Source of the DNA: Halorubrum sp. JWXQ-INN 858
GTDB taxonomy: Archaea; Halobacteriota; Halobacteria; Halobacteriales; Haloferacaceae
Reading direction: 5' to 3'
DNA: 64,000 bases
NCBI RefSeq assembly: GCF_009806985.1
Contig: NZ_WUAX01000001.1
Location: 1 to 64,000 of the forward strand
A program made the translations under genes and the position numbers. Below the pieces are notes generated by a model. It was given only the letters and a program-made list of their open reading frames with translations. It did no database searches and had not been told where the DNA came from. Numbering within the stretch: the stretch's first letter is position 1; every line of letters begins with the position of its first letter. Positions 1-64,000 of this stretch are shown here, piece after piece.

Positions 1-70
1 GGTCAGATCGTTGGCGTAGTTGGCGCAGGGCGTTGTCGGATTCATCCCCGCGCTAAAGCACGGGGCTTTC
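1..70 (+). mobile_element. Possible right end of an IS200/IS605 (IS1341/TnpB-type) element
   Basis: A GC-rich hairpin, CCCCGCGCTAAAGCACGGGG, lies at 46-65 (nine-base arms, one mismatch, two-base loop) and is followed by a pyrimidine-rich tract. Hairpins of this kind close the right end of haloarchaeal tnpB-type insertion sequences. Immediately to its right the sequence becomes the 3' part of a hyuB gene, so the element seems to have inserted into that gene. The transposase itself would lie left of the window and is not visible; the family assignment is from memory of such ends, not from a search. Confidence 0.5.
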
Positions 71-1528
71 TCCTTGCCACCTCCGTAACCCCCACGGCTG
101 GAAGTCGTGTCGGTCGCGCCGATGTGTGAGCGTGACGTCGTCCGAGAGGGTCTCGAACCGCTTCCGGAAGCCGAGCCCGCCGCGGTGTTTCCCGGGCCCG
201 CCGGAGTCACGCCAGAGGTCGTAGCGATGGACGCGGATCGGGTACTCGATCTCCGTGGCCTCGGCCGTCGTGTTCATGCAGTTCGTCACGTCGGTCTCGA
301 TGCAGTCGAGCCCGTCCTTCGTCGGGCGGGCACCGCTCCCCCCCGCACCGACCTCGCCGTAGATCCACTGTTCGTCGTCGATCCCGGCGAAGGTCAACGC
401 CGCCAGCTGGCCGCTTCCCGGGGCCGACACCCGGTCCGGAACCGCCTGCGCGAGCGCGCCGAGCAGCACGTCGGCGATCCGCTTGAACGTCACCGTCCGC
501 GCGTTCACGGGGGCGGGCGGGAGCGGGTTGACGAGCGATCCCTCCGGCATCGTCACCTCCACCGGGAGGAAACAGCCGGCGTTGTTCGGGATGTCGGGGT
601 CGGTTATCGCCCGGACGACGTAGTACACGCCGGAGAGCGTCGCCGCGGGCACCGCGTTCACGGGACCCGTCGCCTGCTCGTCCGTGCCGGTGAAGTCGAC
701 GTGCATGTCGCTCCCGTCGACGGTCACCGTCGCCTCGATCCGGATCGGCTGGTGCATCTCGACCCCGTCGTCGTCGATGAAGTCGTGGAACGCGTACGAC
801 CCGTCCGGGATCTCCGCTATCTTCGACCGCGTCAACCGCTCCGCGTGGTCGATTATCTGTTGGACCGCCGCGGCGAACGCGCCGTTTCCGTGTTCGTCGG
901 CGACCGCCGCCAGCCGCCGCTCGCCCGTCGTCACCGCGGATATCTGGGCGTTGAGATCGCCGAGAACGATGTCCGGGATACGGACGTTCTTCGCGAGAAC
1001 GGCCCGTGCGGTCTCGTTGACGGCCCCACGGTGGTGGTACCGTAGCGGCGGGAACCGGATCCCTTCCTGATAGATCTCGGTCGCGTCCGTCGGGATGCTC
1101 CCGGGCGTCTTCCCGCCCATCTCCTGGTGATGCGCCATCGTCACCCCGAGGGCGATCACCTCGCCGTCGTTGAAGACGGGTTTGACCACCGTGATGTCGG
1201 GAAGGTGGGTGCCCCCGTCGTACGGGTCGTTCATCAGGTAGACGTCCTCCGGCTCCATCTCCCCGGTCGGGAACGCCTCCAGGACGCTCTCGACCGCGGG
1301 CACCATCATCCCGAGGTGAGCGGGGATCGCGACGGCTTGGGCGATCGTCCGCCCGTCGGGGTCGAAGATCGCCGCCGACGCGTCCTGTGCTTCCTTCACG
1401 ATGCTCGAGTACGCGCTGCGGAGCAGCGTCGACTCCATCTCGTCGGCGATCGCGTCGAACTTGTGTCGCAGGACCGACCGCGTGACGGCGTCGACGTCTC
1501 CCTCGGCGGGTGGGGTTCGGGCACTCAT
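53..1528 (-). pseudogene. hyuB: HyuB-type hydantoinase B/oxoprolinase subunit, C-terminally truncated
   Basis: This 491-residue reading frame is a close paralogue of the complete 588-residue HyuB at 3178-4944. It shows the family motifs NDPYDGGTH (around residue 100), HHQEMGG and GGPGKHRGGLG. HyuB proteins pair with HyuA in ATP-dependent ring opening of hydantoins or 5-oxoproline, or in related carboxylases. The match to the paralogue stops just after the RRDRHDF..PWG stretch. The last ten or so codons and the stop codon come from the putative IS end, so about 97 residues are lost, including the glycine-rich GGGGYG motif. A TATA-like sequence at 1553-1562 suits a leaderless start at 1528. Protein of this form is probably inactive, although the frame itself is intact. 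Confidence 0.8.
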
Positions 1529-1672
1529 CCGGCGATCAGACTTGCCGAGCGGGCATAAATCTCTGGGTCATGTTAGCTAAACGCATGACGGACGGTTCCC
1601 GTCGACGCGCTCACCGACCGCCTCCCGTCGACACGACCGGCCACCGTCTCTCCCGTCGTCACGTTCGGCCGC

Positions 1673-3028
1673 CTACAGCGCTACCCGCGCGTGGTCGCCG
1701 TCGACGACCAACTCCGTGTCGTACGGTTCCGAGAGTTCGGCGATCGATCCGAGGATCTCCTGTGCGCGCTCGCCGCTCGCCAGCAGCGGCCGTCCGCGGC
1801 GTGGGCGGGGCTTCTCGGGGCCGAGGTCCAGCGGGTACAGCCGCACCGACTCGAGCTCCTTCGTCTCCGAGTCGAACGTACACACCGGGAGGACGCTCTC
1901 CCAGAACGCGCGGTCGCCGAGGAACCCGGTCCGCTCCCCGTCGTCGAACACGCGCGCGTCGAACGCGGCCGACGGGAGGTCGTCGTCGCCGAGGCCGTAC
2001 CGCTCGTACATCTCGGGCGGGACGAACTCCACGGTCTCGTTCTGGAACAGGAAGTTCCCGAGGCTGTACCAGATCGGCGACCCGCGATACACCTCGACGC
2101 CGCGGAGGACGTGGGGGCCGTGCCCGAGGAAGGCGTCCGCGCCGTGGTCGATACACGACCGCGCGAACGACTCGAGGAACGGCGGGACCGTGTGGTCGTT
2201 GCTTCGACCCTGCGCGCCCTCGTGGGCGTGTAACGACACGACGACCCAGTCGGCCTGCCGGCTCGCGTCCTCGATCCGGTCGATGACTGCGGCGACGTCC
2301 GCTTCCCGGGCCCGCTGTTCGACGGCGAACTCGTCCCCGACCTCGAACGCGGGGTGTGCGCCACCGTCGAGGTTGAGGAGCCGGAGGGCGTCGTCGTCGT
2401 GGCCGGGGATGGGGAACCCGAGCTCCGCGCGGCGGCGTTTCAAGTCCTCCAGGCCGAGTGCCTCGCTCGTCTCCCGCAGGCGCTCCATCGCGTCGGGCGG
2501 CAGTCGGTATCGGGTGTCCAGCCGAAGGGGCGCGATCCCCGGACGGCCGCCGACGTCCGGCCCGCGCTCGCCCGCGACGCTTCCGGGGGTTATCGTCGAA
2601 CAGACCGAAACGAGCGCACACCGCCCGGCGGGCGTGTCGACGTACGCCGGCGCGCGGGCCCGGGTGAGGGTGGTCCCCATCCCCGAGTACGGGATCGCCC
2701 GCGCCTCCAGCTCGCGCATCGTCGCCTCCATCCCGCCGTGTGAGTAGTCGAGCGCGTGGTTGGTCGCCACCGCGAACGCGTCGAAGCCCGCCCACGTCAG
2801 CTCGTCGGCGACCCACGGCGGCGACTGCATGTACGTCCCGGGCGCGTTCGCCGCGGGGTATCCCTCGTAGTCGTGGAGGAGAGTCTCGAGGTTCACGACC
2901 GAGAGGTCGGCCTCTCTGACCCGATCGACGATCGCCCGGAACGGTTCCTCCCCGTCGAACACCCGCAGTCGTCGGTTGAGTATCGCGTCGCCGGCCGCGG
3001 TGAGCGTGAACGTGTCGTCCGTGTCCAT
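1673..3028 (-). CDS. CapA family metallophosphatase-like protein
   Basis: A 451-residue protein of the CapA/PgsA (poly-gamma-glutamate synthesis) family, which has a calcineurin-like phosphatase fold. Family features are LTAAGDAILNRR at the N-terminus, a VNLE motif, an ATNHALDYSHGG motif and a C-terminal GHGPHVLRGVEVYRGSPIWY block followed by SLGNFLFQ. The open frame extends 31 codons further upstream, but the family starts at the chosen ATG, and a TATA-like ATTGAATA about 27 nt upstream supports a leaderless start. There is no signal peptide or membrane segment. In this setting, between two hyuB genes, a role in capsule synthesis is doubtful; relatives are often found as orphan genes in catabolic islands. 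Substrate unknown. Confidence 0.8.
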   Translation of the reverse strand: MDTDDTFTLTAAGDAILNRRLRVFDGEEPFRAIVDRVREADLSVVNLETLLHDYEGYPAANAPGTYMQSPPWVADELTWAGFDAFAVATNHALDYSHGGMEATMRELEARAIPYSGMGTTLTRARAPAYVDTPAGRCALVSVCSTITPGSVAGERGPDVGGRPGIAPLRLDTRYRLPPDAMERLRETSEALGLEDLKRRRAELGFPIPGHDDDALRLLNLDGGAHPAFEVGDEFAVEQRAREADVAAVIDRIEDASRQADWVVVSLHAHEGAQGRSNDHTVPPFLESFARSCIDHGADAFLGHGPHVLRGVEVYRGSPIWYSLGNFLFQNETVEFVPPEMYERYGLGDDDLPSAAFDARVFDDGERTGFLGDRAFWESVLPVCTFDSETKELESVRLYPLDLGPEKPRPRRGRPLLASGERAQEILGSIAELSEPYDTELVVDGDHARVAL

Positions 3029-3177
3029 ACCACTTGCCCGTAGGGGATCGTATTCAATACACGGGGCGTTCGCCGGGTCCCTCGTTCGGGACCGGACCCG
3101 ATTCCCGTCGGCTCCGTTCACCCCAATTCGACCCCTTTCGACTCCCTTCAGCTCCCGTCAGTCCAGTTCGACCCCGC

Positions 3178-4944
3178 TCAGTCGGCCACCCGGCCGTCCC
3201 CTCGATCGAACGTCCCGGCGGGGCGTTCCGCCCGGAGCCGGTCGCGACGGGCGCGCGTCGCCTCCCGGTCGACCCCGCCGTCCGCGAGCACGACTCCGTA
3301 CTCGGTCTCGGCGACGGCCTCCGACACCCGGTCCTCTCGGAGGTCGCGCACCACCGCCTCAACGGGGCGATCGATCGGCCGACCGTAGCCGCCGCCGCCG
3401 GTCGTGTGCACGTCCACGACGTCGCCGGCGTCGAGTCGGACGATCGCCTGAGAGGGGAGCGACTCCGTCTCGCCGGACGTGCGGTGAACGTCGGTTCGAC
3501 ACGTCGGTGCCGGGCGGCCGCCGTGGATCCCCCACGGCGGGAAATCGTGCCGGTCGCGGCGGTGGGTGAACGTCACGCCGTCGACCAACGGCTCGAACTG
3601 CTTCCGGTAGCCGAGCCCGCCGCGGTGCTTCCCGGGCCCGCCGGAGTCACGCCAGAGGTCGTAGCGACGCACCCGGATCGGAGCCGACAACTCCGTCGCC
3701 TCGACCGGCGTGTTCATGCAGTTGGTGATGTCGGTGTCGATGCAGTCGAGCCCGTCCTTCGTCGGGCGGGCACCGCTCCCCCCCGCGCCGACCTCACCGT
3801 AGATCCATCGTTCGTCGTCGTCGAAGCCGCTGAACCGGTGTGACAGCAGCTGTCCGTTCCCGGCGGCGGTGACGCTCTCCGGGGCCGCCTCCGCGAGCGC
3901 CCCGAAGAGGACGTCGACGATCCGCTTGACCGTCAAGCTCCGAGCGTTCACGGGGGCGGGCGGGAGCGGATTGACGAGCGAGCCCTCCGGCATCGTCACC
4001 TCCACCGGGAGGAAACAGCCGGCGTTGTTCGGGATCGTCGGATCGGTTATCGCCCGGACGACGTAGTACACGCCGGAGAGCGTCGCCGACGGGACGGAGT
4101 TGACGGGGCCCTTCGCTTGGGCACCGGTGCCGGTGAAGTCGACGTGCATGTCGCTCCCGTCGACGGTCACCGTCGCCTCGATCCGGATCGGCTGGTGCAT
4201 CTCGACCCCGTCGTCGTCGATGAAGTCGTGGAACGCGTACGACCCGTCCGGGATCTCCGCTATCTTCGACCGCGTCAGCCGCTCCGCGTGGTCGATTATC
4301 CGGTCGACGACCTCCCCGAACGCCTCGTTCCCGTACTCGCCGGCGACCGCCCCGATCCGCCGGTTCGCGATCGAGACCGACGACACCTGCGCCCGCAGGT
4401 CGCCGAGCGTCGTGTACGGCGTCCGAACGTTCTTCTCGATGAGCGAGACGAGCGTCTCGTTGATCTCGCCGCGGTCGTGGTACTGCAACGGCGGGAGCCG
4501 AAGCCCCTCCTGATAGATCTCGGTCGCGTTCGGCGGGAGGCTTCCCGGGGTGAGCCCGCCCATCTCCTGGTGGTGGGCCATCGTCGCCCCGAGGGCGATC
4601 ACCTCGCCGTCGTTGAAGACGGGTTTGACCACCGTGATGTCGGGGATATGGGTGCCGCCGTCGTACGGGTCGTTCATCAGGTAGACGTCCTCCGGCTCCA
4701 TCTCCTCGACCGGGAACGCATCCAGGATGCTCTCGACCGCGGGCACCATCATCCCGAGGTGTGCGGGGATCGCCATCGCCTGCGCGATCGTCCGCCCGTC
4801 CGGGTCGAAGACCGCCGCCGACGCGTCCTGCGCCTCCTTCACGATGCTCGAGTACGCGCTGCGGATCAGCGTCGTCTCCATCTCGTCGGCGATCGCGTCG
4901 AACTTGTGTCGAAGGACCGACTGTGTGATCTCGTCGATAGTCAT
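3178..4944 (-). CDS. hyuB: Hydantoinase B/oxoprolinase family subunit (HyuB)
   Basis: A full-length 588-residue HyuB subunit. Visible family motifs are NDPYDGGTHIPD near residue 90, HHQEMGG near 125, GGSGARPTKDGLD, GGPGKHRGGLG near 435 and a C-terminal TTGGGGYG near 515. With HyuA it forms an ATP-dependent amidohydrolase (hydantoin, N-methylhydantoin or 5-oxoproline type); the exact substrate cannot be read from sequence. HyuA is encoded nearby but on the opposite strand (6791-8854), separated by a PrpD-like gene, so the two subunits are not in one operon. It shares a stretch of about 170 bp with the truncated copy at 689-857 that differs at only a couple of positions. Confidence 0.9.
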   Translation of the reverse strand: MTIDEITQSVLRHKFDAIADEMETTLIRSAYSSIVKEAQDASAAVFDPDGRTIAQAMAIPAHLGMMVPAVESILDAFPVEEMEPEDVYLMNDPYDGGTHIPDITVVKPVFNDGEVIALGATMAHHQEMGGLTPGSLPPNATEIYQEGLRLPPLQYHDRGEINETLVSLIEKNVRTPYTTLGDLRAQVSSVSIANRRIGAVAGEYGNEAFGEVVDRIIDHAERLTRSKIAEIPDGSYAFHDFIDDDGVEMHQPIRIEATVTVDGSDMHVDFTGTGAQAKGPVNSVPSATLSGVYYVVRAITDPTIPNNAGCFLPVEVTMPEGSLVNPLPPAPVNARSLTVKRIVDVLFGALAEAAPESVTAAGNGQLLSHRFSGFDDDERWIYGEVGAGGSGARPTKDGLDCIDTDITNCMNTPVEATELSAPIRVRRYDLWRDSGGPGKHRGGLGYRKQFEPLVDGVTFTHRRDRHDFPPWGIHGGRPAPTCRTDVHRTSGETESLPSQAIVRLDAGDVVDVHTTGGGGYGRPIDRPVEAVVRDLREDRVSEAVAETEYGVVLADGGVDREATRARRDRLRAERPAGTFDRGDGRVAD

Positions 4945-5030
4945 GAGGAATCGTGTCGTGTGGGTTCATACCATGACTGAGTACTTATATTTACGCGCGA
5001 CAGCCGCCGCGTCGTGGAGCCGCCCCCGAC

Positions 5031-5135
5031 ACGGCCGCTCCGCACGCCGGCACGGCCACTCCCGACATGCCGCTTCGACGCCGACACGGCCGCTCCCGAC
5101 ATGCCGCTTCGACGCCGACACGGCCGCTTCCGTCC
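5031..5135. repeat. 34-bp tandem repeat between hyuB and prpD
   Basis: Two nearly identical 34-bp units (5053-5086 and 5087-5120; core CCCGACATGCCGCTTCGACG) are flanked on each side by partial copies. They occupy the divergent intergenic region between hyuB and the PrpD-like gene. The unit length is not a multiple of three and there is no evidence of coding. Confidence 0.85.
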
Positions 5136-5198
5136 CCGTCAACTGCACCGCGACCGCGTGGAAGCGTCCGCCGTCCGCCCGCGATCCCGTCGTATAGG

Positions 5199-5204
5199 TT
5201 TAAG
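5199..5204 (+). promoter_or_regulatory. TATA element of the PrpD-like gene
   Basis: TTTAAG centred about 27 nt before the ATG at 5228. This spacing is typical for leaderless haloarchaeal transcripts and supports that start codon. Confidence 0.6.
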
Positions 5205-5227
5205 CGACCCGAGCCGTACACGAACCC

Positions 5228-6637
5228 ATGGCAGGCACGGACACGCATGCGATGCGTCTCGGCCGGTTCGTCGACGGGTTCTCGCTGGACGACGTCCCCG
5301 ACGACGTGCTCGAACACGTCCGGCACCTGGTGTTGGACTCCCTCGGGGTGACCCTCGGCGGGTCGCGCCTCCCACAGGCGGAGGCCGTCACGGGGTTCTG
5401 GGCCGAACGGGGAGGCACGCCGGAGTCGACGGTCCCAGGCGCCGACGGACGGCTCCCGCTGACGACCGCCGCCTACCTCAACGGCTACCTCGCGAACCTC
5501 ATGGATTACGACGACACCTACAGCGGCCGCGCCATCGGCCACCCGGGCGCGACCGTGATCCCCCCGACGCTGGCCGTCGCCGAGGCGATCGGCACGGACG
5601 ACCGGTCGTTCCTCGAGGCGGTGATCGTCGGCTACGAGGTCTCGATCCGCGTCGGCGACGCAATCATGCCGTCGCCGGAGCGGTCGAAGGCGGTCGTCGG
5701 GACCGGGACGTGGCAGGTGTTCGGGCCGGCCGCCGCGACCGCGAAGCTGCTCGACTGCTCGCCGGCGGCCGTCGCCGACGCGCTCGGGATGGCCGCGATG
5801 AACGCGCCAGTTCCGCTCGTCCGAAAGGTCGGCATCGAGGCCGACCGGTTCCAGTGGCTGAAGAACAACTACGGCTGGGCGTGTCTCGGCGGCGTCGTCG
5901 CCGGCGAGCTCGCATCCAGAGGGTTCCGCGGTAGCCGCGACGTCTTCGATGGCCCGACGGGGTTCTGGCGGATGGCGGCGTCCGACTCGTTCGACGCGGA
6001 CGTCCTCCATCGCGACGTCGCGGAGTGGTTCGCCGTCTCGGACGTCTCCGTGAAACCGTACTCCTCCTGCCGATGGACACACGCCGCGCTCGACTGCGTC
6101 GACGAGGTCCGGTCGCGGAGCGTCGACGTGGAGGCGATCGACCGCGTCGACGTGGCGACGTTCCACGAGGGGGCGAGCCTCGATTCGGTCCCGGAGACCG
6201 TCTTCGACGCCCAGTTCAGCCTCCCGTACGTCGTCGCGGTCTCGCTCCTGGGGTACCCGCCGGGGTTCGAGTGGCTCTCGGCGGAGCGGCTTCGGGACCC
6301 GGCCGTCCACGCGTTGATGGAGCGCGTCCACGTCCGCGCCGACGAGGCGATGTCCGCGCGGTACGAATCGACCGGCGGGATGGGCGCGGCCGTGACGGTC
6401 AGGCGTCGTGACGGGACGGAGCTGCACGCCGAGACGGACGACCCCCGCGGCGATCCGGAGCGACCGCTGCCGTACACGTCGGTGCGGTCGAAGTACCGCG
6501 ACCTGGCGGAGCCGTTGTTGGGAGGGACGGGGGCCGCGGAACTCGAGACGCGCGTCCTGTCCATGCCGACCGACCGTCCCGTCGCCGAGGTGGGGGCGGC
6601 ACTCGACGGCGCGTCCTGCCCCGTAACGGACGACTGA
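5228..6637 (+). CDS. MmgE/PrpD family protein
   Basis: A 469-residue member of the MmgE/PrpD family, which includes 2-methylcitrate dehydratase, cis-aconitate decarboxylase and many uncharacterised lyases. Family features are the N-terminal DSLGVTLGGSR segment, an LMDYDDTYSGRAIGHPGATV block around residues 90-110, GTWQVFGPAAATAKLL, and the KPYSSCRWTHAALD motif in the middle of the protein. It lies between divergent hyuB and the downstream hyuA on the same strand, which suggests a role in the same catabolic route (dehydration, hydration or decarboxylation of an organic acid). A true propionate/methylcitrate role is not supported, since no citrate synthase or isocitrate-type lyase is nearby. 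Confidence 0.85.
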   Translation: MAGTDTHAMRLGRFVDGFSLDDVPDDVLEHVRHLVLDSLGVTLGGSRLPQAEAVTGFWAERGGTPESTVPGADGRLPLTTAAYLNGYLANLMDYDDTYSGRAIGHPGATVIPPTLAVAEAIGTDDRSFLEAVIVGYEVSIRVGDAIMPSPERSKAVVGTGTWQVFGPAAATAKLLDCSPAAVADALGMAAMNAPVPLVRKVGIEADRFQWLKNNYGWACLGGVVAGELASRGFRGSRDVFDGPTGFWRMAASDSFDADVLHRDVAEWFAVSDVSVKPYSSCRWTHAALDCVDEVRSRSVDVEAIDRVDVATFHEGASLDSVPETVFDAQFSLPYVVAVSLLGYPPGFEWLSAERLRDPAVHALMERVHVRADEAMSARYESTGGMGAAVTVRRRDGTELHAETDDPRGDPERPLPYTSVRSKYRDLAEPLLGGTGAAELETRVLSMPTDRPVAEVGAALDGASCPVTDD

Positions 6638-6666
6638 GGCGGCCGGGGGGTCGACGGGACTTTCGG

Positions 6667-6750
6667 TGTCCGACGATACGAGATTCCCGATGTTCGGCGA
6701 TACGAGATCTCTTGATAGTCGGCGATACGAGTTCCCTTGATAGTCGGCGA
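6667..6750. repeat. 25-bp tandem repeat upstream of hyuA
   Basis: About 3.4 copies of a 24-25 bp unit containing CGGCGATACGAG (6667-6690, 6691-6715, 6716-6740, then a partial copy). The array ends roughly 10 bp before the predicted TATA element of hyuA. It may be a set of regulator sites or simply one of the many short tandem repeats in this window. Confidence 0.85.
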
Positions 6751-6759
6751 CGCAAACCG

Positions 6760-6767
6760 TTATGTAT
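6760..6767 (+). promoter_or_regulatory. TATA element of hyuA
   Basis: TTATGTAT centred about 27 nt upstream of the ATG at 6791, immediately after the 25-bp repeat array. The position fits a leaderless transcript. Confidence 0.55.
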
Positions 6768-6790
6768 GATACCAATCCACGTGACAGTGT

Positions 6791-8854
6791 ATGACGGTCC
6801 AGATAGCGATCGATATCGGCGGGACGTTCACGGACGTCGTCGCCCGGGAGGACGATGCAGTGTATTCGACGAAGGTCCCGACCACGCCCGAGGACCTCAT
6901 CACGGGCGTGAGACGCGGGATCGACGAGATCGTCGCCGAGACGTCGGGCGAGCGCGCGGACGTCGAGCGGCTCGTTCACGGAACGACCGCCGGGACCAAC
7001 GCGGTCATCGAACGGGAGGGCGGCCGGGTCGGCGTCCTCATGACCGAGGGCTTCAGGGACACGCTGGCGATCGGTCGACAGAAGCGGCAGGACATGTACG
7101 ACCTGTTCTTGGACGAACAGACGCCGACGTTCCTCGCCCCGCGTGAACGCCGCGCGGAGGTCACGGAGCGGGTCGGCCCGGACGGGGAGGTCCTCACCCC
7201 GCTCGACGAGGCGGACGTCCTCGACGGTGTGACGCGACTCGTCGACGAACACGACGTCGACTCGATCGCCGTCTGTTACCTCTTCTCGTTCGCGAACACC
7301 GACCACGAGGAGCGCACCGCCGAGCTGATCGCGGACGCCTTCCCGGAGGTGGACGTCTCGCTGTCGTCGTCGATCAACCCGCGCTTCCGCGAGTACGAGC
7401 GGCTCGTCGTGACGGCGTTCGACGCGTACCTCCGGCCGGTGATCGAGTCGTACATCGCGCGGATGAACGACATGCTGCACGAGGAGGGGATCGGCTGTGA
7501 GCTCCAGATCATGCAGTCGCGCGGGGGGATCGCCGGGGCGGAGCTGATGCAGGAGAAGCCGGTCGGGTCCGTGCTCTCGGGGCCGGCGGCCGCCGTCTCG
7601 GGCGCGAGCGACATCGGGGGTCGGATCGACCGGCCGGACCTGATAACGATCGACATCGGCGGGACGTCGAGCGACGTCTCGCTGGTCGAGGGCGGGGCCG
7701 CACAGATCACGAGCGAGGGGGAGATCCAGGGCTACCCCCTCCGGATGCAGATGGTCGACATCAACACGATCGGCTCCGGCGGCGGATCGATCGCCAGCCT
7801 CGACGAGGCGGACAGCCTCCACGTCGGCCCGGAGAGCGCCGGCGCGGACCCCGGCCCCGCCTGCTACGGCCGCGGCGGCGAACGTCCCACCGTCACGGAC
7901 GCGTCGGTCGTCCTCGGCTACCTGAACCCGGAGAACTTCGCGGACGGCTCGTTGGACCTGGACGTCGACGCCGCGCGAGCCGCGATCGAGTCCGAGGTCG
8001 CGGACCCCCTCGGCTACGACCTCGTGGACGCGGCGAAAGGGATCCACAAGATACTGAACACGAAGACGGCCCAGCAGCTCCGGCTGACGACCGTCCAGCG
8101 CGGCTTCGATCCCCGCTCGTTCAGCCTGTTCGCGATGGGCGGGGCGGGCCCGATCCACGCCGGGCGGCTCGCGGAGGAGCTCTCGATCCCCGAGGTCGTC
8201 ATCCCGCGGTCGCCCGGCGTCCTCTCGGCGAGCGGGCTCCTGTCGGCGGCCGTCGAACACGACCACGAGACGACGTTCCTCCGGTCGCTCGCGGACCTCA
8301 CCCCCGGCGATCTCGAGGACCGATACGCGCGCCTCGTCGACCGCGGGGAACGGGCCATGACTCGAGAAGGGGTGCCGCTCGACGCGGTCGACGTCGCGTT
8401 TCAGGCCGACATGCGGTACGAGGGACAGTCGTTCGAGATCGAGCTCTCGATCCCCGACGCGGAGGCGTACGACGCGGCGGTCGTCGACCGGATCCGCGAC
8501 CGGTTCCACGACCGCCACAAGGAGGTGTACGGCCACGAGAACGTCGACGACCCGGTCGAGTTCGTGAACCTCCGGGCGGTCCACTCGTACACGCCCGAGA
8601 GGCTTTCGATGCCGACCCCGGCCGCGGACGGGTCCCTCGACGACGCGAAGGTCACCGCACGGGAGGCGCATTTCGTCGACGACGGCTCCTACGAGACGCC
8701 GGTGTACGCCCGATCGGCCCTGCCCGCCGCCGAGGCGTTCGAGGGGCCGGCGATCGTCGAGCAGAGCGACACGACGACCGTCGTCTACCCCGGACAGCGC
8801 TGCCGGACCGACTCGTTCGGGAACCTCCTCATCGAGACGAGCCACGCGGAATAA
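6791..8854 (+). CDS. hyuA: Hydantoinase/oxoprolinase family subunit (HyuA)
   Basis: A 687-residue HyuA subunit with an actin-like ATPase fold. The N-terminal phosphate-binding motif is IDIGGTFTDVV (residues 7-17), followed by VHGTTAGTNAVIEREG near 65-80, a second DIGGTSSDVSLV motif near 287, a GSGGGSIA loop near 330 and ADPGPACYGRGG near 355. It supplies the ATP-dependent half of HyuA/HyuB amidohydrolases that open hydantoin-like or oxoproline rings. It is about the usual length and intact. The partner hyuB is the gene at 3178-4944. The convergent gene downstream is an LLM oxidoreductase, 34 bp away. Confidence 0.92.
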   Translation: MTVQIAIDIGGTFTDVVAREDDAVYSTKVPTTPEDLITGVRRGIDEIVAETSGERADVERLVHGTTAGTNAVIEREGGRVGVLMTEGFRDTLAIGRQKRQDMYDLFLDEQTPTFLAPRERRAEVTERVGPDGEVLTPLDEADVLDGVTRLVDEHDVDSIAVCYLFSFANTDHEERTAELIADAFPEVDVSLSSSINPRFREYERLVVTAFDAYLRPVIESYIARMNDMLHEEGIGCELQIMQSRGGIAGAELMQEKPVGSVLSGPAAAVSGASDIGGRIDRPDLITIDIGGTSSDVSLVEGGAAQITSEGEIQGYPLRMQMVDINTIGSGGGSIASLDEADSLHVGPESAGADPGPACYGRGGERPTVTDASVVLGYLNPENFADGSLDLDVDAARAAIESEVADPLGYDLVDAAKGIHKILNTKTAQQLRLTTVQRGFDPRSFSLFAMGGAGPIHAGRLAEELSIPEVVIPRSPGVLSASGLLSAAVEHDHETTFLRSLADLTPGDLEDRYARLVDRGERAMTREGVPLDAVDVAFQADMRYEGQSFEIELSIPDAEAYDAAVVDRIRDRFHDRHKEVYGHENVDDPVEFVNLRAVHSYTPERLSMPTPAADGSLDDAKVTAREAHFVDDGSYETPVYARSALPAAEAFEGPAIVEQSDTTTVVYPGQRCRTDSFGNLLIETSHAE

Positions 8855-8888
8855 CACGGCCGACGGGGCCGCGACGGCGGGATCAGGG

Positions 8889-9839
8889 TCAGTCGAACCG
8901 CGGGATCACGTGCTCCGCGAACACCTCCGCACCGTCGAGGCGGGGGAAGTCGACGAACTCGACGACGACCTCGTCGATGCCGACGTCGACGTATCGCTGG
9001 ATGTCGTCCGCCACCGTCTCCGGCGTTCCGACCAGGAAGTGTTCGCCCTCCGCGGCGTTCTCCGGGCGGAACCGGGGAACGACGTCGAGCAGCTCCTCGA
9101 CTTCCGCCTCGGTTTCGCGGATCACACAGCGTGCGAACCACGACTTCTGTATCTCGTCGTACTCCGTCTCATACGTCTCACAGTGGTCCGCGAGCACCGA
9201 CAGCTTCCGAGTCATGACGTCGAGGGGCCCCCAGTAGTTCCACACGTCGGCGTGTTTGGCGGTGATGCGGAGCGTGAACTCCTCCCCGCCGCCGCCGACC
9301 ATGATGGGCGGGGCCGGCTCCTGGACCGGTGTCGGCTTGCAGATCGCGTCGTCGAGCTCGTAGTAGTCGCCCCGGTACGTGACCGGCTCGCCGGTCCAGA
9401 GCTCCTTCGTGAGCTCGATCGCTTCCTCGAGCTCCCGGAGGCGGGTCGGCGCGTCCGGCCATTCGTAGCCGTACGCCTCCGCCTCGTCCGCCTTCCACCC
9501 CGCGCCCATTCCGAGCTTGAGGCGGCCGTCGCTGACGACGTCGAGCGTTGCCATCGCCTTGGCGAGCAACGGCGCGTGTCGGAGCGGGTTGTTGATCGTT
9601 TTCGGGTAGAGGTACACGTCCTCCGTCACGGCGGCGAGAGCGGTGATCGACGTGAGACACTCCATCGTGGACCCGTTGCCCGTGATCAGGTGGTCCGGAA
9701 CGGCGAGGCCGTCGAAGCCGAGCGCCTCGATCCCGGTCCCGAAGTCGCGCTGTTTCTCCCAACTGATGGCGTCACAGAACGCCAGGTTCGTGTACTCGCC
9801 CGAGCCGCAACTGGTTGGAACGTTCACGGCGAATTCCAT
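8889..9839 (-). CDS. LLM class flavin- or F420-dependent oxidoreductase
   Basis: A 316-residue luciferase-like TIM-barrel oxidoreductase. Typical segments are GFDGLAVPDHL near residue 45, DVVSDGRLKLGMGAGW near 105 and the late VGTPETVADDIQRYVD block. Haloarchaeal relatives may use coenzyme F420 rather than FMN; the cofactor is not decided here. The ATG at 9839 is preferred over one at 9863 because an ATTTAAAT box sits 23-30 nt upstream of it. Part of the catabolic island; a plausible role is oxidation or monooxygenation of a substrate also handled by the HyuA/HyuB enzyme. Confidence 0.85.
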   Translation of the reverse strand: MEFAVNVPTSCGSGEYTNLAFCDAISWEKQRDFGTGIEALGFDGLAVPDHLITGNGSTMECLTSITALAAVTEDVYLYPKTINNPLRHAPLLAKAMATLDVVSDGRLKLGMGAGWKADEAEAYGYEWPDAPTRLRELEEAIELTKELWTGEPVTYRGDYYELDDAICKPTPVQEPAPPIMVGGGGEEFTLRITAKHADVWNYWGPLDVMTRKLSVLADHCETYETEYDEIQKSWFARCVIRETEAEVEELLDVVPRFRPENAAEGEHFLVGTPETVADDIQRYVDVGIDEVVVEFVDFPRLDGAEVFAEHVIPRFD

Positions 9840-9861
9840 GTCCCCGCTACGCGAACGGGTC

Positions 9862-9869
9862 ATTTAAAT
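9862..9869 (-). promoter_or_regulatory. TATA element of the first LLM oxidoreductase
   Basis: ATTTAAAT, 23-30 nt upstream of the ATG at 9839. It decides the start codon: the alternative upstream ATG at 9863 would overlap this box. Confidence 0.65.
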
Positions 9870-9953
9870 CTACGTCGCCCGCCGGAACCGCCGAGGTTAC
9901 CGGCTTCGACACGGCTTTGACCGCTGACCCGAAACCGGGGGACCGTACCCACC

Positions 9954-11165
9954 GTGTCATCGTTTGCCGTAGTCGGACCGATCCGCTCGACCGTGCGTGA
10001 CCTCCGCGAAGGGGGCCGCGGGCCGATCCTGCTCACCGTCGCGGGCGGCTGGTTCCTCGCGCTCGGGACGCAGCTGATCTTCCCGGCGATCCTGCCACAG
10101 CTTCGCGCCGAGTTCGGGCTGGACCTCACGACGGCCGGGCTGTTGCTGACGGCGATGTGGACGACGTACGCGCTCTGTCAGCTCCCGAGCGGCTTCGCCG
10201 GCGACCGGTTCGGGGGCGGCCGCGTGCTCGTGGCGAGCACCGTCGGGGCGGCCGCCGTCCTCGCGGCGCTCGCGCTCTCGACGACCGTCGCCGCGCTCGT
10301 GGCGGCGACCGTGCTGTTCGGATTGGCGACCGCCCCGTACGGGCCGCTACGGTACTCGATACTCACCGACGTGTACACGAGACGCGACGGCACCGCCATC
10401 GGGGTGACCCTCGCCGCCGGGAACGTCGGAAACTCCGTGCTCCCGGTCGCCGCCGGCGCCCTCGCGGCGTACTACTCCTGGCGCGTCGGGTTCGGCCTGT
10501 TGGTCCCGCTGTTCCTGCTCGCGGCCGTCGGCCTGTGGAGGTTCGTCCCCGCCCGGACGGGCCCGCCCGCCTCCGCCGCCCGCGTGTCGCTCGGCTCGCT
10601 CCGATACGTCGTTCGGAACGTCGGGTCGAAGCAGGTCCTCATCGTCGCGGTGGTCCAGATCTGTGCGTTCTTCACGTGGCAGGGCTTCGCCGGGTTCTAC
10701 CCGACGTACCTCGTCGAGGTCAAGTCGCTCGCGCCGGCGGTCGCGTCGCTCGTCTTCGGCCTGTTCTTCGCCGTGGGGGTCGTCGTCCAGCCGCTCGCCG
10801 GGGCCGGCATGGACCGGTTCGGGATCAAACCCTGTCTGTACGTCCTCGGAACGGTGACGGTGCTCGCGCTCGCGGCGACCCCCTTCGTCGACGGGATCGT
10901 CGGGATCGTCTCGTTGACCGTCCTCTCGAGCGCGCTCCTCGGGTTCACCCCCGTGACACACACGTACCTCACGAACCGGCTCCCGGCCGATATGAAGGGA
11001 CGCGGGCTCGGACTCCTCCGAACCGTGTTCATGACCGTCAGCGGGGCGGGCCCGCTGGTCGTCGGCGCCTTGGCCGACCGCGGGTCGTTCGAGTACGTGT
11101 TCGTGCCGCTGGCCGGCGTCTGCCTGTGTGCGTTGGTGCTCGTGTTCGTCCTGCCGGCCGACTGA
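9954..11165 (+). CDS. MFS family transporter
   Basis: A 403-residue major facilitator protein with about 12 predicted membrane segments. The N-terminal half has the loop motif GFAGDRFGGGR (around residues 82-92), corresponding to the family's GxxxDRxGRR signature, and an equivalent GAGMDRFGIKP in the C-terminal half. It starts at a GTG. Organic-acid or amide substrates are likely given the surrounding enzymes, but the substrate cannot be predicted from sequence. It is convergent with the enolase-superfamily gene downstream. Confidence 0.85.
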   Translation: MSSFAVVGPIRSTVRDLREGGRGPILLTVAGGWFLALGTQLIFPAILPQLRAEFGLDLTTAGLLLTAMWTTYALCQLPSGFAGDRFGGGRVLVASTVGAAAVLAALALSTTVAALVAATVLFGLATAPYGPLRYSILTDVYTRRDGTAIGVTLAAGNVGNSVLPVAAGALAAYYSWRVGFGLLVPLFLLAAVGLWRFVPARTGPPASAARVSLGSLRYVVRNVGSKQVLIVAVVQICAFFTWQGFAGFYPTYLVEVKSLAPAVASLVFGLFFAVGVVVQPLAGAGMDRFGIKPCLYVLGTVTVLALAATPFVDGIVGIVSLTVLSSALLGFTPVTHTYLTNRLPADMKGRGLGLLRTVFMTVSGAGPLVVGALADRGSFEYVFVPLAGVCLCALVLVFVLPAD

Positions 11166-11242
11166 TACGCTGCGGGGCCGCCTCGCGGCGTCGCATCCCC
11201 GTCGAAGCCGCCCTCGCTGAGCGGGCGATCCCCGCGAGACGG

Positions 11243-12325
11243 TCAGAACAGCGAGTCGCCGAGTTCGACCCCGACCCCCGGTCCGTCGGGGACCGGGATC
11301 GTCGGTGCCTGGTCCATGGGCGGGACGCCCTCGACGTCGGCGAGCAGGTCCGTACAGATCTCGACGCCCGCGGAGAGGTTCGTCACGACCGCGGCCAGGT
11401 GGAGGTTCGCCGACGCCTCGAGCGACGTCCCGAACGCGCTCACGACGGACGCGGTCATCCCGTGCTGGCGGGCGCTCGTCGCCATCCGCGCGAGCTCGCG
11501 CAGCGACCCCGATTTGGCGAGTTTGAGATGGAAGCCGGGGATGGACGCGTCGCGGGCGTACCGTTCGACGTCGCGTACCTCGCCGACGGACTCGTCGGCG
11601 AACACCGGCACGCGGAAGTCGGCCCACAGCCGCTCCATGTGGTCGACCCGGTCGACCCCGACCGGCTGTTCGAGGTATTCGATCCGCTCCAAGTCGTCGA
11701 TCCCGTCGATGGCCCGCGCGGCGGTCGGGTACGTCCCCCACGACGTGTTGGCGTCGACACGGAGCGTGCCGTCGGGGGGGAGCTCCGCGAGCACCGCGTT
11801 GATCCGGGCGACGTCCCCGTCGACGTCGCCGTCCGCCTTCACCTTCAGTCGGGTGTAGCCATCCGCCACCGTCGCGGCCGCCCGGTCCGCCGTCTCCTCG
11901 GGCCCGAGCGCCGGGAGGACCGAAACGACGGGGATCTCGTCGCGGACCGCCGCGCCGAGGAGCCGGTGGAGCGGCGCGTCGAGCCGTTTCGCCTGCAGGT
12001 CGAGCAGCGCCATCTCGACGGCGGCCGTCGCGCCGTACGCCCCGGGGAAGTCGTCCTGAAACGCGGTCAGCTCGGTGAATGCCCCCTCGAGCGTCCGGCC
12101 CTCGATCAGGGGTCGGATCCAGTCGTCCGCGACGGACTCCAAGCCCGCCGTCACGTCGCCCGTGAACCACGGAAGCGCCGTGCCCTCACCGTACCCGGTC
12201 AGTCCCTCGTCCGTCGCGATCCGAACGAAGACGTGGTGCGTGCTGTGTTCGATCCCGTAGCTGACGGGGAAGTCGTCCGCGAACGGGACCTCGACGCCGG
12301 CCACGTCCGTGTGAGTGATCTCCAT
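11243..12325 (-). CDS. Mandelate racemase/muconate lactonizing enzyme family protein
   Basis: A 360-residue enolase-superfamily enzyme. Acid/base lysines are in LKVKADG (around 162-168) and KLAKSG (around 265), and the three metal ligands are in RVDANTSW, IEYLEQP and FADES. This arrangement fits the muconate lactonizing/dipeptide epimerase branch, which abstracts a proton alpha to a carboxylate. Specificity (cycloisomerase, racemase, N-succinyl amino acid racemase or dipeptide epimerase) is open. N-succinyl or N-carbamoyl amino acid racemases often accompany hydantoinases, so an amino-acid derivative is an attractive substrate (inference). The ATG at 12325 is chosen over an in-frame start 7 codons earlier because of the TATA box at 12351-12358. 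Confidence 0.87.
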   Translation of the reverse strand: MEITHTDVAGVEVPFADDFPVSYGIEHSTHHVFVRIATDEGLTGYGEGTALPWFTGDVTAGLESVADDWIRPLIEGRTLEGAFTELTAFQDDFPGAYGATAAVEMALLDLQAKRLDAPLHRLLGAAVRDEIPVVSVLPALGPEETADRAAATVADGYTRLKVKADGDVDGDVARINAVLAELPPDGTLRVDANTSWGTYPTAARAIDGIDDLERIEYLEQPVGVDRVDHMERLWADFRVPVFADESVGEVRDVERYARDASIPGFHLKLAKSGSLRELARMATSARQHGMTASVVSAFGTSLEASANLHLAAVVTNLSAGVEICTDLLADVEGVPPMDQAPTIPVPDGPGVGVELGDSLF

Positions 12326-12350
12326 TACTGATCCGTGTGGACACACCTCA

Positions 12351-12358
12351 ATATAAAG
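12351..12358 (-). promoter_or_regulatory. TATA element of the enolase-superfamily gene
   Basis: ATATAAAG on the plus strand (CTTTATAT on the minus strand), about 28 nt upstream of the ATG at 12325. Confidence 0.6.
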
Positions 12359-12402
12359 CTATTCGCCGAGCCGTTCGCCGGAGGACGGGGCGAGGACGTC
12401 GA

Positions 12403-13443
12403 TCAGGACAACGCCGGGATGACCTCCTCGCCGAACAGCCGGAGCGCGTCCGCGTGCTCCTCGAACGAGAGCCCCGGATGCCACATTCGGGCGAGGAAGT
12501 GGAGCTCGCCCGGGACCGCGTCCTCGTACGCGCGGAGCCGTTCGATCACGGATTCGGGGTCGCCGACCATCGCGCCGGCCCGGAGCCCGGCGAGCCGCTC
12601 GTCGGTCATCGTCTCCCGGTCCCACCGCGAGGCGTCCCGGTTGTCGGCGTGTTCGGCGTACTTCCGCCGCGAGTAGACGAGCGGGGGTTCGAGCGTCTCC
12701 CACGCCCCCTCCGGGTCGTTCTCGACGTGCGTGTACTGCATCACCGAGAGAGTGAACGCGTCGGCGGCGACGTCCCGCATCGACTCGAGGAGCTCGACGT
12801 TGTCGGCGAACTGCTCGAAGGAGGACTTGTACTGCATCGCGCCGTCGTAGTAGACGATACCGATGTGGCCGTCACACAGGTCGGCGGACCGACGGATCGC
12901 CGGCTCCGAGGTCCCGCCCAGATGGATCGGCGGGCCGCCCTCCTGTACCGGCTTCGGCTCCACGCGGAGGTCCTCGTACGCGAAGAGGTCGCCGTCGAAG
13001 TCGAACGAGCCCGGTTCCCACGCGCGTCGACAGATCTCGACCGTCTCCTCGACGCGCTTGGCTCGCTGTCGGCGCGGGGAGTCGAACACGTCGAACTCCC
13101 GCTGCATGTAGCCGTTCGCCAGCCCGAGGGTGAACCGTCCCCCGGACAGGATGTCCACGGTCGCGGCGTCCTCCGCCAGCCGAACCGGGTCGTACAGCGG
13201 GGCGAGCGCGATGCTGGTTCCGATCCCGACGCTGTCGGTCTCCCGCGCGATCGCCGCTGACAGCGGGAGCACCGACGGGGAGTACCCGTCGTCGAAGAAG
13301 TGGTGCTCCGACGTGTGGACCGTGTCGAAGCCGTACTCCTCGGCCATCGCCGCCAGCGCGAGCGTCTCCTCGTACACCGTCTCGTAGGACGCGTCGGACC
13401 CCGGCGGCCGTTGCCCCGTCAACAGTCCGTAGCCGAACTTCAT
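12403..13443 (-). CDS. LLM class flavin-dependent oxidoreductase
   Basis: A second luciferase-like oxidoreductase of 346 residues, from a different subgroup than the one at 8889-9839. It shows MKFGYGLLTGQRPPG at the start, DTVHTSEHHFFDDG near residue 45 (typical of alkanal monooxygenase-type LLM proteins), and LSGGRFTLGLANGY near 110. A longer frame runs 31 codons upstream, but the family begins at the ATG at 13443, which has a leaderless-type TATA at 13467-13474. It is divergent from the IclR regulator, with three predicted operators in the shared intergenic region, so it is the best candidate for an IclR-controlled gene. Confidence 0.87.
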   Translation of the reverse strand: MKFGYGLLTGQRPPGSDASYETVYEETLALAAMAEEYGFDTVHTSEHHFFDDGYSPSVLPLSAAIARETDSVGIGTSIALAPLYDPVRLAEDAATVDILSGGRFTLGLANGYMQREFDVFDSPRRQRAKRVEETVEICRRAWEPGSFDFDGDLFAYEDLRVEPKPVQEGGPPIHLGGTSEPAIRRSADLCDGHIGIVYYDGAMQYKSSFEQFADNVELLESMRDVAADAFTLSVMQYTHVENDPEGAWETLEPPLVYSRRKYAEHADNRDASRWDRETMTDERLAGLRAGAMVGDPESVIERLRAYEDAVPGELHFLARMWHPGLSFEEHADALRLFGEEVIPALS

Positions 13444-13466
13444 ACGGATCCCGTCACCGTGTGACC

Positions 13467-13474
13467 GCTTAACT
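13467..13474 (-). promoter_or_regulatory. TATA element of the second LLM oxidoreductase
   Basis: CGCTTAAC on the plus strand (GTTAAGCG on the minus strand), 24-31 nt upstream of the ATG at 13443. Confidence 0.55.
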
Positions 13475-13549
13475 CCGCCGACGCCGGTAAGGGAGCTCTC
13501 TCCCGCGCGATCGGAGATGATCCACACCGTCGGCACGTCGCGAATGTGC

Positions 13550-13566
13550 GTTCGCGTGTTGCGAAC
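13550..13566. promoter_or_regulatory. Predicted IclR operator 1
   Basis: Perfect inverted repeat GTTCGC-N5-GCGAAC (spacer GTGTT). The same arms recur at 13670-13686 and 13801-13817. An additional TTCGCG half-site overlaps it on the left. It lies about 75-100 bp upstream of the LLM promoter. Confidence 0.7.
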
Positions 13567-13669
13567 GAAGGGGCGATTTATACGAACCGTTCGGATCGTG
13601 TATTAACAACACCGCCGGCAAATATTGCTACGGTGCGACGATCCTGCGGATCGCCGATCGGATCCATCC

Positions 13670-13686
13670 GTTCGCTCGTAGCGAAC
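13670..13686. promoter_or_regulatory. Predicted IclR operator 2
   Basis: Perfect inverted repeat GTTCGC-N5-GCGAAC (spacer TCGTA; the arms extend by one more base pair). It sits between operators 1 and 3, 120 and 131 bp away, a geometry compatible with looping. Confidence 0.7.
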
Positions 13687-13800
13687 GAGATTTGGTACTC
13701 ATTGTCACGGGACTCGATAAGTCGGTTCGAATATCGCGACACTCTTCGGGGGTACGTATCGTCCCGTCGCCGAGACGGGCGATCCGGTTCCTTGGTACCT

Positions 13801-13817
13801 GTTCACAATAGGCGAAC
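13801..13817. promoter_or_regulatory. Predicted IclR operator 3
   Basis: GTTCAC-AATAG-GCGAAC, the same 17-bp repeat with one mismatch. It directly abuts the TATA element of the iclR gene (GTATATG, 13818-13824), a position that suits autorepression. Confidence 0.65.
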
Positions 13818-13824
13818 GTATATG
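13818..13824 (+). promoter_or_regulatory. TATA element of the iclR gene
   Basis: GTATATG centred about 28 nt before the ATG at 13849, touching operator 3. Confidence 0.6.
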
Positions 13825-13848
13825 TAGCACCTCCCCGTAACGGGTGCC

Positions 13849-14616
13849 ATGACCGCCCCGAAACCACGGACGGTGAACGCCTCGCGGACGCTACTGGAGA
13901 TCCTCGAATCGCTCCGGGAACTCGACGGCGCGGGAGTGACCGAACTCGCCGCCCATCTCGACATGGCCAAGAGCTCGGTTCACAGCCACCTCGCGACGCT
14001 CGAGGAGACGGGGTACGTCACGAACGACGACGGCACCTACACGATCGGGTTCAAGTTCCTCAGGTTGGGCGAGTACACCCGGACCAACCACGACGCCTAC
14101 CGGATGGCGAAACCGATCGTCGCCCAGCTGGCCGAGGAGACGAACGAACGGTGCCAGTTCATCGTGGAGGAGCACGGGAAGGGCGTCTTCGTCCACAGAC
14201 GAACCGGCGAGTACGCGGTGCGTACGAACACGAACATCGGGAAGCGGATCTACCTCCACGCGACCGGCGCGGGAAAGGCGATCCTCGCGCACCTCCCTCC
14301 GGACCGGATCGAGGCGATCGTCGACGGGATCGGGCTCCCCGCCCGAACGGACCAGACGATCACCGACCCCGACGAGCTGTACGACGAGCTGGCGGCGGTC
14401 AGGGAGCGCGGGTACGCGTTCAACAAGGAGGAAGGGATGCACGGGCTTCGAACCGTCGGAGTGCCGGTGTTCGACCCCGACGGCGACGTGTTCGGCGCGC
14501 TGAGCGTGTCGGGCCCGTCCTACCGCATGCGAGGGGAGCGCTTCAACGAAGAGATCCCGAACATGCTCCTCGGGAAGGCGAACGAGCTCGAGTTGAAGAT
14601 CGAGTTCGAGTCCTGA
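13849..14616 (+). CDS. IclR family transcriptional regulator
   Basis: A 255-residue IclR-type regulator. Residues 8-70 form the winged helix-turn-helix (GVTELAAHLDMAKSSVHSHL is the recognition region), and residues 80-250 form the GAF-like effector-binding domain with YLHATGAGKAILAHL and GYAFNKEEGMHGLRTVGVPVF, both diagnostic. IclR proteins usually control small catabolic regulons in response to an aromatic or organic-acid effector. It is divergent from the LLM oxidoreductase at 12403-13443, with three matching 17-bp inverted repeats between them, one abutting its own TATA box. Autoregulation and control of the island are therefore likely (inference). Confidence 0.92.
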   Translation: MTAPKPRTVNASRTLLEILESLRELDGAGVTELAAHLDMAKSSVHSHLATLEETGYVTNDDGTYTIGFKFLRLGEYTRTNHDAYRMAKPIVAQLAEETNERCQFIVEEHGKGVFVHRRTGEYAVRTNTNIGKRIYLHATGAGKAILAHLPPDRIEAIVDGIGLPARTDQTITDPDELYDELAAVRERGYAFNKEEGMHGLRTVGVPVFDPDGDVFGALSVSGPSYRMRGERFNEEIPNMLLGKANELELKIEFES

Positions 14617-15163
14617 GCCGCCACGTCGACGATCCGCCACCCGAGACGGAACGGCGACGTCCCACCCCCGATCGTGTCCCCGTGAACAGGACGTATTACA
14701 CCCGATGTAAATTACAATAATACGCCTGTAACGAAGACGAAAGCCGGCCGGGGACGAAGGAGCTTCCTCGAACGAGACGAACCGAGTCGGAACGACTCTT
14801 GGCGAGGTTTGAAACGGAGAGAAGGACATAGCCGGTATGGCAAGAAATATAAATTTTGATGAATGTATTTCTTTTTGATTGTTGAATATACCACCATCTA
14901 ATAATCAATGAAGAACGAGCATAGAACATAACGTGATTGAGGCCTTACAAGGCATAAGAACCGCAATAGCAGTCAAAGCACCGATATTCGAAGTACATCG
15001 GAATGCAGTGAGTGCCAAGCCATCCAATAACAGAATAGTATATATTTTTGGTATTTAAGAGCAATAGTAGTATATTTATCTCTCGGCCGTCGCTCACGTC
15101 CGCCACCGAGCCGTCGACGACTCACGGACCGGGTTTTTGTCGCTACGGGCCGAACTCCTGTCT
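14617..15163. other. AT-rich intergenic region without a recognised gene
   Basis: About 550 bp between iclR and the isochorismatase-family gene. The part from about 14690 to 15085 is much richer in A+T than its surroundings, with poly-A/T tracts and several TATA-like boxes. I found no convincing reading frame, tRNA, terminal inverted repeats or target duplication. It may be an insertion remnant or a promoter-rich spacer. A T-rich element around 15133-15139 could serve the downstream gene. Confidence 0.5.
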
Positions 15164-15745
15164 ATGCCGTACGATCCGAACGACGCGGCGGTCGTCGTCG
15201 TCGACATGCAGAACGGCTTCTGTCACCCGGACGGGAGCCTGTATTCGGAGCCCAGTGAGGCCGCGATCGGGCCGGTGACCGACCTCGTCGGTCGCGCTCG
15301 CGACGCCGGCGCTGCGGTCGTGTACACGCGGGACGTCCATCCGCCCGGACAGTTCGACGGGAACCACTACTACGACGAGTTCGAGCGGTGGGGCGAACAC
15401 GTCGTGGAGGGGTCGTGGGACGCCGAGCTCGTCGCGGACCTGGACGTCCGCGGGAGCGATCACGTCGTCGAGAAACACACGTACGACGCGTTCTACCGGA
15501 CCGGTCTCGAGGGGTATCTGGAGGCGCACGGCATCGACGACCTCCTGATCTGCGGGACGCTCGCGAACGTCTGCGTGTTACACACCGCCGGCAGCGCCGG
15601 GCTGCGCGACTACCGACCGGTGATCGTCGAGGACGCGTTGGGGTACCTCACCGACGACCACAAGGCGTACGCCGTCGAGCACGCCGGCTGGCTGTTCGGC
15701 GAGACGACGACGCTCGACGCGGTCGCGTTCGACGCGTCCGCCTGA
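15164..15745 (+). CDS. Isochorismatase/nicotinamidase-family cysteine hydrolase
   Basis: A 193-residue cysteine hydrolase. The catalytic triad is visible: Asp14 in VVVDMQNGFC, a lysine in VVEKHTYDAF near residue 106 and the cysteine in CGTLANVCV near 133. The family includes nicotinamidases, N-carbamoylsarcosine amidase, biuret and ureidoacrylate hydrolases. Beside HyuA/HyuB, an N-carbamoyl-amide hydrolase that removes the carbamoyl group after hydantoin ring opening is attractive, but nicotinamidase is equally possible from sequence alone. The ATG at 15164 gives the usual family N-terminus; an in-frame start 9 codons earlier is less likely. Confidence 0.87.
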   Translation: MPYDPNDAAVVVVDMQNGFCHPDGSLYSEPSEAAIGPVTDLVGRARDAGAAVVYTRDVHPPGQFDGNHYYDEFERWGEHVVEGSWDAELVADLDVRGSDHVVEKHTYDAFYRTGLEGYLEAHGIDDLLICGTLANVCVLHTAGSAGLRDYRPVIVEDALGYLTDDHKAYAVEHAGWLFGETTTLDAVAFDASA

Positions 15746-15843
15746 GCCGGCGTTCGGCCGACCGATCGGAGGCGCGCCGTCCGGGTTATCACTCCTGCGA
15801 ATCGGCGTGAAACCCTTTTGAGGCGGGACGGCGAGCCGTGCGT

Positions 15844-16359
15844 ATGGAACTCTCCCGACGCGGAGTGATCGGCGGGCTCGGGGCGGCGTGTGCCGTGGGC
15901 GTCGTCGGGCTCGTGGGCGCGTCGACGGTCGACGACCCGCTCGCCGACGACGCGGACGACACGGAAGAGGAGGAGTCGCGATACGTCGCGGTCGACCCGG
16001 ACGCGCCGTTCGTGGCCCGGCTCGACGACGGGTCGACGGGAACGACGCTGTTCGACGCGGCCGACCTGTCGCACGTCGAGGGCGTGTACCCCAGCGGCGA
16101 CGACCACGTCGTCGCGCTCGAGCTCACCGACGACGGCCGGGACGCGCTCCGGTCGACCCTCGAGGACGAGGGGGCGACCGACGACCCGGAACCGTTCGCG
16201 ATCGAGATGACGCTGGACGGCGATCCCGTCCGCGAGATCGACCTGGACGAGGCGACCGTCGACGCGCTCGCCGGGGACGACTTCGACGGCGTCGTGACGC
16301 TGTCGTTCGACGACGCGGACGTAGCCGAGACTCTGTACGACTCGCTCGCCGGAGAGTGA
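15844..16359 (+). CDS. Tat-exported protein with a SecD P1-like domain
   Basis: A 171-residue protein. The N-terminus MELSRRGVIGGLGAACAVG has a twin-arginine motif followed by a hydrophobic stretch, so Tat export or membrane anchoring is expected. The rest is very acidic. The segment DHVVALELTDDGRDALRSTL resembles the conserved head subdomain of the SecD P1 region, in which a strand ending in LTEEG precedes a helix. A standalone, exported P1-like domain without the SecD membrane part is unusual. The similarity is by eye and needs profile comparison. No clear partner gene; the isochorismatase-like gene upstream is 98 bp away. Confidence 0.7.
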   Translation: MELSRRGVIGGLGAACAVGVVGLVGASTVDDPLADDADDTEEEESRYVAVDPDAPFVARLDDGSTGTTLFDAADLSHVEGVYPSGDDHVVALELTDDGRDALRSTLEDEGATDDPEPFAIEMTLDGDPVREIDLDEATVDALAGDDFDGVVTLSFDDADVAETLYDSLAGE

Positions 16360-16469
16360 GACCGGAGTCGAGAGACGTGGAGTGAGACCGGGAGTGGAGT
16401 GAGACCGGGAATCGAGAAAGACTTGGAGTGGAGTGAGACCGGGAGTCGGGAGAGACTTGGAGTGGAGTG
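16356..16469. repeat. Degenerate tandem repeat after the SecD-like gene
   Basis: Repeated GGAGTGGAGTGAGACCGGGA-type units with interspersed AGAGACTTGGAGT variants, beginning at the stop codon of the preceding gene. The repeats are imperfect, of about 15-40 bp period, and non-coding. Confidence 0.75.
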
Positions 16470-16550
16470 AAAGGGGGGTCGCGGCCGGAGACGACACCAC
16501 CGCTGCGGTCGAACGGGGGAATTAACCCTCGGCGGTTCGACCGGGCCGGC

Positions 16551-16721
16551 ATGACGGAGGGGAACGCTGATTCGGGACCCGTGGATGACCAAGCCGACGC
16601 GCCCGTCCGCCGACAGGGGCGCCCCTGTCCGCTCTGTGGCTCGTCGATGGACCACCGACACTGCAAGTACGTCTGTCCGAGACACGGCGTGGTGTACGAC
16701 TGCAGCGACACGTTCTATTGA
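16551..16721 (+). CDS. Small zinc-finger protein
   Basis: A 56-residue protein whose C-terminal half holds two putative zinc-binding pairs: CPLC (CPLCGSSMDHRHC) and CPRHGVVYDC. Compact haloarchaeal zinc-finger proteins of this size are common and have been linked to regulation and stress, but no specific function can be assigned. The start at 16551 is preferred because the extra upstream residues of the open frame look like translated non-coding DNA. An acidic, flexible N-terminus (about 28 residues) precedes the finger. Confidence 0.75.
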   Translation: MTEGNADSGPVDDQADAPVRRQGRPCPLCGSSMDHRHCKYVCPRHGVVYDCSDTFY

Positions 16722-16892
16722 GGCGATCCTGCGGCGGTACGTCCGACGGAGGGACGGCCGATCCGATCGGTCTCCCCCGCCACGGCACCGCAAAATCGAC
16801 GATGTGCGAACTGTTATGTCCGTGCAGTCCGAACCCGATGTTATGTTGGGCGACCCGCTTGCGACCCTCCCTGCGGATCTTTCGGAGCCAGC

Positions 16893-17852
16893 ATGGTAGA
16901 CCGGAACCAGGTCGCCGAAGGGAAACGGATCCAGCGCCGAACGGGCAAGACGTTCCACGTCGCCACCCGGCTGCTCCCGGAGCGGATCCGCCACCCGACG
17001 TACGTGTTGTACGGCTTCTTCCGCGTCGCCGACGAGGTCGTCGACGCGGCGGAGACGGCCCCGCCGGACGAGCAGCGTGCGGAGCTCGAGCGGCTGCGAC
17101 GGGCCGCCCTCGGCGAGGAACCGACCGACGACCCCGTACTGGACGCGTTCGCGACGGTCCGCTCCCGGTACGCGATCCCCGACGCGGACGTCGACGCGTT
17201 CATCGACGCCATGGCGTCCGACATCGACGTCGACCGGTACGAGACGTACGCCGACCTGGAGGAGTACATGGACGGCTCCGCGGCCGCGGTCGGGCGGATG
17301 ATGACCGCGATCATGGACGTCGAGGACGAGGCGGCGGCGTTACCGCACGCCACGAAGCTCGGCGAGGCGTTCCAGATGACGAACTTCCTGCGGGACGTCG
17401 GGGAGGACGTCGTCGACCGGAACCGGGTGTACCTCCCCATAGCGACGCTTCGCCGACACGGCGTCACGGAGGAACAGGTGCTGGACCGGGAGTTCGACGA
17501 GGGGCTCGCGGCCGCGATGCGCGAGCTCCTCGCCCGGACCGAGCGGCTCTACGAGGAGGGCATCGCGGGGATCAAGCACCTGCCCGACGACTGCCAGCTC
17601 GCGGTGCTGCTCGCGGCGGTCCTCTACGCCGACCACCACCGTCTCATCCGTGATCTCGATTACGACACCGTCTCGACGACCCCCCAGCTGTCGCTGTTGC
17701 GCAAGCTGTGGCTGCTGGCGCGGACCCGGTGGGCCTGGCAGTGGAACCGCGACCCGGAGACCGTCTTCTACACGGTGAGCCACGGGTTCGACGGCGAGAC
17801 GGGCACGCGGCGGCACGGACCGCCGGACCCGACCGTCGTTCGGACCGACTGA
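16893..17852 (+). CDS. crtB: Phytoene/squalene synthase family protein
   Basis: A 319-residue head-to-head prenyl synthase. The first aspartate-rich motif is DEVVD (47-51) and the second is DVGED (169-173), within a TNFLRDVGEDVVDRNRVYLP context. Both bind the diphosphates of two prenyl donors through Mg2+. In haloarchaea such proteins make phytoene for bacterioruberin, or squalene. The neighbouring genes give no other carotenoid enzymes, so phytoene versus squalene synthase is not settled; CrtB is the more common annotation for this length. Confidence 0.85.
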   Translation: MVDRNQVAEGKRIQRRTGKTFHVATRLLPERIRHPTYVLYGFFRVADEVVDAAETAPPDEQRAELERLRRAALGEEPTDDPVLDAFATVRSRYAIPDADVDAFIDAMASDIDVDRYETYADLEEYMDGSAAAVGRMMTAIMDVEDEAAALPHATKLGEAFQMTNFLRDVGEDVVDRNRVYLPIATLRRHGVTEEQVLDREFDEGLAAAMRELLARTERLYEEGIAGIKHLPDDCQLAVLLAAVLYADHHRLIRDLDYDTVSTTPQLSLLRKLWLLARTRWAWQWNRDPETVFYTVSHGFDGETGTRRHGPPDPTVVRTD

Positions 17853-17869
17853 GGGGGACGAGACGACCG

Positions 17870-18079
17870 ATGCACCGCGCCAGGTTCGTCCGGCTCGCTT
17901 TGCTCGCGTTCGCGCTCGTTGCCGCCTCCTTCGTCGTTCGAGGAACGACCCGGCTCGTCGCGCCGTACGACGTCGCCGTCCTGCTGTCCGCGCCGCTGCT
18001 GTTCGCGGCCGCCGCGCTGTTGGCCGGCCTGTTCGTGTTGGCGACGTTGGACGCCGTCGGGATCCGGCCGATGGAGTGA
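17870..18079 (+). CDS. Small membrane protein, two predicted segments
   Basis: A 69-residue hydrophobic protein starting 17 bp after the crtB-like gene, probably co-transcribed. Two membrane segments are visible (about residues 6-24 and 35-60) separated by a short polar loop. No family recognised. The reading frame continues open upstream inside crtB, but the ATG at 17870 is the first start after the crtB stop. Confidence 0.6.
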   Translation: MHRARFVRLALLAFALVAASFVVRGTTRLVAPYDVAVLLSAPLLFAAAALLAGLFVLATLDAVGIRPME

Positions 18080-18080
18080 G

Positions 18081-18150
18081 CGGGACGGCCGACTGCGCGG
18101 AGCCGTGTGGGACGGCCGACTGCGCGGAGCCGTGCGGGACAGCCGACCGA
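18081..18150. repeat. 27-bp tandem repeat
   Basis: Two copies of a 27-bp unit (core GGGACGGCCGACTGCGCGGA) at 18081-18107 and 18108-18134 plus a partial third copy. The array begins right after the stop codon of the small membrane protein and lies before hisD. Confidence 0.85.
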
Positions 18151-18216
18151 ACGGGACGAGGGGACCCGCCGGCCCCAAGCCGGAACGCCCTTTTCCCGTC
18201 GGCCCCGACGACGGGT

Positions 18217-19494
18217 ATGAACGTACGAGCCGTCGCCGACCTCTCCCCCGCGGAGCGGCGCGCCTTCTTCGAGCGCGACGCCGGCGTGGAGGCGGTCCGC
18301 GAGGACGTCGAAGCGATCGTCGACCGGGTGCGCGAGGAGGGCGACGTGGCGCTGCGCGAGTTCTCCGAGGAGTTCGACGGGGTGAGCGTCGGCAACATCG
18401 ACGTCACGGACGAGGCCGCACGCGCCCACGCCGAGCTGGACGACGCCGGCGACCCCGTGCTCGACGCCGTCCGCGAGGCCGCCGCCAACGTCCGGGCGTT
18501 CCACGAGCGCCAGCGGCCCGAGGACTGGCGCGAGGAGTTCGACGGCCGCGAGCTGGGTCGCCGGTTCCGCCCGATCGACCGGGCCGGGGTGTACGTCCCC
18601 GGCGGCGCGGCCGCGTACCCCTCCAGCGCGCTCATGGGCGTCATCCCGGCGACGGTCGCGGGCGTCGACCACGTCGCGGTCGCGACCCCGCCCGCCGACG
18701 AGATCAACCCGGTCACCCTCGCCGCGATCCACGAGGCGGGCGCGGACGCCGTCTACCAGGCCGGCGGCGCACAGGGGATCGCGGCGCTCGCGTACGGCAC
18801 CGAGACCGTCACCCGGTCGACGAAGGTGGTCGGCCCGGGCAACAAGTGGGTGACCGCCGCGAAGGCGGCGGTGCAGGGCGACGTGGAGATCGACTTCCTC
18901 GCCGGCCCGAGCGAGGTGCTCGTGCTCGCCGACGGGACGGCCGACCCCGAGTTCGTCGCGGCCGAGCTGCTCGCACAGGCGGAACACGACCCGAACGCGT
19001 CGGTCGTCGCCGTCACCGACGACGCGGCGCTGGCCGAGACGGTCGCGACGGCCGTCGAGGACGGGGCTCCGAAGCGGGACCGGACGGAGACGATCCGCGC
19101 GGCGCTCGCAAACGAGGCGTCGGGCGTGCTGACGGCGCGGTCGATGTCGGAGGCCGTTCTGTTCGCCGAGGAGTACGCGGCCGAGCACCTCACGATCCTC
19201 GCCGACGACGACGAGGCGCTGCTCGACCGGATCCCCAGCGCCGGCTCCGTCTTCCTCGGGCCGTACTCCCCGGTCGCCGCGGGCGATTACGCCTCCGGCC
19301 CGAACCACGTGTTGCCGACCAACGGCGGCGCGAAGCGGTACGGCGGGCTCTCGACGGACACGTTCCTCCGGTCGTCGACGGTCCAGCGGCTCGACCGCGA
19401 CGCGCTCGCGGGGATCGCCGACACGGTGACGACGCTCGCCGAAGCGGAGGGGCTCGAAGCCCACGCCGAGAGCGTGCGGACGCGGTTCGACTGA
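18217..19494 (+). CDS. hisD: Histidinol dehydrogenase
   Basis: A 425-residue HisD, which performs the two-step NAD-dependent oxidation of L-histidinol to L-histidine, the last step of histidine synthesis. Recognisable blocks are GVYVPGGAAAYPSS near residue 130, GPGNKWVTAAK near 205, DFLAGPSEVLVLAD near 230 and YAAEHLTI near 330 (catalytic Glu/His region). The length matches the family. It stands alone, as histidine genes are usually scattered in haloarchaea. The ATG at 18217 is the family start; the frame is open further upstream through the 27-bp repeats, which is not real coding. Confidence 0.95.
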   Translation: MNVRAVADLSPAERRAFFERDAGVEAVREDVEAIVDRVREEGDVALREFSEEFDGVSVGNIDVTDEAARAHAELDDAGDPVLDAVREAAANVRAFHERQRPEDWREEFDGRELGRRFRPIDRAGVYVPGGAAAYPSSALMGVIPATVAGVDHVAVATPPADEINPVTLAAIHEAGADAVYQAGGAQGIAALAYGTETVTRSTKVVGPGNKWVTAAKAAVQGDVEIDFLAGPSEVLVLADGTADPEFVAAELLAQAEHDPNASVVAVTDDAALAETVATAVEDGAPKRDRTETIRAALANEASGVLTARSMSEAVLFAEEYAAEHLTILADDDEALLDRIPSAGSVFLGPYSPVAAGDYASGPNHVLPTNGGAKRYGGLSTDTFLRSSTVQRLDRDALAGIADTVTTLAEAEGLEAHAESVRTRFD

Positions 19495-19553
19495 CGGCGT
19501 CCCACCGTGGATCCGCCGCCAACGTTTTGCCCCTCCAACGGGTACGTTGGTCC

Positions 19554-19919
19554 ATGAGTACCGAACCGGCCCGGCCGATCGACGACGCGGCCATCGAGGT
19601 GACGCCCGACGCCGCCACGGAGGCGCTCTCGCTGCTGGAGGGCGAGGGGCTCGACACCGACGTGGCAGGACTACGACTGTTCGTACAGCAGGGCGGCTGT
19701 GCGGGGCTCTCCTACGGGATGCGCTTCGACACGGAGCCCGAGGAGGACGACCTCGTCGTCGAGCATCACGAGCTCCGCGTGTTCGTCGACCCCGCCAGCC
19801 GGAACTACATCGGCGGGAGCAAACTGGACTACGAACACGGGCTGCAGGCGGCCGGCTTCCACGTGGAGAACCCGAACGTCGTCTCCGAATGCGGCTGTGG
19901 CGAGTCGTTCCGAACCTGA
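19554..19919 (+). CDS. HesB/IscA/ErpA-type iron-sulfur cluster carrier
   Basis: A 121-residue A-type Fe-S carrier. The three conserved cysteines are present: one in QQGGCAGLSYGM and two in the C-terminal SECGCGESF. Such proteins accept Fe-S clusters from the SUF system and pass them to apo-proteins. It starts 59 bp after hisD and is probably transcribed separately. It is slightly longer than bacterial ErpA because of an acidic N-terminal extension of about 15 residues. Confidence 0.93.
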   Translation: MSTEPARPIDDAAIEVTPDAATEALSLLEGEGLDTDVAGLRLFVQQGGCAGLSYGMRFDTEPEEDDLVVEHHELRVFVDPASRNYIGGSKLDYEHGLQAAGFHVENPNVVSECGCGESFRT

Positions 19920-19961
19920 TCGGGCCACCTTTTTAAGTCGATCAGGCGGCTATCGTACGGT

Positions 19962-20207
19962 ATGGAACTCGAAGCCGCGACGACGGGCGAGAACGAGCGA
20001 GTGTACATCGACCGGGGGCATGCCGAGCGCGGGGCCGAAGGACGGTTCTACGTCGTGTTTTCGGACGATAGCAGGCAGGATCGCTGGGGGTTTTACTGTG
20101 ACAACTGCGGCTCGCTCGACACCGCGGTGGACACCATGGGCCGGATCGAGTGTAACGACTGCGGGAACCTCCGCAAGGCCGACGAGTGGGACGCCGCCCA
20201 CGAATGA
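19962..20207 (+). CDS. Conserved haloarchaeal protein with paired CxxC motifs
   Basis: An 81-residue protein with two cysteine pairs, CDNC and CNDC, about 20 residues apart, forming a probable zinc ribbon in the C-terminal half. The N-terminal half contains a beta-rich GRFYVVFSDDSRQDRWGFYC segment. I believe it corresponds to a small DUF family widespread in haloarchaea, with no known function. It starts shortly after a TTTTTAAG box (around 19930), consistent with a leaderless or short-leader transcript. Confidence 0.75.
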   Translation: MELEAATTGENERVYIDRGHAERGAEGRFYVVFSDDSRQDRWGFYCDNCGSLDTAVDTMGRIECNDCGNLRKADEWDAAHE

Positions 20208-20275
20208 GCGCGTCGTGACCGTGACAACCAGATCGTGAGAAAGTTTATCACGCATGCGGGCGAACGTGAGGGTAG

Positions 20276-20611
20276 ATGGCCCCTGCGAGCATCCCACCGA
20301 CGACGGAGGCCAGAGACGTCTTTCGCGAACTAGGATACACCGTCACCGACGGCGGACGGGAGTTCGTCGCGGAGCGGAAGTGGCGTCGTGTACACGTCAC
20401 GACGCTGTGTTCGGACGGTGTCGACGACCTCGGACCGTATCTCGCGGACGGTGGGGAGACGCCGCGGCTCCGCTGTTTCGTCACGTGGCGCGAGAACGCC
20501 GCGGCGCTCCGGGACGGACTGACGTCGATGAAGCCGCCGTACGACTGGGCGGTGATCGGCGTCGACGGCGACGACTTCACCGTGATGGAAGGCGCGGCCG
20601 GCAGTCCCTGA
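20276..20611 (+). CDS. Conserved haloarchaeal protein of unknown function
   Basis: A 111-residue soluble protein with no recognised domain. It has an N-terminal helical segment, a basic patch ([13 protein letters not shown]) and an acidic C-terminal half. Codon usage resembles that of its neighbours, and the frame is bounded by a TATA-like GTTTATC box about 35 nt upstream, so I accept it as a gene. Function unknown. Confidence 0.65.
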
Positions 20612-20721
20612 GACCGTCCCGAACACGACCAACGATCCGCGACCACCAGTCACCGTCTCGGGCGCGGCCGGCGGCACCGAACCGTCTCCGCCTCGACGGT
20701 CGACGGGTTCGGCGGCGCCTG

Positions 20722-20731
20722 CTTTTATAAG
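20722..20731 (+). promoter_or_regulatory. TATA element of the dodecin gene
   Basis: CTTTTATAAG centred about 30 nt upstream of the ATG at 20757, indicating a leaderless or near-leaderless transcript. Confidence 0.65.
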
Positions 20732-20756
20732 TCCGTGCGTGCAAGTAGCAACCGAC

Positions 20757-20957
20757 ATGGTCTTCAAGAAGATCACGCTGATCGGTACGAGCGACGAGAG
20801 TTTCGACGCCGCCGCGGACGACGCGATCGACCGCGCGGAGGACACCCTCCAGAACGTCTACTGGGCGGAGGTGGTCGAGTTCGGCGTCGAGGTGAAGAAC
20901 GCTCCCGAGCGGGAGTACCAGGCGGAAGTGGAGATCGCCTTCGAGCTCGAGGACTGA
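20757..20957 (+). CDS. Dodecin, flavin storage protein
   Basis: A 66-residue dodecin. It matches the family throughout: [23 protein letters not shown], a tryptophan in [10 protein letters not shown] that stacks on the flavin, and the terminal [13 protein letters not shown] strand. Haloarchaeal dodecins form dodecamers that bind riboflavin or lumichrome and protect the cell from free flavins. The gene is monocistronic with a strong TATA box. Confidence 0.95.
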
Positions 20958-20975
20958 CCGGCCGATCGCGCGGCG

Positions 20976-22133
20976 TCAGTCGTCCTGGGCCGGGCCCGGA
21001 GTCCGTCGACCGTTCGTCTCGAACGCGGTGCCGACGAGGAGGTGTCCGCCGAGCGTCGCCGGCGAGATGACGTGGTCCGCGCCGGCCCGGCGGAGCTTAT
21101 CGACGTTCTCCCGCTGGGTGGCGGCCGCCACGATACGGACGTCGGGCGCGAGCTGTCGCGCGGTGAGGATCGCCAACGCGTCGCGGGCGTCGTCGGTCGT
21201 CGCGACGATGACGGCCCGGGCGTCCTCGACGTGGGAGCGCTCGAGCGGCTCCACGTCGCTCGGATCCGCGGTCAGGACGGGGACGTCTCGCTCGCCGAGC
21301 GCGCGGGCCGCCGACTCGTCCGCGGTCACCACGGCGTGGACGACGTCCCGATCGGCGAGCTGTTCGAGTATCGGCTCGGTCAGCTCCCCGTAGCCCAGCA
21401 CGAGGACGTGGTCGCTGAGGAGGTCGAACTGTTTCTCCGTCATCTTGCCGAGCGCCTTCGACAGCTGCGCCTCGATGGCGGGCGTCAGGAGGACCCCGAG
21501 CGCGACGGCGAACGCGGCGACGTTCATCACCAGCGAGGAGAGCACGAACAGCTGGGCGATGTCCGACGACGTGCCGGTTTCGGGCGTGATGTCGCCGTAC
21601 CCGACCGTCGAGGCGGTGACGACCGTGAAGTAGAACGCGTCGACGATCGTCTCGATCCCGTCGAACTCGTCGCGGAGCGCGTACGACCCGACGGTGCCGT
21701 AGGCGATGGCGCTCGCGAGCGCCGCCCCCGCCGCGAGCTGGGTCGGCGACGGCGAGTACGATCGATCGAACCGGCCGCGGTTGAACACGAGCGCCGGCAC
21801 CGAGACGACCGACAGCACGACGAGCGGGAGCGAGAAGACGGACACCTGCATCAGCCCTTGGATCGCGGTGAGCGGGAGCAACACGGCGGTGGTGTACCAG
21901 CCGACCCGATAGCCCCGCTTGAGGGCGAACCCGCTCCCCAGCATCGAGAAGCCGGTGATGGTCCCGGTGAAGCCGACCGTCCGCCTGACGATGTCGGGGA
22001 TGTACGGCGAGAGCGGCCCCTGCACGCTGAACCCGCTGATGTGCAACAGCCCGACGACGATGGACAGCAGGGCGACCGCGAACGTCAGGCCGATCGACGC
22101 CCTGACCGACACCCACTCCCGGCTCCACTTCAT
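20976..22133 (-). CDS. Potassium channel with RCK/TrkA-N domain
   Basis: A 385-residue ion channel. About four hydrophobic segments precede the pore, which holds the K+ selectivity sequence TVGYGD (in TASTVGYGDITPETG, near residue 175). The last membrane helix follows, then a TrkA-N/RCK Rossmann domain (VLVLGYGELTEPILEQLADR, near 245) that senses nucleotides or ions. This is the architecture of Kch-type channels. A TrkA-C domain is not obvious at the C-terminus. It is divergent from two membrane proteins with TrkA-C-like domains (22325-24861), which may supply related regulatory functions. The start at 22133 is chosen because the extra 51 upstream residues of the frame overlap the divergent promoter region. 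Confidence 0.9.
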   Translation of the reverse strand: MKWSREWVSVRASIGLTFAVALLSIVVGLLHISGFSVQGPLSPYIPDIVRRTVGFTGTITGFSMLGSGFALKRGYRVGWYTTAVLLPLTAIQGLMQVSVFSLPLVVLSVVSVPALVFNRGRFDRSYSPSPTQLAAGAALASAIAYGTVGSYALRDEFDGIETIVDAFYFTVVTASTVGYGDITPETGTSSDIAQLFVLSSLVMNVAAFAVALGVLLTPAIEAQLSKALGKMTEKQFDLLSDHVLVLGYGELTEPILEQLADRDVVHAVVTADESAARALGERDVPVLTADPSDVEPLERSHVEDARAVIVATTDDARDALAILTARQLAPDVRIVAAATQRENVDKLRRAGADHVISPATLGGHLLVGTAFETNGRRTPGPAQDD

Positions 22134-22324
22134 ACTCGCCCGGTGGCCGAGGTCGGACTTAAAACCCCCCAAGGACGGCGACCCGATACCTCGACCCGTC
22201 GATATCGACTCCGTTCGTCGGCGACCTCGGTCTCCGATCCGCCGATCGTGATCCCGTGTATCGGCGGGAGCCAGGGCCGTCTGCATGACGGTACTGGTTT
22301 AACCTCTCCGACGGAGATGGGGGT

Positions 22325-23599
22325 ATGTCGCTTCCCGTCGAGATCCTCTTCGGCATCTATCTCGGCGTCATCACGGGGATCATCCCCGCGCTGGTCGCCG
22401 GGATATTGGGGTTCGTTTTCAAGTACTTCACCGGAGTGACGGTCCCGGGGCTCGGGGTCGTCGTCCTCGCGCTGGCGATCGCGGGGATCAACGGCGGACT
22501 GCTCGCGCTCAACGACGAGACGATCCGGTCGGCCGAGCGTGCTCCCGCGCTCCTGACCGCGATCCTCGTCGTGTTGATGCTGGCGCTGTACGCACACGCA
22601 CAGGGGGACAAACTCGGCGCGAACGCGCCGAAACGCCTCTCGCTCCGGAAGCTCCGCGACCGGACGCTCTCGACGGACGTCATCGAGCTCGTCGGGGGGC
22701 ACGGGCGGGTCCGCGTCACCGTCGTCGGCGAGGTCGGCGACATGGAGGGGTACCCGCCGCTGCCCGCCGCGACCAGACAGGCGATCGCGGACGGGGAGTG
22801 GACGTTCCCGGCGGAAGCCCAGCTCGCGGACTTAGAGGAGCGGTTCGCGGAGCGGCTCCGAACCGAGCTCGAACTCACCGACGTCTCCGTGTCGATAGAC
22901 GAGAAGGCCCGCGCGACGGTGTCGGCCGCGCCGCCCTCGGGCGGGCTCTCGAAGCGCGTGCCGTCCGGCAAGCGCGCGGTGTCGCTGCCGGCGCTCGTCC
23001 CCACCGGGCTCGCCCGCGGCGACGTGGTTCGGGTCGTCACGCCCGACCTCGTCGTCGAGGGGGCGCTACTGGCCGCCAAGTCTGACGGGAAGGCGGGGCC
23101 GAAAAAGGACGAGAGCTCCGCGAAGCCGACCCCGACGGACGGCGACGGGGCGGCCAGAACGGACGGAAGCGGGACGGCGCGGACCGACGGCGGCGAGACG
23201 GCGCCGGCCCCGACCCCGGTCTCGCCGACGACGACCGGCGGCGAGGGGCGGGTGACCGTCGCGGTCGATCGATCGGACGCGGCCGCGCTGCTGCGCGCCG
23301 ATCGGGGACGCGTGATCGTGCTCTCGCGCGGGACCCGCACGGAGTACGAACTCACGACGCTGCTCCGTCGCGCGGGGAAACGGTTCCGACGGGTCTCGGT
23401 CGTTGCCGACGGCCCGCTCGACGGACACACGATCGGCGATATCGGGGTCCGTGAGGCGTACGACGTCGCCATCCTCGCGTCCCGTCACGACTCGTGGACG
23501 GTCGCTCCGCGCGGCTCACAGGCGCTCACGGCGGGCGACGAGCTGTTCGTCGTCGGGAACCGTGAGGCGCTCGATCGGTTCGCGGAGGTGGCGAAATGA
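22325..23599 (+). CDS. Membrane protein with C-terminal TrkA-C (RCK_C)-like domain
   Basis: A 424-residue protein. Residues 5-90 contain three hydrophobic segments. A cytoplasmic region follows, then a low-complexity K/D/G/T/A-rich linker near 260-310, and a C-terminal domain (about 340-424) that reads like RCK_C: DGHTIGDIGVREAYDVAILA, then GSQALTAGDELFVVGNREAL. RCK_C domains bind regulatory ligands such as cyclic-di-AMP in K+ transport proteins. It overlaps the next gene by four bases (ATGA) and lies divergent to a K+ channel. The role in K+ homeostasis is inferred from domain and context; the N-terminal membrane part is not a known channel pore. Confidence 0.75.
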   Translation: MSLPVEILFGIYLGVITGIIPALVAGILGFVFKYFTGVTVPGLGVVVLALAIAGINGGLLALNDETIRSAERAPALLTAILVVLMLALYAHAQGDKLGANAPKRLSLRKLRDRTLSTDVIELVGGHGRVRVTVVGEVGDMEGYPPLPAATRQAIADGEWTFPAEAQLADLEERFAERLRTELELTDVSVSIDEKARATVSAAPPSGGLSKRVPSGKRAVSLPALVPTGLARGDVVRVVTPDLVVEGALLAAKSDGKAGPKKDESSAKPTPTDGDGAARTDGSGTARTDGGETAPAPTPVSPTTTGGEGRVTVAVDRSDAAALLRADRGRVIVLSRGTRTEYELTTLLRRAGKRFRRVSVVADGPLDGHTIGDIGVREAYDVAILASRHDSWTVAPRGSQALTAGDELFVVGNREALDRFAEVAK

Positions 23600-24861
23600 A
23601 CCCGTCCGCCGTCGACCCCGTGGGGATCGCTCAGGTCACGTTCGGGGACCCGTACGCGGCCGCGATCACGCTGGCGACGTTCGCCGTCCTCGCGGTCGTG
23701 GTCTCCGGGACGGCCGCGCTCGTGTACCGCTGGTACTTCCGGACGGAGATCCCGGAGGGCGTCGCGGTCCTACTCGGCGTCGCCATCGTCGCCTTGTACC
23801 TCAACACGGCCTCGCTCGGCGACCTCGTGGGCGGCGGGGAGTCGGTGCTCCTCACGCCCGAGGGCGTCTTCTTCAACGTGGTCGCGCTCGGTCTCGCGGC
23901 GGCGGTTTCCCCGGCCGGACGCTACGCGGGCGATCGGGTCGCGGTCGACGTGTTCGCGCTCACCGGCGTCGCCGGCCTCGACGGCGACCTGAGCGCGGTC
24001 GTCAAGTCGGTCGGCCGCTTCACGGCGGTGACGCTCCCCGACGCCGACGAGATCGCGGACATGGACACGTACGAACCCGTCTCCACGGAGAAGAAGGCCG
24101 AGATCGCGGGGAAGACGCTGTTCTTCTCCCGCCGGCTGACCACGGAGGCGCTTCGCGAGCGACTCGTCGACCGGGTGAAGACGGACTACGGCGTCGGCCA
24201 CGTCGACGTCGACCTCGCGGACGACGGGACCCTCGAGTACTTCGCCGTCGGATCGCGGGCGACCGGGATCGGGCCGACCCTCGCGCCCGGTCGGGCCGCG
24301 GTCGCGATCGCCGCCGACCCCCCGAACAACGCGACCGCCGGCGACATGGTCCAGGTGTGGCGAACCGACCCCGACCCCGTCCGCGTCGCCACCGGCGAGC
24401 TCCGGGGCGTGGCGGACGACGTCGCCACCGTCGTCCTCGACGAGGCGGACGCCGCGAAGCTCTCCGTGGAGGGCGGGTACCGACTGCTGACGCTCCCGGC
24501 GGAGCCGCAGGCGGACCGCCAGTTCGCCTCGCTGCTCCGCACCGCCGACGAGACCATGGCGGCCGTGAGCGTCGCGCGCGACAGCGGGCTCGTCGGCACC
24601 GCGGTCGGCGACGTGGCCGCCGTCGTCGCGGCGGTCCGGTCGATCGGCGGCGAGGTGCAGGCGATCCCGGCACGGGCGTACACCTTCGCGGCCGGTGATA
24701 CGGTGTATTTGGTCGGACGTCCCGACGCGATCCGCCGGTTCGAGGCGGACGCCGCGGCGCGGCCAGCGGAGTCCGAGACGGGAGGAAGCGACGGGTCGCC
24801 GACGGACGAGGACGATCCCGACGCGAGAGGGGGCGGGATGGGGGACGGAGAGAACGAATGA
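23596..24861 (+). CDS. Membrane protein with C-terminal TrkA-C (RCK_C)-like domain, partner of the preceding gene
   Basis: A 421-residue relative of the preceding protein, translationally coupled through the ATGA overlap. It has three hydrophobic segments in the first 105 residues, a middle region with a second possible ligand-binding fold (VQVWRTDPDPVRVATGEL), and an RCK_C-like end (GLVGTAVGDVAAVVAAV, then YTFAAGDTVYLVGRPDAI, about 330-395). The two proteins probably work as a heteromeric pair. No enzymatic motif or pore signature is seen. The tail beyond residue 395 is acidic and low in complexity. Confidence 0.75.
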   Translation: MNPSAVDPVGIAQVTFGDPYAAAITLATFAVLAVVVSGTAALVYRWYFRTEIPEGVAVLLGVAIVALYLNTASLGDLVGGGESVLLTPEGVFFNVVALGLAAAVSPAGRYAGDRVAVDVFALTGVAGLDGDLSAVVKSVGRFTAVTLPDADEIADMDTYEPVSTEKKAEIAGKTLFFSRRLTTEALRERLVDRVKTDYGVGHVDVDLADDGTLEYFAVGSRATGIGPTLAPGRAAVAIAADPPNNATAGDMVQVWRTDPDPVRVATGELRGVADDVATVVLDEADAAKLSVEGGYRLLTLPAEPQADRQFASLLRTADETMAAVSVARDSGLVGTAVGDVAAVVAAVRSIGGEVQAIPARAYTFAAGDTVYLVGRPDAIRRFEADAAARPAESETGGSDGSPTDEDDPDARGGGMGDGENE

Positions 24862-24915
24862 CCCCAGTCGGGGCCGGGGCGTAATCCTCTTAGGGCGGCC
24901 CGCCGGGGTTGACGT

Positions 24916-25188
24916 ATGGAGTGGAAGCTGTTCGCTGACCTCGCCGAGATCGCCGGCGACAGGGTCGTCGAGGTCGACGTCGAGGCCGGCGACACCGTCG
25001 GCGACGCCGTCGACGCCCTGTTGGAGGCACACCCCGATCTGCGCGAGCGCGTGCTCGACGACGGGGGGATCGCCGATCACATCAACGTTCTCCGGAACGG
25101 CCGGAACGTGTACCACGGTGAGGGGCTGGCTGAACCCCTCGAGGCCGGCGACGAGCTGGCGCTGTTCCCGCCCGTGAGCGGCGGGTAA
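24916..25188 (+). CDS. samp1: Ubiquitin-like small archaeal modifier protein (SAMP1/MoaD family)
   Basis: A 90-residue beta-grasp protein ending in a diglycine (PPVSGG), the attachment end that is adenylated by UbaA. In haloarchaea SAMP1 is joined to lysines of target proteins and also serves as the sulfur carrier (MoaD) for molybdopterin synthase. The sequence VEAGDTVGDAVDALLEAHPDLRERV and the LFPPVSGG end are typical. It stands as a separate gene with a short leader, 54 bp after the RCK_C-type pair. Confidence 0.93.
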   Translation: MEWKLFADLAEIAGDRVVEVDVEAGDTVGDAVDALLEAHPDLRERVLDDGGIADHINVLRNGRNVYHGEGLAEPLEAGDELALFPPVSGG

Positions 25189-25221
25189 CCGGTCGCGGGC
25201 CGCGGCCGTGGACTCGGCCCG

Positions 25222-25340
25222 GGCCACAGCCCGATCCCGGCCACAGCCCGATCCCGGTTTGGGCTCCAGTCTCGACCTCAGCCTCGGCTCCAGTCCCGGC
25301 TTCGTCCCTGGTGCCAGCCTTGACCTCGATCGTGGTCCCG
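25222..25340. repeat. Degenerate tandem repeats before the deoxyhypusine synthase gene
   Basis: Two copies of GCCACAGCCCGATCCCG are followed by CTCCAGTCCCGG/CTCGACCTC variants. The repeats fill most of the roughly 210-bp gap between samp1 and dys. Confidence 0.7.
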
Positions 25341-25402
25341 GCCGACGAGCGACCGGGAGTGCGATCGGTCGTTTCAAACGCGGGCGGGTCACACGTCCGT
25401 CA

Positions 25403-26518
25403 ATGAGCGACGACCACGACCGCAACGGTGGCGAGGAGCACGACAGCGAGGGCCACGACGGCGAGGAACACGACGGCGAGGAACACGACGGCGAGGAACA
25501 CGACGGCCACGCCCCCTGTCGCGAGGAGTTCTCGACGGATCCGGTCGGACACACGCGGGTCGCGGCGGGGATGACCGTCGCGGAGCTGCTCGAGGAGTAC
25601 GGCGACGCGGGGATCGGTGCGGCGTCGGTCCACGAGGCGGGCGACGTCCTCGCCGAGATGCTCGACTCCGACGACTGCACGGTGTTCCTCTCGCTGGCGG
25701 GCGCGATGGTGCCCGCGGGGATGCGCCGAGTCGTCTCCGATCTGATCCGCGACGGCTACGTCGACGCGCTCGTGACGACCGGCGCGAACCTCACGCACGA
25801 CGCGATCGAGGCGATCGGCGGGAAACACCACCACGGCCGGACGCACGACCCCGAGCGCACGCTCCGCGAGCACGACGAGACCCTCCGCGAGGAGGGCGTC
25901 GACCGGATCTACAACGTCTACCTTCCCCAGGAGCACTTCGCCGAGTTCGAGGGCCACCTCCGCGAGGAGGTGTTCCCGGCGCTCGAGGCGGCGGCCGACG
26001 GCGGCTCCGTCTCGATCGCGGAGCTGTGTGCGGAACTCGGGCGTGCGAACGCCGCGGTCAACGACCGCGAGGGCGTCCCCGAGGACGCCGGCGTCGCCGC
26101 GGCCGCCTACGAGTCGGACGTGCCCGTCTACTGTCCGGCCGTGCAGGACTCCGTCCTCGGGCTCCAGGCGTGGATGTACGGACAGACCGCCGACTTCACG
26201 CTCGACGCGCTCGCGGACATGACGCCGCTGACGGACCTCGCGTTCGACGCCGACGAGGCAGGCTGTCTGCTCGTCGGCGGCGGCGTCCCGAAGAACTTCA
26301 CGCTCCAGACGATGCTCGTCACGCCGCGCGCGTACGACTACGCCGTCCAGATCACGATGGACCCGGAGGCGACCGGCGGGCTCTCCGGGGCGACGCTGGA
26401 GGAGGCGCGCTCGTGGGGGAAACTGGAGACGGACGCGCGCAACGCCTCCGTCTACGGCGACGCGACCGTGATGCTCCCGCTGCTCGTCGCTGCGGCTCGC
26501 GAGCGTATCGAGAACTGA
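25403..26518 (+). CDS. dys: Deoxyhypusine synthase
   Basis: A 371-residue deoxyhypusine synthase, which transfers the aminobutyl group of spermidine (or uses agmatine in haloarchaea) to a lysine of aIF5A. The catalytic lysine is in SWGKLETDA near residue 340. NAD-binding blocks include LAGAMVPAGM near 95, TTGANLTHDAIEAIGG near 130 and GGGVPKNFTLQTML near 295. The N-terminus carries an unusual His/Glu/Asp/Gly-rich repeat (five 15-bp DNA units at 25439-25513, encoding HDGEE-type units) before the conserved domain. A TTTCAAA box at 25372-25378 supports the leaderless start at 25403. Confidence 0.95.
   Translation: MSDDHDRNGGEEHDSEGHDGEEHDGEEHDGEEHDGHAPCREEFSTDPVGHTRVAAGMTVAELLEEYGDAGIGAASVHEAGDVLAEMLDSDDCTVFLSLAGAMVPAGMRRVVSDLIRDGYVDALVTTGANLTHDAIEAIGGKHHHGRTHDPERTLREHDETLREEGVDRIYNVYLPQEHFAEFEGHLREEVFPALEAAADGGSVSIAELCAELGRANAAVNDREGVPEDAGVAAAAYESDVPVYCPAVQDSVLGLQAWMYGQTADFTLDALADMTPLTDLAFDADEAGCLLVGGGVPKNFTLQTMLVTPRAYDYAVQITMDPEATGGLSGATLEEARSWGKLETDARNASVYGDATVMLPLLVAAARERIEN
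25439..25513 (+). repeat. 15-bp in-frame tandem repeat in dys
   Basis: Five 15-bp units, three of them identical (CACGACGGCGAGGAA), encoding the HDGEE repeats of the N-terminus of deoxyhypusine synthase. Confidence 0.9.
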
Positions 26519-26539
26519 GCCCGCGGACGCCCACCGGTT

Positions 26540-26625
26540 AGCGGCGGTGGACACTCGTCAGTTCGGTTCGGGACGATGGATGTCCACCGGTTCGGGACGG
26601 CGGACACTCGCCGGTTCCGGGTGCG
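26540..26625. repeat. Degenerate tandem repeat between dys and tsr3
   Basis: Repeats of a CGGCGGTGGACACTCG / GTTCGGGACG type fill the convergent gap after dys. Imperfect units, non-coding. Confidence 0.65.
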
Positions 26626-26642
26626 GAAGCCGACCCGCCCCG

Positions 26643-27143
26643 TCAGCGGTCGAGGTACTCGCCCTGCACCGCGACCACCTCGGCGGAGTCCTCGCAGGCG
26701 GCGTACCGCCGGAGCGGCTCCTCGTTGAGTTCGAGGAACGTCTCCCCCCAGGTGAACTTCGCCATGACCCGCTCGGCGTGTTCGGGCTCGCCGAGGATCA
26801 CGAGCGCGGCCGCGAACGCCTCGACGGTCGTCAGCCGCATCGGCCGGCCGAAGTTCACGGGGTTGCCGGCGACGAGGTACGGAAGCGCGCGGTGCTCGCC
26901 CGGCAGCGAGAACCGCTTCTCGCCCGCCGACTCCCACGAGCAGTCCAACGCGACGAGCGCCCCCTCGCGCGCGACGTCGGCGTCCGCGGGCGACAGCGCT
27001 CGCTCGGCGTGCGGGTTCAACACGACGCCGTACGGCGTCGCCCGGTCCGAACGGTGCAGCGTCGCGAGGTCGAACCGGGCGAGCTTGCGGGCCGTACACT
27101 TGGCGGGGTCGTCGTCGCCCTCGTACCGGACGTGAAGGTCCAC
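26643..27143 (-). CDS. tsr3: Tsr3 family 16S rRNA aminocarboxypropyltransferase
   Basis: A 166-residue protein of the Tsr3/DUF367 family. Family segments seen are [12 protein letters not shown] near residue 16, [21 protein letters not shown] near 65, [15 protein letters not shown] near 90 and the C-terminal [17 protein letters not shown]. Tsr3 transfers the 3-amino-3-carboxypropyl group of S-adenosylmethionine to a hypermodified pseudouridine of small-subunit rRNA late in ribosome assembly. Convergent with dys. A TATA-like CTTATA lies at 27165-27170, about 25 nt upstream of the start. Confidence 0.9.
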
Positions 27144-27361
27144 GCCGGTCGTTGGCCGGACTCGCTTATAGGTGGCTCGGAGGGGCCGACGGGGTGCTTA
27201 AATAGGTGGATCGGAAGGGAGGGCCACGACAAAGGCGATAACACGCCCCGACGCAAGCGACGAACGGCGGTCGAGGCGTCGACCCGTCCAGGCGTCGATC
27301 CGTCCGTTGGATCGCGCACCGGTCCGGTGTTTAAAAGCGAGAAGGGACGCTCCTCGATCCC

Positions 27362-28654
27362 TTAAAAGATGTTCGCCTGTCGGTACACCGAGATCCCGGT
27401 GTCGGTGATCTCGTACGGCTTGGTCTCGCGGGAGTGGTTCGCGTCGCGGATCTTCTGGATCTCGATGGCGAGTCGCGTCTCGCGGAAGTCCGACGGCCGG
27501 ACGTACTGTAACACGAACACAGCGTCGGTGAGGTACTCGACGATCCCGTGTCTGGAGGCGTACGCGTTCTCCTCGCTGGCCTCCGAGGTCAACAGCGTCG
27601 TCACCCCGGACTGCTTGAGCGATCGGGTGAAGTCGAACACTTCCGAGCGGCGCTTCGAGGGATGGTCGTACATCATCTCCAGCAGCGAGACGGAGTCGAG
27701 CACGAGCCGCTCCGCGCCGAAGTCCGTGATGAGCCGGACGAGGTCGTTACGGATCGACGACAGCGAGTTCGCCATCTCGATCGGGTCCAGCTCGAGGACC
27801 GCGATCCGGCCGTCCGACACGTACTCCCGGAAGGGCCACCCCTTCTCCTCGGCGGTTTCGATCATCGATTCCCGACTCTGTTCCAAGGAGATGTACACCG
27901 CCTTCTCGCCCGACTGCGCCCCCTCGTTGAGGAACTGCAGCCCGAACGTCGTCTTCCCCGTCCCCGCCGAGCCGATGACCGACAGCAACGAACTGGTCGG
28001 AACGCCGCCGAGGATCATCTCGTCGAGCCCCGCGATCCCGACGTCGATCCGCTCGATGTCCGATTCGAACTCCGCCTCCTCGTCGAACCCCACGGGCGGG
28101 TCGTCAACGGGGCCGTCGAAGTCGGCGAACCCGAAGCCGTCGCCGTCTCCCCCGAACGGGTCCTCCCCCTCGGTAGCGCCCCCACCACCGAACGGGTCCT
28201 CGCCTTCACCGGCGCGTCCACCACCGAACGGGTCCTCGCCTTCACCGGCGCGTCCACCACCGAACGGATCGTCCGTATCGGCGGCGTTCCTCGTCGTCCC
28301 GGAGGGATCCGCGTCGGTCGGCCCTCGATCGGACCGGTCCGAGTCGTCGTCGGCCGTCTCGTCGTCGGCCCGATCGTTTCCGGTCCGATCGTTTCCGGTC
28401 CGATCGTTTCCGGTCCGATCGTCGGCGTCCGGGTCGCCGCCGTGTCGGACCCCGCCGAACGGATCCGGTTCCGGATCCGGATCGCGGGTGTCGTCCTCGA
28501 CGGCCGTGTCGCTCTCCGCGGGAACGGGGGCGTCCGGGCCCCGGTCTTCGGAGCCGCCATCGCGGTCGCTCCCGGCCGCGTCCTCGTTCTTCCCGTCCTC
28601 CTCGTCGAGCTCGCGGAGCGCTCGCTCGAACCAGTCGTCGTCGCCGTCGGTCAT
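27362..28654 (-). CDS. KaiC/RadA-like RecA-superfamily ATPase with repetitive acidic N-terminus
   Basis: A 430-residue protein. The C-terminal 240 residues form one KaiC-type RecA domain: EMILGGVPTSSLL, Walker A GSAGTGKTT near residue 222, a second ESREL-like region, and the KPYEITDTGISVY end. The N-terminal 190 residues are acidic and low in complexity. They include four 12-residue GGGRAGEGEDPF-type repeats and NDRTG pentapeptide repeats. Single-domain KaiC homologues in haloarchaea act in signalling and circadian-like regulation but have no assigned target. The frame continues upstream, but the ATG at 28654 gives a sensible start (MTDGDDDWF). Divergent from a hydrolase gene. Confidence 0.82.
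   Translation of the reverse strand: MTDGDDDWFERALRELDEEDGKNEDAAGSDRDGGSEDRGPDAPVPAESDTAVEDDTRDPDPEPDPFGGVRHGGDPDADDRTGNDRTGNDRTGNDRADDETADDDSDRSDRGPTDADPSGTTRNAADTDDPFGGGRAGEGEDPFGGGRAGEGEDPFGGGGATEGEDPFGGDGDGFGFADFDGPVDDPPVGFDEEAEFESDIERIDVGIAGLDEMILGGVPTSSLLSVIGSAGTGKTTFGLQFLNEGAQSGEKAVYISLEQSRESMIETAEEKGWPFREYVSDGRIAVLELDPIEMANSLSSIRNDLVRLITDFGAERLVLDSVSLLEMMYDHPSKRRSEVFDFTRSLKQSGVTTLLTSEASEENAYASRHGIVEYLTDAVFVLQYVRPSDFRETRLAIEIQKIRDANHSRETKPYEITDTGISVYRQANIF
28152..28275 (-). repeat. 36-bp in-frame repeat in the KaiC-like gene
   Basis: Four copies with a 36-bp period starting at 28152, 28188, 28224 and 28260, encoding GGGRAGEGEDPF-like dodecapeptides. Confidence 0.88.
28368..28424 (-). 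repeat. 15-bp in-frame repeat in the KaiC-like gene
   Basis: Three to four copies of CGATCGTTTCCGGTC (15 bp), encoding NDRTG repeats in the N-terminal region. Confidence 0.85.
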
Positions 28655-28778
28655 CGTTCCCGGCGACCCTGCGGGGTCGTCATGTCGCGGGCAAGGCGGG
28701 CCGACGGCTTGAACCTTTCCAGGCCGCGACGGCGGCCACACCCGACCCCTTTTGCCGGTCGATAGCGTTGGTCCTCCC

Positions 28779-29414
28779 GTGAACGAGACCGTTCTCGTCC
28801 CCGGCGGGCGCGACGTGCGGGCGACGCTCGACCGCGCGCGAACCGAAACGGGAGGCGTCGACGCCGACGCGGTCGTCGTCGCCTGCCCGCCACACCCACA
28901 GCAGCGCGGCCACCGCGGCGACGAGCGGCTCGTCGCGGTGAGCGACGCGCTCGTCGACCGCGGCATCGACTGTCTCCGGTTCGACTACGGTCCGTGGGAC
29001 GACGGCTACGGGGAGTGTACGGACGCCGACAACGCGGTCGGCTGGGCGCTCGAACGGTACGACCGGGTCGGGCTGTTCGGCTTCTCCTTCGGCGGCTGCG
29101 TGGCGCTGGTGACGGCGGCGATCCGCCCGGAGTTGGCGGCCGTCTGCTCGCTGGCCCCGGCCGCCCGGCTGAATCCCGACGCCGACGCGGTCGACGCGCT
29201 CGACCGGCTCCGCGTCCCCGCCCGCGTCGTCTACGGCACCCGCGATACGACCGCGGACTGGCGGCCGGTCGTCGAACGAGCCCGCGAGCGGGGCGTCGAA
29301 ACGGTCGGGATCGAGGCGGACCACTTCTTCGTCGGGCGCGCGGGCGACGTCGCCGCCGAGGCGGTCGGCTTCCTCGCCCCGCGGCTCCGGGACGGAAACG
29401 AGGGCGGGGACTGA
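28779..29414 (+). CDS. Alpha/beta hydrolase family protein
   Basis: A 211-residue alpha/beta hydrolase-like protein. The nucleophile elbow is GFSFGG (a serine in GxSxG), near residue 108; a strand-turn segment ACPPHPQQRGHRGDERL resembles the oxyanion side of dienelactone-type hydrolases. The likely catalytic aspartate and histidine are in YGTRDTTADW and EADHFFVGRA. Substrate unknown. The chosen start is a GTG at 28779 (VNETVLVPGGRDVRA); a TTG nine codons earlier is less likely. Divergent from the KaiC-like gene. Confidence 0.8.
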   Translation: MNETVLVPGGRDVRATLDRARTETGGVDADAVVVACPPHPQQRGHRGDERLVAVSDALVDRGIDCLRFDYGPWDDGYGECTDADNAVGWALERYDRVGLFGFSFGGCVALVTAAIRPELAAVCSLAPAARLNPDADAVDALDRLRVPARVVYGTRDTTADWRPVVERARERGVETVGIEADHFFVGRAGDVAAEAVGFLAPRLRDGNEGGD

Positions 29415-29433
29415 AAAACGGACAGGTGAGAGA

Positions 29434-29498
29434 GACGGGAGGATAAGGTGGGAGGAGGGGGACGGGAGGATAAGGTGGGAGGAGAGGGACGGGGGGTG
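29434..29498. repeat. 27-bp tandem repeat
   Basis: Two copies (29434-29460 and 29461-29487) of a 27-bp unit beginning GACGGGAGGATAAGGTGGGA, plus a partial copy, in the convergent gap between the hydrolase and the GNAT gene. Confidence 0.85.
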
Positions 29499-29509
29499 AT
29501 CCGCCCGCG

Positions 29510-30007
29510 TCAGTCGTCGCCGAGGTCGCGCGCGATCAGCTCGCCCCACGGCTCGAAGCCGTGTCGGTTATAAAAGGCTCGCGCGCGGCCGTTGTCCGGG
29601 TCGACGTCGAGGAGGATCCGGTCGAGCGGGAGGTCCTGGTCGACCGCCAGCGCGAGGGCGGCGTCCATCAGGTCGTCGGCCACGCCCGTCCCGCGGTGGT
29701 CGGGAGCGACGTACACCTCGTTTATCACCGCCGCGTCCCAGATCATCGCGAGCCGCTCCGGGAGACAGAAGACGTAGCCGACGACCGCCCCGCCATCGAT
29801 CGCCACCGTCACGCAGCGCTCGTCGCCGTCGACACACCGGTCCACCCACGCGAGCCATCGCTCGCGGTAGGCGTCGGTGAGCTTCCCCTCGTACGTCTCG
29901 GCCTTGGCGTCGCCGCCGGTTCCCGCTCCGAGCCCGCGCTCGAACGCGAGCTTACAGTCGTACAGTCCGTCGGCGTCCGTCGCCGGGTCGTACGGTCGTG
30001 TCTCCAT
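29510..30007 (-). CDS. GNAT family N-acetyltransferase
   Basis: A 165-residue GNAT-fold acetyltransferase. Motif A is VYVAPDHRGTGVADDLM (V-x-x-x-x-R-x-x-G-x-G/A), which binds the pyrophosphate of acetyl-CoA, and it is followed by the late motif NGRARAFYNRHGFEPWG. Substrate not predictable. It is downstream of the TIGR00300-type gene in the same orientation, with 31 bp between. Confidence 0.88.
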   Translation of the reverse strand: METRPYDPATDADGLYDCKLAFERGLGAGTGGDAKAETYEGKLTDAYRERWLAWVDRCVDGDERCVTVAIDGGAVVGYVFCLPERLAMIWDAAVINEVYVAPDHRGTGVADDLMDAALALAVDQDLPLDRILLDVDPDNGRARAFYNRHGFEPWGELIARDLGDD

Positions 30008-30038
30008 ACGCCACGTCCGACGGCCCGCGAAGTAGCGG

Positions 30039-31286
30039 TTACGCTTCCCCGTCGTCGAGGACGAACTCGGCGAGCGTCGGGACGAACGTGCCGATGTCGG
30101 TGACCATCCCGACCGCCTGTGCGGAGCCCCGATCGAGCAGCTGGGTGACCGTCGCCGGGTTGATGTCGACGCAGACGGTCTTCGTCGTCGACGGGAGGCA
30201 GTTCCCGACCGCGACGGAGTGAAGCAGCGTCGCGAGCATGAGCACGACGTCCGCCTCGTGTGCCTGCTCCCGGATGGCGTCCTGCGCCTCGACGGCGTCC
30301 GTGATCGTGTCGGGCAGCGGCCCGTCGTCGCGGATCGACCCCGCGAGGACGTACGGGACGTCGTTCTCGACGCACTGGTACATCACGCCCTCGGAGATCA
30401 TGCCGTCCGCGACCGCCGCCTCGATCCCGCCGGCCCGGATGATCTCGGAGATCGTCCAGATGTGGTGTTTGTGTCCCTTCCGCGAGTGTTCGAGCGTCTC
30501 GACGTCCATCCCGAGCGACGTCCCGTACACGGCGCGCTCGAGGTCGTGGGTCGCGAAGCCGTTGCCCGCGGAGAGCGCGTCGACGTAGCCGGCCGCGACG
30601 AGGTCCGCGAGCGCGTCGCCCGCCCCCGAGTGGATCACCGCCGGCCCGGCGACGACCATCACGTTGCCGCCGTCCGCCTTCACCTCGCGGATCGCCGCGG
30701 CGACCTCGCGGATCGTCGACTCCGACGGGCGCTCCGAGGAGACGCCGCCCTGCATGAACCCGAACGCGCCGCCGCCGCTCCGCGGGCGCTCGGGCGGTTT
30801 CACACGGATCCCCGACTCGTCGGTCGCGACGAGGTCGCCCGCCTCGACCGCGTTGAGCACCTTCGTGTACGCCCGGGGGCCGCCGTCGGATCCGCCGGTC
30901 GGGTCGACGACCAGCGCGCAGTCCATCTCGATCCGCTCGACGTCGATCCACGTCCCCTCGTACAACACCTCGGTCGGGTGGTTGGTCGTCGAGTAGAAGC
31001 CGTGCGGGACGACGTTGTCGGCGGGCGCGGGGACGAGGTCGACGTCGGACGGGTTCTCCAGGACCGCCCCGTTCTGGTGGAGCTCGTGGAGGATCGCCTG
31101 TAGCGTCCCCGGGTCGTCGGCGAACACGGTCATCCGGCAGTACGACACCTCGTCCTCGTGGACGCCGACGTCGAACTGCGCGACCTCGAAGGAGCCGCCG
31201 AGGTCCATCACCGCGCCGAACGCGCGCTGCATCGTTCCGCTGTCGATGATGTGGCCCTCGAGCTCGACGGTGCGCGAGTGGTTCAT
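30039..31286 (-). CDS. Ornithine cyclodeaminase-like protein (TIGR00300/LOR-SDH type)
   Basis: A 415-residue protein of the archaeal TIGR00300 family, which contains the LOR/SDH conserved domain. Relatives in methanogens and the C-terminal half of cyanobacterial AgrE have been described as ornithine cyclodeaminases (ornithine to proline plus ammonia) rather than saccharopine dehydrogenases. Segments of note are EVAQFDVGVHEDEVSYCRMTV at the N-terminus, VAGPAVIHSGAGDALADLVAAG near 200, and the histidine-rich LEHSRKGHKHHIWTISEIIRAGG near 260. Functional assignment by family recall. It precedes the GNAT gene in the same direction. Confidence 0.8.
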   Translation of the reverse strand: MNHSRTVELEGHIIDSGTMQRAFGAVMDLGGSFEVAQFDVGVHEDEVSYCRMTVFADDPGTLQAILHELHQNGAVLENPSDVDLVPAPADNVVPHGFYSTTNHPTEVLYEGTWIDVERIEMDCALVVDPTGGSDGGPRAYTKVLNAVEAGDLVATDESGIRVKPPERPRSGGGAFGFMQGGVSSERPSESTIREVAAAIREVKADGGNVMVVAGPAVIHSGAGDALADLVAAGYVDALSAGNGFATHDLERAVYGTSLGMDVETLEHSRKGHKHHIWTISEIIRAGGIEAAVADGMISEGVMYQCVENDVPYVLAGSIRDDGPLPDTITDAVEAQDAIREQAHEADVVLMLATLLHSVAVGNCLPSTTKTVCVDINPATVTQLLDRGSAQAVGMVTDIGTFVPTLAEFVLDDGEA

Positions 31287-31329
31287 ACACCCACGTGACC
31301 GGGCGGGGGGAAACCGGTTTCCCCTCGCC

Positions 31330-31470
31330 GAGCGACGCCCGCCGTCTGCTCGCCATCCGCCTCCGGTCAGTCTGTCGTCCGCCCACCATCCGCCTGCCTG
31401 CCGTCCGCCCGCCGTCCGTCTGTCGTCCGCCCGCCATCCGTCCGTCGTTCACCCGCCGTCCGCCCGACGC
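31330..31470. repeat. Degenerate GTCCGCC-type repeats
   Basis: A divergent intergenic stretch composed of many short units such as CCGTCCGCCCGCC and CATCCGCCTG. It lies between the TIGR00300 gene and the Vms1-like gene. Confidence 0.7.
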
Positions 31471-31504
31471 CACCATTTAAAAAGACGGAACGCCGTCTAC
31501 CCGT

Positions 31505-32407
31505 ATGATCGACCGGCTGCTCGGCCGCGCCGAGCTCAAAGAGCGGATCGAGGAGCTCGAGGAGGCGAACCACCACCTCGAACGGCGGGCCGACGCGGAG
31601 GCCGAGCGGCGCTCGGACGCCGTCGCCGACCGCCAGGACGCCGAGGAGCGGGTGAACCGGCTGGAGGACCGCCTGGAGTCGCTGGAGGACCGCCTCGAAC
31701 GCGCGACCGGCCACGAGGAGACCGTCGAGTTCCGCCGCGTGAGCGACGCCCGCGGCGACCGGCTCCGGGACGTGCTCGGTCGCCTCCGCGGGGTGGCGAG
31801 CGACGACCCCGAGGGGTTGCTCACCGCGTTCGTCCCGGGCGCGGACGCGGTCCCCGCGTCGATCGCCGACCGGCTCGGCGACCGGAGCCGGCTCGTCAGG
31901 CGGGCCGCGCCCGCGGTCGTCGTCGTCGACGACACGGAGGCCGTGAGCGCCGCGATCACGCCCGCACTCCCCCCCGCACCGTTCGACCGATGGGACGACC
32001 GGTTCCGGCTGCCGAACGAGTGGTTCCTGCCGACCGGCCGCTTCGCGTTCGCGCTCGTCCGCTCGGACACGTTCGCGCTCGGGACGTACGCGGACGACGA
32101 GCGCGTCGCCTTCGAGGGGTTCACCGCCGACGTGATGGGGGCCCACTCCAAGGGCGGCTTCTCGCAGGGGCGCTTCGAGCGCCGCCGCGAGGGGCAGATC
32201 GACGACCACCTCGGCGAGGTGCAGGCGGCCCTCGCGGCGGTCGCCGACGACGTCGATCGAACGATCGTCGTCGGGGAGCGGAGCGTCCTCGGCGACGTCC
32301 GCGAACACGCCGACCACACCGCCGTCTCCGACGCGACGGGCGCGCCGACCGAGGCCCTCGACGACGCGTTCCGCGACTTCTGGACGGCCCGGATCCACGC
32401 GATCTGA
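31505..32407 (+). CDS. Vms1/Ankzf1-like peptidyl-tRNA hydrolase (VLRF1 domain)
   Basis: A 300-residue protein. Residues 1-75 are a charged, probably coiled-coil N-terminus (RIEELEEANHHLERRADAE). From about 140 to 270 the sequence matches the archaeal VLRF1 domain; the diagnostic GGFSQGRFERRRE near residue 220 contains the Gln corresponding to the catalytic residue of Vms1/Ankzf1, which cleaves nascent peptide from tRNA on stalled 60S subunits. An archaeal role in rescuing stalled ribosomes is inferred. The ATG at 31505 follows a TTTAAAA-like box at 31477-31483. Confidence 0.82.
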   Translation: MIDRLLGRAELKERIEELEEANHHLERRADAEAERRSDAVADRQDAEERVNRLEDRLESLEDRLERATGHEETVEFRRVSDARGDRLRDVLGRLRGVASDDPEGLLTAFVPGADAVPASIADRLGDRSRLVRRAAPAVVVVDDTEAVSAAITPALPPAPFDRWDDRFRLPNEWFLPTGRFAFALVRSDTFALGTYADDERVAFEGFTADVMGAHSKGGFSQGRFERRREGQIDDHLGEVQAALAAVADDVDRTIVVGERSVLGDVREHADHTAVSDATGAPTEALDDAFRDFWTARIHAI

Positions 32408-32560
32408 GCGGGCGCTCGGCGAGGAGATCCCGGCGCGTGGACGGTAAGCCGCAACAAAACGCGTACAATCCCGTATATACGCTTATTCCGTTCAGGGCAA
32501 ACGGTAGCACGTCCGGGGCGTACCGAGACGGGAACCACATCGCTTCAGGGCGTTCGACAG

Positions 32561-34906
32561 ATGGGAGACGAATCCAGCAGCGACGGCGGGGAACAGCACG
32601 ACGACCGACCCGAGGGAGCCGAGCGTGGGGAGGAGGAGACGGCCGGTGAGGGTGCGGCCGATGAGAATACGGCCGATGAGGATGCAGCCGATGAGAATAC
32701 CGCAGATAAGGATGCGGCCGACGAGAATGCGTCCGAGAGCGAAGCCGGACGTGAGGGGACCAGCGGAGCGGAGGGGGACGTCGACGAGGAGCGCAAGCAG
32801 CGCCAACTCGACGGGGCTCGGGAGGACTCCGCCGGTGAGAAGCTGACCACCGACCACGGCATCCCGCTCACCGACACGGAGGACTCCCTGAAAGCCGGCC
32901 AGCGCGGGCCGACGGTGATGGAGGACTTCCACTTCCGGGAGAAGATGACGCAGTTCGACCACGAGCGCATCCCGGAACGGGTCGTCCACGCGCGCGGAAC
33001 GGGCGCTCACGGGTACTTCGAGCCGTACGAGGACCCCGACCTCGGCGGGTACGACGACGTCTCCGAGCTGACGAAGGCCGGCCTCTTCCAGGACCCGAAC
33101 ACACGGACGCCGGTGTTCGTTCGGTTCTCGACGGTCGTCGGCTTCCGGGGATCGGCGGACACCGTCCGCGACGTGCGTGGCTTCGCGACGAAGTTCTACA
33201 CCGAGGAGGGGAACTGGGACCTCGTGGGCAACAACATGCCGGTGTTCTTCATTCAGGACGCCATCGAGTTCCCGGACCTCGTCCACGCCATCAAACCCGA
33301 GCCGGACACGGGGACGCCGCAGGCGGCGGCCGCCCACGACACGTTCTGGGACTTCGCCTCCCTCAAACCCGAGACCACGCACACGCTCATGTGGGTGCTG
33401 TCCGGTCGGGCGCTCCCCCGCGCGTACCGGATGATGCAGGGGTTCGGCGTCCACACCTTCCGGCTCGTGAACGACGCCGGGGAGGCGACGTTCGTCAAGT
33501 TCCACTGGACCCCGACGCTCGGGACGCACCAGCTCGTCTGGGACGAGGCTCAGGAGATCGCGGGGAAGAACCCGGACTTCAATCGGGCCGACCTCTACGA
33601 CGTGATCGAGGCGGGGTACGAGCCGGAGTACGAACTCGGCGTCCAGGTCTTCGACGAAGCCGACGCCGACGCGTTCGATTTCGACGTGCTCGATCCGACG
33701 AAGCTCGTCCCCGAGACCGAGGTGCCCGTCAGACCCATCGGCCGAATGGTGCTCAACGGGACGCCCGACAACTTCTTCGCGGAGGTCGAACAGGTGGCGT
33801 TCCACCCCGGAAACGTGGTGTCGGGCATCGACGTCACGAACGACCCGCTGTTACAGGGACGGCTCTTCTCGTATCAGGACACCCAGATCAACCGGTTCAA
33901 CAGCGCCAACTGGGACGAGCTCCCCATCAATCGCCCCCTCGCCGAGCGACACAACAACCAGCGTGACGGCTTCATGCGCCACGAGATCAACGAGGGGCCG
34001 GTGGCCTACAAGCCCAACTCCATCGCCGACGACCACCCCCGTGAGGCGTCCGAGGAGGAGGGCGGCTACGCCCACTTCGCGGAGACGGTCTCCGGCGAGA
34101 AGACCCGCGAGCGCAGCGATAGCTTCGACGACCACTTCACGCAGGCCCGGCTGTTCTGGAACTCCATGGCCGACCACGAGCGGCAGAACATCGTCGACGC
34201 CGCACGCTTCGAGCTCGGGAAGGTCAAGCGGATGGAGATCCGCGAGCGCACGGTGTACGACCTCTTCAACAACGTCGATCACGAGTTCGCCAAACGGGTC
34301 GCGGAGGGCATCGGCGTCGAGCCGCCGGCCGAGCCCGGCGACCTGATGCCGACACACGACCGGACCGACCCCTCGCTGAGCATGGCCAACCGGACGGCCG
34401 ACACCATCGAGACGCGGACAGTCGCGGTCCTGCTCGAGGACGGCTACGACCACGAGGGGTTCGAGGCCGTCCGGTCGGAGCTGTCGGATCAGGGTGCCCG
34501 CGTGGACGCCGTCTCGACCGCCCTCGGCGACAGGGAGAGCGCGGGCGGCGACGCGGCGGCGACCGACGAGACGTACGCCACCACCGAATCGGTGCTGTAC
34601 GACGCCGTGTTCGTCCCCGGCGGCGGTCGACACGCGGAGTCCCTTCTGGAGCAGGGGGCGGCCAAGCACTTCGTCGCCGAGGCGTTCACACACAAGAAGC
34701 CGATCGCGGCGCTCGGCGAGGGCGTCGATCTCCTGGAATCGATCGGGTTGCCCGACGTGGAGACCGCCGAAAACGAGGGAACCGTCAGCGACCTGGGCGT
34801 CGTCACCGGCCGCGGGGGTGACCTCGACGAGTTCGCGGCGGCGTTCGTCGACGCCATCGCTGCGCATCGGCACTGGGAGCGGGACCCGGAAGGGGTGTCG
34901 GCGTAG
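32561..34906 (+). CDS. katE: Large-subunit (HPII-type) catalase with repetitive N-terminus
   Basis: A 781-residue monofunctional haem catalase. The catalytic His is in VVHARGTGAHGYFEPY (near residue 145), the distal Asn in GNNMPVFFIQDAIEFPD and the haem-ligating Tyr in RLFSYQDTQINR (near 433). The C-terminal 150 residues form the class I glutamine amidotransferase-like domain typical of large catalases. The N-terminal 80 residues are acidic with five tandem 15-bp units (32654-32728) coding for A-A-D-E-N-type repeats. The gene ends inside the first copy of a 30-bp tandem repeat (34891-34990). A TATA-like CTTATTCC occurs about 75 nt upstream of the start. Confidence 0.95.
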   Translation: MGDESSSDGGEQHDDRPEGAERGEEETAGEGAADENTADEDAADENTADKDAADENASESEAGREGTSGAEGDVDEERKQRQLDGAREDSAGEKLTTDHGIPLTDTEDSLKAGQRGPTVMEDFHFREKMTQFDHERIPERVVHARGTGAHGYFEPYEDPDLGGYDDVSELTKAGLFQDPNTRTPVFVRFSTVVGFRGSADTVRDVRGFATKFYTEEGNWDLVGNNMPVFFIQDAIEFPDLVHAIKPEPDTGTPQAAAAHDTFWDFASLKPETTHTLMWVLSGRALPRAYRMMQGFGVHTFRLVNDAGEATFVKFHWTPTLGTHQLVWDEAQEIAGKNPDFNRADLYDVIEAGYEPEYELGVQVFDEADADAFDFDVLDPTKLVPETEVPVRPIGRMVLNGTPDNFFAEVEQVAFHPGNVVSGIDVTNDPLLQGRLFSYQDTQINRFNSANWDELPINRPLAERHNNQRDGFMRHEINEGPVAYKPNSIADDHPREASEEEGGYAHFAETVSGEKTRERSDSFDDHFTQARLFWNSMADHERQNIVDAARFELGKVKRMEIRERTVYDLFNNVDHEFAKRVAEGIGVEPPAEPGDLMPTHDRTDPSLSMANRTADTIETRTVAVLLEDGYDHEGFEAVRSELSDQGARVDAVSTALGDRESAGGDAAATDETYATTESVLYDAVFVPGGGRHAESLLEQGAAKHFVAEAFTHKKPIAALGEGVDLLESIGLPDVETAENEGTVSDLGVVTGRGGDLDEFAAAFVDAIAAHRHWERDPEGVSA
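32654..32728 (+). repeat. 15-bp in-frame repeat in katE
   Basis: Five 15-bp units (such as GCGGCCGATGAGAAT) encoding A-A-D-E-N and T-A-D-E-D repeats in the N-terminal region of the catalase. Confidence 0.9.
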
Positions 34907-34990
34907 GTAATGGCGGCGGAGGCGGTGTCGGCGTAGGTAATGGCGGCGGAGGCGGTGTCGGCGTCGGTGGCGCCGGTGGAGGCGGTGTCG
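34891..34990 (+). repeat. 30-bp tandem repeat spanning the end of katE
   Basis: Three full copies plus a partial copy of a 30-bp unit (GGCGGTGTCGGCGTAGGTAA is the first 20 bases). The first copy contains the last codons and stop of katE; the second copy repeats the same stop codon in phase. Confidence 0.9.
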
Positions 34991-35089
34991 CGGAGAGGTG
35001 TTCCTGTGGTGGAACAGGCCGTTCTTGGGTTCGATCCCTCCGTCTCGAGGAAGACGCAGAACGGGGATAACAGGCCTGAAAACGTGGCA

Positions 35090-35161
35090 AGCCTAGGCCG
35101 GGATTTGAACCCGGGGTCTCGTCCTTACCAAGGACGCGCTTTACCGCTAAGCTACCCAGGC
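35090..35161 (-). tRNA. tRNA-Thr (anticodon GGU)
   Basis: On the minus strand: acceptor GCCTGGG pairs with CCTAGGC, the D-loop is AGCTTAGCGGTAAAGC, the anticodon stem-loop is CGTCC-TTGGTAA-GGACG (anticodon GGT) and the T arm is CCGGG-TTCAAAT-CCCGG. No intron and no encoded CCA. Confidence 0.95.
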
Positions 35162-35285
35162 GCGCAGTCGTTCGTTGACCGGAGTCGACTTTAGGGGTTT
35201 CGATCCGGGGCGACACCGCTAGCGATCCGCACGGCGGCGACGGGACGGGGATGTCCGGGAGGCCGCCGCCGGGAGCACCGCCCGC

Positions 35286-35951
35286 TCATCGGTCCGTCGC
35301 GCTCACGGCGCGCTCGGAGATGTCGGCGATACGGTCGCCGGCCGTCTCGGGCAGGGCCCGTCCCGGCGGCGGAAACTCCCCGTCGTAGTCGGCGGCGAGC
35401 TCGCGGGCGTACGTCAACAGCTCGGCGGGCGGATCGCCGCCGACGGCGGTCGTGCCGGCGACGACGGCGAGCTCGAGCGCGTCGATCTCGAGGTTCCGGT
35501 CGAGCGCGGCGGCGTCGTCGGAGGTGGTCCCGTCGCGGTCGCGGAGCGTCTGGTCGCGGCCGAACGCGCGGACGACCTCGACCGCGGCGGCGGCGGCGTC
35601 CGTGTGTGCGAGCAGCGAGAACCCCCGCGAGACGAGTACGTCCGCGGCGAGGACCTCCATGTCGGCGTCGATGTCGGCCTCGTGGGTCGCGGCGGTCGCC
35701 CACGGCTCCTCGTGGGCGAGTCGGCGGGTGAGCCGAAGCCCCTCATAAATGAGCTGTACCCCGGCGGCCCGATCGACGACGTCGTCGAGGTCCACGTCCG
35801 GGTCGAGAGCGCGGGCGGTGACGAGCGAGAGGACACCGGGCGTCACCGCCGCGTCGACGAGGCGGTCGTCGATGGTGACGCGGAGCCGCTCGGGGTCGAT
35901 GTCCACGAGCGCCCCGCGTGCGGCCTCACGCGCCCGCGCGGCATCGTCCAT
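35286..35951 (-). CDS. Conserved haloarchaeal protein, helical
   Basis: A 221-residue mostly helical protein of unknown function. The region AADVLVSRGFSLLAHTDAAAAAVEVVRAFGRDQT faintly recalls polyprenyl synthase helices, but I see no paired aspartate-rich motif, so a catalytic role is not supported. The start at 35951 follows the divergent gene spacing (59 bp to the enoyl-CoA hydratase ATG). I believe the family is restricted to haloarchaea. Confidence 0.65.
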   Translation of the reverse strand: MDDAARAREAARGALVDIDPERLRVTIDDRLVDAAVTPGVLSLVTARALDPDVDLDDVVDRAAGVQLIYEGLRLTRRLAHEEPWATAATHEADIDADMEVLAADVLVSRGFSLLAHTDAAAAAVEVVRAFGRDQTLRDRDGTTSDDAAALDRNLEIDALELAVVAGTTAVGGDPPAELLTYARELAADYDGEFPPPGRALPETAGDRIADISERAVSATDR

Positions 35952-36010
35952 TATCGTTCGGTAGCGGCGGCAGGGGCAAAGACCTTTGGAAACGACGCCC
36001 ATCGGAGCGC

Positions 36011-36700
36011 ATGATCCGCACCCGCGGCGACGGCGACGTCCGTGTCGTCACCATCGACCGTCCCGACCGACGGAACGCCCTCCGGCCCCGCGAGCTGACC
36101 GCGCTCGAGTCGGCGATCGACGCCGCGCGCGAACCCGTGATCTACCTCCGCGGAGCCGGCGACGCCTTCTGTGCGGGGGCCGACCTCGACGTCGTCGCCT
36201 CGCTGTCGGACCCCGCCGGCTTCGCGCGCCACGGCCAACGCGTGGCGTCGGCGATCGAGTCGGCGGACGCCGTCGTCGTCTGCGGCGTCGACGGCGCGGC
36301 CCGCGGCGGGGGCGTCGAACTGGCGCTCGCCGCGGACGTCCGGGTGGCGACCCCCGAAGCGACGTTCGGCGAGCCCGGGGTCGCGCTCGGGCTGTTCGGC
36401 GCGTGGGGCGGGACGGTTCGGCTCCCACGAGTGATGCGCGAGGGGGACGCGCTGGATTTCGCGCTCTCCGGTCGCGTGTTGGACGCCGACGCCGCGCTTC
36501 GGACCGGGCTCGTCTCGCGGGTGGTCGACGACCCGCGTGGGGTCGCCGACGCGATCGCCGCGGGGGACGCCGCCGCCCTCCGAACGATCAAGCGACGGGT
36601 CCGCGACCGTGGCGCTGTGCGGAGCCAGGAGGCCGCCGAAGCCGACGCGTTCGCCGACCTGGTTCGGGCCCGTCAGGAACGCGATGACGACGACGCTTGA
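36011..36700 (+). CDS. Enoyl-CoA hydratase/isomerase family protein
   Basis: A 229-residue crotonase-fold protein. Conserved segments are IDRPDRRNALRP near residue 15, the CoA/oxyanion segment GAGDAFCAGADL near 50 and GAARGGGVELALAADVRVA near 95. The usual second catalytic glutamate is represented by FGEPGVALGLFG near 118. It is shorter than typical enoyl-CoA hydratases (about 255). It is probably involved in acyl-CoA metabolism, but it stands alone without beta-oxidation genes. Confidence 0.87.
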   Translation: MIRTRGDGDVRVVTIDRPDRRNALRPRELTALESAIDAAREPVIYLRGAGDAFCAGADLDVVASLSDPAGFARHGQRVASAIESADAVVVCGVDGAARGGGVELALAADVRVATPEATFGEPGVALGLFGAWGGTVRLPRVMREGDALDFALSGRVLDADAALRTGLVSRVVDDPRGVADAIAAGDAAALRTIKRRVRDRGAVRSQEAAEADAFADLVRARQERDDDDA

Positions 36701-36704
36701 GCGT

Positions 36705-36900
36705 CGAGAAGGACGGTCGACGGCGGAGCGACGGCAGGACGACAGCGGAGCGACGGCAGGGTGATGACGAGGGAACGGCAGGACGACAGCGGATCGGCGG
36801 CGGGGTGATGACGAGAGAACGGAAGGACGACGGCGGATCGACGGCAGGGTGGTGGCGAGAGAACGGCAGGGTGACGGCGAGGCGACGGCGTCGTGGTCGG
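36705..36900. repeat. Degenerate GACGGCAGG-type repeats
   Basis: Imperfect units such as GAGCGACGGCAGGACGACAG and GGTGATGACGAGAGAACGG fill the gap after the enoyl-CoA hydratase gene and before tRNA-Gly. Confidence 0.75.
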
Positions 36901-36914
36901 CCGAATGTGACAGG

Positions 36915-36920
36915 TTTAAG
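36915..36920 (+). promoter_or_regulatory. TATA element of tRNA-Gly
   Basis: TTTAAG about 34 nt before the mature 5' end of the tRNA, allowing a short leader. Confidence 0.5.
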
Positions 36921-36953
36921 TGTCTCTCCGAAAGAGGAACGAATGCAGGAAGC

Positions 36954-37024
36954 GCACCGGTAGTGTAGTGGTATCACGCAACCTTGCCATGGTTGCAACC
37001 CGAGTTCAAATCTCGGCCGGTGCA
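36954..37024 (+). tRNA. tRNA-Gly (anticodon GCC)
   Basis: Acceptor GCACCGG pairs with CCGGTGC. The anticodon loop TTGCCAT contains GCC. The T arm CCGAG-TTCAAAT-CTCGG is regular. No intron and no encoded CCA. Confidence 0.95.
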
Positions 37025-37124
37025 CTGTTCTTCGACGCCCACTCCCGAAGCGACGCGAGTCCGCGATGACCGACGGAACTGGCAACGGACGCCTTTAAAG
37101 GGTTGCCGACGAAAGAAACGTGAC

Positions 37125-37607
37125 ATGAGCGAGAACGTCTTCCTGATCCCCGTCGACCCCGAGAACTTCGATCGAACCGTCCGCTCCCCGGTCGACCTGA
37201 CCGACTACGCGGACCGCCCGGAGCCGCTGGCCGACGACGACGAGGCGCGCCTGTGGGCCGTCGCCGACGACAGCGGCACCGGCTCGACCTTCGACCAGAT
37301 GTCGGCCGACGACCTGCTCCTGTTCTACCACGACGACGAGTACGTGGGGACGGGACGCGTCGGGACGACGTTCGAGGACGCCGACCGCTGGGTCAGCGGG
37401 ACGTTCTGGACCGCGTTCCCCGCGACGCGGATCTACACCGTCGAGTCGTTCACCCCCGTCTCGGTCCCCAAGCGCGGCGTCAACCGTATCTTCGACTACG
37501 CCGACACGTACACGCCGGGGCTCATGCGGGTCGCCGACTCGCGTGTCACCACGCAGGTCGGGTCGATCGAATCCGCGCTCGCGCGCTACTCCGAGCGAAA
37601 CGCCTGA
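37125..37607 (+). CDS. EVE/PUA-like domain protein
   Basis: A 160-residue protein whose centre (about 35-120) reads like a small PUA/EVE-type beta-barrel: LLLFYHDDEYVGTGRVGTTF, then FWTAFPATRIYTVESFTPVSV. EVE domains bind modified nucleobases in DNA or RNA, and such proteins accompany restriction and RNA-modification systems. No restriction gene lies nearby. The start (ATG at 37125) follows CCTTTAAAGG at 37092-37101, a palindromic TATA-like element at the expected spacing. Function inferred from the fold only. Confidence 0.65.
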   Translation: MSENVFLIPVDPENFDRTVRSPVDLTDYADRPEPLADDDEARLWAVADDSGTGSTFDQMSADDLLLFYHDDEYVGTGRVGTTFEDADRWVSGTFWTAFPATRIYTVESFTPVSVPKRGVNRIFDYADTYTPGLMRVADSRVTTQVGSIESALARYSERNA

Positions 37608-37720
37608 GACAGGTCGTTCGACACACCAGCATCCCGGCCGTTCACACACTGATCGGCCTCACGTACCAGCACATCGGCCGCTCGCTGCGCTACCCACCCC
37701 CGCGCGCCGACCGTCCCCGC

Positions 37721-38029
37721 TCACTCCTCGTCGCCGTCTTCTTCCCCCGCAGCGTCGAGCGCGTGCTCCGCGACCCCGTAGTACCCCGGTCCGTTCTCCT
37801 CGAGCGGCTCGGCGATCACGAGGTCGTCGCCGTTGACCAACACCCACGGCACCGCCCAGTCGATGAGCACCGCCTCCGTTCCGTCGTCGACGGGAGCGTC
37901 CGGGTCGAGTCCCTGGAGCAGGCGGGCGATCTCGGGGACCGTGTACAGCTGGTCGGGCTCGAACAGCTCCGCCGGCGTGTAGAAGTCGCACGGGAAGACC
38001 TCGTCGAACCGCGATCTCGGCTCGGGCAT
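37721..38029 (-). CDS. Conserved haloarchaeal protein of unknown function
   Basis: A 102-residue acidic, soluble protein (about 25% Asp and Glu). The segment FPCDFYTPAELFEPDQLYTV is aromatic-rich and looks conserved. No known domain recognised. A GGACCG-rich but featureless upstream region gives no strong promoter clue. Convergent with the EVE-like gene. Confidence 0.65.
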   Translation of the reverse strand: MPEPRSRFDEVFPCDFYTPAELFEPDQLYTVPEIARLLQGLDPDAPVDDGTEAVLIDWAVPWVLVNGDDLVIAEPLEENGPGYYGVAEHALDAAGEEDGDEE

Positions 38030-38249
38030 GGCCGGCGCTACGTCGGCGACCCCCGTAAACGCTATCGGTCGACGGCGGTCCCCCTGGACGCGACCGATCG
38101 GGGGCGCGACGGCGCCGGTGCGGTTGCTGACGCGGTCGCTGGTGTGATCGTTTGCGCAATCGTCGGTGCGGTCGCTGGCGCTCGCAGTCGCTGGTGGTCG
38201 CGGTCGTCGTCAAAAAAACGGGGTTCGACGCGTCCGAGTGGACGCTCGC

Positions 38250-38849
38250 TTACTCGAAGAGCTCGACGGCCTGCTCGTAGCGCGCGGACGGCTCCTCCCA
38301 GTCGACGACCTCGAAGAAGTTGTCCACGAACTCGCCGCGGGCCGGGCCGTAGTCGTGGTAGTAGGAGTGCTCCCAGACGTCCAGCGCGAGGATCGCGTGG
38401 CTGCCCCAGAGCGCGCCCTGGTCGTGCTTGTCGACCACGACGTTGCGGAGCTGGTTCGAGAAGCTGTCGTACACCAAGAGCGCCCAGCCGCCGGCCGCGG
38501 AGGCCGCCGCCTCGAACTCGCCCTTCCAGGCGTCGTACGAGCCGAAGTCCTCCTCGATCCGGTCGGCGAGCGCCCCCTCGGGCTCGTCGCCGCCCTCGGC
38601 GGACATGTTCTGCCAGAACAGGTCGTGGAGCACGTGGCCCGAACCGTTGTGGGTCACGTTCCGCAGCGCGCCGCCCGACGAGGAGAAGTCACCCTCCTCG
38701 CGGTTGGCCTCGAGGGTCTCCTCGGCGGCGTTCCAGCCGTTGACGTAGCCCTGATGGTGGGTGTCGTGGTGCCAGGTGAGCACCTGCTCGGAGATGTGGG
38801 GTTCCAGCGCGTCGTACTCGTACGGAAGCGGATCGAGTTCGTGGCTCAT
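38250..38849 (-). CDS. sod: Superoxide dismutase (Mn/Fe)
   Basis: A 199-residue Fe/Mn superoxide dismutase. The metal ligands are visible in LTWHHDTHHQGYV (first histidine), NGSGHVLHDLFW (second histidine) and LDVWEHSYYHDYG (Asp and His). Haloarchaeal enzymes are usually Mn-containing. The start at 38849 is the family start; the open frame extends upstream for 22 more codons across the leader. A TATA-like TTAAAGATAAT lies about 40 nt upstream and is followed by a 22-bp inverted repeat (38901-38922), a candidate regulator site. Confidence 0.96.
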   Translation of the reverse strand: MSHELDPLPYEYDALEPHISEQVLTWHHDTHHQGYVNGWNAAEETLEANREEGDFSSSGGALRNVTHNGSGHVLHDLFWQNMSAEGGDEPEGALADRIEEDFGSYDAWKGEFEAAASAAGGWALLVYDSFSNQLRNVVVDKHDQGALWGSHAILALDVWEHSYYHDYGPARGEFVDNFFEVVDWEEPSARYEQAVELFE

Positions 38850-38900
38850 AAACGAATCACCTGTTCGTTTGATCGGTCGGATTCGTGTTAAAGATAATGC

Positions 38901-38922
38901 GTGTCGTGATATCACACGACAC
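38901..38922. promoter_or_regulatory. Inverted repeat upstream of the sod promoter
   Basis: GTGTCGT-N8-ACGACAC, a 22-bp inverted repeat whose centre (GATATCAC) is itself nearly palindromic. It lies just upstream of the TATA-like box at 38887-38898. Confidence 0.6.
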
Positions 38923-39062
38923 TGGACGTGACCGTTACCGGGATCGGCGAGTCACGAACGGTGGTGTTGCGGTTCGGCCCGAAAAACGACCGACTCCGCC
39001 CCCGTCGATGAGCCGCGCGCGCGCAACTCTTCGTAGCTACTCCGCGGTTACGTCGTGGAACG

Positions 39063-39146
39063 CGGTGGGACTGGGATTCGAACCCAGGAAGCCGTGAGGC
39101 TACCTGCTTTCAAGGCAGGCGCAATGGGCCGCTCTGCCATCCCACC
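39063..39146 (-). tRNA. tRNA-Ser (anticodon UGA)
   Basis: On the minus strand: acceptor GGTGGGA pairs with TCCCACC with discriminator G, the anticodon stem is CCTGC-CTTGAAA-GCAGG (anticodon TGA), and a long variable arm (TAGCCTCACGGCTTC) is typical of serine tRNAs. 84 nt in length. Confidence 0.95.
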
Positions 39147-39461
39147 CGGACGGTGACTTCCGATCCTCGTCCCCCTTTGCGGTTTCGAGCCTTCGACCCG
39201 AACCGAAGCCGAAACGACGTGGTTCCATTCCGGCTCGGTCGAACCGATTCGTCACGGCCCAGATCCGATCTCGTAGGGGATACAACCATGTCTAACCGCG
39301 ATCGGGTTCAAAGTATCGTTGTGGACTACCCCACTCGGCCCTACTCGCTCACGGCTGACACCGTTCGCTCCGTGACGCGAGAGCTTCCAGTTCCTCCGAC
39401 GGGGCGTGGTATCTCGACCCTCGGAAGGGTTATTCCGTGGAGGGCACTACGTTCGGTTGCA
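39147..39461. other. Intergenic region between tRNA-Ser and cspA
   Basis: About 315 bp without a gene of its own. The cspA frame stays open upstream to an ATG at 39288, but those residues do not look like cold-shock protein. A TATA-like GTTATTCC at 39429-39436 sits about 28 nt before the cspA start and supports the short form. Confidence 0.5.
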
Positions 39462-39668
39462 ATGGCAAACGGAAAGGTTGATTTCTTCAACGACACTGGC
39501 GGCTACGGTTTCATTACGACTGACGACGACGCGGTTGACGACGACGAGGACGTGTTCTTCCACATGGAAGACGTCGGCGGCCCGGACCTCGAGGAGGGGC
39601 AGGAAGTCGAGTTCGACATCGAATCGTCCCCCAAGGGACCCCGCGCGACGAACCTCGTCCGCAACTAA
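39462..39668 (+). CDS. cspA: Cold shock protein
   Basis: A 68-residue single cold-shock domain (OB fold). The RNP motifs are visible: KVDFFNDTGGYGFITTDD (RNP1-like GYGFI) and DVFFHMEDV (RNP2-like). It binds single-stranded RNA or DNA and acts as an RNA chaperone. An acidic insertion (DDDAVDDDED) is typical for halophilic versions. Confidence 0.95.
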   Translation: MANGKVDFFNDTGGYGFITTDDDAVDDDEDVFFHMEDVGGPDLEEGQEVEFDIESSPKGPRATNLVRN

Positions 39669-39812
39669 TCGCGACGTTCACCCGTCGCTCGTCGCGACGG
39701 TGATCGCGTTGTTTTTCCATTTTCACGCCCCGGAGCCGAAGGCCTGTAGCGATCCGGCACTCACGTCGCGCGGAGCGGACCCGCTCGCTCGACCGTCGTT
39801 TCCGACCGTCCG

Positions 39813-40568
39813 TCAGTCCCGAACGATCCGTTCCGCGCCGTCCTCGAAGACGACGTCGATCCCGTGGTCGTAAACGAACGCCGCGAGGTGGTCGGGGACG
39901 ATCCGCTCGGCGGCGACCCGGGCGCGTAACAGGGGGATCACGTCGAGCAGGTCGTCGCCGGACTCGACCGACGGGAGCGACTCGACGAACTCGACGTCGA
40001 GGCCGGCGTCGCGTCCCCGGGTCGCCAGCGTCGCCACGCTCGGCGCGTCGAACGCCCCCGCGAAGTCGATCGGCTCGGTGAAGCCGGCGTAGTAGGTCCG
40101 GCCCCGCGACGACGGCCCGAGGACGACGCCGTTCGTCCGGAGCTTCATCGCCGCGGCGTCGATCACCCGCCGCGAGAGCAGCGAGGCGGCGGGAGTGACG
40201 ACGGCGACCGAGTCGGCCCCCTCCTCGCGGAGGAGGTGCGTGACGGTGTTGCCCGCGCGGGCGTCGAACGACGAGCCGACCTGCGGCTCGAACCGAACGT
40301 CCTCGGTGCCGCCGAGGGTGTCGGCGACGACCGCACGCAGCGCCGCCTCGGGGCTCGTCTCCGTCCGGTGTGCCGCAGGGATGGCCCCCTCGTCCGGGTA
40401 GTTGACGAGCAGGTCCCCGCCCGAGCGGTCGACCGCGAGGACGACGTCGCGGAGGAGGGCTTCGTACAGGTCGGCGGCCTCCGCGGGCGACAGCGGAGTC
40501 GACTCGGCGAGTTCCGTCCCGACGAGCCCCTCACGGGGCGGGTCCGCAAGCAGCACGACGATGGTCAT
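39813..40568 (-). CDS. DUF2064-like nucleotidyl/glycosyltransferase-fold protein
   Basis: A 251-residue protein resembling the DUF2064/TIGR04282 group of nucleotide-diphospho-sugar transferase folds. The N-terminus MTIVVLLADPPREGLVGTEL and the central SVAVVTPAASLLSRRVIDAA are the best matches. A canonical DxD metal site is not obvious. In other organisms these proteins are annotated as glycosyltransferases without proven substrates. It is followed by the 34-bp repeat array (40642-40740). Confidence 0.65.
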   Translation of the reverse strand: MTIVVLLADPPREGLVGTELAESTPLSPAEAADLYEALLRDVVLAVDRSGGDLLVNYPDEGAIPAAHRTETSPEAALRAVVADTLGGTEDVRFEPQVGSSFDARAGNTVTHLLREEGADSVAVVTPAASLLSRRVIDAAAMKLRTNGVVLGPSSRGRTYYAGFTEPIDFAGAFDAPSVATLATRGRDAGLDVEFVESLPSVESGDDLLDVIPLLRARVAAERIVPDHLAAFVYDHGIDVVFEDGAERIVRD

Positions 40569-40641
40569 ACCGGTACGTGGCGTCGGGGTTCCCTTGAAGT
40601 CGCCGCTTCGCGTCGAGGCCCCGCGGCTGTCGGATCGGCGG

Positions 40642-40740
40642 CCGGTCGGCAGCTCTTCGATCAGTGGCCGATCGGCCGGTCGGCAGCTCTTCGATCAGTG
40701 GCCGATCGGCCGGTCGGCAGCTCTTCGATCAGTGGCCGGT
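40642..40740. repeat. 34-bp tandem repeat
   Basis: Three copies of a 34-bp unit, each starting CCGGTCGGCAGCTCTTCGAT, at 40642, 40676 and 40710 (the third shortened). They are located between the DUF2064-like gene and the end of idi. Confidence 0.92.
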
Positions 40741-40777
40741 CGATCGGCGGCCCGCCGATCGGGCTACCGGTCGGTGG

Positions 40778-41389
40778 CTACTCCGCGAAGTCGCGCCGCA
40801 TCGCGATCTCGAACCAGGGGCAGAGGCGGAGCTGTCGGTACAGCGCGGGGTTCTCGTGGAGGTGATCGTAGTCGACCCACAGCATCCCGCCGATCTCCTC
40901 GTCGTCGGGGTCGAGCGTCGTGTCCTCGAGGGTGACCTTCAACACCGCACAGACCTCCCACTCGACGCCCTCGTTGGGGTAGTAGCGTTTGTACTCGAAC
41001 TTGTCCGTCACGCGGACGCCGTCGTACTGGTCGGGGGCGATCCCGAGCTCCTCCTGAAGCCGCTGTTTCGTGGCGTCCTTCTGGGACTGTCCCTCGACCG
41101 GGTGGGAGGCGACGGTGCCGTCCCAGTGGCCGTCCCACAGCCGCTTGGTCGGGGCGCGCTGGGCGAGGAGGATCCGTCCCTCGGCGTCGAAGACGAGGCA
41201 GGTGAACGCGCGGTGACGGATGCCGTCGCCGGTGTGGGCGTCGAGACGGTTGACGGTGCCCTGTTCGGTGTCGTCGGGGTCGACCGCGATGACGTCCTGG
41301 AGGGCGTTCTCGTGGTCGACCGCGTCGTCGGCTGCGTCGGCGCTTCCTGACGGGTCCGCGTCGGAGGCGTCGGCGTCCTCTGTGCTCAT
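40778..41389 (-). CDS. idi: Type 1 isopentenyl-diphosphate delta-isomerase
   Basis: A 203-residue NUDIX-fold Idi-1, converting isopentenyl to dimethylallyl diphosphate for archaeal lipids and carotenoids. Metal- and catalysis-related residues are seen in LLAQRAPTKRLWDGHWDG near residue 75 and EWEVCAVLKV near 150 (the glutamate pair). The catalytic cysteine of E. coli Idi (in NSVCGHP) is replaced by alanine in GTVASHP. A TATA-like GGTAATAAGC (41412-41421) precedes the start. It is separated from the lrp gene by 131 bp. Confidence 0.9.
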   Translation of the reverse strand: MSTEDADASDADPSGSADAADDAVDHENALQDVIAVDPDDTEQGTVNRLDAHTGDGIRHRAFTCLVFDAEGRILLAQRAPTKRLWDGHWDGTVASHPVEGQSQKDATKQRLQEELGIAPDQYDGVRVTDKFEYKRYYPNEGVEWEVCAVLKVTLEDTTLDPDDEEIGGMLWVDYDHLHENPALYRQLRLCPWFEIAMRRDFAE

Positions 41390-41520
41390 GCGGGATACGT
41401 CGTCGACGGGGGGTAATAAGCGTTCGATACGCGACCGTCGACGGTCCGGTTCCGACGGCCGGTCCGGCGGTTCCGGGTCCGAAGCTTCGACGCTCCCCGT
41501 CCGGCGTGCCGAACGCTCGG

Positions 41521-41934
41521 TCAGCCGAGCCGCTCGTCGAGGATGAGCCGCGTCTTCGTCGACTTCACCTCGTCCATCTCCCGCGCCTGCGTGATCAGTT
41601 CGTTGACCGCGCGGGTGTCGACGGCGTCGACGACGAGGACCACGTCGTCCTCGCCGGACACCTGCCAGACGAAGTCCACCTCCTCCCACTCGACCATCCG
41701 ATCGCCGACCGCCGCGGTGTTGACGTTCATCTCCACGGAGATCTCGATCATCGCCTTCACGTTCCCCGTGCGCGTCGTCACCGTGAATCGCTCGATGACA
41801 CCCTCATCGGTCATCCGGTCGACGCGATTGCGGACCGTCCCCTCCGAGGTGCCGACGCGGTCGGCGATCTCGGTGTAGGGGGTCCGGGCGTCCCGCCGGA
41901 GGATCGAAAGGATGCGGCGATCGAGGTCGTCCAT
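41521..41934 (-). CDS. Lrp/AsnC family transcriptional regulator
   Basis: A 137-residue Lrp/AsnC regulator. Residues 1-60 form the winged helix (DDLDRRILSILRRDARTPYTEIADRVGTSEGTVRNRVDRM), the rest the RAM effector domain (VDFVWQVSGEDDVVLVVDAVD). Members sense amino acids or related ligands. A 19-bp inverted repeat at 41974-41992 overlaps its presumed promoter, and a 15-bp sequence there recurs in the carA promoter, so autoregulation and control of carbamoyl-phosphate synthesis are plausible. Confidence 0.93.
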   Translation of the reverse strand: MDDLDRRILSILRRDARTPYTEIADRVGTSEGTVRNRVDRMTDEGVIERFTVTTRTGNVKAMIEISVEMNVNTAAVGDRMVEWEEVDFVWQVSGEDDVVLVVDAVDTRAVNELITQAREMDEVKSTKTRLILDERLG

Positions 41935-41973
41935 ACCGACGGATGCCGCTCCGACGACTTACCGGTTGCGAAT

Positions 41974-41992
41974 ATCGTAGCGTCGCTACGAT
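41974..41992. promoter_or_regulatory. Predicted Lrp operator at its own promoter
   Basis: ATCGTAGCGTCGCTACGAT, a 19-bp inverted repeat with a one-base centre, 40-58 nt upstream of the lrp ATG. Its left flank (CGAATATCGTAGCGT, 41969-41983) is identical to 15 bases upstream of carA. Confidence 0.65.
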
Positions 41993-42095
41993 CCGCGTCG
42001 TGATCGACGTGTCTCGGTCCGAGATCCGCAACCCGTTCGCGACGCGGATCGGAGACGGTGCGCGGCGATCGCGCCTACCGACCGCTCCGTCCCGG

Positions 42096-43418
42096 TCAGA
42101 ACGGCCAGTCGCCGGCGACGCGCATCGGGGTTTCGAGGTCGTTCGCGCGGAGCTCCTCGGCGATCCCGTCGGGGTCGCGCGACGCGATCCGGTCGCCGTT
42201 GGCGAGGTGTTCGACCAGGCGGGTCACGTGGATCCCGTGTTCGCGGATCGCGCGCGGGTCCGTCTTGTCGAGCGTGTCGGCGAACGTGTGGCCGAAGCCC
42301 CGCCCGTCGCCGGTGTCGGATTGGATCTGGACGCCGGGGACGCCCCGCTGGACGAAGGGCCAGTGGTCGCTGTGGGTGTTGACGCCGGGGACGATCTGGA
42401 CCGGGTGTCTGAGCGACCCAACGACGGATTCGGCGGCGTCGCGCATGCCGGGGAACCCGCAGGTCTTCGCTATCAGGTCGCGTGCGCGCCCCGCGCCGTC
42501 GCAGTTGACGACCGCGACGACGTCATCGAGGTCGTGTGCCGCCGCGTAGCGCTCGGAGCCGATGAGGCCGAGCTCCTCGGAGCCGAACCCGATCAGCGTG
42601 ACCCGCCGATCGAGCTCGTCCTCCCGCTCGGCCAGCGCGCGGGCGACCTCGCTCAACACCGCCGTGCCGGAGGCGTTGTCGAGCGCCCCCTCGGAGATGT
42701 CGTGGCCGTCGACGTGGGCACAGACGATGACCTCCTCGTCGGTGTCGGGGCCGAGCGTCCCGACGGTGTTGCGCGACTCGCCGTCGCTCACCGTGACGTC
42801 GATCGAGACGTCGCCCGTCACGGTTCCCTCGCCGGCGTACATGGCGATCCGCTCGCCGGCCTCCTTGCTCACGCCGATCGCGGGGAGCGGCCCCATCACC
42901 TCGTCGGAGCCGCCGAGCGACCCGGTCGGGGGGAGACAGCCGGGGACGTGGTTCTGGAAGACGAACGCCTCCGCACCGCCCTCGTACGCGCGGTAGTACT
43001 TCTCACGCCGGTGCATCCAGCGGTCGTGGTGTTTCGGCACGTCCGAGCGCGCGACGACGATCTTCCCCTCCAGGTCGGCCCCCTCGAAGTCGTCGACCAA
43101 CCCGTAGCCGAGGTGAACGATCTCGCCGGAGGCCTCGCCCGCCGGGCTTCCCGGCAGCGCGATGGCGTCGAACGACCGGTCCGTCGGTGCCGACAGCGAC
43201 AGGCCGGCGTCGCCGCGTTCCCACTTCGGGATGTCGAACGGCTCCTCGTGGACGTCGCGGACGCCCACCGACTCGAACGTCTCCGCGACGCGCTCGTGAC
43301 CCCGGCGTTCGCCGTCGCTCGCTCCGAGCCGGTTCCCGATCTCCGCTAAGTCGTACAACAGTTCCCAGCCGACGTCGGACGTAAACGTCCGTCCGATCCA
43401 CTCGACGTCTTCGGACAT
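42096..43418 (-). CDS. M28 family metallopeptidase
   Basis: A 440-residue zinc aminopeptidase-like protein. The zinc-ligand motifs of the M28 family are visible: HVDGHDISEGALDNASG near residue 240 (His, Asp) and GFGSEELGLIGSERY near 280 (Glu-Glu). A PA domain-like insertion lies between residues 95 and 200. No signal peptide is seen, so it appears to be cytoplasmic. It probably releases amino acids from peptides. The start at 43418 is the family start. Confidence 0.9.
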   Translation of the reverse strand: MSEDVEWIGRTFTSDVGWELLYDLAEIGNRLGASDGERRGHERVAETFESVGVRDVHEEPFDIPKWERGDAGLSLSAPTDRSFDAIALPGSPAGEASGEIVHLGYGLVDDFEGADLEGKIVVARSDVPKHHDRWMHRREKYYRAYEGGAEAFVFQNHVPGCLPPTGSLGGSDEVMGPLPAIGVSKEAGERIAMYAGEGTVTGDVSIDVTVSDGESRNTVGTLGPDTDEEVIVCAHVDGHDISEGALDNASGTAVLSEVARALAEREDELDRRVTLIGFGSEELGLIGSERYAAAHDLDDVVAVVNCDGAGRARDLIAKTCGFPGMRDAAESVVGSLRHPVQIVPGVNTHSDHWPFVQRGVPGVQIQSDTGDGRGFGHTFADTLDKTDPRAIREHGIHVTRLVEHLANGDRIASRDPDGIAEELRANDLETPMRVAGDWPF

Positions 43419-43490
43419 TGGTACCACCTTCCAGTATAGACGTATAAACCCTACCGAAGCGGCTACCCGGACGGAGAATAATGGGGGGAT

Positions 43491-43814
43491 ATGAACGACA
43501 TGCCGCCGCCGTCGGAGACGGGGGACGGAGCCGACGGCGACGATCGCTCGCGCGGGCGGAACCGGAGCCGCGGACGGAAGCGAACGCTACCCGGCGAGGG
43601 GATGGCGAAGGTGTCGCTCGGGATCTCCCTGCTGCTGGCCGTCGCGGGATTCCTCTACTTCTACCTCCAAGCGGACTACGTGACCGGGGTCGGCATTGCC
43701 GTCGTCTTCGTGCTCGGCGGCCTCTGGGAGTACCGCCGTCGCCGACAGGACGCGATCGCCGCCGACAGGTACGAGACCGACGCAAACGACCGTCGAAGCC
43801 GCTATCGGCGGTGA
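43491..43814 (+). CDS. Small membrane protein, basic N-terminus
   Basis: A 107-residue protein with a long charged N-terminus (about 40 residues; GGRNRSRGRKRTL), two membrane segments (VSLGISLLLAVAGFLYFYL and GVGIAVVFVLGGLWEY) and a basic C-terminus. It overlaps by 13 bp the convergent small membrane protein gene at 43802-43996. No family recognised. Confidence 0.6.
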   Translation: MNDMPPPSETGDGADGDDRSRGRNRSRGRKRTLPGEGMAKVSLGISLLLAVAGFLYFYLQADYVTGVGIAVVFVLGGLWEYRRRRQDAIAADRYETDANDRRSRYRR

Positions 43815-43996
43815 GCGGCGGCCGAACGGCGCTCGAGGAGGACGAAGCTCCCGATACCGACGGTCACCGCGAGTCCCCCGAGGATGATCACGTTCCCCGG
43901 CAGATACCCCTCGACCCCGACCGCGTACATGAGGACGCCCAGCGGGATCAACGTGGACCCGCCGAACACCGCCAGCTGCGGCACGCTCCGTGTCAT
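43802..43996 (-). CDS. Small membrane protein, two predicted segments
   Basis: A 64-residue hydrophobic protein with two membrane segments (about 7-27 and 34-52), convergent with and overlapping the preceding gene. Function unknown. Confidence 0.6.
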   Translation of the reverse strand: MTRSVPQLAVFGGSTLIPLGVLMYAVGVEGYLPGNVIILGGLAVTVGIGSFVLLERRSAAAHRR

Positions 43997-44117
43997 GTGT
44001 GATCAACGGTCGAAGACGTATTAACTCGTCCCCCCGGTCGCGGCCGGCGACGACGGACCGCGGTCGTCGCCCAACGCGAACGACACCGCTAACACCCGTC
44101 GGCCGCGACACGCACGC

Positions 44118-45638
44118 ATGACAGACGACTTCGACTTCGATTCCCTCGTCGACGCGGTCGATCGCTTCGCCGATCGAGTCGACCGCCGCGAGGAGGTCGC
44201 GTACGCGGAGATCGGCGGCCGAACGCGGACGGGCGCCCGTGTCGTGGTGACCGGCGACGGCTCGGTCAGGTCGGCCACGCCGCTGTCGGGGCTCGTCCTC
44301 GGCTGCCGGGTGTTCGCCCACGGACACGCCGACTATCGGGCGATCACGAGCGCGACGGCCGACGCGATGGACGACGTGCTCGACCGCGCGCTCCGGACGT
44401 GTAAACACACCGCGAACGACGACACGGCCGTCTACGATCCGGTCGCGGTCCACCGAGACGTCCACGACGGGTGGGCCGCTTCCGACGGCGGCCTCGACGC
44501 GCTTACCCCCGACGCCGTCGCCGACGAGATCGGTCCGGCGGTCACCGGCGCGCTCGACGGCGCGACCTTCGAACGGGCGCGCGTCACCTACGAAGGCGGT
44601 CGCCTCGTCGACGTCACGACGACGACGACGGGATCGACCGTCCGGACGACCCGCGACCGCGCGAGCGTCTCCGCCACGCTCGTCGGCGAGACGACGGTCA
44701 CCGACCACGTCGGCAGCTGTACCGGCCACGAGCTCCTCGAGGGGCTCCAGAGTCGGATCGAACGGCTCCGTCGCCGGGCCGAGCGGCAGTGGGCCCTCCC
44801 GGTCGCCGGCGACGCTGCCGCTCCCGCCGACCCCCCGGACGGCTCCGTGGACGCGTACCTCGGGCCGCTCGCGGCGGCGCGAGTCTTCCACGCGGTCAGT
44901 CGGTACCTGGAGGCGGACACGGCGCTCGCGGGCTCGGCCCCGTTCGCGCCCGGCGACCGCCTCGGCCCGGACGACCTGACGATCGTCGACGAGGTTGGCG
45001 CGGGCTCGTGGGGCTCAGTGGCCTACGACGCCGCCGCGCGCCCGACGAGCCCCGTTCGGCTGGTCGCCGACGGCCGCGTCCGTGGGCGGCTCCACGACGC
45101 GACGACCGCCGCCGCGTTCGATGCGACCCCCTCGGGGAACCTCGTCCGCGCCGTCTCGACGGAGGACGCGCCGCGGATCGCCGCGCGCCACCTCCGCGTC
45201 GAGCCCGGCTCCCACGGGACGGCGGCGCTCCGGGACGAGGCCGACGTCGAACTGACACGCCTCGGTGAGCCGACGTTCGAGAACGAGGCCACCCGGACGA
45301 AACGCGAGAGTCGGCGGCCGCCGTACGGGACGTACGCACGGCGCGCTGCCGAACAGACGCCGGACGCGTTCGCCGACGAGCCGACCGATCAGCTCCTTCG
45401 CTTCCCGGTCGAGGACGGCGTCGTCCTCGCGGGCGGCGACCGTGTCGCGCGTTTCGAGGGACGTGACCTCCTCGTCGACCCGACCGCGCTCGCCGACGCG
45501 CTTCTCGGTTCCCGGACCGACACGCTCACCGGCACCACGGAGAAACACGGGTCGCGCCTCCCGCTGACGGCCACGGCCCCGGAGACGCGGCTGGACGGCG
45601 TCGAACTGGGCGGCGGCGAACCGAACGGGTCGAACTGA
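44118..45638 (+). CDS. TldD/PmbA-like protein lacking the metalloprotease motif
   Basis: A 506-residue protein with the two-domain TldD/PmbA fold. In TldD the HEXXXH motif marks the metal site; here the corresponding LGPLAAARVFHAVSRYLEAD stretch has no such motif, as in TldE/PmbA subunits. TldD/TldE pairs mature microcin- and gyrase-inhibitor-type peptides. A TldD partner with HEXXXH is not visible within the window, so this may be an orphan or paired with a distant gene. Confidence 0.75.
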   Translation: MTDDFDFDSLVDAVDRFADRVDRREEVAYAEIGGRTRTGARVVVTGDGSVRSATPLSGLVLGCRVFAHGHADYRAITSATADAMDDVLDRALRTCKHTANDDTAVYDPVAVHRDVHDGWAASDGGLDALTPDAVADEIGPAVTGALDGATFERARVTYEGGRLVDVTTTTTGSTVRTTRDRASVSATLVGETTVTDHVGSCTGHELLEGLQSRIERLRRRAERQWALPVAGDAAAPADPPDGSVDAYLGPLAAARVFHAVSRYLEADTALAGSAPFAPGDRLGPDDLTIVDEVGAGSWGSVAYDAAARPTSPVRLVADGRVRGRLHDATTAAAFDATPSGNLVRAVSTEDAPRIAARHLRVEPGSHGTAALRDEADVELTRLGEPTFENEATRTKRESRRPPYGTYARRAAEQTPDAFADEPTDQLLRFPVEDGVVLAGGDRVARFEGRDLLVDPTALADALLGSRTDTLTGTTEKHGSRLPLTATAPETRLDGVELGGGEPNGSN

Positions 45639-45766
45639 ACCGAGATCACGAAACGGATCGACCGGCGAACGGTCGTCCGTCGTCCGACGCCGCACCGGCG
45701 ACGCCTCTCAGGGTCATTTAAAAAACGGTCGGAAAGCGATCGATGGGGCGCGTCCCCGAGCCGCAC

Positions 45767-46879
45767 TCAGTCGTCGGCGGTTGCGGGGTCGTCGGCGGTG
45801 TCGCTCGCGCCGGGGACCTCCGCGTAGGGGTCGTACCCCTCCGCGCTCTCGTAGAGGTGACAGCCGATGCCGCGGTCCCCTTCGACGTCAGATTTGGTCT
45901 CCAACGGCGGTGAGACCGTGTCACAGACGTCGCCGATGTACTCCTGACACCGGTCCTTGAACCGGCAGCCGGTGGGGACGTCGACGGCGTCGCCGACCTC
46001 GCCCTGGAGCTCGACGCGCTCGCGTCCGAGGTTCGGGTCGGGAACCGGGACGGCGTTGACGAGCGCCTTCGTGTACGGGTGTTTCGGGTTCTCGATGATC
46101 TCGTCGGTCGGGCCGTACTCGACGATGCGGCCGAGGTACATGATCGCGAGCTTGTCGCACATGTGCCGCAGCAGCGAGAGGTCGTGGCTGATGTAGACGA
46201 CCGAGAGCCCGTACTCCTCGTTCATCCGTTCGAGCAGCTGCAGGACGCCGGCCCGGAGGCTGACGTCGAGCATCGACACCGGCTCGTCGGCGACGATGAA
46301 GTCGGGGTCGAGCACCAGCGCCCGCGCGATGGCGACCCGCTGTCGCTGTCCGCCCGAGAGCTCGTGGGGATAGCTGTCGAAGAACTTCTCGGCGGGCGTC
46401 AGCCCCGCGAACTCGAGCGACCGCGCCACGCGCGCGGTCTTGTTCCCGATCTCGTGGATCTGTAGCGGCTCGACGAGCGTGTCGTACACCGTCCGCTTTG
46501 GGTTGAGCGACTCGAACGGGTCCTGGAAGATCATCTGGGCGCTTCGTCGGAACGCCTTCAGCTCAGGGCCCTCCAGGTTGGTGACGTTCTCCCCCTTGTA
46601 GTGGACGGTCCCGCCCGTCGGTTCGTACAGCTTCGCGAGGGTCATCCCCGTCGTCGTCTTCCCACAGCCGGACTCGCCGGCGAGTCCGAGGGTTTCGCCC
46701 TCCTCCAGCTCGAAGCTCACGCCGTCGACCGCGTGGACGTAGTCCGGGTCGTCGCCGCGTAGCTTGTTCGTGATCGCGCTGACGAGCCCCGTGTCGACCG
46801 GGAAGAACTTCTCCATCTCCTCGACGCGCAACAGCGGCTCGTCGCTGTCGTCGTCGCCGAGGGTGACGCGGTCACTCAT
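45767..46879 (-). CDS. Peptide/nickel ABC transporter ATP-binding protein (DppF-type)
   Basis: A 370-residue ABC ATPase of the oligopeptide/nickel class. Walker [10 protein letters not shown] (residues 70-78), the signature LSGGQRQR near 175 and Walker B FIVADEP near 200. The C-terminal cysteine-containing extension (GCRFKDRC, then [12 protein letters not shown]) is the oligopeptide-specific domain. Last gene of the five-gene operon; it overlaps the preceding gene by four bases (ATGA). Confidence 0.94.
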
Positions 46880-47913
46880 TGGGACACCTCACGGGCCGCC
46901 TTCGTCTCCTCCCACGTCGCGCGCTCGTCCGCTCGGTCGCGGAACCCGCCGTCGATCTGGTCGACGTGGTGACAGAACGTCCGGAGGTCGTCGGCGTGGT
47001 CCGTCACTTCCGGCGGGTCCTCGCTGTAGCAGACGTCCGTCGCGAGCGGACACCGGTCCGCGAAGCGACAGCCCGTCGGCGGATCGACGAGCTCCGGCGG
47101 GTGGCCGGGGATGCTCACGAGGTCCTGGTTCGGCTTCCGGATGTTGGGGAACGCGCCCTTCAGACCGACCGAGTACGGGTGATACGGCTTGTCGAAGATG
47201 GTCGACGCCGGCCCCTCCTCGGCGACCTTGCCCGCGTACATCACGACGACGCGGTCACACGTCTCGGCGACGACGCTCACGTCGTGGGTGATGATCATCA
47301 TCGACGAGTTGATCTCGTCTTGCAGCGCCGAGATCCGCTTGAGGATCTGGTCCTGCATGATGACGTCGAGCGCCGTCGTCGGCTCGTCCGCGAGGATGAG
47401 CGCCGGGTCGAGCGACAGCGCCATCGCGATCATCGCACGCTGGCGCATCCCTCCCGAGAACTGGTGGGGGTAATCGTCGGCGCGGTCTGGGTCGAGCCCG
47501 ACGAGCTCGAACAGCTCGTCGACCCGTTCGTTCGCCTCCTTCTTCGACATCTTCCGGTGGGTGAAGATCGACTCCAGGATCTGTTCACGCACCGTGTAGA
47601 CGGGGTCGAGCGCGTTCATCGCGGACTGGGGGATCATGGAGATCTCGTCCCACATGATCCGCCGCCGTTCGGCCCCGGTCAGCTCGGTGAGGTCCTCTCC
47701 CTTGAACCGGATCTCGCCGCCGGCGACGTAGCCGTTCTCCTCGAGGATCCCGAGGATCGCGTCGGCGAGCGTCGTCTTCCCGCAGCCGGACTCGCCGACG
47801 ATGCCGAGGTTCTCCCCCTCGTCGATCGAGAAGGAGACGCCGTCGACCGCCTGAACGGGTCCCGCGCTTGTTTCGTAGTGAATCCGTAGATCGTTTACTT
47901 CCAGTAGGGTCAT
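46876..47913 (-). CDS. Peptide/nickel ABC transporter ATP-binding protein (DppD-type)
   Basis: A 345-residue ABC ATPase partner of the preceding entry. Walker [10 protein letters not shown] (residues 38-46), signature FSGGMRQR near 155, Walker B LILADEP near 180. The cysteine-rich oligopeptide C-terminal domain is present (GCRFADRCPLATDVC). It starts right after the end of the DppC-type permease gene. Confidence 0.94.
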   Translation of the reverse strand: MTLLEVNDLRIHYETSAGPVQAVDGVSFSIDEGENLGIVGESGCGKTTLADAILGILEENGYVAGGEIRFKGEDLTELTGAERRRIMWDEISMIPQSAMNALDPVYTVREQILESIFTHRKMSKKEANERVDELFELVGLDPDRADDYPHQFSGGMRQRAMIAMALSLDPALILADEPTTALDVIMQDQILKRISALQDEINSSMMIITHDVSVVAETCDRVVVMYAGKVAEEGPASTIFDKPYHPYSVGLKGAFPNIRKPNQDLVSIPGHPPELVDPPTGCRFADRCPLATDVCYSEDPPEVTDHADDLRTFCHHVDQIDGGFRDRADERATWEETKAAREVSQ

Positions 47914-48903
47914 TCAGTGCCTCTTGCGGAGTTTCGGGTTGGTGATCTCCTCGTAGCCGCGGCCGATAAGGAAGCCGCTGATGACGACGAGTGCGATACA
48001 GATCCCCGGCGGTACGAACCACCACCACGTGCCGAAGCTCATGGCGTTGTACGTGTGGGCGCTCTGTAGCATCGTGCCCCACGACACCTGGCTGGGGTCG
48101 CCGAGCCCGAGGAACGAGACGCCCGCCTCGGTCAGGATCCCCCAGCCGATCGCGAACGCCGCGTACAGGAACGTCAGGGGAAGCACGTTCGGGGCGATGT
48201 GTCTGGAGATGATCCGCCAGTCGCTCGCGCCGGCCACGCGGGCCGACTGGACGAAGGGGCGCTCGCGGAGCGAGAGCACCTGCGACCGGATGACCCGGGC
48301 CGACGAGCGCCACTGCAGCAGACAGACCGCGATGATGACGTTGAAGAAGTTCGGTCCGAGGTACGCGACCATGAGGATCACGGTCGGCAACAGCGGGAGA
48401 CCGTACGCGATGTCGACGATCCGCATCAACACGTCGTCGGTCCGGCCGCCGTAGTAGCCGGCCGTGAGCGCGACCATCGTCCCGACGGTCGCCGTGATCA
48501 CCGCGGCCGCGAAGCCGACGATGAGCGCGGGGCGCGTCCCGAAGATCAGCTGGCTGAAGATGTCGTACCCCTCCGCAGTCGTCCCGAGGAGGTGACCACC
48601 CTCGCCGCCGAGCCAAAAGGGCTCGAACCACTGCGAGATGAGGATCCCGTCGGCGCCGTACTGTCGCTCCAGCGGGTCGTGGGGCGCGATCAGCGGCGCG
48701 ATCACCGCGATCACCGCGAAGAAGGCGATCGTGACGATCCCGAACACGACGAGCGCGTCCTGCTTGAGCAGCCCCCACTGCTCGGCGAGCGTCTCGCGCC
48801 ACAGTTCGTACGTGCGCTGTAGCTTGGTGCGGTCGTCGCCGATGTCCGCGTACTCCTCCAGGTCGCTGAAGATCGATTCTCCGGGTTCGTCTTTCACTCC
48901 CAT
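47914..48903 (-). CDS. Peptide/nickel ABC transporter permease (DppC-type)
   Basis: A 329-residue permease with a cytoplasmic N-terminus of about 35 residues and about six membrane segments; the EAA-like loop SDWRIISRHIAPNVLPL contacts the ATPase. It touches the DppD-type gene with no gap, suggesting translational coupling. Confidence 0.92.
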   Translation of the reverse strand: MGVKDEPGESIFSDLEEYADIGDDRTKLQRTYELWRETLAEQWGLLKQDALVVFGIVTIAFFAVIAVIAPLIAPHDPLERQYGADGILISQWFEPFWLGGEGGHLLGTTAEGYDIFSQLIFGTRPALIVGFAAAVITATVGTMVALTAGYYGGRTDDVLMRIVDIAYGLPLLPTVILMVAYLGPNFFNVIIAVCLLQWRSSARVIRSQVLSLRERPFVQSARVAGASDWRIISRHIAPNVLPLTFLYAAFAIGWGILTEAGVSFLGLGDPSQVSWGTMLQSAHTYNAMSFGTWWWFVPPGICIALVVISGFLIGRGYEEITNPKLRKRH

Positions 48904-48918
48904 CTGTGTGCCTCCGAT

Positions 48919-49896
48919 TCAGTCATACGTCACCCGTGGGTCGAGATAGCCGTACGCCAGGTCCGCGATGAAGTTCATCGTGATCACGAACCCGGCGAGC
49001 ATGATGAACGCGCCCTGCGCGACCGGGAAGTCGCGTCGGATGACCGACCGGACCATCTCGCGGCCGAGGCCGGGCCACCCGAACACCGTCTCGATGAGGA
49101 CGGAGCCGCCGACGGCGAAGCCGAGCGACACCGCCGCCGCCGTGACGATCGGCAAGAACGCGTTGCGTGCGGCGTGTTTGAAAAGCACTGTGCGTCGCTT
49201 GAGTCCCTTCGCCTCACAGACGTCGATGAACTCCTCGCCGAGGATCTCCAGCATGCTGTTCCGCATCAACAACAGCGGATAGCCCATCGCGTAGAAGGCG
49301 AGACACGCCGCTGGGGCGATGAGATGCCAGAAGAAGTCGAGCGAGAACACCATCGCGAGGAAGCTGTCCGGGCTGGCCCCGGGCGAACGCATCCCCGCCA
49401 TGGGGATGACCCCGAGGTACGCGCCGAACACCCACAGCACGAGGATCCCGACCCAGAAGGTCGGCATGCTCCGCTGGACGAGCGCGAGGACGATACCGCC
49501 CTTCTCGAACTTCGTTCCCCGGCTCGCGCCGACGAAGACCCCGAGGATCACGCCCGCCGTGTACGCCATCGTGAACGCGGCGAGCATCAGGATGAGCGTG
49601 TTCGGCAGCAGGCGGAAGATCACGTCCTGAACCGGCTCACTCGTGTGGAACGACCGACCGAAATCGAGGAAGACGGCGTTAGTCAGGAACGAAATGTACT
49701 GTTCGTGCATCGGTGCGTTGAGTCCGAAATCCTCGACGATCTGACGGCGAGCCTCGGCGTCCATCCCCGGCGAGAGGATATAGGACGTCGGGTCGCCCGG
49801 CATCAGTCGGAAGATAACGAAAAGCATGGTCCCGACTGCCCAAAGCGTGAGGACGAGCTGGAACACCCGACGGATCGCGAATTCTAGTTTACCCAT
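48919..49896 (-). CDS. Peptide/nickel ABC transporter permease (DppB-type)
   Basis: A 325-residue permease with about six membrane segments. The N-terminus FAIRRVFQLVLTLWAVGTMLFVI is typical of DppB-type proteins, with the R-P-G-D-P motif FRLMPGDPTSYIL. The EAA-like loop is EAKGLKRRTVLFKHAARNAF. It follows the solute-binding protein gene in the operon with 48 bp between. Confidence 0.92.
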   Translation of the reverse strand: MGKLEFAIRRVFQLVLTLWAVGTMLFVIFRLMPGDPTSYILSPGMDAEARRQIVEDFGLNAPMHEQYISFLTNAVFLDFGRSFHTSEPVQDVIFRLLPNTLILMLAAFTMAYTAGVILGVFVGASRGTKFEKGGIVLALVQRSMPTFWVGILVLWVFGAYLGVIPMAGMRSPGASPDSFLAMVFSLDFFWHLIAPAACLAFYAMGYPLLLMRNSMLEILGEEFIDVCEAKGLKRRTVLFKHAARNAFLPIVTAAAVSLGFAVGGSVLIETVFGWPGLGREMVRSVIRRDFPVAQGAFIMLAGFVITMNFIADLAYGYLDPRVTYD

Positions 49897-49944
49897 GTGT
49901 TTCGAAAGTCAACGGTTGAAAGGCGGTACACCTGTGTCAGTCGA

Positions 49945-51618
49945 TCAGTTCGGGTAGTGCGCGTAGCCGTCCTCGTCGAAGAGGAAGCCGGCGTCCTCCA
50001 TGACCGCCAGACCGTTGTCGACGCCCTCCTCGTAGATGGTGATGTCGTCGGTGTAGAGGTCCTCGAACGCGGAGGTGACGATGGAGGTGCCGATCTCGCC
50101 GAAGCCGTACTGGAGCTGGTCGCGGACCGCGGTCTTCGGGATCGCGTGGGCCAGCGCCTGTCGCACGGGGAGCTCCCCGAGTGGCTCCTCGCGCAGGTTC
50201 ATGCTGAAGTGCCACCAGGAGTCGCTGGGGGTCTCCGCGATGCTGATGTTCGGCTCCTCCTGGTTCTCGAAGAGCTGACGGCCGACCCGCGAGAACGGGA
50301 GGTAGTCGATCTCGCCGTCACGGAGCAGCTGCCAGTTGGTGGACTCCTCGGGGATGATCTGCCAGAGGCGGCGGCTGAACGGCATCTCGATCCAGTGGTC
50401 GTCGTTGCGAACGAGCGAGAACTCCTCGCCGCGGTCCCAGTAGTCGAACTGCATGACGCCGGAGCCGACCGGCTCCTCGACGACCTCCTGAAGCGGGTTG
50501 TCGATGTCCTCCCAGATGTGCTGGGGCAGGATGGCGATCTCCGCCGAGAGGATCTGGTGGAGCGGGCCGACCGGCTGCGTGAGGTTGAGCTGGACCGTGC
50601 GGTCGTCGATGACCTCCGCGTCCTCGTAGAGGGAGCGCTGCACGGCGAACGCCGGCATCTCGTGCTCCTGGATGTAGTTGTACGTGAACGCGACGTCCTC
50701 GGCGGTCAGCTCCTCGCCGTCGTGCCACTGGTGATCGCGCAGGTGGAAGATAACGGTCGTTTCGTCCTCGAGCTCCCAGTCCTCCGCGAGGCTGAGGTCC
50801 GGGTCCGCCTCGACGGCGTCGTCGAACCTGACCAGGTAGTCGTAGATCATGCGGTTCTGCACGCGAACCTTCGTCTGCGTCCGAACGTTACTGACGGGAC
50901 TGAGGTTCTCGAGGACCTCCGCCCAGGTGCCCCACAGCTCGTCGTCGTCCCCGATCGGTTCGATGTGCATCATCGTCCACAGGTAGTTGAACCCGCGGAT
51001 GTGGCCCTCGAAGTTCTCCCAGGTCTCGTTGTTGTACGCCATCAGCTCCGCGACCTCGATGATCGGGGTCATCGGAACGTCCTCGGAGATCTCCTGCTGG
51101 ATGTCCTGCCACTGGTCGCGGCGGGCGGCGGGGTCGGTTTCCATCTGCTGGGCGTCGAGGAGCTCGTCGACCGTGTCGTCCTCGTAGCCGTAGAAGTTGC
51201 CCTCGCCGGGGCCGGTGTTCCGGGAGTGGAACATCTCGACGATACGGGTGGCCGGGTCCACGCCGAGCCCACGGGACCACGTCGAGATCCCGTAGTCGTA
51301 GTCCTCGGTTACCTGTCCGAGCAGCGTCCCCCATTCGAGCACTTCGACGTCGACCTCGAGGCCGACTTCCTCGAGCTGGTCGGCGACGAGGTTGATGGCG
51401 TCGTGCCGGGCCGGGTTGTAGTTCTCGGGGTTGTTCAGGTAGGTGACGGCGGGAAGCTGCTCCCCGAGGTCGTCCGGGTCTGCAGCGCTGGAACCGCTGT
51501 CGTCGTCCGGGTCGTCCTCCGCACAGCCTGCGATCGCAGCCGTCGCACCGACAGCTCCGATGGAGCCGGCGCGGCGAAGGAAGGAACGTCGGTTGTACTG
51601 ATCTGTGATATCGCGCAT
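49945..51618 (-). CDS. Peptide/nickel ABC transporter substrate-binding lipoprotein (family 5)
   Basis: A 557-residue solute-binding protein, first gene of the operon. The N-terminus has a twin-arginine motif (NRRSFLRRAG) and a lipobox ending at the cysteine in AIAGCAE, so it is Tat-exported and lipid-anchored on the cell surface. The body matches the DppA/OppA family (for example DPATRIVEMFHSRNTG). Ligand unknown: peptides or peptide-like compounds. A TTG three bases upstream of the ATG is also open; the TATA element (GCTTATAC on the minus strand, 51642-51649) fits the ATG at 51618. Confidence 0.93.
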   Translation of the reverse strand: MRDITDQYNRRSFLRRAGSIGAVGATAAIAGCAEDDPDDDSGSSAADPDDLGEQLPAVTYLNNPENYNPARHDAINLVADQLEEVGLEVDVEVLEWGTLLGQVTEDYDYGISTWSRGLGVDPATRIVEMFHSRNTGPGEGNFYGYEDDTVDELLDAQQMETDPAARRDQWQDIQQEISEDVPMTPIIEVAELMAYNNETWENFEGHIRGFNYLWTMMHIEPIGDDDELWGTWAEVLENLSPVSNVRTQTKVRVQNRMIYDYLVRFDDAVEADPDLSLAEDWELEDETTVIFHLRDHQWHDGEELTAEDVAFTYNYIQEHEMPAFAVQRSLYEDAEVIDDRTVQLNLTQPVGPLHQILSAEIAILPQHIWEDIDNPLQEVVEEPVGSGVMQFDYWDRGEEFSLVRNDDHWIEMPFSRRLWQIIPEESTNWQLLRDGEIDYLPFSRVGRQLFENQEEPNISIAETPSDSWWHFSMNLREEPLGELPVRQALAHAIPKTAVRDQLQYGFGEIGTSIVTSAFEDLYTDDITIYEEGVDNGLAVMEDAGFLFDEDGYAHYPN

Positions 51619-51641
51619 CAACTAAGTGGACTCATGGCGAG

Positions 51642-51649
51642 GTATAAGC
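51642..51649 (-). promoter_or_regulatory. TATA element of the peptide ABC operon
   Basis: GTATAAGC on the plus strand, centred 28 nt upstream of the ATG at 51618. Confidence 0.6.
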
Positions 51650-51885
51650 GTTTCGCAATTATTCGTATGATTGATATACTTTTAAATAATGTAAATGTCA
51701 ACGATGGTCGAAACAAACCCATACTCCCCGAAGAGTATGGTTTCGATCACGTTTCCCGACGAATAATACCCGTACCGGCACCTCTGGAACCGTCCCGAAC
51801 ACCCGATCAACGACCGATCGAAATACGCGATCGCCTTTATATAGTCATGCCATGAGAAGGCATGTATTGGACGATCACAGGCAAC

Positions 51886-51982
51886 TTCCGTGGATAGTCA
51901 CGTGTCGTTCCGTGGCTAGTCGCGTGTCGCTTCCGTGACAGCCACGCGCCGCCTCCGTGACAGCCACGCGCCGCTTCCGCGA
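51886..51982. repeat. 22-23 bp tandem repeat
   Basis: Four degenerate copies of TTCCGTGGCTAGTCGCGTGT-type units (22-23 bp), the last two being closer to TTCCGTGACAGCCACGCGCC. They are located between the dpp promoter and the M20 gene. Confidence 0.8.
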
Positions 51983-52034
51983 TCTCGGTTCCGGCTCCGG
52001 TACAGTTAACTCCCGCATGCGGCACTGGTGATGT

Positions 52035-53309
52035 ATGTCATGGTACGCTGACGAGGGGCTCGTCGGGATCCGACGGGACCTCCACCGCCACGCCGAGGCC
52101 GGCTGGAAGGAGTTCAGAACCACCGCGCTCGTCGCCGAGGAACTCGAACGACTCGGCTACGACGTCGCGCTCGGTCCCGACGCGGTCGTTCCCGAGAAGC
52201 GTCTCGGGCTCCCGAGCGACGACGTGCTTGCGGCGGCCGAGGATCGCGCACGCGAGGCTGGCGCGCCGGAAGCGTACCTCGAGCGGATGGACGGGATCAC
52301 CGGGGCCGTCGCCACTCGATCGTTCGGGGACGGCCCGGTCGTCGGGGTCCGGGTCGACATGGACGCGCTCGAGCGCGACGAGTCGCGGGCGGACGACCAC
52401 CGACCGGCCGCGGAGGGGTTCGCGAGCGTCAACCCCGGGGAGATGCACGCGTGCGGCCACGACGCCCACACGGCGATCGGGATCGGGATCGCCCGCGAGT
52501 TCGCCGACGCCGACGGCACGGACGAGGGGTTCGACGGGACGCTCAAGCTGTTCTTCCAGCCGTCGGAGGAGGGCGGTCGCGGCGGCCTCCCGATGAGCGA
52601 GACCGACCACCTCGACGACGTCGACCTGCTCGTCGCGCTCCACGTCGGGCTCGACGAGGAGACGGGCACGGTCGTCACCGCCTACGAACACCCCCTCTCG
52701 AACGCGAAGCTCGACGTCGAGTTCTCCGGTGCACCCGCCCACGCCGGCGGCGCGCCCAACGAGGGCCGGAACGCGCTACAGGCGGCTTCGACGGCGATCA
52801 CGAACCTCTACGGGATCCCCCGGCACGGCGACGGGGTGACCCGGGTCAACGTCGGAATGGTCGAATCGAGCAACGCGCAGAACGTCATCTCCGAGCGGGC
52901 GACGCTCCGCGTCGAGGTGCGGGGCGGGACGGCCGACCTCAACGAGTACATGCTCTCACACGCGAGACGGATCGTCGACGGCGCGGCGTCGATGCACGAC
53001 GTCGACGTCGGGACCTCGCTGTACGGCAAGACGACGACGTTCGAGGCGGACGACGAGGCCGCGACGCTCGTCGCCGAGGCGGCCGCGGGCCTCGACGCGG
53101 TCACGGAGGTCCGGCCGCGAAAGGAGTTCGGGGGGAGCGAGGACGCCTCCTACCTGATCCGGCGAGTCCAGGAGTCCGGCGGGATCGCCACGTACGTCGG
53201 GATCGGCGCGAGCAACGTCGCTGGCCACCACACCGCCGAGTTCGACATCGACGAGGAGTCGATGCGGATCGGCGTCGACACCGTCGTCGAGGCGCTTCGG
53301 TCCTTCTGA
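52035..53309 (+). CDS. M20 family amidohydrolase
   Basis: A 424-residue M20D-type metal-dependent amidohydrolase, of the kind that hydrolyses N-acyl amino acids or p-aminobenzoyl-glutamate. Motifs seen: DLHRHAEAGWKEFR at the N-terminus, VDMDAL near 107, HACGHDAHTA near 137 (zinc site), FQPSEEGGRG near 175 (catalytic Glu-Glu) and VAGHHTAEFDID at the C-terminus. It is divergent from a peptide ABC importer, so it probably processes an imported amide or peptide. Substrate unknown. Confidence 0.9.
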   Translation: MSWYADEGLVGIRRDLHRHAEAGWKEFRTTALVAEELERLGYDVALGPDAVVPEKRLGLPSDDVLAAAEDRAREAGAPEAYLERMDGITGAVATRSFGDGPVVGVRVDMDALERDESRADDHRPAAEGFASVNPGEMHACGHDAHTAIGIGIAREFADADGTDEGFDGTLKLFFQPSEEGGRGGLPMSETDHLDDVDLLVALHVGLDEETGTVVTAYEHPLSNAKLDVEFSGAPAHAGGAPNEGRNALQAASTAITNLYGIPRHGDGVTRVNVGMVESSNAQNVISERATLRVEVRGGTADLNEYMLSHARRIVDGAASMHDVDVGTSLYGKTTTFEADDEAATLVAEAAAGLDAVTEVRPRKEFGGSEDASYLIRRVQESGGIATYVGIGASNVAGHHTAEFDIDEESMRIGVDTVVEALRSF

Positions 53310-53449
53310 GGCGCGCCGCACGGCGTTCGGGGCGGTTCCTGCCTTCGCGATCCCCCACCCTTCGATCCGGGGAAGCGGAAGGTTCACCCCCTGTAGCCCG
53401 TCCGTGACGTACTTCGGACGTACCGAGGATCCGGCGCTCGACCCATGAT

Positions 53450-53466
53450 TACGAATATCGTAGCGT
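53450..53466. promoter_or_regulatory. Predicted Lrp site upstream of carA
   Basis: Contains the exact 15-mer CGAATATCGTAGCGT also found at the lrp promoter (41969-41983). It includes an inverted repeat TACGA-N3-TCGTA and lies 18 bp upstream of the carA TATA element, an activator-like position. Confidence 0.6.
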
Positions 53467-53483
53467 ATCTTCGAACGACGCAC

Positions 53484-53489
53484 TTATTA
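53484..53489 (+). promoter_or_regulatory. TATA element of carA
   Basis: TTATTA centred about 27 nt before the ATG at 53514. The open frame extends further upstream, so this element decides the start codon. Confidence 0.6.
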
Positions 53490-53513
53490 CGCTCGGTACA
53501 TACGTATCTCGTA

Positions 53514-54575
53514 ATGTCGGACGCCTACATCGCGCTGGCCGACGGACGCGTGTTCGAAGCACGCGGCCGTGCGCCGGGGCGTACACGTGGTGAACTGGTG
53601 TTCACGACCGCGTACACTGGGTACGAGGAGTCGCTCACCGATCCCTCCTACGCCGAACAGGTCCTTACCTTCTCGTACCCGTTGATCGGGAACTACGGCG
53701 TCCGATCGGAGCGATTCGAGTCCGACTCCGTCCAGCCGCGCGCGGCGATCGCCCGCGAGCTCACCGCCGACGTCGCGGAGTGGCTCGCCGCCGAGGGCGT
53801 CCCGGCGGTCGACCACGTCGACACCCGCGAGATCGTGACCTCCGTCCGCGAGGAGGGCGCGATGGCCTGCGGGATCGTCGCCGGCGAGGACGTCACGCCC
53901 GAGGACGCGATCGCCGAGATGGAGGCGTGCGTCCCGATGAGCGACCACGTCGACATCGGCGCGGGAGTGTCCGTGTCGGAGCCGGTCGTCCACGAGGGCG
54001 GCGGCGAGGTCGACGTGGCGCTCATCGACTGCGGCGCGAAGGGGTCCATCATCTCGTCGCTGACGGAACGCGGCGCGGACGTCCACGTCTTCCCGTACGA
54101 CGCTGCCGCGACGGAGGTCGCCGCGGTCGACCCCGACGTCCTGTTCGTCTCGAACGGCCCCGGCGACCCGGAGAACTTCGTCGACGCACAGGCGGTCGTC
54201 GACGCCTTCGCGGGCGACCTCCCGATGGCCGGCATCTGTCTCGGCCAGCAGATCGTCGCGAGCGCGCTCGGCGGCACGACGGAGAAGATGGCGTTCGGCC
54301 ACCGCGGCGTCAACCAGCCCGTCAAGGACCTCCGGACGGGGAAGGTCGTCATGACGACGCAGAACCACGGCTACACCGTCGCCGACACCGGTCCGCTGGA
54401 GGTGACCCAAGTGAACGTCAACGACGACACCGTCGAGGGGCTCGACAGCGAGGAGCTCGACGTCATCACCCGCCAGTACCACCCCGAAGCGAACCCCGGC
54501 CCGCACGACTCGCTCGGCTTCTTCGACGACGTGCTGGCGCTGACGGACACCCGGACGCGCGTCGCGGCCGACTGA
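53514..54575 (+). CDS. carA: Carbamoyl-phosphate synthase small subunit
   Basis: A 353-residue glutamine amidotransferase subunit of carbamoyl-phosphate synthase, feeding arginine and pyrimidine synthesis. The catalytic cysteine is in MAGICLGQQI near residue 243, the catalytic His/Glu pair in RQYHPEANPGP near 328, and the N-terminal half shows RGELVFTTAYTGYEESLTDPSY. The carB partner is not in this window. An Lrp-type binding motif lies upstream. Confidence 0.96.
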   Translation: MSDAYIALADGRVFEARGRAPGRTRGELVFTTAYTGYEESLTDPSYAEQVLTFSYPLIGNYGVRSERFESDSVQPRAAIARELTADVAEWLAAEGVPAVDHVDTREIVTSVREEGAMACGIVAGEDVTPEDAIAEMEACVPMSDHVDIGAGVSVSEPVVHEGGGEVDVALIDCGAKGSIISSLTERGADVHVFPYDAAATEVAAVDPDVLFVSNGPGDPENFVDAQAVVDAFAGDLPMAGICLGQQIVASALGGTTEKMAFGHRGVNQPVKDLRTGKVVMTTQNHGYTVADTGPLEVTQVNVNDDTVEGLDSEELDVITRQYHPEANPGPHDSLGFFDDVLALTDTRTRVAAD

Positions 54576-54863
54576 CCACGGTCGCCGCCCGAACGGTCAC
54601 CCGATCCGCCCGACCGCTCTCCCCCGTCCGACCGCACGGAGTACCAGTTCCCCTCCCCGACCCACCGCTTCTCCCGCCCACCCCGCCGCATCTCGCTCCG
54701 CGACTCGGCGCCTTTCTCACCCAATCCACCGCTTCTCGCCCGGCGAATCGACGCTTCTCGCATCCGGACTCCTCGACACCCACGTCCCCGGTCCGGCCGC
54801 CGTTCGACCCCGACGACGGCACGTTCCGGCGGCGTTTTGTCGCGTCGGCCCGGAGGGATCGAC
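54576..54863. other. C-rich intergenic region
   Basis: Just under 300 bp between carA and surE. C/T-rich with CACCGCTTCTC-like repeats that are too irregular to delimit. The last part contains the GGAGG ribosome-binding site used by surE. No gene seen. Confidence 0.5.
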
Positions 54864-55700
54864 GTGACACGCGATATCCTCCTCACGAACGACGACGGAA
54901 TCGACGCGGTCGGGCTGCGGGCGCTGTACGACGCGCTCGCGGCCGATCACGACGTGACCGTGGTCGCGCCGGCGACGAACCAGTCCGGGGTCGGCGGGGC
55001 CCGGTCGTGGTGGGACACGACCGTCCAATACTCCGAGACCGACCTCGGGTACGCCGTCGAGGGAACGCCCGCCGACTGCGTGGCGGTCGCGGACGTCGCG
55101 CTGGGCCTCGACCCGGACCTGGTCGTGTCTGGCTGTAACCACGGGCCGAACATCGGCGCACACATCCTCGGACAGTCGGGGACCGTCGGGGCCGCGATGG
55201 AGGCGTCGTTCCTCGGGATCCCGGGGATCGCGCTGTCGCTGTACGACCGGGGGAACCTCCCGATCTCCCCGACGGCCGGCCACGGCGACTTCGCGCTCGC
55301 CGGCGAGGTCGCCGCGGACCTCGTCACGCGGTTCGAGGACGAGGGGTTACCGCTCGGGGCCGACGTGGTGAACGTCAACGTCCCCGCCGCCGACGACGAG
55401 GCGGCGGCCGACCCGACCTACCGCGTGACCGAGCCCGCCCGCGGGTTCGACGTTATCGAATACCACCCGGGCGACGACGCCCCCTCCGAGGGCGGGTCCG
55501 CCGGGCGGCGCGGCGAGATGGGGATGGAGCTTCGCGACCGCTTCTGGCGGGAGTTCCTGCGCGGCGACGTCGCGGACGACCCCGGCTCCGACCGGCTGGC
55601 CGTCGTCGAGGGCGAGGTGAGCGTCTCGCCGTTGGCGACCTCGCGCGCGGTCGCGAGCGACCGGGTGGGCGAGACCGTTTCGCTCCCGGCGGACGAGTGA
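54864..55700 (+). CDS. surE: 5'-nucleotidase SurE
   Basis: A 278-residue SurE, an acid-phosphatase-type nucleotidase acting on (d)NMPs. The metal site is in ILLTNDDGIDAVGL (residues 5-18, Asp-Asp), with an additional Asn in SGCNHGPNIG near 95. The N-terminus begins at a GTG (54864), which is preceded by a GGAGGGATC ribosome-binding site. Confidence 0.94.
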   Translation: MTRDILLTNDDGIDAVGLRALYDALAADHDVTVVAPATNQSGVGGARSWWDTTVQYSETDLGYAVEGTPADCVAVADVALGLDPDLVVSGCNHGPNIGAHILGQSGTVGAAMEASFLGIPGIALSLYDRGNLPISPTAGHGDFALAGEVAADLVTRFEDEGLPLGADVVNVNVPAADDEAAADPTYRVTEPARGFDVIEYHPGDDAPSEGGSAGRRGEMGMELRDRFWREFLRGDVADDPGSDRLAVVEGEVSVSPLATSRAVASDRVGETVSLPADE

Positions 55701-55791
55701 CTCCGGTGCCATCCCGATCCCGACGCGCCCGCGAAGCCCGTCGTTACCGGCGACCGCCCGGGTTTATTCCGAGGCGTCGTGTACGGCCGAT

Positions 55792-56256
55792 ATGACCGTC
55801 ATCGTCGGGACGTCCGCGGCGGACGAACAGGCCGGTCCGATCCGGGAAGCCCGCCGTCTCGCCGCGGGGCTCGGTGAACCGCTGCACGTCGTTCACGTCT
55901 ACTCGGAAGCGGAGTTCGAGACCGCGACGACGGGCGAGGACGGTGGGGCCCGTGCCTTCGGGGAGGTCAGGGCGGACGCCGAGGCCGTCGCGGAGGCCGC
56001 CCTCCGGGCCGCGCTGGGCGATGCGAGCGAAGACGGCGGCGTGTTTGAGCCGCCGGTCGAAGCGGTCGGGCTCGTCGGCGACCCCGCGACCGAGCTGGTC
56101 GAACACGCGACACACGCGGACGCGAGCCTGCTCGTGGTCGGCGGTCGGCGACGGTCGCCGGTCGGGAAGGCGATCTTCGGCAGCATCACGCAGGACGTCC
56201 TCTTCGAGGCCGACTGTCCGGTCGTCGCCTGCTTCGACGCCGTCGAGGACGACTGA
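55792..56256 (+). CDS. Universal stress protein (UspA family)
   Basis: A 154-residue UspA-fold protein with a nucleotide-binding loop GGRRRSPVGKAIFGSITQDV near residues 122-141 (G-x2-G-x9-G-S/T pattern), followed by ADCPVVAC. The N-terminal motif MTVIVGTSAADEQAGP resembles the usual start. It precedes the transposon-like insertion at 56303. Confidence 0.93.
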   Translation: MTVIVGTSAADEQAGPIREARRLAAGLGEPLHVVHVYSEAEFETATTGEDGGARAFGEVRADAEAVAEAALRAALGDASEDGGVFEPPVEAVGLVGDPATELVEHATHADASLLVVGGRRRSPVGKAIFGSITQDVLFEADCPVVACFDAVEDD

Positions 56257-56302
56257 CCGTCCCCCTCGCCGCGGCCCGCTCCGCTTCCTCACCGCACGAT
56301 CC

Positions 56303-56310
56303 GCCGAAAC
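56303..56310. repeat. Target-site duplication, left copy
   Basis: GCCGAAAC directly flanks the left terminal inverted repeat of the element 56311-57933. It is identical to 57934-57941. Confidence 0.85.
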
Positions 56311-56378
56311 GGCTCTGTTGAAATCCTGTTATTCAACCATGTTTGCGTCTGAAACAGCGGGTCACTGAACGGTGCTAA

Positions 56379-56627
56379 TTAATCAAGGCGGCGTTGCCGC
56401 TCCGCCCAGAACATAAGTTCGTCTCGCATTTCTTCAGGTACATCTCCAAAGAGACAGCCAAGACGGTTTCCAAGGTTTTGCCAGCTTAGCTTATTGAATG
56501 TCCCTTCTGAATATGGACCCCCCTCCAATGCGTCTTCCCACCCCTGATGAAAGGTACGTTCGCGGCTACTATCGAGTGGCTTCCGCTTATCCGCCTCGTA
56601 CATCAAAATGGAATCTGATGACACCAT
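56379..56627 (-). CDS. Small protein of the transposon-like element
   Basis: An 82-residue protein with low-GC codon usage. The segment FHQGWEDALEGGPYSEGTFNKL and then WQNLGNRLGCLFGDVPEEM resembles short hypothetical proteins that I have seen in several haloarchaea, with no assigned function. A TTTATTA box on the minus strand (around 56651-56657) is positioned for a leaderless start at 56627. A later in-frame ATG (MYEADKRKP) is possible. Confidence 0.6.
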   Translation of the reverse strand: MVSSDSILMYEADKRKPLDSSRERTFHQGWEDALEGGPYSEGTFNKLSWQNLGNRLGCLFGDVPEEMRDELMFWAERQRRLD

Positions 56628-56775
56628 GCGTGGTATATCATGTTAGTTCATAATAAAACCTCATCTGGACCTACTGGTTCGGCGTATGTAGTTCTGAAAC
56701 TACGCTCAAAACCTGACCAATACGTGGACTTCCTGTACAGAAGAGATATATGTGCCTGTGTCTACAATTTACAAA

Positions 56776-57753
56776 GTGAAGCGTCGAGAATATATCATCT
56801 TAGGAGGTGCCTCTGTGAGTGCTGCTGTTTCTGGCTGTTTGGGATCACTGGGGCCAGGTAGACGTGATAAACCGTGGGTCACCTTGAGTTTGTTTTCATC
56901 TGATATTATACGAAAATTCCATAGCGAGCAGTATCTCGAGATACACCCGTCGCAGGCAAACGTAGAGGGACGGAACTTACCTCCTGAAAATCAAGAACAT
57001 CACATCAGCGTAGATGTCACTGTATTAGCACAGTACGGCGTGGATTTAGAGAACCTATCAGTAGAACCGACCCAAGAGCGTGAACGACCTCCCGACTACT
57101 CCCCAGAAGTGACCCGATGGACGGGGAGGCTCCCCGAAGAACCCAACACGGACATCGACACAGTAGAGATGGCTGATGGGATGATCGATCTCGTTCTTAC
57201 CACGCCGGAAAATATAACGCAAGCAGATCCAATCGGGTTGAATTTGACAGGGTTCGACTGTATCGATGTCGAAGCAATGACTACGGCCAGTTACGACGTT
57301 CAATCGTCCGATGACCATGTGAATCCCTCTCAGCATGAATTCCAAGTTTTCGATCCGCAGCAACTTCCACCCACGTTATACCCAAGAGGCATGATGGAAA
57401 ACAGTGATACACAGGTACTCACTATTGATTGGCTCGTGCCGGAAACTGAGGAAGTAGTGATGGAAATCGATACGTCTACGATGGATGAATACGGAACGAT
57501 CCGAGGGCCAGTAATTGAAGAGAAAGTGCGTGGTGGAGTCTTAAAGACAGCAACGATCAATGGTTCGACGGTTTCGATGAGATTGCTGCCGGATTCGGAC
57601 AGCGATTTCGCCTCGGTTCAGGTCCGTCTCAATGGTGTAGAAATACGCAACACAGCAGAAGGGCTATTATACCAAATGACTGTCGAAGGCGACACTCATG
57701 AGACAGTAGAGACGAAACCGTTTGACATTGAAACGGAACCAACACCAGAATGA
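56776..57753 (+). CDS. Tat-exported lipoprotein of unknown function
   Basis: A 325-residue protein starting at a GTG. The N-terminus VKRREYIILGGASVSAAVSG has a twin-arginine motif and a lipobox ending at the cysteine of VSGC, so it is predicted to be exported through Tat and lipid-anchored. The body has no known domain. Codon usage is AT-rich, as is the surrounding element. A GATATA box at 56744-56750 is centred about 28 nt before this GTG, while an upstream GTG at 56752 would be too close to the box. Confidence 0.7.
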   Translation: MKRREYIILGGASVSAAVSGCLGSLGPGRRDKPWVTLSLFSSDIIRKFHSEQYLEIHPSQANVEGRNLPPENQEHHISVDVTVLAQYGVDLENLSVEPTQERERPPDYSPEVTRWTGRLPEEPNTDIDTVEMADGMIDLVLTTPENITQADPIGLNLTGFDCIDVEAMTTASYDVQSSDDHVNPSQHEFQVFDPQQLPPTLYPRGMMENSDTQVLTIDWLVPETEEVVMEIDTSTMDEYGTIRGPVIEEKVRGGVLKTATINGSTVSMRLLPDSDSDFASVQVRLNGVEIRNTAEGLLYQMTVEGDTHETVETKPFDIETEPTPE

Positions 57754-57933
57754 GAACGTTAGGTAGCCGCCTTATTCCGATGAGTGTGATAGGAATTGCC
57801 TGCTGACTACACCCTCCGTATCTTGCACACCGCTACGCAAGAGTCAGATGTCTCGGGATTTATGCTGCAGATCTCCTATACTGACCGAAACCGAGTCAGG
57901 TTATATCCGGCTACGAAGGATCTCAACAGAGCC

Positions 57934-57941
57934 GCCGAAAC
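57934..57941. repeat. Target-site duplication, right copy
   Basis: GCCGAAAC immediately right of the terminal inverted repeat. The reconstituted target CGAAACCGTTTCG is itself a near-perfect inverted repeat, possibly the former terminator of the convergent genes. Confidence 0.85.
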
Positions 57942-57995
57942 CGTTTCGACACCTCAGAGAGACCGTCTCCACCCCGTCGAAAACGTTCTCTGCGG

Positions 57996-58151
57996 TCAGC
58001 GCCGCTCCCCGAGCGCGATGTCGAGCGCGTCTTGATAGCGCCCGTCGTCGATCGCGAGCCGTGCACGCTCCGCGACGGCCGACGAGACACGACCCGCACG
58101 GTCCAAGTCGTCGACGAGAGCTCGCACGTTTCTGGCTTCCCACTCGGTCAT
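57996..58151 (-). CDS. Short haloarchaeal protein (51 residues)
   Basis: An open frame of 51 codons with an ATG at 58151. The sequence is MTEWEARNVRALVDDLDRAG at the start and ends ALDIALGERR. It is acidic and strongly helical, with host-like GC content, unlike the adjacent insertion. Reading frame length and composition suggest a real gene; no function known. Its terminator region is interrupted by the transposon-like element. Confidence 0.55.
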   Translation of the reverse strand: MTEWEARNVRALVDDLDRAGRVSSAVAERARLAIDDGRYQDALDIALGERR

Positions 58152-58275
58152 GTCCGAGCCGACGACCGCCCGACGGTTAGTACGGGACGCCCGTTCGCCC
58201 CGATTCAGTCGAGTTATCCCGGTTTGGCTCGCCGTACCGACCGGTAGTCCCGTCGTATCGGTTCCCGATCACGGT

Positions 58276-58325
58276 CGGCCGTCGATGGATCGGCCGTCGG
58301 TGAGTCGGCCGTCGATGGGTCGGCT
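58276..58325. repeat. 15-bp tandem repeat
   Basis: Three copies of CGGCCGTCGATGGAT-like units (58276-58290, 58291-58305, 58306-58320). They are located just before a TTTAAG box that precedes the NUDIX gene. Confidence 0.85.
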
Positions 58326-58364
58326 CGACGGCGCGTTTAAGTAGCCGACGGCGGAGTCGTCCGT

Positions 58365-58910
58365 ATGGACGACCTCGCGTGGGAAACGACCGACACCGAG
58401 ATCGAGTACCGCTGTCCCGGCTTCGACGTCCGCCGCGACGACGTTCGGTTCCCGGACGGGACGGACGCGGCGTTCCACTACGTCGACGAGCCGCCCGCGG
58501 TCGTCGTCCTCCCGTTCACGCCGGCGGGCGACGTCGTCGTCATCGACGAGTGGCGGCAGGCCGTCGGTCGGGTGAATCACGGGCTCCCCGCCGGCACCGT
58601 CGAACCGTCCGACGCCGACGACCTCGAGCGCGCGGCCGCCCGGGAGCTCGCCGAGGAGACCGGGTACGAGGCGGCCGCCTTCGAGCACCTGATCACCGTC
58701 GAGCCGACGAACGGGGTGTCCGACTCCGTTCACCACCACTTCCTCGCCACCGGGTGTGAGCCGACGGCCGAGCGCGACCTCGATCACAACGAGTCGATCA
58801 GCGTCGACGTCGTCGACTACGACGACCTGCTCGCCGGGGTCGTCGACGGCCACCTCCGCGACGGTCGGACCGCGACCGCGGTGTTACAGTACGAGCTCAC
58901 GCGTCGCTGA
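58365..58910 (+). CDS. NUDIX hydrolase (ADP-ribose pyrophosphatase-like)
   Basis: A 181-residue NUDIX protein. The Nudix box G-x5-E-x7-R-E-L-x-E-E-x-G is visible around residues 84-106 (GTVEPSDADD then ARELAEETGYE). The EWRQAVGRVNHGLPAG element before the box is typical of ADP-ribose pyrophosphatases. A TATA-like TTTAAG lies about 27 nt upstream of the ATG. Confidence 0.9.
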   Translation: MDDLAWETTDTEIEYRCPGFDVRRDDVRFPDGTDAAFHYVDEPPAVVVLPFTPAGDVVVIDEWRQAVGRVNHGLPAGTVEPSDADDLERAAARELAEETGYEAAAFEHLITVEPTNGVSDSVHHHFLATGCEPTAERDLDHNESISVDVVDYDDLLAGVVDGHLRDGRTATAVLQYELTRR

Positions 58911-58939
58911 CGCGCCGGGTGCGGGCCCGCTGGATGGCG

Positions 58940-59010
58940 ACGAACGGAGGGAAACGAACGGAGGGAAACGAACGGAGGGAAACGGACGGAAGGAAACGGA
59001 CGGGAGGAAA
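58940..59010. repeat. 14-bp tandem repeat
   Basis: Four to five copies of AACGAACGGAGGGA and close variants between the NUDIX and CPBP protease genes. Confidence 0.85.
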
Positions 59011-59063
59011 GGACTGCTCACGGGACGGACAACCCTTTGACCGTTCGTTCCCAACGACGACCG

Positions 59064-59996
59064 ATGACGGACACCTCCCGCGACGACGATCCCGTCGCCC
59101 CGTCGGCCGGCGACGGCGGTGACGGCGACGACGCCGTCGATCCCTCCGGAACGACACCGCCCGACACGGACGGCGGCGACGCCGCCGACCCCCTCGATAC
59201 CGATCAGAGCACCGGGGATGCCTCGGGCGACTCTCCGGCCGTCGCGATCGCCGCGGCGCTCGGGCTCGGCGTGCTCGGCCCGCTCATCGCGTTGGTCGGC
59301 GGGATCGGCGTCTTCGCGCTCGACGTCGTCTTCGAGCTCTCGCTCGTGGCCCAGCTCGTGCTCACCCTGTTCGTCGGCCAGTACGTCGCGTTCGCCGGGC
59401 TGGCCGTCGCGTACCTGGCCTGGCGCGGGCTCGACCGGTCGGGGATCGTCGAGTATCTCGGCGTCCGCCGTCCCTCCCTGTTGGAGCTGGGGATCGTCGT
59501 CGTCGGGTGGGTCGCCATCCTGATCTCCGTGATCGGGATCTCGGTGATCATCCAGCTCATCGGGGTCGAGACCGCGGCGAACCAGAGCGCTGAGGTCGCC
59601 CTCCAGAACCCGGCGATCGTCCCGCTGTTCATCCTGGCGTCGTTCCTCGTGATCGGACCGTGCGAGGAGCTCCTCTACCGGGGCGTCGTCCAAGGGCGGC
59701 TCCGCGAGTCGCTGCCGGCCGCCCCTTCTATCGTCATCGCCTCCGCGATCTTCGCGCTCATCCACGTGATGGCGCTGACCGGCGGGATCACGGGGCGGCT
59801 CACGACCGTCGCGATCCTCTTTTTCCCCAGCCTGATCTTCGGCGTGGTGTACGAGTACACGGGGAACATCGTCGTCCCGTCGCTGTTACACGGCCTCCAC
59901 AACGCCGTGATCTTCACGCTGTTGTACGTCAGCGTGGTGTACTTCGACGAACTGGAGGAGATGGCGGAGGCGGGAGCGACGCTCCTGCCGGTGTGA
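59064..59996 (+). CDS. CPBP family intramembrane metalloprotease
   Basis: A 310-residue membrane protease of the CPBP/CAAX-protease family. The two signature motifs are present: EELLYRGVVQGRLRE near residue 200 (Glu-Glu) and HGLHNAVIFT near 277 (His), with IHVMALTG in between. An acidic low-complexity N-terminal tail of about 50 residues precedes seven to eight membrane segments. Possible roles include CAAX-like processing or immunity to bacteriocins (halocins). The start at 59064 is favoured over a GTG nine codons upstream. Confidence 0.88.
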   Translation: MTDTSRDDDPVAPSAGDGGDGDDAVDPSGTTPPDTDGGDAADPLDTDQSTGDASGDSPAVAIAAALGLGVLGPLIALVGGIGVFALDVVFELSLVAQLVLTLFVGQYVAFAGLAVAYLAWRGLDRSGIVEYLGVRRPSLLELGIVVVGWVAILISVIGISVIIQLIGVETAANQSAEVALQNPAIVPLFILASFLVIGPCEELLYRGVVQGRLRESLPAAPSIVIASAIFALIHVMALTGGITGRLTTVAILFFPSLIFGVVYEYTGNIVVPSLLHGLHNAVIFTLLYVSVVYFDELEEMAEAGATLLPV

Positions 59997-60116
59997 CGGC
60001 TCGGGGCCACGCGGTGACGACGAGGGAAGCGCCCGGCGAGCCGCCCGCACGACGGCCGTTACGACGGACGGATGACGACGCGCGACGGCCGCACGGCTCG
60101 GGGTCGTTGGCGGACT

Positions 60117-60524
60117 GAGGGGAGTAAGCCCCCTTCGGTTCATCCCGACATTCGGCTAAGCGTCCGTGCCGTGGCCGGACTACCTGATGGCACGGACTTG
60201 CACCGGCGAGGATTCGCCGTTCCATCCGTTCCCGCCCGTCGCCCGCGCGGCGGTGCCGCGCGGCCCGGGCGTGGCGTCGGTCGCCACGCGCCCTCGGTGG
60301 GTTAACTCCCTTCCCTTGCGGGTCGGTTCGCGCGTTCGCGGGCGAACCCGTGAACGCCGGCGGCCGCCGACGGCGGCCGCGCGCACCTCATCGGTCGGGG
60401 CGGGGGGTGTCGTTGCTGTTCCAGAGCCAGCCGTCTCCGACTCCGGGCGTGTGCCCGGTCGCCCGTCCGGCCGGTGGGGGGACTTTCCTCATGCGTGTGC
60501 ACGGGAGTCGGGCTCCCTCTGTCC
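60117..60524 (-). ncRNA. rnpB: RNase P RNA
   Basis: The RNA component of RNase P, transcribed from the minus strand. On that strand the sequence has the universal CR-I motif GAGGAAAGTCC (about 60482-60492), the CR-II/III element GGAACAGCAACGACA (about 60410-60424), the P4-forming end and a terminal P1 helix formed by GAGGGAG (60513-60519) with CTCCCCTC (60117-60124). Length (about 408 nt) suits haloarchaea. A TATA-like CCTTATTGG on the minus strand (60548-60556) is about 27 nt before the expected 5' end. Ends are estimated. Confidence 0.85.
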
Positions 60525-60731
60525 ACCGATCGGTACCCAACGACGACCAATAAGGGGTTCGGTCGGTCGGACCCCGACCCGGCGCGGAAAGGTTACCGAA
60601 CTGTCAAGCGTCCCTCGGACGCCCGTAGATCGAACCATACCGTCCCTGGTCCGTGTTCCCGGCCGTAGCGTCCCTCACGAACGTTCATCGACAAGGGAAG
60701 CGTTCAAGTCGTCAGCAGCACAAGCGGAGGT

Positions 60732-61334
60732 ATGTCCGAGGCCCAGACCGTTCAGCTTTCCTACGACGACGGGGCACGAGCGGTCGAACTCGCGCGAGAG
60801 GCAGTCGAGTCGTTCGTTCGACAGGGACAGCGGGAACAACCCGGCAGCATGCGGGAGGCGTTCTACGCCCGAACGGGTGCGTTCGTCCGCCTCCAGTCGA
60901 CCCGTGGTCGCGGTCGGCTTCGGGGCTGTGCGGGCGCGTGGGACTCCTCCGATCAGTTGGGCCACTCTATCGTCGAGGCGGCGATCCAGGCGGCGTCCGG
61001 CGACTCCTGCGGGTCCGAGGTCGAACCCAAGGAGCTCGACAACATCACCGTCTCCGTCTGTATCGTCTCGAACACCGTCCTCACCAACGACCCGCTCGCG
61101 GACCTCGAGCTCGGAACCCACGGCGTCGCGGTCGACGGCGGCAACTCCCACGGCTGGCTCTATCCGACCCTTCCGGTGGAGAACGGCTGGTCCGGCGCTG
61201 AGTTCCTCTCACGCGCGTGCCGGAAGGCGAAGCTCTCCCCGAACGCCTGGCAGGACGAGGACACGATGGTGACGCTTATCGAGGGGCAGGTGTTCCGCGA
61301 GCGCCCCGACGGCGGCGCCGTCGAGGAGCTGTAG
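60732..61334 (+). CDS. AMMECR1 domain protein
   Basis: A 200-residue member of the AMMECR1/TIGR00296 family, which is found across archaea and eukaryotes. The characteristic LRGCAG motif (LRGCIG in the family) is at about residues 63-68, in RGRGRLRGCAGAW. The role is unknown, possibly in radical-SAM- or isoprenoid-related gene sets. Start chosen at the ATG after a GGAGG ribosome-binding site (60725-60729). Confidence 0.92.
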   Translation: MSEAQTVQLSYDDGARAVELAREAVESFVRQGQREQPGSMREAFYARTGAFVRLQSTRGRGRLRGCAGAWDSSDQLGHSIVEAAIQAASGDSCGSEVEPKELDNITVSVCIVSNTVLTNDPLADLELGTHGVAVDGGNSHGWLYPTLPVENGWSGAEFLSRACRKAKLSPNAWQDEDTMVTLIEGQVFRERPDGGAVEEL

Positions 61335-61371
61335 GCCGCACCCGCCGTCACGACCGTTCGGTCGGCCCGAC

Positions 61372-62553
61372 TCAGTCCCCGCCGGCTCCCGTTTCTCCGG
61401 CGTATCCGACCCGCTCCGCGTCCGCGAGCGCCCGCTGCGTCGCGGCGTCGAGGTCGAACGCCTCCGCGCCCCCGTCGACGAGCTCCCCGTCCCGGAGGAG
61501 CGGGCGCAGCAGCGGCTCGCCGCCCTCGGGGCCCGGTCGGTCGGCGAGGACGACCGCGTGACCGCCGTCAGCGGTGCGGTACACCTCCTTCGTCCCCGAG
61601 AGCTTCCCGCGTTTCGCGCCCGGGCGGTCGTCGACGGAGACGATGTCGAGCGCGAAGTCGACCGGATCGGCGTTCGAGACGTACCCGCCGACGCCGAAGC
61701 CGTCGACCACGTCGGCCAGCTCGCGGAGGTCGGCGGGACCGAGCCCGCCGGAGACGTACACGTCGACGTCGTCGTGGTCGCGGGCGCCGAGCTCCCACTG
61801 GACCTCGCGGATGATGTGTCTGAAGTCGCCGCGCCGCGACCCCGTCGTGTCGAGGCGCACGCCTGCGAGCCGGTCGCCGAGCGCCTCGACCGCGCGGAGG
61901 ACCTCGTCGCGTTCGTCGGTGTAGGTGTCACACAGCGCGATCCGGGGGACCGACTCGTCGACGGCGTCGTCGAACGCGCGCCACGCCGCCTCCTGCTCGC
62001 CCGGCCCGAAACAGATCATCAGTGCGTGCGGCATCGTCCCGGACGCCTCCCGTCCGATCAGGTCGCCGGCGGCGACGTGTGAGAACCCGTCGAACCCGCC
62101 AACCAGCGCCGATCGCTCCACCGTCGCGGCCATCGCCGGATGGACGTGTCGCGCCCCGAACGACAGGACGCTCGCGTCCGGCGCGGCCACGCGACAGTCG
62201 AGCGCGGCGGTGGCGATCCCCGACGCGTGCGAGAGGAACCCCAGAAGCGACGTCTCCAGCCGCGCGAACTCGAGGTACTCCCCTTCGATGCGCATCACCG
62301 GCCCGCCGTCGAACAGCCGTCCCTCGGGGATCGCGTCGACGTCGACGTCACGGCCCTCGAGCAGCGCGACCGCGTTCTCGAGCCCGGCGAACAGCTCGAA
62401 CTCCCCGTCCGGGAACTGGTCCGCCGTCACCTCGACGACGACGCGGGGGTTTCGGCCGGCCGCCTCCAGGGTCGCCTCCGTCCGCTCGAAGTAGGCGTCG
62501 GTCGCCCGTCCCTCGCGGATCGCGTCGGCGTCGACGATGTCGAACTCCGTCAT
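61372..62553 (-). CDS. pncB: Nicotinate phosphoribosyltransferase
   Basis: A 393-residue NAPRTase, making nicotinate mononucleotide from nicotinate and PRPP in the NAD salvage pathway. Recognisable are LLGFLSHASGIATAA near residue 110, SFGARHVHPAMA near 133 (catalytic His region), FVPHA-like GTMPHALMI near 172 and VYVSGGLGPADLRELADVVDGF near 275 (phosphate-binding). Convergent with the AMMECR1 gene, with 37 bp between their ends. Confidence 0.88.
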   Translation of the reverse strand: MTEFDIVDADAIREGRATDAYFERTEATLEAAGRNPRVVVEVTADQFPDGEFELFAGLENAVALLEGRDVDVDAIPEGRLFDGGPVMRIEGEYLEFARLETSLLGFLSHASGIATAALDCRVAAPDASVLSFGARHVHPAMAATVERSALVGGFDGFSHVAAGDLIGREASGTMPHALMICFGPGEQEAAWRAFDDAVDESVPRIALCDTYTDERDEVLRAVEALGDRLAGVRLDTTGSRRGDFRHIIREVQWELGARDHDDVDVYVSGGLGPADLRELADVVDGFGVGGYVSNADPVDFALDIVSVDDRPGAKRGKLSGTKEVYRTADGGHAVVLADRPGPEGGEPLLRPLLRDGELVDGGAEAFDLDAATQRALADAERVGYAGETGAGGD

Positions 62554-62976
62554 GACGTGAGGTTTTCCGGGCGGACACGAAAAGGGTCCGGGTCACGGGT
62601 GAGCTCGCCCGCGTCGCGTTCGGAAAGCCGCCGGCTCGGCGGTGTCGGAACCGCACTGTCGCCCGCGACACTAACGACCGGTCTCATCTCCGGCGGCGTG
62701 CCGTGTCGACCGGGAAACCCTCGTGGCGGGCGACCGCCTACGTGGCGGCGGACGTGTCGCCGGCGGACCGGCGACCGATATGTACCGTGCCTGGGTTCTC
62801 CGCGTCGTCATCGCTCCCGTCCGGGAGTACTCGCGCGGGGACTTGTGGCACGCGACCGGTGGTAGCCGTCGGGGACGGTTAAAGGGTCCGACGCGTCGAT
62901 GTCGGTCCTAAACGTTGATACGCCGGATCCGTCCCGAACGCCGATACGCCGAGTCCGTCCCGAACGCCCGTCCTCC
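62554..62976. other. Intergenic region upstream of pncB
   Basis: About 420 bp between pncB and the NhaC-type gene. A region of GC-rich inverted repeats without a clear gene; the right-hand end carries two copies of a 26-bp tandem repeat (62911-62962). No RNA gene recognised. Confidence 0.5.
62911..62973. repeat. 26-bp tandem repeat
   Basis: Two copies of a 26-bp unit (62911-62936 and 62937-62962; shared GATACGCCG and TCCGTCCCGAACG) plus a partial third copy just after the NhaC stop codon. Confidence 0.85.
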
Positions 62977-64000
62977 TCACTCGCCTTTCTCGCTGCCGGC
63001 GACGCGGACGGGTCCGTCGTCAGCGTCTCGCGGTTCGTTCACGGAGACGGGGTCGATCCCGCGGCGGCGGGCGTCGAACTCCGAGAGGACGTACACCAGA
63101 GCGACGAGGAGGACCACGCCGATCGGGAGCAGGACCAGCGGCGTGATCCCCGTGAGCCCCCAGACGAGCAGGAGCCCGACGGCGACGCTCCCGACCGTGA
63201 CCGCGTAGTACAGCTGCGTGCGGACGTGGTCGATGAGGTCCGCGCCGGTGAACGTCGCCGACAGCACGGAGGTGTCGGAGATCGGCGAGCTGTGGTCGCC
63301 GAAGATCGCGCCCGAGAAGATGACGCCGACCATCACCGCCACCAGCGTGTGGCCCTCCGCGCCGCCGCCGCTGATCTCCCAGGCGACCGGGACGGCGATC
63401 GGGGTCATGATCCCCATCGTCCCCCACGAAGTTCCGGTCGAGAAGGCGATGAACGCGGCAACGACCAACACGAGCGCGGGCAACACCGACTGCGGCACCG
63501 TGCCGACGGTCGCGTCCGCGACGTAGCTGCCCGTCTCCAGCGCTGAGATGACCTCGCCGATCCCCCACGCGAGCGCCAGGATGGACACCGCCGTGAGCAT
63601 GATCCCGAACCCGTCGATGGTGTACTCGGTCGCGTCGGCGACCCCGAAGATCCCGTACGCCTTCCCGAGCACGAAGCCGGAGACGACCATCGCGAACGCG
63701 CCGATCATGAGCGCGGTCGCGTAGTCGGCGTCGATGACGGCGGTCCACAGTTGGTCGCCCGCGGTACTCGGGTCGGTCACGAGCGTGACCGCGGAGAGCC
63801 CGCCCGTCCAGAACGCCGTGCCCACCGTGACCGCGATGAGCACGGCGACCGGGAGGAAGAAGTTGATCAGCCGCGGGGTCGACGCGGGGGGCTCGCCGAG
63901 GTCCGCGGCCACGTCCTGCATCGGGACGGCCTCGTCACGGGTCACCTTCCCCTCCGTCCACGACCGGTGTTCGGCGGTGAGCATCTCCCCGTAGTCGCGC
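62977..64000 (-). CDS. Na+/H+ antiporter NhaC family protein (partial)
   Basis: The C-terminal 341 residues of an NhaC-type transporter; the gene runs off the right end of the window. The segments FSTGTSWGTMGIMTPIAVP and FGDHSSPISDTSVLSAT carry the family's conserved ion-binding residues (Asp and polar residues). At least eight membrane segments are visible. In haloarchaea, such proteins export Na+ or transport organic acids/amino acids coupled to Na+ or H+. The real N-terminus lies outside the window. Confidence 0.9.
   Translation of the reverse strand, partial: RDYGEMLTAEHRSWTEGKVTRDEAVPMQDVAADLGEPPASTPRLINFFLPVAVLIAVTVGTAFWTGGLSAVTLVTDPSTAGDQLWTAVIDADYATALMIGAFAMVVSGFVLGKAYGIFGVADATEYTIDGFGIMLTAVSILALAWGIGEVISALETGSYVADATVGTVPQSVLPALVLVVAAFIAFSTGTSWGTMGIMTPIAVPVAWEISGGGAEGHTLVAVMVGVIFSGAIFGDHSSPISDTSVLSATFTGADLIDHVRTQLYYAVTVGSVAVGLLLVWGLTGITPLVLLPIGVVLLVALVYVLSEFDARRRGIDPVSVNEPRDADDGPVRVAGSEKGE

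Follow-up and report, generated by a model that had tools for sequence, protein, structure and literature searches.

The segment at positions 56311 to 57933 of the 64,000-nucleotide stretch of Halorubrum sp. JWXQ-INN 858 analyzed here (the window) is very probably a non-autonomous IS5-type transposon, or mobile insertion cassette (MIC), that has ISHla2-type ends and was moved by a transposase supplied from elsewhere. We describe its anatomy, the family of units bounded by the same kind of end, an autonomous partner that shares both these ends and the duplication length, and a relative in which the corresponding locus lacks the insert. Taken alone, the element is ordinary and of a known kind, the interest lying in the breadth of its family and the diversity of the cargo.

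Anatomy of the element

The element is 1623 bp long, and its structure agrees with that described in the initial annotation, i.e., 17-bp terminal inverted repeats matching at 16 of 17 positions, an identical octamer on either side, a low-GC segment of about 1.6 kb with two genes and no transposase (as seen from GC content, the list of open reading frames [ORFs] and Pfam), and convergent flanking genes (Table 1). The two repeats were the sole matches in the window at up to three mismatches, with a chance expectation of 0.03. The GC content of the insert was 48% (0.47 to 0.51 inside) versus ca. 0.70 outside and ca. 70% for the genome. Neither the ORF list nor the comparison with the rest of the family revealed a transposase ORF, or a remnant of one, inside the element.

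Table 1. Features of the element and its flanks (window positions) and cargo of other end-bounded units (L numbers denote loci)
Feature	Position	Strand	Basis or remark
usp (universal stress protein), flanking host gene, context only	55792..56256	+	Pfam
Left copy of target duplication, 8 bp, GCCGAAAC	56303..56310		Sequence
Left terminal inverted repeat, GGCTCTGTTGAAATCCT	56311..56327	+	End search and comparison with family ends
82-aa ORF, no known domain	56379..56627	-	ORF list, Pfam, plasmid homologues
Cargo gene, 325-aa Tat-lipoprotein-like protein, GTG start	56776..57753	+	ORF list, homologues, dN/dS
Right terminal inverted repeat, GGCTCTGTTGAGATCCT, 16/17 versus left	57917..57933	-	End search
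Right copy of target duplication, GCCGAAAC	57934..57941		Sequence
51-aa flanking ORF, convergent with usp, context only	57996..58151	-	ORF
AbrB-like/PIN pair resembling VapBC	L076		
PemK/MazF-like toxin and MarR-like gene	L034:2453-3505		Own genome, no exact duplication
PAS histidine kinase	L036:2343-3930		Own genome, no exact duplication
Protein with weak HSDR_N match	L032:3076-4391		Own genome, no exact duplication
Bile-acid-symporter-family transporter	L073		

Shared ends and an autonomous IS5 partner

Autonomous copies with a transposase, which the initial annotation had proposed to look for, were found in Halorubrum lacusprofundi ATCC 49239, where three ISHla2-type units of 1193 bp have the same ends and encode, from 52 bp inside the end onward, a transposase of 273 aa. 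This protein belongs to the IS5 transposases (NCBIfam NF033579, E value of 7e-66; Pfam DDE_Tnp_1), and RefSeq names it “IS5-like element ISHla2 family transposase.” The left end of our element is identical over 17 bp to the transposase-bearing copies, and the right end matches at 16 of 17 positions. Relatives of this transposase, from 100% down to ca. 40% identity, were present in 44 of the 51 Halorubrum genomes, and those with >90% identity were found on plasmids of many haloarchaeal genera. Several autonomous copies with exact 8-bp duplications also carry passengers, such as small membrane proteins and Tat-lipoprotein-like genes.

IS6 elements make 8-bp duplications and have ends starting with a GGC-CTGTTG-like motif, and on this likeness the ends could instead be assigned to a family whose termini look alike, for example, IS6 (IS240) or IS1595 (ISH4), with a transposase of that family having moved the unit. 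We consider this very unlikely, as an IS5 transposase is found inside exactly the ends of our element. Moreover, the IS6-type units of the genus measure ca. 698 bp and have the ends GGTAGTGTTCAGATAAG, its ISH4-type units measure 1001 to 1003 bp and have the ends CGCTCTTGTG, and no IS240-type domain was detected in the own genome. These different ends ruled out the IS6/IS240 and IS1595/ISH4 transposases as partners. A family of 328-aa IS1595-like transposases was also discarded, with no ends of the window type around its genes.

The end itself is widespread. At up to three mismatches it occurred 12 + 13 times in the own genome, versus 0 + 2 for the reversed control. At up to two mismatches it was found in all 51 Halorubrum genomes (controls near zero), and with one mismatch allowed, 78 of 117 genomes of the order, representing 35 of the 48 genera sampled, contained it, with all controls at zero. 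When convergent end pairs lying 0.2 to 4 kb apart were counted, exact 8-bp duplications flanked 29 of 142 distinct pairs, versus 0 of 38 divergent pairs. A larger collection comprised 133 end-bounded units in ca. 82 clusters; 47 of these units had an exact 8-bp duplication and 98 had no transposase. Units with no duplication were taken when no other end lay inside, and therefore some of them may be false pairs. Units of exactly 462 bp with differing small ORFs appeared in three genomes (L068:1501-1962, L155:11374-11835, L165:477-938, and L166:461-922).

Low GC content alone is compatible with any acquired DNA, including a low-GC island that arrived by homologous recombination or plasmid integration and is surrounded by inverted repeats by chance. 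This explanation is hardly credible, being refuted by the repeat counts compared with the controls, by the 47 sites with exact duplications and by the equivalent units in other species.

The family ends have two subterminal types, with one of each in 25 of 34 units. At the left of our element, the likeness to other family ends reaches ca. position 56384, with the left 53 to 74 bp being 76 to 87% identical to many ends, and the left subterminal region scored +11.9 bits with a profile built without the element (mean of −21 for the interior). The right subterminal region beyond the 17 bp matched neither type.

The partner with the same ends, the exact duplications of the family and the relative's locus with no insert bear out the DDE-type transposition initially proposed. 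They also lend good support to the view that the cargo element is non-autonomous and was moved in trans; mobilization in trans itself, and the cut-or-copy step, are what we infer. An ISHla2-type transposase would be supplied by another replicon, or by a copy since lost or left unassembled, and would bind both ends of the unit, which would then be excised or copied; strand transfer with an 8-bp stagger at the target would generate the duplication. No intact cognate transposase was found in the own assembly (94% complete), only a relative with 44% identity and an in-frame TGA. Repeats are often lost in genome assembly. The relative in question is a pseudogene of an IS5 transposase (44% identity to the ISHla2 type, one TGA) within a 1472-bp unit in contig 13 of the same genome (L315:364-1835). 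This unit is flanked by an exact duplication (CTGCGAAA), and its ends, GGCTGTGTTGAATC, differ somewhat from those of the element.

Cargo genes and related systems

The 325-aa protein has a Tat-lipoprotein-like signal (KRR...SGCLG); a longer version of its ORF begins at 56752, and the GTG start in Table 1 was the one used. The Pfam search gave no match for either gene of the element (none significant for the lipoprotein), and the lipoprotein found no match in PDB, PHROG or NCBIfam. A structure prediction for it, based on two sequences, was of low quality (mean pLDDT of 37), and an internal duplication suspected by eye received no support when tested. Homologues of the 82-aa protein were located on five haloarchaeal plasmids, with 84% identity in Natrarchaeobaculum and 37 to 48% in the others; a tblastn search of the lipoprotein against plasmids gave no match. 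Lipoprotein homologues with 44 to 47% identity were found in four Halorubrum genomes. In two of them, G037 and G038 (H. saccharovorum DSM 1137), the homologues are enclosed by the same ends, the units are flanked by duplications, GATTATTT (exact) and TGTCTGGT/TGTCTAGT, and both units are also devoid of a transposase. Around the homologue of Halorubrum sp. PV6 the right end is recognizable and the left one perhaps degraded, and no recognizable end was found around the gene in the fourth genome (G048). An alignment scan of the genome contigs with the lipoprotein detected H. saccharovorum only. Pairwise dN/dS values were 0.22 to 0.37, with dS near saturation for pairs that include the window copy. 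The lipoprotein gene is under purifying selection, which maintains this cargo, and the protein may have a role at the cell surface.

The passengers of the autonomous copies also fit an alternative origin, namely, a once-autonomous ISHla2-type element with passengers whose transposase gene was deleted before or after insertion, so that it might have moved by itself. This origin is improbable, given that the element holds no transposase remnant, that both other duplication-flanked lipoprotein units have no transposase either and that the gene is missing from 98 of the 133 collected units.

The preferred reading, a cassette mobilized by a transposase encoded elsewhere, places the element close to several known systems. 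The haloarchaeal IS5 elements ISHla2 and ISHxa2 share with it the terminal repeat, the 8-bp duplication and passengers between the ends, but they encode an IS5 transposase and our element does not. A MIC consists of IS ends and a flanking duplication around passenger genes, with no transposase, and this is the structure that we observed. MICs are known in bacteria (for example, PMC3913671). Compared to these bacterial MICs and transporter ISs, the present family is archaeal, has IS5/ISHla2 ends and brings together very many unrelated cargos under one end type, and its mobilization is presumed. Haloarchaeal MITEs (Haloquadratum, Halobacterium) are moved in trans, and ISH2 is a MITE with an ORF (PMC3119063, PMC10264941). 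Like our element, ISH2 and the MITEs are transposase free, and they have only the ends and the duplication length in common with their helper; however, they measure ca. 500 bp at most and nearly all lack coding sequence, and the helper of ISH2 is ISH8, with 10-bp duplications. We rejected the classification of the element as a MITE (ca. 600 bp or less, non-coding) on account of its 1623 bp and of a gene under purifying selection. Haloquadratum MITEs have been reported with no functional helper in the same genome (PMC3119063). The passenger Hlac_3088 of an H. lacusprofundi transposon has been proposed to act at the cell surface, where it could impede the attachment of viruses (PMC10544981). That transposon is probably the ISHla2-type unit L163:491-2294, the passenger of which ends in a PGF-type sorting motif. 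It resembles our element in having a surface-protein passenger, but that protein is not the same one, and the unit encodes a transposase. In the literature searched (subscription papers and ISfinder aside), ISHla2 was unmentioned and the cassette family undescribed.

Cargo was very different among the ca. 82 clusters (Table 1), and further examples include several Tat-lipoprotein-like genes and many membrane proteins of 50 to 130 aa. Among 43 units (transposase free, with 0 or 1 mismatch in the duplication and with one or more ORFs of ≥45 aa), the longest ORF had a predicted membrane segment in 18, versus 3% in shuffles; as the baseline consists of shuffled sequences, we treat an enrichment of surface genes among the cassettes as a lead only. 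At L179:922-2768, a cassette and an ISHla2-type element are joined inside one outer 8-bp duplication, and L167:483-3507 and L271:312-3078 resemble it. Hence, there seem to be compound units, in which adjacent cassettes lie under one outer duplication as if moved together. Cargo swaps between transposase-bearing and transposase-free units amounted almost only to overlaps of composite units, plus one related cargo. At L119:579-1579, an ISH4-like IS1595 element is nested in a cassette, which for this reason falsely appears to bear a transposase.

Passenger cassettes bounded by IS ends are known from individual cases, mostly bacterial. Here, the ends of a single IS5 family appear to enclose dozens of unrelated small cargos across the haloarchaea. 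As a tentative proposal, which we hold to be possible rather than probable, ISHla2-type ends might form a gene-cassette system across haloarchaea, in which one transposase family would serve a large pool of small capsules, which usually hold one or two genes, are rich in membrane, surface and toxin-antitoxin genes and circulate among genomes and genera, possibly exchanging virus-exclusion or envelope traits, with neighbors also moving as compound units. If the units do move in trans, this would be a route of gene exchange overlooked by standard IS annotation, which misses the cassettes because most units have no transposase. Such a system would account for orphan lipoproteins, small membrane proteins and toxin-antitoxin pairs in low-GC pockets, and it would provide a natural vector for haloarchaeal genetics.

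Target site and neighborhood

The exact sequence of the site before insertion would be GCCGAAACCGTTTCG. The initial annotation regarded this target as an inverted repeat. The palindrome is real (CGAAACCGTTTCG, 6-bp arms, shuffle P of ca. 0.012), but it is centered on one border of the octamer that was duplicated, not on the octamer itself. Over the 47 sites with exact duplications, the octamer was 63% A+T, with the pattern R......Y in 35, and a weak symmetric preference was seen beside it (W-T on one side and A-W on the other). Palindromy at these sites was slightly above that of shuffles (mean arm of 3.68 versus 3.20). The further suggestion of terminator targeting found no support in this weak, symmetric, AT-rich preference, because the excess of palindromy is slight and the palindrome in the window lies off the octamer center. 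A transposase that prefers symmetric targets would account for such an excess.

In one relative (G045), surE, usp and nudix follow each other in the same order, and the ca. 460 bp that separate usp from nudix contain no insert. The perfect duplication and the 16/17 match between the ends point weakly to a fairly recent insertion, as first proposed. In the vicinity, about five 14-bp repeats (ACGAACGGAGGGAA) lie directly past the nudix gene (58940 to 59014 of the window), and an archaeal RNase P RNA (RF00373, 93 bits) was detected at 60113 to 60500 on the minus strand, truncated where the searched stretch ends.
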